This document shows positions 1 to 19,943 of a stretch of 19,943 nucleotides of DNA, one piece after another (position 1 is the stretch's first letter; each line of letters starts with the position of its first letter). Under the pieces are notes generated by a model that saw only the letters and a list, made by a program, of their open reading frames with translations, was not told where the DNA came from and did no database searches. Source of the stretch: an uncultured Lentisphaeria bacterium. GTDB lineage: Bacteria > Verrucomicrobiota > Lentisphaeria > JABSQK01 > CAJWLW01. Location: the NCBI GenBank assembly GCA_913042885.1, contig CAJWLW010000061.1, positions 1 through 19,943 on the forward strand, written 5' to 3'. The position numbers and the translations under genes were made by a program.

Positions 1-1
1 G

Positions 2-118
2 AAGCTCACCCCGCCGGAACCTGGCACGGACGCCGCCGATGACACGCCGGATGGCGCCGAAGAGACACCGGAACCGGCAGAAGAGGTCGAGACCACTCCC
101 GAGGTGCCGGCCGAGTAA
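2..118 (+). CDS. C-terminal end of an unknown protein (5' truncated)
   Basis: The frame starting at base 2 is open to a TAA at 116-118 and encodes the last 38 residues of a protein that begins outside the window. The tail is dominated by Glu, Asp, Pro, Thr and Ala, with several EEV/PEP-like segments. It is therefore probably disordered and strongly acidic. Such tails occur on many unrelated bacterial proteins, so no function can be assigned. The reading frame is supported by the uninterrupted biased composition and by a promoter beginning only 25 bases after the stop. The following gene therefore probably starts its own transcript. Confidence 0.6.
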   Translation, partial: KLTPPEPGTDAADDTPDGAEETPEPAEEVETTPEVPAE

Positions 119-142
119 CGGCCGCTGCGGTTCGTGCTGGGT

Positions 143-171
143 TTGTAACGTTCGCGCGACCCCGTTATACT
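143..171 (+). promoter_or_regulatory. sigma70-type promoter for the KAS III-kdsB-lpt run
   Basis: TTGTAA (143-148) is separated by 17 bases from TATACT (166-171). These match the -35 consensus at 4 of 6 and the -10 consensus at 5 of 6 positions. Transcription would start near 178, leaving a leader of about 58 nt before the ATG at 236. The position just after the upstream stop fits a promoter for the envelope gene cluster. This is pattern matching only. Confidence 0.6.
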
Positions 172-235
172 AAATGGCGGTGAGATACCCGCAGATTGAT
201 TGTCCCAGCCGGTTATGATGGAGAAGAAACAACGA

Positions 236-2257
236 ATGGATAAGAGCAACACGGTCATTGAAAGCCTCGGTGTTTACTTGCCTCCGAAGAGAGTCACGAG
301 CAAGGAAATTCTGCGTTCCTGTCGCAATACCGTTCTTTTCCCGCTGGAACGCCTCACCGGTATCCGCATTCGCCACATGGCCGGCGACACCGAGTTTTCC
401 ATTGACCTGGCCCGCCAGGCTATCGAAAAGTGTCTGGCCAAGTCGCAGTACAACGCTGAAGACATCGACCTGCTGATCTGCTGTAACATCTCACGGGTCG
501 ACGGACCGAACTTTCACCTGTCCTTCGAGCCGAGCACCTCGGTGCGGTTGAAGCGACAGATGGGTTTCGACAATGCCCTGGTCTTCGACATCTCCAACGC
601 CTGCGCCGGCATGTTCACCGCCGTCAACGTCGTCGATGGCTTTCTCAAATCAGGCTTGGCGCACCGCGCCATGATCGTCAGCGGCGAGTACATCACGCAC
701 CTGACGAAAACCGCACAGCAGGAGATCGATACCAAGGCAGATGCCCGCTTCCCCTGTCTTACCCTCGGCGACTCGGGTGTCGCCGTCATCCTCGAGCAGA
801 GCGAGAACGACCAGACCGGCTTCCACAACATCGACATGTTCACGCTCGGTGATTACAGCGACTACTGCATTGCCGGCCCGACCTCCAGTGAGTACGGCGG
901 CGCTATCATGATCACCGAATCAATCAAACTTCACGCCGTCGCCATCAAGGAGTCGGTTCTGCATATGGTCAGCGTGCTCAAAGGCTCGCGCTGGAAGTGG
1001 CAGGACATCCGCCACCTGATCATGCACCAGACGGCGCGTACCGCGATCGCCGAGACCTGCAAGCAGATCAACGATTTCTTCAAGAAGGAAGTGCTGTGCC
1101 GCAGCAAGATGGTGAACAACCTCGAAGAACGCGGCAACACATCCACGACAACACACTTTGTTGCGCTGTGGGATCAGATCCAGAGCAAGAAGATCAACAC
1201 TGGCGACAAAGTACTGTTCGCCGTGCAGGCTTCTGGCATCACGATCGGGACTGCCGCCTATACCCTCGATAATTTGCCCGACCGCATGCGCGGGGATATC
1301 GGCAAACCGGAAGCGACCGGTGCTCCGGCCATTGTCGGTAAGGCCATTGCCGCCCGTGAAGCTGAGGGGTCGCGTATCCGCATCGAGAGCATCGGCTCGA
1401 TTCCCGAGGGTATCGAAACCACGCGGGACGCTGTCGAGATGGTGCGCATTGCCGGCGAGGACTGCCTCGGCAAGTCCGTGTACTCCCGCGAACAGATCGA
1501 TCTGCTCATCCACGCCGGGGTCCATCGCAACGACTTCGTCGTCGAACCCGCCATTGCCGCCATGATCGCCGGCCGCCTGGGCATCAATGGCACCAAAGGC
1601 GAGGACAGCCGACACACCTTTGCATTTGATGTTTTCAATGGTGCCATCGGTTCGCTCAATGCCTGCCATACCGCTGTGTCGATGATCAAGGCCGGCAAGT
1701 TCCATACCGCCATGGTTGTCGCCTCGGAGATCGAAAACAATGCCGATACAATGCCCGACCGCCTGCTCGGAATCTGCGAAACCGGCTCGGCCATGATCAT
1801 CGACGAGGATGTCGAAGGGGACACCGGCTTTGGTGCCTTCCATTTCGATTACCACACCCATTACATCGATGCCTACTCGTCGCACGTCGGGCAGAATTCC
1901 GGCAGTAACTATCTGAGTTTCGACAAGGACCCGGAGATCGAGAACTACTACCTGCAGGCCATCCCTCGGGTCGTTGCCGAGCTGCTCAAGCGCGAGAACC
2001 TTAATTTTTCCCAGATCAAAGCCATCTTCCCGCCGCAGATCTCCAAAAACTTCATTGGCTGCCTGAGCCGACAGCTCAATGTCATCCACGACAAGTTCGT
2101 CGATATCGTTACGGACGGTAAGGATTTGTTTACATCGTCGATGGCTTGCGCCTTCGGCGCCGCGCGTGATAGCGCCCGTGTCAAGACCGGCGATGTCGGT
2201 CTGGTCATCAGCGTCGGTACCGGCATTCAGGTCGGTTGCGCCACCTATTATTTCTGA
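236..2257 (+). CDS. Double KAS III (FabH-like) protein, second half catalytically degenerate
   Basis: This 673-residue protein is about twice the length of a FabH-type beta-ketoacyl synthase III. The N-terminal half (about 6-365) has the thiolase-fold triad: Cys123 in a NACAG motif, His264 in MHQTA, and Asn301 in GNTST. The C-terminal half (about 380-673) starts again with a near-identical IESIG strand and aligns to the same fold. There, however, the Cys position is Ala470 (NGAIG), the His position appears to be Pro599 (FPPQI), and the Asn position is Lys629 or Asp630. The likely role is decarboxylative or non-decarboxylative acyl condensation by the first half, with the second acting as a structural or substrate-shaping partner. 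ATG 236 is chosen because GGAGAA (220-225) lies 10 bases upstream. An in-frame TTG at 200 and ATGs at 215 and 218 lack this. kdsB follows almost without gap. The substrate is unknown. Confidence 0.85.
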   Translation: MDKSNTVIESLGVYLPPKRVTSKEILRSCRNTVLFPLERLTGIRIRHMAGDTEFSIDLARQAIEKCLAKSQYNAEDIDLLICCNISRVDGPNFHLSFEPSTSVRLKRQMGFDNALVFDISNACAGMFTAVNVVDGFLKSGLAHRAMIVSGEYITHLTKTAQQEIDTKADARFPCLTLGDSGVAVILEQSENDQTGFHNIDMFTLGDYSDYCIAGPTSSEYGGAIMITESIKLHAVAIKESVLHMVSVLKGSRWKWQDIRHLIMHQTARTAIAETCKQINDFFKKEVLCRSKMVNNLEERGNTSTTTHFVALWDQIQSKKINTGDKVLFAVQASGITIGTAAYTLDNLPDRMRGDIGKPEATGAPAIVGKAIAAREAEGSRIRIESIGSIPEGIETTRDAVEMVRIAGEDCLGKSVYSREQIDLLIHAGVHRNDFVVEPAIAAMIAGRLGINGTKGEDSRHTFAFDVFNGAIGSLNACHTAVSMIKAGKFHTAMVVASEIENNADTMPDRLLGICETGSAMIIDEDVEGDTGFGAFHFDYHTHYIDAYSSHVGQNSGSNYLSFDKDPEIENYYLQAIPRVVAELLKRENLNFSQIKAIFPPQISKNFIGCLSRQLNVIHDKFVDIVTDGKDLFTSSMACAFGAARDSARVKTGDVGLVISVGTGIQVGCATYYF

Positions 2258-2259
2258 CC

Positions 2260-3009
2260 GTGAACGATTCGTCGCAACGCGTCGTCGCTGTCATCCCCGC
2301 TCGCTACGCCAGCACCCGATTTCCCGGTAAACCGCTTGTTCCGATTCTGCGGAAACCGATGATTGAGTGGGTCTACGAGCGCACCGCCGCTACCGCTGTC
2401 GATGAGGTTCTGGTCGCTACCGACGATGAACGCATCGCCGATTGCGTCGAACGGTTCGGCGGCCGCTGCGTCATGACCAGCCCCGATCACCCGACCGGTA
2501 CCGACCGCATTGCCGAGGTCGCCCGCAACCTCGACACGCATTGGATCCTCAATGTCCAGGGCGACGAGCCACTGATTCCCGCCGCCGTCCTTGACCAACT
2601 CATCGCACGCATGCGCGGTCAGGACCAGTCGGAGATGGGTACCGTCGCTGTGCCGATACAGTACGACGACCCGGAATTCACGGATCCGAATATCGTCAAA
2701 GTCGTCGTGGATGCCGCCGGCAATGCCATGTACTTCAGCCGCAGCAGTATTCCCTGCGATCGTGACGGCGGCGCCGACGTGCAGCCGCTGGCGCACTGGG
2801 GTATCTACATGTACACCTCCGATTTGCTGCAGCGCTTTGTCAAATGGCCGCAGGGACAACTGGAGCGCTGCGAGAGACTCGAACAGTTGCGTGCCATGGA
2901 AAACGGTGTACGTATCCAGGTGCTGGTCGGCAGCGGCCGCTGCCTCGGTGTCGATACCCCCGAAGACGTCGCCCGTGCCGAGGCGCTGCTGCAGACCGAG
3001 GAGAATTGA
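2260..3009 (+). CDS. kdsB: 3-deoxy-manno-octulosonate cytidylyltransferase (CMP-KDO synthetase)
   Basis: This cytoplasmic enzyme activates KDO with CTP to give CMP-KDO, the donor for the inner core of lipopolysaccharide. The 249-residue product has the family's usual length. It shows the N-terminal nucleotide loop IPARYASTRFPGKPL, then LVATDDERI, SPDHPTGTDR, the NVQGDEPLI metal/nucleotide motif, HWGIYMY, an LERCERLEQLR helix and GVDTPEDV near the end. GTG 2260 is taken as the start because it begins just after the upstream TGA (2255-2257), which suggests translational coupling, and gives the expected N-terminus. An in-frame TTG at 2236 lies inside the previous gene. No clear Shine-Dalgarno is seen. 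It heads a KDO/LPS-transport gene series. Confidence 0.95.
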   Translation: MNDSSQRVVAVIPARYASTRFPGKPLVPILRKPMIEWVYERTAATAVDEVLVATDDERIADCVERFGGRCVMTSPDHPTGTDRIAEVARNLDTHWILNVQGDEPLIPAAVLDQLIARMRGQDQSEMGTVAVPIQYDDPEFTDPNIVKVVVDAAGNAMYFSRSSIPCDRDGGADVQPLAHWGIYMYTSDLLQRFVKWPQGQLERCERLEQLRAMENGVRIQVLVGSGRCLGVDTPEDVARAEALLQTEEN

Positions 3010-3010
3010 A

Positions 3011-3463
3011 ATGACTCGAACGGTCAGAATCATCCTGCATCGCAATTCTGCCGGGGTCGTGCAGTTTTCGTCGGCATCAACGAACGCGGCGGTTTGTGCC
3101 GATGCGCCGTGGACCGTGCGCAATATCTGCCGAGACGGTTTCCAGGGGACATGCCTGTCCGGCTACACGCGCCGGATTTTTTCCGCCCGTAAGGCCGCTG
3201 TGTTCTACGACAACGACGCCGATGGTACCGGTTTGATGCAGAACTTCCGGCGGCAGACGACGGAACCGGATCTGGAGGTAGTCGAGCCGATCGCTTTTCA
3301 TCGGAAGCGCACGCGCGACCTTAAACCAATCTTTGCGCTGATCGCAGATGATGACGCCGATGCCACCTTCGTCGCCCGTCGGCAAGGCGGTTGCTATAGC
3401 AAGTCCTCCATGTGGTTGTCGCCCGCGACGGTCGATTCGCCGCGGCAGATCAGCAATTAACCA
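3011..3463 (+). CDS. Hypothetical protein, unrecognised, between kdsB and lptC
   Basis: An open frame of 150 codons starts at ATG 3011, one base after the kdsB stop. An AGGAG (2999-3003) lies 7 bases upstream, one of the best ribosome sites in the cluster. Third codon positions are GC-rich, as in neighbouring genes. The product is Arg-rich with several Cys, has no signal peptide or membrane segment, and shows an acidic DDDAD stretch near its end. I recognise no family. A competing ORF on the opposite strand (3077-3661) has no recognisable motifs and runs into lptC, so it is treated as a shadow. The composition is not clearly protein-like, so a decayed gene or intergenic remnant remains possible. 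The frame closes with TAA at about 3458-3460, so the feature edge is approximate. Confidence 0.45.
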
Positions 3464-3551
3464 ATTGAAGTAACCAAGGGAACTGTCTGCCGGGAAATGA
3501 CGTCGAATAGTGACTCGCATGACGATCACACAGTTCCCAGAAGCCCGATTT

Positions 3552-4001
3552 ATGACATCCAAATCACATCTGATTCTGCTGGCACTCGCTGCCTGGCTCT
3601 GCAGCTGCAACCTGTGGGCCGGCGCTACCGACGCATTTCCCGGCGGTAAGTACTCGGTCACCGACTTCAGGGTGCGCGATTACAAGATCGACGGTACCCT
3701 TGCCTGGTTGATCAACGGCGATCAGGCCGATGCCAGCGGCCGCTGGGTCATCGTGCAAGGTCTCAATGCCGAGTTGCATACGACCGACGGCCTTTTCCTC
3801 GTGATCTCCCCGCTCTGTCGATTCGACCGCCTGAGACAGACCGGAACCAGCGATGAAAATGTCCAGGTTCGCGGCCGCACAATGACGATCGACGGCACCG
3901 GCTTCGATCTCAACCTCGACAAGCAGCGTCTCTCCATTCGAAGTAATGTGGTTTGCCGATTCTATACCGCCGAATCCAATCTTCTGAACCGGCAAAAATG
4001 A
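3552..4001 (+). CDS. lptC: LPS export periplasmic protein LptC (YrbK-like)
   Basis: LptC is a bitopic inner-membrane protein that passes lipopolysaccharide from the LptB2FG transporter to LptA. From ATG 3552 the product is 149 residues: a short basic start, a hydrophobic segment (LILLALAAWL) and then a beta-rich region with the alternating pattern of the LptC/OstA jellyroll (for example VTDFRVRDYKIDG and VQVRGRTMTIDG). LCSC after the hydrophobic segment is a weak lipobox, so lipid anchoring is possible but unproven. In-frame GTG 3510 and ATG 3519 would add a polar stretch before the signal, so 3552 is preferred although its ribosome site is weak. The call relies heavily on the lptA and lptB genes directly downstream. 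It is shorter than E. coli LptC (191). Confidence 0.72.
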   Translation: MTSKSHLILLALAAWLCSCNLWAGATDAFPGGKYSVTDFRVRDYKIDGTLAWLINGDQADASGRWVIVQGLNAELHTTDGLFLVISPLCRFDRLRQTGTSDENVQVRGRTMTIDGTGFDLNLDKQRLSIRSNVVCRFYTAESNLLNRQK

Positions 4002-4059
4002 AACCAACACCTTGTGCCTGTACATTTACCCCTCCCGGTCCGTCGAAACCCGGAATAAA

Positions 4060-4959
4060 ATGAAATACCCCGGCCATCTCTGCCTTTTCCTGGCGCTGGC
4101 AACAGTTGTTTGCCAGTCCCAGGTCGCCGATGAAAAATTCGGTCCGCCGCCGATTGAAGTCCGATCGGAAACCATGGACTTCGATCTGCAGGCGCAGCGC
4201 TGCGATTATGCTGGCAATGTCGAGGTGACCGACGAGAAATTCACGCTGCGCGCCGATCGCGTCAGTGCCTTTCTCGACGATGACTCGCAAATCACCAACA
4301 TCGAGGCGGAAGGCAATGTCGTCATCCTGCAGGACAACGACAAGGAAGTAACCGGCGGCCGCGCCATTTACAATGCCATCGAGAATATCGCGACCCTCTA
4401 CGATGATCCAAAGCTGACTTTCGGCGAAAATTCCGCCGACGGCGCTACGCGGATCGTCTTCGATCGCAACAATAACCTGTTCAAAGCCATTGGCCGCACC
4501 ACCTGGACTGTCTATCATAGGGAAACCAGAGGCGAAGGCACCGCCGATCCCGTGGCTCCGGTCACGACGACAATTGTTGCCGACGACACCGACTTCGACA
4601 TGGCGGAGAAAATCTGCACCTTCATCGGTGATGTCCAGGTCAAGGACACACGCTTCGAACTCACCAACGAAACAACCGTGGCCCACATGGACGACGGATT
4701 CCAGGTCAAGCGCATCGTTTGTACCGGCAACGTCGTCATCAGCCTCGCCGAAAAGAAGGCCACCAGCGGTCGTGCAATCTACGACGTCGTAGACGACGAA
4801 GTCACCTTGACCGAGGAACCAGAAGTCTTTTTCGGCAAGAACCACGGCACCGGCGGCACGCTCGTTGTCTATCATCCGAAGACCGGCAAGTTCCACTCCA
4901 GAGACATGACCTGGAGCATCTACCGGTCGGCCGGCGACGATCGGTTTCTGGATCCGTAA
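4060..4959 (+). CDS. lptA: LptA/OstA-family LPS transport protein with two tandem OstA domains
   Basis: LptA forms the periplasmic bridge that carries lipopolysaccharide to the outer-membrane LptD/E complex. From ATG 4060 the 299-residue product begins with a signal peptide (hydrophobic core LCLFLALATVV, likely cleaved near SQVA). Two homologous OstA-like units follow at about 32-150 and 169-285. They share the order S/D-E/D-T-M/D-DFD, a GN/GD-V turn, an I-x-x-x-GNVVI strand, a T/S-GRAIY strand, a L-x-x-x-P strand and a closing TW-x-x-Y. Most LptA proteins have one such unit, so this looks like an internal duplication. TTG 4012 in frame is rejected because it places the signal peptide internally. 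The preceding gene is lptC, and the next start codon (lptB) lies 14 bases after the stop. Confidence 0.85.
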   Translation: MKYPGHLCLFLALATVVCQSQVADEKFGPPPIEVRSETMDFDLQAQRCDYAGNVEVTDEKFTLRADRVSAFLDDDSQITNIEAEGNVVILQDNDKEVTGGRAIYNAIENIATLYDDPKLTFGENSADGATRIVFDRNNNLFKAIGRTTWTVYHRETRGEGTADPVAPVTTTIVADDTDFDMAEKICTFIGDVQVKDTRFELTNETTVAHMDDGFQVKRIVCTGNVVISLAEKKATSGRAIYDVVDDEVTLTEEPEVFFGKNHGTGGTLVVYHPKTGKFHSRDMTWSIYRSAGDDRFLDP

Positions 4960-4973
4960 ACGGGGAGTGTGTG

Positions 4974-5702
4974 GTGTCTGAATTCCTTTTGGAAACGACC
5001 GGCTTGGTCAAGAGCTACCGCGGCAAGACGGTCGTCAGCGACGTCGATGTCAACGTACGCCCGGGTGAGATCGTTGGTTTGCTTGGCCCCAACGGTGCCG
5101 GCAAGACCACCTGTTTCTACATGATCATGGGCCTGGTGCCGGCCGACAGCGGCGCCGTCTATTTCGAGGGCGACGATATCTCCAGCCTGCCGATGTACGG
5201 CCGCGCCCGGCGCGGTATGGGCTATCTGGCGCAGGATCCATCGATTTTCCGCAAACTGACGGTCGAGGACAACATCATGATGATCCTCGAAACGCTCGAC
5301 ATCAGCCGCGAGGAGCGTCAGCATCGGCTCCAGGAGCTCCTGGAACGGCTCGATCTGCACGCTTTGGCCAAGCAGAAGGCGATCACCCTGAGCGGCGGCG
5401 AACGCCGCCGCCTCGAGATCACCAGGTCACTGGTCACCGAGCCCAGTTTCATGATGCTCGATGAACCGTTCAACGCCATCGATCCCATCGCCGTACATGA
5501 CGTCAAGCAGATGGTTTCCCACCTCAAGGAAATGGGGCTGGGCATTCTGATCACTGACCACAGTGTGCGCGACACGTTGTCAATCGTTGATCGCGCCTAT
5601 ATCATGTGCAATGGTGAAATTATTTGCGAGGGGGACAGCGAATTTCTGACCCACGACGAACAAGCGAAACGGGTTTATCTGGGCCCGGAATTTTCCTCCT
5701 GA
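4974..5702 (+). CDS. lptB: LPS export ABC transporter ATP-binding protein LptB
   Basis: LptB is the cytoplasmic ATPase that powers extraction of lipopolysaccharide from the inner membrane by LptFG. The 242-residue product has a Walker A GPNGAGKT (38-45), a Q-loop LAQDPSIF with Gln87, a signature LSGGERRR (139-146), a Walker B ending in Asp163-Glu164 (MLDEPFNAIDP), the switch His196 in ITDHSVRDTL, and the LptB-typical ending KRVYLG. Length equals E. coli LptB (241). GTG 4974 is chosen over GTG 4971 because GGAG (4964-4967) is then 6 bases away. Both differ from the longer open frame that reads back into lptA. The partner permease genes lptF and lptG are not in the window. Confidence 0.96.
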   Translation: MSEFLLETTGLVKSYRGKTVVSDVDVNVRPGEIVGLLGPNGAGKTTCFYMIMGLVPADSGAVYFEGDDISSLPMYGRARRGMGYLAQDPSIFRKLTVEDNIMMILETLDISREERQHRLQELLERLDLHALAKQKAITLSGGERRRLEITRSLVTEPSFMMLDEPFNAIDPIAVHDVKQMVSHLKEMGLGILITDHSVRDTLSIVDRAYIMCNGEIICEGDSEFLTHDEQAKRVYLGPEFSS

Positions 5703-5717
5703 CCGTTTTGTTTGCAC

Positions 5718-5746
5718 TTGCCAATATCGCTTTTTACCTATATAAT
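5718..5746 (+). promoter_or_regulatory. Strong sigma70-type promoter for hpf-rdgB
   Basis: TTGCCA (5718-5723), a 17-base spacer and a perfect TATAAT (5741-5746) lie in the 83-base gap between lptB and hpf. The start point would be near 5753, giving a leader of about 33 nt with a ribosome site AGGAGA at 5774-5779, 6 bases before ATG 5786. hpf can therefore be transcribed independently of the lpt genes. Confidence 0.75.
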
Positions 5747-5785
5747 GCCTAAGAGGCACAGGCACTCAATACTAGGAGATATGTC

Positions 5786-6166
5786 ATGGAGAAGATCATC
5801 GCGGGCCGTCACATGAGCATCCAGGAACGTACCAAGGACTACATCAACGAGCAACTCTCCCGCATTGAGACAGACTACGAGAAACTGACATCCGCCCGCG
5901 TCGTCATCGACAAGGGGAAAGCTGAGTTTGAAGTCGAAATCATCCTCCACGGCAAGAAAATCAAGTATACAGCGAAGGCTTCCGACAGAGTCGTACATAC
6001 TGCCTTGAACGCTGCTATCGACAAAATCGATCGCCAGCTGCGCAAGCACTTCGACAAGACGCAGGACCATCATCACACCTCGACTTCCGAGATCGAAATC
6101 GCGGCTCGCGAGGGGGTTGTGACAGATGAGGAGATAGAGGAAGAAGCTCTGGGCCTTTTCGAATAA
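5786..6166 (+). CDS. hpf: Ribosome hibernation-promoting factor, HPF/RaiA family
   Basis: HPF/RaiA proteins bind the decoding region of idle 30S subunits and either promote 100S dimers or block initiation under stress. This 126-residue protein has the typical beta-alpha-beta-beta-beta-alpha plan: an N-terminal strand IIAGRHM, a helix with ERTKDYINEQLSRIE, strands with SARVVIDKGKAEFEVEIILHG, and a basic helix AAIDKIDRQLRKHFDK. A His-rich turn and an acidic tail of about 25 residues follow. It is a short-form family member and lacks the roughly 60-residue dimerisation domain of long HPF. Having its own near-consensus promoter fits growth-phase control. In E. coli hpf also lies downstream of lptB, with rpoN between them; here rpoN is absent. 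Confidence 0.92.
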   Translation: MEKIIAGRHMSIQERTKDYINEQLSRIETDYEKLTSARVVIDKGKAEFEVEIILHGKKIKYTAKASDRVVHTALNAAIDKIDRQLRKHFDKTQDHHHTSTSEIEIAAREGVVTDEEIEEEALGLFE

Positions 6167-6174
6167 TCGACGTC

Positions 6175-6768
6175 ATGCCGAAGCAACTGCTGGCCGCAAC
6201 GTCGAACCGCCACAAGCTCGTCGAATTGCGAGCCATCCTCAAGCCGTGCAGCATCGAGTGCCTGGGCCCCGATGACGTCGGCGGCATCCCCGATGTCGAA
6301 GAAACCGGCACGACCTTCGAGGCCAACGCCATCCGCAAGGCAACGGCTGTTGCAACCGCTACCGGGTATACCGTTTTTGCCGATGACTCCGGGCTCGAAG
6401 TCTTTGCACTCGGTGGTGAGCCGGGTGTCTATTCGGCCCGCTACGCCGGTGCCGACGCCAGCGACGCCGAACGCTGCCAGCTGCTGCTCGAACGGCTGGC
6501 GATACACACCGATCGCAGCGCCCGCTTCGTCTGTGTCGTCGCTGTCGCGTCGCCCGATGGCCTCATCGGCACCGCCGATGGCGAAGTGCGTGGCACCATT
6601 GCGGACGCGCCGCGCGGCACCAGCGGTTTCGGCTACGATCCCGTCTTTGTCCCCGACGGCTTCGACGGCACCTTCGCCGAGCTGTCCGCCAGCGAGAAAG
6701 ACCGCATCAGTCACCGTGGCAACGCCCTCAAAATCGCCGTCGCTGCCGGCCTTTTCGATATTCAGTAG
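6175..6768 (+). CDS. rdgB: dITP/XTP pyrophosphatase (RdgB/HAM1 family)
   Basis: This enzyme hydrolyses non-canonical purine triphosphates (ITP, dITP, XTP) to monophosphates and pyrophosphate, keeping them out of nucleic acids. The 197-residue length equals E. coli RdgB. Motifs run in the family order: ATSNRHKLVELR at the N-terminus, TGTTFEANAIRKA, FADDSGLEV, GEPGVYSARYAG, TSGFGYDPVF and SHRGNAL near the C-terminus. The start is ATG 6175, 8 bases after the hpf stop, so it is probably co-transcribed with hpf. The gene converges with the FAD reductase on the opposite strand, with only 33 bases between the stops and no visible terminator hairpin. Confidence 0.96.
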   Translation: MPKQLLAATSNRHKLVELRAILKPCSIECLGPDDVGGIPDVEETGTTFEANAIRKATAVATATGYTVFADDSGLEVFALGGEPGVYSARYAGADASDAERCQLLLERLAIHTDRSARFVCVVAVASPDGLIGTADGEVRGTIADAPRGTSGFGYDPVFVPDGFDGTFAELSASEKDRISHRGNALKIAVAAGLFDIQ

Positions 6769-6801
6769 GACGGATCTTTCTCGTCGTTCTGCGTTGGCCT
6801 G

Positions 6802-8028
6802 CTATCCTTTCAGCATCGCCTTCACATCCGCGGCGGGATCCTCCAAATCAGCATCTTTGCCGCTCAGATCGATCCGCTTCTGAATCAGCTGCTTGATCAT
6901 GGCAAACTCGCGGACGTCGCCGTTGATCGCGAAGCAGCCCCGCAGCAGACCACCTTCCATGTATAACACACAGAACCCGTCGCTTGACATCTCGCCGCGC
7001 ACCAGAATCCGGTCGAATGCCGGTTCTCCGGCAAATTTCAGAGCCAGATCGAAAACATCCGACCAGACAAACGCCAGGAAATCATAGGGCGTCGGTTCAC
7101 CCGTGAGGTTGCCGGCGATCAGACGACCACAGTAGCTGGCGTGCGACCAGTGCTCGACCCGCCGTCGGGTGCCGGCATAGGGATCGGGATAATTGATGAC
7201 GTCGCCTGCGGCATACACGTCCGAGTGCGAGGTCTGCATGAATTCATCGACGACAATGCCGTTGTCCGTTGCCAGCCCGGCCTCGGCTGCCAGTTCGATG
7301 TTCGGGCGAATACCGATGCCGATGCAGACAAAATCGCAGGGAATCGTGCGGCCGTCTTCGGTCGTCACGCCGGTCACCTGGTCGCTGCCGTCGATCGATG
7401 TTACCCGGGTGCCGCAGAGAAATGTCACGCCGCGTGCGCTGCAATAGTTCTGAAAAAAGTCTGCCAATCGGCTGTCGAGGAAGCGCGACCAGATATGCGC
7501 CTGCTCCTCGATCACAGTGACTGCCACGCCAAGCTGGCTCAACGTGGCTGCCACTTCCATGCCGATGAAGCCGCCGCCGATGACGACTGCGCTGCCGTCG
7601 GCCGCTGCCGCGGCGCCGATCGCTTCCGAGTCATCGAGCGTGCGCAGGTAATGCACACCGGCCAGCTCCGCACCAGGCACAGGCAATGCGATCGGTCTGC
7701 CGCCTGTGGCCAGGATCGCTTTGTTGAACGGCACGGTTGCGGTGTCCGCAAGTTCAACGACATGCTTGTCCAGGTCGAGTCGGGTCGCGGCGTTGCCCAG
7801 TCGCAGCTCGATGTTCTGCTTGGCGTACACGCCGGGTTTCTCGAGAAAAATCTCTTCACGCGTTTTCTTTCCCTGCATGAACTCCTTCGACAGCGGCGGC
7901 CGGTCATAGGGCTCGTGGGGTTCGTCGCAAATCACGGTGATCGTGGCTTCGTCGTCTTTGCGTCGCAGTTGTTTGGCGGTCTCGCGGCCAGCCAGGCCAC
8001 CGCCGATTATAACGTATTGGGTAGACAT
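6802..8028 (-). CDS. FAD/NAD(P)-dependent ferredoxin-reductase-type oxidoreductase
   Basis: This 408-residue flavoprotein probably moves electrons from NAD(P)H to a small redox partner such as ferredoxin or rubredoxin. It has the FAD Rossmann motif GGGLAG (9-14), YDRPPLSK (41-48, characteristic of the BphA4/rubredoxin-reductase/AIF branch), a second NAD(P) Rossmann GGGFIGMEVA (151-160), an AAGDV FAD motif (273-277), and the EHW motif (292-294) leading into a C-terminal reductase domain. There is no redox-active CxxxxC pair, so it is not a dihydrolipoamide dehydrogenase. It is the last gene of a four-gene minus-strand run, starting 15 bases after a 32-residue membrane ORF. No partner ferredoxin is encoded nearby, so the electron acceptor is unknown. 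Confidence 0.9.
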   Translation of the reverse strand: MSTQYVIIGGGLAGRETAKQLRRKDDEATITVICDEPHEPYDRPPLSKEFMQGKKTREEIFLEKPGVYAKQNIELRLGNAATRLDLDKHVVELADTATVPFNKAILATGGRPIALPVPGAELAGVHYLRTLDDSEAIGAAAAADGSAVVIGGGFIGMEVAATLSQLGVAVTVIEEQAHIWSRFLDSRLADFFQNYCSARGVTFLCGTRVTSIDGSDQVTGVTTEDGRTIPCDFVCIGIGIRPNIELAAEAGLATDNGIVVDEFMQTSHSDVYAAGDVINYPDPYAGTRRRVEHWSHASYCGRLIAGNLTGEPTPYDFLAFVWSDVFDLALKFAGEPAFDRILVRGEMSSDGFCVLYMEGGLLRGCFAINGDVREFAMIKQLIQKRIDLSGKDADLEDPAADVKAMLKG

Positions 8029-8043
8029 GATTCAGTGCTTTGG

Positions 8044-8142
8044 TTACGGGTTGGAATCGTCGATGGCACGGGCCCGCTGCGGGCCCGCTCGCCATAGTAA
8101 CACGCTGATCGCCACAGCGACGATGACGATCCCCCAGACCAT
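8044..8142 (-). CDS. Small single-pass membrane protein, 32 residues
   Basis: This ORF starts with ATG at complement(8140-8142), two bases after the HIT-protein TGA (complement 8145-8147), and ends in TAA at complement(8044-8046), 15 bases before the reductase start. Residues 3-17 are almost entirely hydrophobic (WGIVIVAVAISVLLW). A basic, Arg-containing segment and a short polar tail follow. This predicts one membrane helix with the N-terminus outside and the basic C-terminus in the cytoplasm. It fills the HIT-reductase gap exactly and is in operon phase. No family is recognised and it has no strong ribosome site of its own, so translational coupling is inferred. It contains a GC-rich inverted repeat. 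Confidence 0.5.
   Translation of the reverse strand: MVWGIVIVAVAISVLLWRAGPQRARAIDDSNP
8070..8086. repeat. GC-rich inverted repeat (7 bp stem, 3-base loop)
   Basis: GGGCCCG (8070-8076), CTG loop and CGGGCCC (8080-8086) form a perfect, very stable hairpin in either strand. No T-run follows on either strand, so it is not a standard intrinsic terminator. It lies inside the 32-residue membrane ORF between the HIT and reductase genes. It could lower read-through or stabilise an mRNA end. Confidence 0.5.
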
Positions 8143-8144
8143 GC

Positions 8145-8489
8145 TCAGCCCGGAGGCCAGGTCATCGGGCGCCCGCCCAGGAGATGCAGATGGATGTGAA
8201 ACACTGTCTGGCCAGCATCGGCATTGCAGTTCACCACCAGGCGATATCCCGGATCAGTCAGGTCGTTGTCCGCCGCGATCTGCTTTGCTGTCAGAAAAAG
8301 ACGCCCCACCGTCGCGGCATTGGCGTCCGACAAGTCATTGACGGTGGCAATATGCGCTTTCGGAATAATCAACACATGCAGCGGCGCCTGCGGATTGATA
8401 TCTTTGAACGCCAGAATATCATCGTCCTCGTAGACTGTGTCCGGGTTGATTTCGCCAGACACCATTTTGCAGAACAGACAGTCAGCCAT
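8145..8489 (-). CDS. HIT-family (HINT-type) nucleotide hydrolase/transferase
   Basis: HIT proteins are small homodimeric enzymes that hydrolyse nucleoside phosphoramidates or related adenylates using a histidine-triad nucleophile. The 114-residue product has the HINT layout: CLFCKMVSGEIN with two Cys (C4, C7) near the N-terminus, DDILAFKDINPQAPLHVLIIPK in the core, and the triad His98-Ile-His100-Leu-His102 followed by the diagnostic LLGGRPMTWPPG end. An AGGAG at complement(8496-8500), 6 bases upstream, fixes the start at 8489. It follows a small unknown gene and precedes the 32-residue membrane ORF in the same direction. Confidence 0.95.
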   Translation of the reverse strand: MADCLFCKMVSGEINPDTVYEDDDILAFKDINPQAPLHVLIIPKAHIATVNDLSDANAATVGRLFLTAKQIAADNDLTDPGYRLVVNCNADAGQTVFHIHLHLLGGRPMTWPPG

Positions 8490-8540
8490 AATGCGCTCCT
8501 GGAGTCAGTTGTTGCAGCGGGAGTGTGGCGCGCCGCAGCC

Positions 8541-8801
8541 CTACCGGGTGACAGGTGGAAAGCCCGCGGCAGTGAGGGCCTGTGTCAGGGTTTTGACCTT
8601 GTCCGGCTCGATATGGAAGGCGGTGGGCGAGACGCGGTGGGTGAAACAGTCGTTTATCGTTGCGATCATCGCCAACTCGTTCGCCAGCTCGAAAGTTGAC
8701 GTCGTCAGCATGTGGTTGCCGGTTATGTCCGTAATCATGACGCGCCAGACCTGCTGCGATTTGGTTGGCGGTGTGGCGATCGTGGTGAGTGTTTTAAGCA
8801 T
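8541..8801 (-). CDS. Hypothetical protein of 86 residues upstream of the HIT gene
   Basis: A frame ending in TAG at complement(8541-8543) has an ATG at complement(8799-8801), giving 86 residues that begin MLKTLTTIATPP. The product is soluble, Thr-rich, with a likely helix ELANELAMIATIND and a C-terminal helix DKVKTLTQALTAAG. No family is recognised. It lies 51 bases upstream of the HIT gene in the same direction, which suggests one transcript. The same frame stays open upstream to an ATG at 8987 and would give 148 residues. The shorter start is preferred because the extension lies in an AT-richer stretch, but no convincing Shine-Dalgarno supports either choice. Confidence 0.6.
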   Translation of the reverse strand: MLKTLTTIATPPTKSQQVWRVMITDITGNHMLTTSTFELANELAMIATINDCFTHRVSPTAFHIEPDKVKTLTQALTAAGFPPVTR

Positions 8802-8926
8802 GGTATTTCTACATCGTGGAACGTTGGTGTTCAATTCAATTGACCATATACTATCTTCGTCCTCGAACCAGGTAAAGCCGGCCGCCGAAAAGTCTCCTTC
8901 TCTCGCAGTTCCAGCCTGTTCGTCGA

Positions 8927-8954
8927 TTGACCTCACGCGTGGTTGCGATAAATT
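8927..8954 (+). promoter_or_regulatory. Possible promoter for the pdhA-pdhB-E2 operon
   Basis: TTGACC (8927-8932, 5 of 6) is followed after 16 bases by TAAATT (8949-8954, 4 of 6). The start point would be near 8961, about 54 nt before ATG 9015. It is the best match in the 213-base divergent gap between the small unknown gene and pdhA, but the -10 is weak. Confidence 0.4.
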
Positions 8955-9014
8955 GCACCAACATACCCAGATCGCAACTAAAGACACACGTCCATATCTA
9001 CCGTTGATTAACAG

Positions 9015-10010
9015 ATGCCGGACAGCCCTTCATCCGCTCTCGACCTGAACCAGATACCACGCAATCAGTGGCTGGCCATTTACCGCACCATGTGCCGAGC
9101 CCGTCTTACTGAGCAGCGCATGATCCGGCTCTATCACCAGGCCAAAATATTCGGCGGTGTCTACACTGGATTCGGCCATGAGGCAATCGGCGCGGGAACT
9201 GCCCATGCCGGCGGCGACAACGATCTTTTCACGCCCTGTATCCGTGATCTCACGGTACATCTGGCCCGAGGCTTGTCGGTACTCGACGTGTTCCGACAGT
9301 TCCTCGCACGCGTCACAGGTCCGACGCGAGGACGCGATGGCAACGTCCACTATGGCAGGCTCGACCAGGGGGTCTATGCGATGATTTCACATCTCGGCGC
9401 CATGATCGCGGTCGCCGTCGGCGGCGTCATGGTTCGACGACGCCAGGGCCTCGACGCCGTCGCCATGGCCTATGTCGGGGACGGTGCCACCAGCACCGGG
9501 GATTTTCATGAAGCTGTTAACTATGCAAGTGTCTTTGACGTTCCTTTGCTGGTCGTCATCGAAAACAATCAGTTCGCCTATTCGACGCCCAACTCGCGGC
9601 AGTACCGCTGCAAAGACCTGATCGATCGCGCCCCGGGTTACGGCATCGAGGGTGTCAAAGTAGACGGCAACGACGCTGTTGCCGTCTACTTGAAGGTGCT
9701 GGAGATCGTCAAAGAAATGAGACAAACGCCCCGCCCAGTTCTGCTGGAATGCGATACCTTGCGCATCCGCGGCCACGGTGAGCATGACGATGCGGGTTAC
9801 ATTCCTGAAGCGCTCAAGGCGGAGTATGCCGCACGGGATCCGCTCGACAACATGCGTCGCAGCCTGACCGATGGGGAGATCGCGACGGACCAGGACCTCG
9901 AAACGATCGACAGTGAGTGCCAGAAAGAAATCGACGACGGTTACCAGCAGGCCCTGGCCGAACCGATGCCCGATCCTTCCACCCTCCTCGACGGAGTCTA
10001 CGCCGAATGA
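9015..10010 (+). CDS. pdhA: 2-oxoacid (pyruvate-type) dehydrogenase E1 component, alpha subunit
   Basis: E1-alpha binds thiamine diphosphate and decarboxylates the 2-oxoacid, then reductively acylates the lipoyl group of E2. The 331-residue protein has the GFGHEAIGAG segment near 52-61, RGRDGNVHYG (105-114), and the thiamine-diphosphate motif GDG (155-157) to NN (184-185) with the standard 26-residue spacing. An HGEHDD phosphorylation-loop-like motif lies near residue 250. Acetoin and branched-chain dehydrogenases share this layout, so the substrate is inferred from general similarity only. The start ATG 9015 has no clear ribosome site but gives the expected N-terminal helix. The stop overlaps the E1-beta start (ATGA). 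Confidence 0.88.
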   Translation: MPDSPSSALDLNQIPRNQWLAIYRTMCRARLTEQRMIRLYHQAKIFGGVYTGFGHEAIGAGTAHAGGDNDLFTPCIRDLTVHLARGLSVLDVFRQFLARVTGPTRGRDGNVHYGRLDQGVYAMISHLGAMIAVAVGGVMVRRRQGLDAVAMAYVGDGATSTGDFHEAVNYASVFDVPLLVVIENNQFAYSTPNSRQYRCKDLIDRAPGYGIEGVKVDGNDAVAVYLKVLEIVKEMRQTPRPVLLECDTLRIRGHGEHDDAGYIPEALKAEYAARDPLDNMRRSLTDGEIATDQDLETIDSECQKEIDDGYQQALAEPMPDPSTLLDGVYAE

Positions 10011-11008
10011 CTCAGAAATTGGCAGAAACTGGTGTCGTCGAACGCACCTACGTCGATTGCATCCGCCAGGCGATGCAGCGGCTCTTGCGCGACGACGACC
10101 GGGTCGTTGTATTCGGCGAAGACGTCGGTGCTTTCGGCGGTGCCTTCAAGGCCACGCTCGGATTGCAGGAAGAATTTGGTGAGGATCGCGTCTTCGACAC
10201 CCCGATTGCGGAGTCCGCAATCATCGGATCCGCGATCGGCATGGCAACCCAGGGGCTGCGGCCGATCATCGAAATGCAATTCCTCGATTTCATGAATACC
10301 GCCCTGCACCAGCTGATCAACAACGCCTCGACGATTCATTTTCGTACGGGAAACGCCGTGCCGATGACTGTACGGGCACCGTGCGGGGGCGGCTTCGGGG
10401 GCGGCCCGTTTCATTCGGAAGAACTCGAAACGATCTTCTGCCATGTGCCGGGGCTCAAGGTCGTGTACCCCGCGTTCCCGTGCGATGCCCGTGGCCTTCT
10501 CGTCAGTGCCGTCGAAGATCCCAATCCTGTTGTCTACCTGGAGAACAAGTACCTCTATCGCCACGTCAAGGAATGCCTACCCGATGATTTCGAGCCTGTC
10601 CCAATCGGCGTTGCGCGCGTTTGCCGCCGTGGTTCGGACGCCACGATTATTACCTATGGTGCCATGGTCCATGAGGCTCTCGCTGCTGCCGATGTGCTTG
10701 CAGCCGAAGGACGCCAGGTTATGGTCGTCGACCTGCGTACCCTCAAACCCTATGATCATGATACCATTCTCGCGGCCGTCTCGGCGACCAATCGCGTGCT
10801 CGTCGTACACGAAGCATGGCGCTGCTGTGGTTTCGGTGCGGAGATCGCTGCCGGTATCGCTGAACGCGGCTTCCACCTGCTCGACGCGCCGATCATGCGG
10901 GTGGCCGCGCCGGACGTCCCCATACCGTTCGCGCCAACCCTGGAATCTGTGTACCGGCCGTCAGCCGGAACTATTGCCGAAGCACTCAGAGAACTGATCG
11001 AATACTGA
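10007..11008 (+). CDS. pdhB: 2-oxoacid (pyruvate-type) dehydrogenase E1 component, beta subunit
   Basis: E1-beta pairs with E1-alpha to form the thiamine-dependent decarboxylase and helps bind the E2 peripheral domain. The 333-residue protein has the family motifs VVVFGEDVG, RVFDTPIAESAIIGSAIGMA, IEMQFLDFM, a Gly-rich loop ending GGPFHSEELE (usually HSQ), PNPVVYLENKYLY, and the transketolase C-terminal segment from about residue 205 with TIITYGAMV, VVDLRTLKPYD and VVHEAWRCCGFGAEIAA. ATG 10007 overlaps the E1-alpha TGA (10008-10010), indicating translational coupling. A longer in-frame start at 9917 lies inside pdhA and is rejected. E2 follows after 33 bases. Confidence 0.93.
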   Translation: MTQKLAETGVVERTYVDCIRQAMQRLLRDDDRVVVFGEDVGAFGGAFKATLGLQEEFGEDRVFDTPIAESAIIGSAIGMATQGLRPIIEMQFLDFMNTALHQLINNASTIHFRTGNAVPMTVRAPCGGGFGGGPFHSEELETIFCHVPGLKVVYPAFPCDARGLLVSAVEDPNPVVYLENKYLYRHVKECLPDDFEPVPIGVARVCRRGSDATIITYGAMVHEALAAADVLAAEGRQVMVVDLRTLKPYDHDTILAAVSATNRVLVVHEAWRCCGFGAEIAAGIAERGFHLLDAPIMRVAAPDVPIPFAPTLESVYRPSAGTIAEALRELIEY

Positions 11009-11041
11009 CATGCGAATCCGAAAACCCACGAAGAGGATGAT

Positions 11042-12304
11042 ATGAGCCGGATTGCAATCGTAATGCCGCAGATGGGCCAGAGCGTTGCCGAAGGCACGAT
11101 CGTGCGTTGGGAGAAAAATCAGGGCGAATCCGTCCAACTCGACGAGGTCGTGCTCGAAGTGGAAACCGACAAGACAACAGTCGAAGTCGAGAGTCCGAGT
11201 GACGGTACTCTGGTGTCTTGCCTCAAGGAGGCCGGTGAGATCGCTGCTGCCGGCGAAGTTATTGCTTTTCTCGAAGTCGAAGATGGCGCCGAGGAGGCCG
11301 AAGGCGGCCGCCCCCATGCCGCTGCTGTCCACGATCAGGTCACGGTTACCGCTTACAATTTCAATGTCGATCCCAATGCCGATATGCTGCAAGGGCGCTC
11401 GTCCCTGTCGCCGTCGGTCTGCCGCCTGGTACTGGAACACGACATCACGCTGTCCGAACTCGAGGCCATCGCTGGCACCGGTTCCAGCGGCCGCGTCACC
11501 AAGCATGACTTGCTGAACTATCTCGCACACCGCCGCGAACCCAATGCCTCCGGACGCCAAAATCGACCGATCTACATCGCCGACAAAGACGAAAGCGCAC
11601 CGATGTCGAGCGTCCGACGCACGATTGCCGATCATATGGTGCAGTCGATCCGTACCAGCGCCCACGTCACCATGGTGCACGAAGTCGATATGCACGAAGT
11701 CGTCGCGTTGCGGAAGCAGTACAAAGAGGCCTTCATCGATGAGTTCGGCTGCAAATTCTCCTACACCGCCGTCATGTGCTACGCGCTCTCACGAGTACTC
11801 ACGAAATTCCCCGACTTCAACGCTGCGGTATCCGGCACCGATATCGTCTGGCACAAGCACATCAATATCGGATTCGCTGTCGCGGTCAAGAAACAGAGCC
11901 TGGTCGTACCTGTCATTCAGGATTGCGACCAGTTCGATTTTCCGCAGATCAGTGTGCGACTCGACACGCTTATGATTCAGGCGCGCCAGGGCAAACTGCG
12001 GCACGAGGACTTTGAGCATGGAACGTTCACCATCTCGAACTTCGGCGCCTTCGGCAGCCTCATCGGCACCCCAATCATCAACCAGCCGGAAGTCGCAATC
12101 CTCGGCATGGGAGCAATTTTCAAAGACCCCGTCGTGCGCAACAACGAGATTGTCATCCGCGACCGCATGTACCTCAGCCTGTCCTTCGATCACCGGGTCA
12201 TCGACGGCGCGCTCGGAGGCCAGTTTCTCAAGGCCATTCAGGATACGACCGAATCCTTCGACGCCGCCGACCTCGGCCTCAGCGGTCTGCGGGTATCGAC
12301 TTGA
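11042..12304 (+). CDS. pdhC: Dihydrolipoamide acyltransferase, E2 component of 2-oxoacid dehydrogenase complex
   Basis: E2 forms the core of the complex and transfers the acyl group from lipoyl-lysine to CoA. The 420-residue protein has one lipoyl domain (1-80) with the lipoylation site Lys44 in ETDKTT, an Ala/Glu-rich linker, a peripheral-subunit-binding domain near 122-160 (SPSVCRLV ... GSSGRVTKHDLL), and a catalytic domain from about 190 with SFDHRVIDGA containing the active-site His and Asp. AGAGGA just before ATG 11042 is a good ribosome site. E3 is not encoded next to it. The end of the gene overlaps the stop of the opposing yfhO-like gene by 26 bases. Confidence 0.94.
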   Translation: MSRIAIVMPQMGQSVAEGTIVRWEKNQGESVQLDEVVLEVETDKTTVEVESPSDGTLVSCLKEAGEIAAAGEVIAFLEVEDGAEEAEGGRPHAAAVHDQVTVTAYNFNVDPNADMLQGRSSLSPSVCRLVLEHDITLSELEAIAGTGSSGRVTKHDLLNYLAHRREPNASGRQNRPIYIADKDESAPMSSVRRTIADHMVQSIRTSAHVTMVHEVDMHEVVALRKQYKEAFIDEFGCKFSYTAVMCYALSRVLTKFPDFNAAVSGTDIVWHKHINIGFAVAVKKQSLVVPVIQDCDQFDFPQISVRLDTLMIQARQGKLRHEDFEHGTFTISNFGAFGSLIGTPIINQPEVAILGMGAIFKDPVVRNNEIVIRDRMYLSLSFDHRVIDGALGGQFLKAIQDTTESFDAADLGLSGLRVST

Positions 12305-14420
12305 GCCGCGGCCATGTCATCGCCAGCAATGCCAGCAGCACGATCAGCCCCGCCAGGCTCAAAAATTTGCCATAAGCCCAGCCCGGCGGGTCGTAGAGGA
12401 ACTCGACCCGATGTTCCCCGGGCGGCACGATGACACAGCGTACGATGCCGTAAGCTTTCAGAATTGGCACCACCTCGCCGTCGATGGTGCATACCCAGTC
12501 GGGATCCCAGCGGTCGGAGACCACCAGAATCTGGCGGTCCCTGCCACGAACCGTGACCGTGGCGGCTGATGGGGCGTCCTCGAGCACCTCCAACGTACCT
12601 TTCTCCACGGCCAGCTCCGCTTCGTTGCCTGGCAGCAGCACGACGTCGGCGAAATTGATACCCGCAAACCCGGCTTTCGGTGATTCTTCGAGTGCCGCAG
12701 TGCGCCGGACCAGTCGGAATCGGGGCACGACGTTTGTCACCTGCCAGGTCGTGCCCTGCATCTTCACCTGTTGTACACCCAGCAGCGCCATCGTGCTGTT
12801 GTCCGTGGCGTCATACGTGCGGCTCGGCTCGATTGCCGCGTATGCCGTCATGTTGTACTCACCTCGCAGCACACCATCGTTAAAACGCTTGATCACCCGA
12901 TACCGGCGGTCGACGCCGGCGCGGTTGGCCACATCCGCGTTGATCGCCGCAATGTCCCGACGTGGCATGGCGTGCAGCATTTGGTAATAACCGTTGACCC
13001 CGACGTCGATCAGGCAGCAGGCAGCGAAAGCCGTTGTGCGCCAGGACCTGCCCAGACAGGACCACCAGCCAATCAACACGATCGCGACGCTGATCGCCGC
13101 CGATCGCCACAGCGCCCCCCCGGTATGCAGCTCGCCTAACCACGCCGGTCCGCAGGCCGGCGCCGCCAGCGCCATCAGATGCACCAATACCACGACCAAC
13201 ATCAGCGCCAGCCATGCGCCGTTAACGATTTTGCGATTCGGCCGCCGTCGCATCCAGTCGAGGCCGGCGAGGGCCAGTCCCAGCCACAACAACTGCCATA
13301 TCGCGATGTAGCGCGACGGGCATCGAAAGCTCTGGATCAGAGGCACATGCGCCGTCAGGCTGTTAATCCCGCCGTATCGCCCGCACATGAACAGACCGAC
13401 GACTACGATTAAAAGCAATGCCAGACGAATCAGCCGTCGCTGCGATGCCGGCAGCTCACCCGTCCGGAGCACACCCAACAGCGCCAGGCCGACGACACCC
13501 AGCCCTGGGTAGATCGGGAATTCGATGCGACTCGCACCGCTGATCGCGTCCGGTACCGTACCACCCCTGAAAAGGTAGGGACCCGGAAGCTGCAGGAAAT
13601 TCGCCGGGTGCAGAGAAAAATCGTTGACGTACGCCGCCGTCAGGTCAGCACGTTCCGTGAACGGCAGGTATAGCAGGGTCGGCAGCCATTGCGCGGCGCT
13701 GAGCAGAAACATCAATCCTACTGCAATCGCCAGCATCCCAAGGGCTTGCCGGCACTGCCGGGACCAGGCGAGATACAGTGCCACACTGCCCCAGACCACA
13801 CCGGAGGCGAACATCGCCGGCGGATGTCCTGTCAGCATCTGCGAAGCGAGAAGTACAGCGATCCACGCGGCCAGGAAGAGACGGGTGCGGTTCGTCCCGG
13901 CATCGAATAATTTCAGAATAAGCCATAGCAGCCAGGGCAGATGTGCGAACACCGCAATCATATTGGCGTGTGGGAAATGGGTGATCATGTAAATCGAGAA
14001 TGCAAACCCGGCAGCTGCAAACCAGGCCGGCACAGCCTCGAATCTCAGGTATCGCAGCAGCAGAAGAGCGCCTGCAAATGCACCTAAATAAGAAATCAAC
14101 AGCTCGAATTGCAGTCCCAGCCACAGCGGCATGAACCTGTACAAAAAGAAGTGCACCGGGTGCACGGCACCGAACTGCCCTTCCGCCAGTGCCGGAAATC
14201 CACAGGCGATCCGGGGTTCCCACAATGGCGCCTCGCCTGCTTTTAGTGCGTCCATGTAGAAGGCACGCAGCGGCAGATGCAGCGCGCCAAGGTCAGAGCC
14301 CGTGTAGATCTGCCCGTTTGCCAGCGGCCAGAAAAACAGGCACAGAAGCAGTGCCGTCACCAGTGCCAGCAGCCACGGAGTTGCTTGCCGGAAGTTGTCC
14401 GAGGGGTAGGAAGTTGACAT
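12279..14420 (-). CDS. YfhO-family multi-pass membrane protein (probable lipid-linked glycosyltransferase)
   Basis: The 713-residue protein begins with a hydrophobic helix (LLALVTALLLCLFFWP). The YfhO-typical periplasmic loop follows: GSDLGALHLPLRAFY, then PLWEPRIACGFPALAEGQ and HPVHFFLY. Many membrane spans run to about residue 480, then an extracytoplasmic beta-rich domain (about 490-675), and a final membrane helix (LSLAGLIVLLALLAM) before a basic tail. This matches the bacterial YfhO/GT-C-like class, some of which glycosylate wall or lipid carriers. The donor and acceptor cannot be read from sequence. The start at 14420 overlaps a rightward TTGACA box. No clear minus-strand promoter or Shine-Dalgarno was found. 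The stop lies inside the E2 gene on the other strand. Confidence 0.82.
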   Translation of the reverse strand: MSTSYPSDNFRQATPWLLALVTALLLCLFFWPLANGQIYTGSDLGALHLPLRAFYMDALKAGEAPLWEPRIACGFPALAEGQFGAVHPVHFFLYRFMPLWLGLQFELLISYLGAFAGALLLLRYLRFEAVPAWFAAAGFAFSIYMITHFPHANMIAVFAHLPWLLWLILKLFDAGTNRTRLFLAAWIAVLLASQMLTGHPPAMFASGVVWGSVALYLAWSRQCRQALGMLAIAVGLMFLLSAAQWLPTLLYLPFTERADLTAAYVNDFSLHPANFLQLPGPYLFRGGTVPDAISGASRIEFPIYPGLGVVGLALLGVLRTGELPASQRRLIRLALLLIVVVGLFMCGRYGGINSLTAHVPLIQSFRCPSRYIAIWQLLWLGLALAGLDWMRRRPNRKIVNGAWLALMLVVVLVHLMALAAPACGPAWLGELHTGGALWRSAAISVAIVLIGWWSCLGRSWRTTAFAACCLIDVGVNGYYQMLHAMPRRDIAAINADVANRAGVDRRYRVIKRFNDGVLRGEYNMTAYAAIEPSRTYDATDNSTMALLGVQQVKMQGTTWQVTNVVPRFRLVRRTAALEESPKAGFAGINFADVVLLPGNEAELAVEKGTLEVLEDAPSAATVTVRGRDRQILVVSDRWDPDWVCTIDGEVVPILKAYGIVRCVIVPPGEHRVEFLYDPPGWAYGKFLSLAGLIVLLALLAMTWPRLKSIPADR

Positions 14421-14441
14421 CAGCCGTTCATGTGGTATGAT
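14414..14441 (+). promoter_or_regulatory. Near-consensus extended -10 promoter for the triple-HTH gene
   Basis: A perfect TTGACA (14414-14419), a 16-base spacer and TATGAT (14436-14441, 5 of 6) with a TG at 14433-14434 forming an extended -10. The start would be near 14448. The -35 covers the yfhO ATG (complement 14418-14420), so RNA polymerase bound here could obstruct leftward transcription through the yfhO start. Confidence 0.75.
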
Positions 14442-14447
14442 AAGAGT

Positions 14448-14629
14448 GTTAACCTAAATACAACGCCACCATAGTCTTCAAATCCTCCGGCGCCACTTAT
14501 TTGTGGCAATCCGTGTCAGCCGTATCGGGTTGCGGACCGATGGAAGACCACGGTAATGAGCGCTAGCATGGCGCGGGTGTTAAGCACACTGAACGGCCGC
14601 CTTAAGAACAGCCACGAAGGAGGCGATCG
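14448..14629 (+). promoter_or_regulatory. Long 5' leader of the triple-HTH gene (about 180 nt)
   Basis: The predicted start near 14448 lies about 180 nt upstream of ATG 14630, long for this window. It holds a small perfect hairpin, GCCAC (14492-14496) with GTGGC (14503-14507) around a TTATTT loop, and short inverted repeats further on. It ends in AAGGAGG (14617-14623), 6 bases before the ATG. I recognise no riboswitch or known small RNA. The boundaries rest on the promoter call. Confidence 0.4.
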
Positions 14630-15235
14630 ATGGGAAAGCTGAGCATAGAAGACGTTCAGGCCATACGCGATGGCATTCGGGATGGTGAGACCTATCAGAC
14701 TCTCGCCGATCGATTCGATGTCTCGCGTAATGCGATCTGGAACATCAAGCATAATAAGACGCATAAAGGTATCGGACCCGATGTCCAGCGTAAGCGCGTG
14801 ACCCGGAAGCTGTCGCGGCAGAAGAAGATGGCGATCTGCATCAGCCTCCGAATGGGGGAGTCGCGTGAGAGTATTGCCCGGCGTCTGAACGTGTCGCTCA
14901 GTACGATCTCCGCTGTCAAGAAGGAAAGCGGCGATGACACATACGGCGTCGATGTCAGCGATATTACCAATCGCAAGCTCAGCGAACAGGACGCCATCAA
15001 CATTCGTTACCGCCTGCATAACGGCGAAAAAGCCGTTGACCTCGCGAATGAGTATGACGTGTCGAAGGCTCACATCAGCGACATCAAACACTACAAATGC
15101 TGGCCGAACGCCGGCCAACCTGGTGCCGTTGCCGATTTGAATCTACCTGGCTTTGATATCTCTGAAAGCGAACTGAACCAGAACGTCGCCGCAGAAAGAT
15201 TAGAGTTCTGGGAGCGTCTTCGCACCGGGCCCTGA
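14630..15235 (+). CDS. DNA-binding protein made of three tandem helix-turn-helix repeats
   Basis: The 201-residue protein consists of three copies of one unit: residues 3-44, 60-98 and 116-158. Each begins KLS, has a conserved GE (19-20, 76-77, 132-133) and a VS at the HTH turn (31-32, 88-89, 144-145), and ends in I-x-x-I/V-K. The period is 56-57 residues. Copies 1 and 3 end IKHNK and IKHYK, with Trp158 after the last. The unit resembles HTH domains of resolvase tails and phage DNA-binding or homing-endonuclease proteins (L-A-x-x-F/Y-x-V-S pattern). No catalytic domain is present, so it probably binds a long or repeated DNA site. The linker after repeat 1 is strongly basic (RKRVTRK). A perfect AAGGAGG fixes the start. 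The exact family is unknown. Confidence 0.8.
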   Translation: MGKLSIEDVQAIRDGIRDGETYQTLADRFDVSRNAIWNIKHNKTHKGIGPDVQRKRVTRKLSRQKKMAICISLRMGESRESIARRLNVSLSTISAVKKESGDDTYGVDVSDITNRKLSEQDAINIRYRLHNGEKAVDLANEYDVSKAHISDIKHYKCWPNAGQPGAVADLNLPGFDISESELNQNVAAERLEFWERLRTGP

Positions 15236-15298
15236 CTGTTGCCAAGGTACAGTCTGCCGCGCCGCGAAATCACCATTGCCGGGATAAAGCGGTGACGG

Positions 15299-16222
15299 AT
15301 GGATGTAACTAACTGCGATAACAAATCCGCGCTGCACGTTCGTGCTCGCCTTATAGTCGGGTACCTGGCCTTTGTACTGATCGCGGGCAGCTTGTTAGCC
15401 GCGCCGCTTTACTGGCTTCTTCCGTATATCGCTCACGGGCCGTTCGCGTCTCTGCTGGGCGATGTGCCGTTCAGGCGGGTTGCCGATCGCAGCTTCATGT
15501 TGTGCGCTCTTGTCGGCTTGTACCCGTTGTGTCGCCGGTTGTCGTTTGACCGACGCGATTGGGGGTGGGGTGTCCGACGATCGCGATTTCTGACGTGCTT
15601 TGCAATTGGTCTCGCCTGCGGTCTGGCCAGCCTACTCATACTCGTTGCCATCGAACTGTATCTGGGCGTCCTGGTTTGGGACAACCGGCGCACTGCGGTG
15701 CACCTGGTACAGGCGTTCTTTTCCGGGCTCGCCTCGGGTGTCATCATTGCGGTCATTGAGGAGAGTGTATTTCGCGGTGCTTTTTTTGCTGTGCTCCGGA
15801 CGACTCATGGGAAGGCTGTGGCGATTGTTGCGACCTCACTGGTTTATGCCTCCGTTCATTTCCTTCGGAGCACCGGAGAGTACCACACAATTCATTGGTA
15901 TAGTGGGTTTGATGTGCTTGGCGGAGCTTTTTCCAACTATACTGACCCGGCGACCGTCGGTCCGTTTTTGGCTTTAGTTGCGGCGGGTGTCTTGTTAGCG
16001 ACGATCCGCGAACGGGCTGGGCACATTGCTTTGACCGTAGGCGTGCACTGTGGCTGGGTAGCGGTCATCAAGTTCACCCGCAAGGCCACCAACCTCACGC
16101 CCGACCCTTCCCTGGCTTGGCTTGCCGACGGATATGACAGCGTAACTGGCTATCTGGCATGCATTTATCTCCTCATCGTACTCCTCGCAATCAAGCCCCT
16201 CCTAACACCCCCAAAACCCTAA
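15299..16222 (+). CDS. CPBP-family intramembrane metalloprotease (CAAX/Abi type)
   Basis: CPBP proteases are multi-pass membrane enzymes related to Rce1 that cleave prenylated or bacteriocin-related peptides. In bacteria some give immunity or phage-resistance phenotypes. The 307-residue protein has about eight hydrophobic segments and the three signature motifs: Glu154-Glu155-x-x-Phe158-Arg159-Gly160, His187 in LVYASVHF, and His250 in VGVHCGWV. These are the proposed metal and catalytic residues, so it looks active. ATG 15299 is preceded only by a weak GGTGA. It lies 63 bases after the triple-HTH gene and 82 bases before the TM2 gene on the same strand. Codon use is more relaxed than in the flanking core genes. 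Confidence 0.9.
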   Translation: MDVTNCDNKSALHVRARLIVGYLAFVLIAGSLLAAPLYWLLPYIAHGPFASLLGDVPFRRVADRSFMLCALVGLYPLCRRLSFDRRDWGWGVRRSRFLTCFAIGLACGLASLLILVAIELYLGVLVWDNRRTAVHLVQAFFSGLASGVIIAVIEESVFRGAFFAVLRTTHGKAVAIVATSLVYASVHFLRSTGEYHTIHWYSGFDVLGGAFSNYTDPATVGPFLALVAAGVLLATIRERAGHIALTVGVHCGWVAVIKFTRKATNLTPDPSLAWLADGYDSVTGYLACIYLLIVLLAIKPLLTPPKP

Positions 16223-16304
16223 GCCCATCACCTTGCATCCAACAAAAAGACACGTAGCTTGGCTACCCATCAACTCACCTCAATAAAGGCAAGAAGGAAA
16301 AAAC

Positions 16305-16550
16305 ATGAGTACTATTCCTGGCGCTGACAAGAAGGTCTTAGTTGGAGTCCTTGGTATCCTCTTGGGGGGCCTTGGCATCCACCGTTTTGTTCTGGGTGAT
16401 ACGGCCGGGGGAATCTGGCGCATCGTCATCACCGTTGGCACCTGCGGTGCTGGCGGCATAATCGGCCTGATCGAGGGGATCATCTACCTCACCAAGACCG
16501 ACGAAGAGTTCGTCGCGACCTACATCGACGGCGACAAGAACTGGTTCTAA
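16305..16550 (+). CDS. TM2-domain membrane protein, 81 residues
   Basis: The product matches the TM2 domain. A first helix, VLVGVLGILLGGLGIHRFVLG (11-31), has the conserved GGLG-x-HRF-x-x-G motif. A second helix, IVITVGTCGAGGIIGLIEGI, has the conserved Gly pattern and the GLIEG end. A polar, acidic C-terminal tail with a Trp near the end follows. TM2 proteins are small two-helix inner-membrane proteins whose biochemical role is unknown. AGGA (16295-16298), 6 bases upstream, supports the ATG at 16305. The gene follows the CPBP protease on the same strand and is the last gene before a convergent antiporter gene. Confidence 0.9.
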   Translation: MSTIPGADKKVLVGVLGILLGGLGIHRFVLGDTAGGIWRIVITVGTCGAGGIIGLIEGIIYLTKTDEEFVATYIDGDKNWF

Positions 16551-16611
16551 GGCCTCCGGCCCTTGATCCGTGTCCAAGCTGACCGCCCTGACGCGGTGAC
16601 TCGGCCCCGAA

Positions 16612-16641
16612 CTCGAAGCTTGCGAGTTGACGCACTTCGAG
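16612..16641. repeat. Extended stem-loop between convergent genes
   Basis: CTCGAAG (16612-16618) pairs with CTTCGAG (16635-16641). After a CT bulge, TGCG (16621-16624) pairs with CGCA (16631-16634) around an AGTTGA loop. That gives 11 base pairs with one two-base bulge. It lies in the 184-base gap between the TM2 and antiporter stops. No T-run follows on either strand, so a Rho-independent terminator is not proven, but the position suits a shared 3' end structure. The rest of the gap is unremarkable apart from an AT-rich stretch at 16681-16720. Confidence 0.5.
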
Positions 16642-16734
16642 CAGGCGGCTATCGATCTGGGCGAAGTAGACGCAGGGCGAGTAAATATAAAGACAAAGTA
16701 ATTTTACAGTAAAGAGTTGGGAACGGCGCGATCG

Positions 16735-17805
16735 CTACTTGGTGGCGAGGCTGGCGATGAGACAGGCGATGTAGGTGAGCAACAGGACAAAACCAAATGG
16801 TCGCTTGAGATGGGTGCCTGAGCTCATGATGCCGATGCGGAAAACAATCAGAACCACCAGCATGGCAGGGAAAAGGATCGTGAAAAAGTAGTGGGGTGCC
16901 TGCAGACCACCGGCGGTGACGGCTGCGGCAGCACCGGCGACGAACAGGACGTTGAGGATATCGGCGCCGATAATATTGCCGATGGCAAGATCTCCATGCC
17001 CCTTGCGGGCGGCACTGACGGCAGTGACAAGCTCGGGCAGGGAGGTGCCGAAGGCGATGAGGGTGGCAGCGATGATGCTCTGGGGAATATGGGCCCGCAC
17101 AGCGATGACTTTGACCGCTGGGATAAGCAGCCAGGAAGAGCCGACGACGATGGCGATCGCGATGAGAAGTTTGATGAATGCTCCGCCGTTCGAAGCTTTC
17201 CCGTCGATGTGTACTTTGGGAAGCGCATCAGAGTCGCCGCGAGACCAGGCAATTGTCTTCCAAATGTACAGGACCAGCAGGCCGAGGAAAATAAACCCGC
17301 CAGCCCGTGGCAATCGTCCCCCGTTCGTAAATACAGTGCTGGCTTCGGCAAACGGAAATGCGGCTGCAACGAGCAGCAGTCCGGCGAACAGTTGAAACCA
17401 TCCTTGTCGATTGACAATCTTGCGATCCAGCTGCAACGGCGAAATCAGGCAGGCGATGCCGAGGATCATCCCGGTATCACAAATGATCGAGCCGACGGCA
17501 TTGCCGAGGGCGATATCGGGCGAGCCCTGGATTGCAGCGAGTACGGAGACGACGGCTTCGGGCAATGTGGTACCGAGGCTGACGACGGTGGCTCCGATGA
17601 CGACCTTTGGAATGCCGGATCGTTCCGAGAGTGTCACGGCTTCTTCCACGAGCCGGTTGGCAGCCTTGGCCAGGGCGAAAAGGCAGACGGCGATGACGAT
17701 CAGCAGGACTAACGTATTCTGGTCCTGCAGGAATGCCTCGAGGCCCACTTCGATGCCGTGGTGCCCGTCACTTACGACGCTGTCGGTTGTCGCTTCGGCG
17801 GTCAT
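16735..17805 (-). CDS. CaCA-superfamily cation/sodium antiporter (YrbG-like)
   Basis: The 356-residue membrane protein exchanges Na+ or H+ for Ca2+ or a similar cation, by family analogy. It has the two diagnostic inverted alpha-repeats: GATVVSLGTTLPEAV (71-85) with ALGNAVGSIICD after it, and AATLIAFGTSLPELV (246-260) with AIGNIIGADILN after it. The acidic Glu83 and Glu258 in the LPE motifs are the expected ion ligands. About ten membrane helices are visible. ATG at complement(17803-17805) overlaps the upstream glycosyltransferase stop (ATGA), so it is translationally coupled. A longer open frame reaching 17886 is rejected because it lies inside that gene. The exact ion is unknown. Confidence 0.92.
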   Translation of the reverse strand: MTAEATTDSVVSDGHHGIEVGLEAFLQDQNTLVLLIVIAVCLFALAKAANRLVEEAVTLSERSGIPKVVIGATVVSLGTTLPEAVVSVLAAIQGSPDIALGNAVGSIICDTGMILGIACLISPLQLDRKIVNRQGWFQLFAGLLLVAAAFPFAEASTVFTNGGRLPRAGGFIFLGLLVLYIWKTIAWSRGDSDALPKVHIDGKASNGGAFIKLLIAIAIVVGSSWLLIPAVKVIAVRAHIPQSIIAATLIAFGTSLPELVTAVSAARKGHGDLAIGNIIGADILNVLFVAGAAAAVTAGGLQAPHYFFTILFPAMLVVLIVFRIGIMSSGTHLKRPFGFVLLLTYIACLIASLATK

Positions 17806-18971
17806 GGTGTCGGGGAACTCTGTTTTGCAGCGAGAAGCTGCGTGTATTCGGTTTCGATGGCATCGACCATGGCTCGCCAGTCCCATTGCCGGGCGCGTTC
17901 CTGTCCGGCAGCACCGAGGCGCTGCCGGAGGTCGGCATCCTTAAGGAGTCGGACGACGCCGTCGGCAACGGCGTCGACGTTTTCTGCCGGGCACAGGAAC
18001 CCTGTTTTCCCATCCTGAATGATTTCCGGTGTACCGTCAAGATCGAAACCGACAACGGGTTTCCCGGCTGCCTGAGCCTGAACGACCGATCGGGGCAGAC
18101 CTTCCCGGAGTGACAGGTGCACGAGCAGATCCATGAGTGCAGTATATTGTGGGATCTCGGCGGGCGCCACAAGCCCTGCGAAGACAAAATGTTCAGTCAT
18201 GCCGAGCCGTCCGACTTCGGCTTCGAGAGCCGGTCTCAGGTCACCATCGCCGACGATCAGAAACTGCATATCAGGTGCGGCCGCGATAATTTTCGGTGCG
18301 GCCTGGAGCAGGAAGTCATAGCCCTTCAGTTCGAACAGTCGGGCGATCTTGCCGACAACTATGCTGCCAGGGCGCAGTCCCAGACGCCGGGCCAGTTCCG
18401 GGTCGGGCACGGTGTTGGCAAACGGTTCGAGTTCCATGCCGCTATAGATTGTCCGGTACTTTTCGTAACCGTCGACGTTGCTGTCGACGCATTGACTGAC
18501 CATCGCTGCCGCGACTGCAAAGATTCGGTCGCACCGGCGAGCGGCAAATCGTTCGGCAGCGATATATATCCGGTTCCGCCACCAGGATTCGTAGGGGTGG
18601 AAGGCCTGTCCATGAATGGTATGGACGACGACGGGAACACCGGCACTGGTGGCGGCGAGGCGGCCGATGATTCCGGCCTTGGAGCTGTGGGTATGCACGA
18701 TGTCGTACTGTTCCTTGACAAACAGCCGCCGCAGCGACCGGTAGGCGGCGATGTCGCGGATCGGGTGCAGGGGGCGCACGAGGTTCGTCTCGGTGATGAT
18801 TTTCAGGTCAGGTACCCGGCACTGTTGCAGTAATTTGCCTTCGGGGCCGGGCGAGGGGCCGGTGATGAGGGTTGCATCGTGGCCGTGTTCACGATGGCCG
18901 AGGAGGGTATACAGGGTGTTCTCCTGGGCACCGCCGACGATCATCCGGGTGATGACGTGGCAAATTTTCAT
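17802..18971 (-). CDS. GT4-family glycosyltransferase (GT-B fold)
   Basis: The 389-residue cytoplasmic enzyme probably transfers a sugar from a nucleotide-sugar donor during envelope polysaccharide or lipid glycan synthesis. It has the N-terminal acceptor-domain start MKICHVITRMIVGGAQENT, IVHTHSSKAGIIGRLAA (91-107), a TIHGQ acceptor loop (118-122), and a C-terminal donor domain with VGKIARLFELKGYDFLLQA, FLIVGDGDLR and SLREGLPRSVVQAQAAG. The family EX7E motif appears as Glu290-x7-Gln298, so the second Glu is replaced. ATG at complement(18969-18971) gives the canonical N-terminus. A longer frame to 19067 runs into the tRNA and is rejected. The substrates are unknown. The antiporter gene follows with overlap. 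Confidence 0.92.
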   Translation of the reverse strand: MKICHVITRMIVGGAQENTLYTLLGHREHGHDATLITGPSPGPEGKLLQQCRVPDLKIITETNLVRPLHPIRDIAAYRSLRRLFVKEQYDIVHTHSSKAGIIGRLAATSAGVPVVVHTIHGQAFHPYESWWRNRIYIAAERFAARRCDRIFAVAAAMVSQCVDSNVDGYEKYRTIYSGMELEPFANTVPDPELARRLGLRPGSIVVGKIARLFELKGYDFLLQAAPKIIAAAPDMQFLIVGDGDLRPALEAEVGRLGMTEHFVFAGLVAPAEIPQYTALMDLLVHLSLREGLPRSVVQAQAAGKPVVGFDLDGTPEIIQDGKTGFLCPAENVDAVADGVVRLLKDADLRQRLGAAGQERARQWDWRAMVDAIETEYTQLLAAKQSSPTP

Positions 18972-19037
18972 GAGACCCCATCGACGGCGGGCAGGCGGGG
19001 AACGCGGGTGGCGGGCCGCGAAAAGCGCAAAGGGGTG

Positions 19038-19124
19038 TGGTACCGGAGGTGGGACTCGAACCCACACTCTCTAACGAGAACTGGATTTTGAATCCAGCGC
19101 GTCTGCCAATTCCGCCACTCCGGC
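19038..19124 (-). tRNA. tRNA-Leu, anticodon CAA, CCA encoded
   Basis: Read on the minus strand, the gene begins GCCGGAGTGGCGGAATTGG and ends CCTCCGGTACCA. The acceptor stem is GCCGGAG with CTCCGGT (one G-U pair), A73 is the discriminator base expected for leucine, and CCA is encoded at complement(19038-19040). The anticodon stem CTGGA/TCCAG encloses the loop TTCAAAA, giving anticodon CAA, which reads UUG. A long variable arm (about TTCTCGTTAGAGAGT) shows it is class II. The T arm contains GGTTCGAGTCC. It lies 48 bases after rpsU and 66 bases before the glycosyltransferase, all on one strand. Confidence 0.96.
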
Positions 19125-19172
19125 ACAAGCGAGAAATGGTGAGGAAAGATTGAACCGGCAGCAGGGGAGGAG

Positions 19173-19340
19173 CTAGCGACGGGGGCGCCGTTTGGCGGCG
19201 CGCCGTTTGGCTTCACTGGGCTTTTCGTAATAGCGGCGATTACGAATCTCCTTGAGTGTCCCTTCCTTGTCCATCTTTTTCTTTAGGCGGCGCAACGCTT
19301 TGTCGACAGGCTCGCCCTTCTTGAGTTTGACTTCGGTCAT
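19173..19340 (-). CDS. rpsU: 30S ribosomal protein S21
   Basis: S21 is a small basic subunit of the 30S platform that helps mRNA base-pair with 16S rRNA. The 55-residue product has the family plan: a start TEVKLKKGEPVDKALRRLKKK, a middle LKEIRNRRYYEKPSEAKRR, and an Arg/Lys-rich tail AAKRRPRR. The gene is short and easily missed. ATG is at complement(19338-19340) and TAG at complement(19173-19175). An AGGAGG at complement(19354-19359) lies 13 bases upstream, longer than the usual spacing. A tRNA-Leu gene follows on the same strand and mfd diverges from it. The tail contains a near-exact direct repeat in DNA encoding AKRR twice. Confidence 0.96.
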   Translation of the reverse strand: MTEVKLKKGEPVDKALRRLKKKMDKEGTLKEIRNRRYYEKPSEAKRRAAKRRPRR

Positions 19341-19361
19341 AGTACAGCAGTGGCCTCCTGC

Positions 19362-19390
19362 TTGTCTTGATACATATAAGATTATACTAT
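19362..19390 (+). promoter_or_regulatory. Possible rightward promoter for mfd
   Basis: TTGTCT (19362-19367), a 17-base spacer and TACTAT (19385-19390) match the -35 and -10 consensus at 4 of 6 positions each. The proposed start is near 19397, about 60 nt before the mfd ATG at 19457. The site overlaps the leftward rpsU promoter on the opposite strand. Evidence is weak. Confidence 0.35.
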
Positions 19391-19414
19391 ACTCTCCCGC
19401 CTCGTGCTTGCCAA
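19386..19414 (-). promoter_or_regulatory. sigma70-type promoter for rpsU-tRNA-Leu-glycosyltransferase
   Basis: On the minus strand TTGGCA (complement 19409-19414) is followed after 17 bases by TATAGT (complement 19386-19391), each matching 5 of 6 consensus positions. A TATAAT directly follows at complement(19381-19386). The predicted start is near 19379, giving a leader of about 38 nt that contains AGGAGG before the rpsU ATG. Confidence 0.65.
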
Positions 19415-19456
19415 CTGCCGCTCAACACTCAACATGAAAATACTCTCATTCGACAA

Positions 19457-19943
19457 ATGACGGAATGGCGAAAACGAATTCGCGAAGGTTTGCGGGGCAG
19501 TGTTGCCGCCGGCGGCACGGTGTCGGTGGATGTCGAGCTGTACTATGCCGCGATTGTGGCCTGCCTGCCGTCCTCGTCGAAACCAGCGGTCGTTGTCACC
19601 GCGACGATGCTGCAGGCCGAGGCCCTGGCGGCCGATCTGATGGCGATCTGCGATGTTGTCGGCGAGACCCGGCAGGTTTTTCAATTGCCCGAGGTCGAAA
19701 TGGACCGGCGCCATATGGTACTGGAGCATGAATCTGAGCGCAGCCGCGTGTTGCACTTTGCGCTGGGCGGCATGGGGGTGTTCGTGGGGTCCGTGATGGC
19801 GATGATCGCGCCCGCTACGGATCCGCAGACTTTCCGCGACGGTGAACTGATCTTGAAGTCGGGCATGACCGACTGGCCGCCGGAGCGCCTGGCCGAGCAT
19901 CTGGTTTCCCTCGATTACGACAACGAGGTGGAGGTCCATGTGC
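19457..19943 (+). CDS. mfd: Probable transcription-repair coupling factor Mfd, N-terminal part (3' truncated by window)
   Basis: The frame from ATG 19457 is open to the window edge and gives 162 residues. It fits the UvrB-like N-terminal module of Mfd: a strand KPAVVVTATMLQAEALAADLMAI, a QLPEVE turn, SERSRVLHFAL where Mfd has its RL-x-x-L helix, the GGMGVFVGSVMAMIAPATDPQTF strand-loop that parallels the Mfd vvtt-x-A-x-x-x-x-x-P region, and a helix RLAEHLVSLDYDNEVEVHV that would lead into the conserved GeFsxRGG motif beyond the window. Mfd displaces stalled RNA polymerase and recruits UvrA. UvrB shares this module, so a UvrB-like protein is possible, but the helix before the final motif favours Mfd. 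No strong ribosome site is seen. Confidence 0.7.
   Translation, partial: MTEWRKRIREGLRGSVAAGGTVSVDVELYYAAIVACLPSSSKPAVVVTATMLQAEALAADLMAICDVVGETRQVFQLPEVEMDRRHMVLEHESERSRVLHFALGGMGVFVGSVMAMIAPATDPQTFRDGELILKSGMTDWPPERLAEHLVSLDYDNEVEVHV

What the first reader, a model, noticed from the sequence alone, without database searches (positions are those of the whole stretch)
236..2257. Natural fusion of an active and a pseudo KAS III domain
The sequence shows two FabH-like halves in one frame. The first retains Cys123, His264 and Asn301. At the aligned positions the second has Ala470, Pro599 and Lys629 or Asp630, and its overall fold motifs and domain start (IESIG) are kept. In known KAS III pairs such as PqsB/PqsC, an inactive partner shapes the active one, and here both would be one chain. 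The gene sits beside kdsB, so the product could be a modified acyl chain for the envelope. That last step is inference.
Basis: partly seen in the sequence, partly recalled or inferred. Interest (0 to 1): 0.75.

Follow-up and report, generated by a model that had tools for sequence, protein, structure and literature searches.

The report
One-chain active-plus-dead KAS III enzyme
This bacterial gene encodes a fatty-acid-joining type of enzyme fused to a dead copy of itself that has probably kept one job, lending an acidic residue to its partner's active site, so the protein looks like a one-chain form of the two-protein enzyme that builds the lipstatin skeleton.

Summary
It is no oddity: 223 of 223 pooled proteins (query included) share the layout. 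The closest functional match is not PqsBC but LstA-LstB (lipstatin) and OleA, which join two acyl chains without decarboxylation. Domain 2 keeps Glu437 (223 of 223) at the position of OleA Glu117 and, by alignment, the essential LstB Glu60. A tree puts domain 2 with split-gene LstB-like proteins (100/99.5) and domain 1, weakly, with LstA-like ones (71/81). In the class of the nearest held genome, 3 of 197 genomes hold the fusion; all 3 lack OleA and carry both OleC and OleD, which only 7 of 125 OleA-lacking genomes do. Related didomains end NRPS chains. Best reading: a one-chain nondecarboxylative Claisen synthase replacing OleA; chemistry untested. The kdsB/envelope idea is not supported. New variant of a known kind. 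A review cites the 2019 LstAB paper, which I could not read, when it mentions natural fusion chimeras, so fusions may already be noted there.

The parts
236..2257 (+). CDS of the didomain KAS III (673 aa)
   Evidence: translation; homology
236..1285 (+). domain 1, active KAS III (residues 1-350)
1286..1372 (+). linker (residues 351-379), low model confidence at 356-374
   Evidence: variable in the alignment
1373..2254 (+). domain 2, KAS III fold without the catalytic Cys (residues 380-673), LstB-like
527..529 (+). Glu98 codon ('EP' motif of domain 1), 223 of 223
602..604 (+). Cys123 codon, nucleophile by homology, 223 of 223
1025..1027 (+). His264 codon, 223 of 223
1136..1138 (+). Asn301 codon, 222 of 223
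1544..1546 (+). Glu437 codon ('EP' motif of domain 2), proposed base acting on domain 1's site, 223 of 223
1643..1645 (+). Ala470 codon, position of the lost Cys
2033..2035 (+). Pro600 codon, position of the lost His, in a conserved PPQIS motif (P in 221 of 223)
2123..2125 (+). Asp630 codon, position of the lost Asn (D in 217 of 223)

Best explanation
The protein is a one-chain version of the LstA-LstB type of KAS III pair, doing the job of OleA: nondecarboxylative (head-to-head) Claisen condensation of two acyl thioesters. Shown: two KAS III domains; Cys-His-Asn in domain 1 only; an invariant Glu437 in domain 2 at the OleA Glu117 position; OleC and OleD but no OleA in the three genomes of the class that hold the fusion. 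Inferred: the two domains pack as an intramolecular pseudo-dimer. Cys123 takes the first acyl chain. Glu437 reaches across the interface, as Glu117 of the other OleA subunit does, and removes the alpha proton of the second acyl thioester. The carbanion attacks the acyl-Cys123 with help from His264 and Asn301, giving a 2-alkyl-3-ketoacid. In the Lentisphaeria relatives OleD would reduce it and OleC would close a beta-lactone, on the way to a beta-lactone or (with OleB, not sought here) a long-chain olefin. In the NRPS-fused relatives the first chain would come from the attached carrier protein, so there the didomain would join and release chains.
Against: No activity of any didomain member was found in print. 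By plain sequence domain 1 is nearer FabH than OleA (PDB: best FabH 1.7e-21, OleA 4.6e-8; general KAS III model 202 bits, OleA-type NF006720 177), and Foldseek ranks FabH chains first, OleA from rank 28. E98 of domain 1 is as invariant as E437, though on this model it would point into a dead pocket; unexplained. S. toxytricini LstB was not in hand, so E60 = EP Glu rests on homologues one residue out of step. Domain 1 + LstA support is weak. The two Rhodococcus split pairs are not beside OleC/OleD genes. The three didomain genomes are related MAGs of unknown completeness; OleC was first seen in G001, so only G388 and G389 are fresh tests (2 of 2; about 0.002 by my arithmetic). OleC and OleD lie on other contigs than the didomain gene in all three; the window's own genome is not held. 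No OleD in the class passes the curated cut-off, and OleD of G388 and G389 each has an in-frame TAA. 25 of 72 OleA genomes lack OleC at my cut-off, so the profile is noisy.
Confidence: 0.7

Rival explanations
1. PqsBC-like: domain 2 is a purely structural, non-catalytic partner that shapes domain 1's pocket, and the enzyme uses some other acyl donor and acceptor.
Against: Domain 2 had no match to a chain named PqsB in the sequence search and groups with LstB-like proteins (PqsB was not in the tree). Glu437 is invariant and its likely LstB counterpart is essential. OleC/OleD co-occur.
Confidence: 0.12
2. Housekeeping FabH replacement: the didomain starts fatty acid synthesis in genomes without a separate FabH.
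For: Domain 1 is nearer FabH than OleA by sequence score. No separate FabH was found in the G001 assembly: PF08545 matches were the didomain and two frames that I read as a thiolase and an HMG-CoA synthase, and loose NF006720 matches were the didomain alone, while G047 and G109 show further KAS III.
Against: Under the FabH model cut-off (180.5 of 292.1 bits); Glu-Pro where E. coli FabH has Phe87-Pro; rare in the phylum (1 of 387 at E 1e-80); NRPS-fused relatives. G001 may be incomplete.
Confidence: 0.07
3. Domain 2 has its own, different chemistry or binding role (for example handling the CoA/carrier arm or hydrolysing the product), using its conserved PPQIS, DxFTSS and EIENN motifs.
For: These motifs are strongly conserved in the didomain proteins, more than a scaffold needs.
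Against: The four split LstB homologues keep the EP Glu but not these full motifs (some keep a PP or AP there), so they are not shared by the whole group; I recognised no known catalytic set.
Confidence: 0.15
4. Assembly or annotation artefact, or a decaying duplicate.
For: Domain 2 lacks the triad; the nearest relative is a MAG and no genome is held for the window.
Against: 223 pooled proteins share the layout, a 96%-identical orthologue in another record, purifying selection on both halves.
Confidence: 0.01

Closest known systems
LstA-LstB, lipstatin synthase KAS III heterodimer (Streptomyces toxytricini)
   Same: One Cys-His-Asn KAS III plus one KAS III without the catalytic Cys but with a Glu; domain 2 clusters with LstB homologues (100/99.5) and domain 1 weakly with LstA homologues (71/81)
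   Different: One chain here, not two; gene not next to lstC/lstD homologues; NRPS-fused relatives exist; substrate unknown
OleA (head-to-head olefin / beta-lactone pathway)
   Same: Glu at the Glu117 position, Cys-His-Asn, same fold; OleC and OleD in the same genomes
   Different: OleA subunits are identical and active (recalled); the didomain scores 177 bits against a 285-bit cut-off for NF006720
PqsB-PqsC
   Same: Active plus inactive KAS III partner
   Different: Two chains; no clear sequence link for domain 2
CorB / MxnB stand-alone KAS III of alpha-pyrone pathways (recalled function)
   Same: Recalled: join two carrier-bound chains, as proposed for the NRPS-fused didomains; CorB and a chain named ketosynthase (4v2p) match an LstA homologue weakly
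   Different: Single-domain, no fused dead partner (recalled)

Membership tests
LstA-LstB type KAS III pair | active partner with Cys-His-Asn | tested here: met
   C123/H264/N301; 223, 223 and 222 of 223
LstA-LstB type KAS III pair | KAS III-fold partner without the catalytic Cys but with the essential Glu (LstB E60) | tested here: met
   E437 in 223 of 223, aligned to the EP Glu (residue 59) of 4 of 4 split LstB homologues examined; S. toxytricini LstB itself not in hand
LstA-LstB type KAS III pair | two separate polypeptides | tested here: not met
   single frame
LstA-LstB type KAS III pair | gene clustered with lstC (OleC) and lstD (OleD) | tested here: not met
   none recognised among the window's frames (not every frame was scanned); OleC and OleD on other contigs in 3 of 3 didomain genomes
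LstA-LstB type KAS III pair | nondecarboxylative condensation of two acyl thioesters | not testable with these tools
   needs enzyme assay
OleA (NF006720) | score over curated cut-off | tested here: not met
   177 of 285 bits
OleA (NF006720) | Glu at the Glu117 position | tested here: met
   alignment with my numbering; EP motif in 20 of 20 OleA proteins fetched from the phylum
OleA (NF006720) | homodimer of identical active subunits | tested here: not met
   second domain lacks the triad
PqsBC | sequence relationship of the inactive partner to PqsB | tested here: inconclusive
   no chain named PqsB among the 35 matches at E up to 10; not listed is not excluded
FabH (TIGR00747) | score over curated cut-off | tested here: not met
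   180.5 of 292.1 bits

The most novel reading that the evidence does not exclude
The didomain is a new kind of megasynthase release module: a KAS III plus its dead, Glu-donating partner fused behind condensation-adenylation-carrier NRPS modules (Ktedonobacteria), behind a condensation-carrier protein (an Aminicenantes genome) and behind PKS or acyl-ligase-like carriers. It would free the chain by nondecarboxylative Claisen joining to a second acyl thioester, while a free-standing form has replaced OleA in Lentisphaeria.
Probability: 0.4. Interest if true: 0.8.

Novelty: new variant of a known kind. Interest (0 to 1): 0.6.

Why it matters
It offers a two-protein enzyme that is hard to handle (LstA and LstB were not soluble apart, PMC12141560) as one chain in which the two domains' contributions can be mutated separately, and a dead enzyme domain that may be kept largely for one trans-acting residue. 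It suggests non-orthologous replacement of OleA. It also predicts an unusual way to end NRPS chains in Ktedonobacteria, useful for genome mining of beta-lactones and joined lipopeptides.

Tried and rejected
Envelope role from kdsB: a kdsB-type gene follows the didomain stop by 2 bases (GTG 2260) and lptC, lptA and an ABC ATPase gene (lptB by position, my inference) follow, but the neighbourhood is not shared by the two other class loci examined; rejected as evidence of function.

Internal duplication inside the fusion: p-AU 0.03 against domain 1 + domain 2 as one clade. The trees used 12 or 27 of 223 didomains, 8 of 20 fetched OleA, 4 split pairs, E. coli FabH and one extra KAS III; two further KAS III (L066, L067) were dropped by my motif filter.

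Led nowhere: viral-contig scan (11 stretches, none confirmed); genome-contig scan gave 1 locus; among plasmids the best places were split genes at most 31.9% identical; the domain-2-only protein search gave 84 hits, many on contigs under 2 kb, so true stand-alone genes could not be told from fragments. OleB was not sought. The Glu437-Cys123 geometry could not be measured because model coordinates are not given.

Literature: ten searches listed no paper that I could tell describes a fused LstA-LstB or a KAS III/pseudo-KAS III NRPS terminus; listings were capped. Read: PMC12141560 (sections 5 and 11 whole, other passages), PMC7064751, PMC4090904, PMC6497799 and PMC13311259 (passages only). PMC12304814 (polyketide chain fusion, holds 'FabH-like') was seen in the listing alone. 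The LstAB paper (doi 10.1021/jacs.8b12843) was not looked up or read; PMC12141560 cites it when it speaks of naturally occurring fusion chimeras, so fusions may already be noted there.

Full report
What is there. The frame 236-2257 encodes 673 aa with two KAS III domains, about residues 1-350 and 380-673, joined by a linker of low model confidence. Domain 1 has Cys123, His264 and Asn301. Domain 2 has Ala470, Pro600 and Asp630 at those positions.

It is a fixed family. A full-length search gave 1144 hits among the 7995 scored candidates, 120 listed; a second search seeded with an NRPS-fused member gave 1027, 120 listed. Pooled with the query, 223 distinct proteins contain the didomain (two of them truncated). 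In these, E98, C123, H264 and E437 are present in 223, N301 in 222; the domain 2 Cys position is A 123, S 53, G 35, P 8, E 2, T 2; position 600 is P in 221. The pool is biased by the second seed: 104 of 223 carry more than 90 residues before the didomain, and 91 of the 120 rows list an NRPS condensation domain (hand count). Names seen there include Dictyobacter, Ktedonobacter, Ktedonosporobacter, Thermosporothrix and Aminicenantes. Other N-terminal partners are KR plus carrier (P0026), the end of an acyl-ligase-like sequence plus carrier (P0071; my reading) and carrier alone in P0023, P0056 and P0084, some of which are partial records. None of the 223 has more than 30 residues after the didomain.

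What it is related to. On Rhodococcus and Streptomyces plasmids the same two domains are adjacent separate genes; four pairs were examined. Their second members lack Cys at the catalytic column but have one a residue later. In the two Streptomyces plasmids the pair is followed by OleC/LstC- and OleD/LstD-type genes, an NRPS and a formyltransferase, a lipstatin-like layout (annotation; for NBC_00536 the OleC model passes its cut-off, 559.6 of 478 bits, the OleD model does not, 222.6 of 580). The two Rhodococcus pairs are not in such clusters. The NBC_00536 active member has Cys128, His271 and Asn305, the numbers reported for LstA (PMC12141560 section 5). Domain 2 groups with the four LstB-like proteins at 100/99.5 and domain 1 with the four LstA-like proteins at only 71/81; domain 1 + domain 2 as one clade has p-AU 0.03. 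So the likeliest history is fusion of an older LstA/LstB-like pair; rooting and long branches leave doubt.

Pathway test. In the class of the Lentisphaeria MAG that holds the close orthologue, 197 genomes were searched: didomain in 3 (G001, G388, G389; E up to 1e-80), OleC relatives in 57 (E up to 1e-70), OleA in 72 (E up to 1e-60, 70 over the cut-off), OleD in 54 (E up to 1e-70, none over the 580-bit cut-off). 47 genomes have OleA and OleC, 25 OleA without OleC, 10 OleC without OleA. Of 125 genomes without OleA, 7 have both OleC and OleD, and all 3 didomain genomes are among them (1.1e-4; given OleC and OleD, lack of OleA in 3 of 3 has 0.002). The G001 OleC passes NF006754 (623.5 of 478 bits); its OleD scores best with the OleD model but under the cut-off (373 of 580). 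OleC and OleD are adjacent in G388 and G389, on other contigs than the didomain gene. A first look at 115 genomes of the phylum gave OleA in 20 (E up to 1e-90) and OleC in 22, the same 20 plus G001 and G109; G109 shows other KAS III but no OleA over the cut-off. The three genomes are related and G001 prompted the test, so the probabilities overstate independence.

Against the reading. No assay of a didomain protein turned up in my ten searches. By sequence score domain 1 is nearer FabH than OleA. Glu98 is as invariant as Glu437 without a clear reason. The didomain is not clustered with OleC/OleD. OleD in G388 and G389 has an in-frame TAA each. G001 shows no separate FabH, leaving a housekeeping role open. 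Domain 2 has conserved motifs of its own (PPQIS, DxFTSS, EIENN) that the LstB homologues do not fully share, so it may do more than lend a glutamate.

Verdict. A one-chain LstA-LstB/OleA-type Claisen synthase is the best explanation, about 0.70 for the function class (lowered slightly on re-reading that domain 1 scores nearer FabH). It is a new variant of a known kind. The boldest open reading, an NRPS release module that joins chains, rests on architecture alone.

Noticed in passing
window 2260-5702 (+): A kdsB-type cytidylyltransferase gene, lptC, lptA and an ABC ATPase (lptB by position) follow the didomain on the same strand; the first starts 2 bases after the didomain stop.
   Followed up: partly
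L117 4197-5171 and L118 1879-2877: OleD frames of G388 and G389 each carry one in-frame TAA inside the match; decay, error or something else was not resolved.
   Followed up: no
L007 10407-16517; L008 11923-13885: Rhodococcus plasmids carry the split KAS III pair between two wax ester synthase genes (WAY2), or about 8 kb before acsA and pyruvate dehydrogenase genes (DK17), among universal-stress and CBS genes; product unknown.
   Followed up: no
25 genomes of the class: OleA match without an OleC relative at E 1e-70; incomplete MAGs or a different use of OleA.
   Followed up: no
four split LstB homologues (L007-L010): A Cys lies one residue after the catalytic column in 4 of 4 (NG[AST]CG); whether it matters is unknown.
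   Followed up: no
window 12279-14420 (-) and 14630-15235 (+): A YfhO-like membrane protein and a 201-aa protein with several helix-turn-helix matches.
   Followed up: no
G001 assembly: No separate FabH was found beside the didomain; may be incompleteness.
   Followed up: partly
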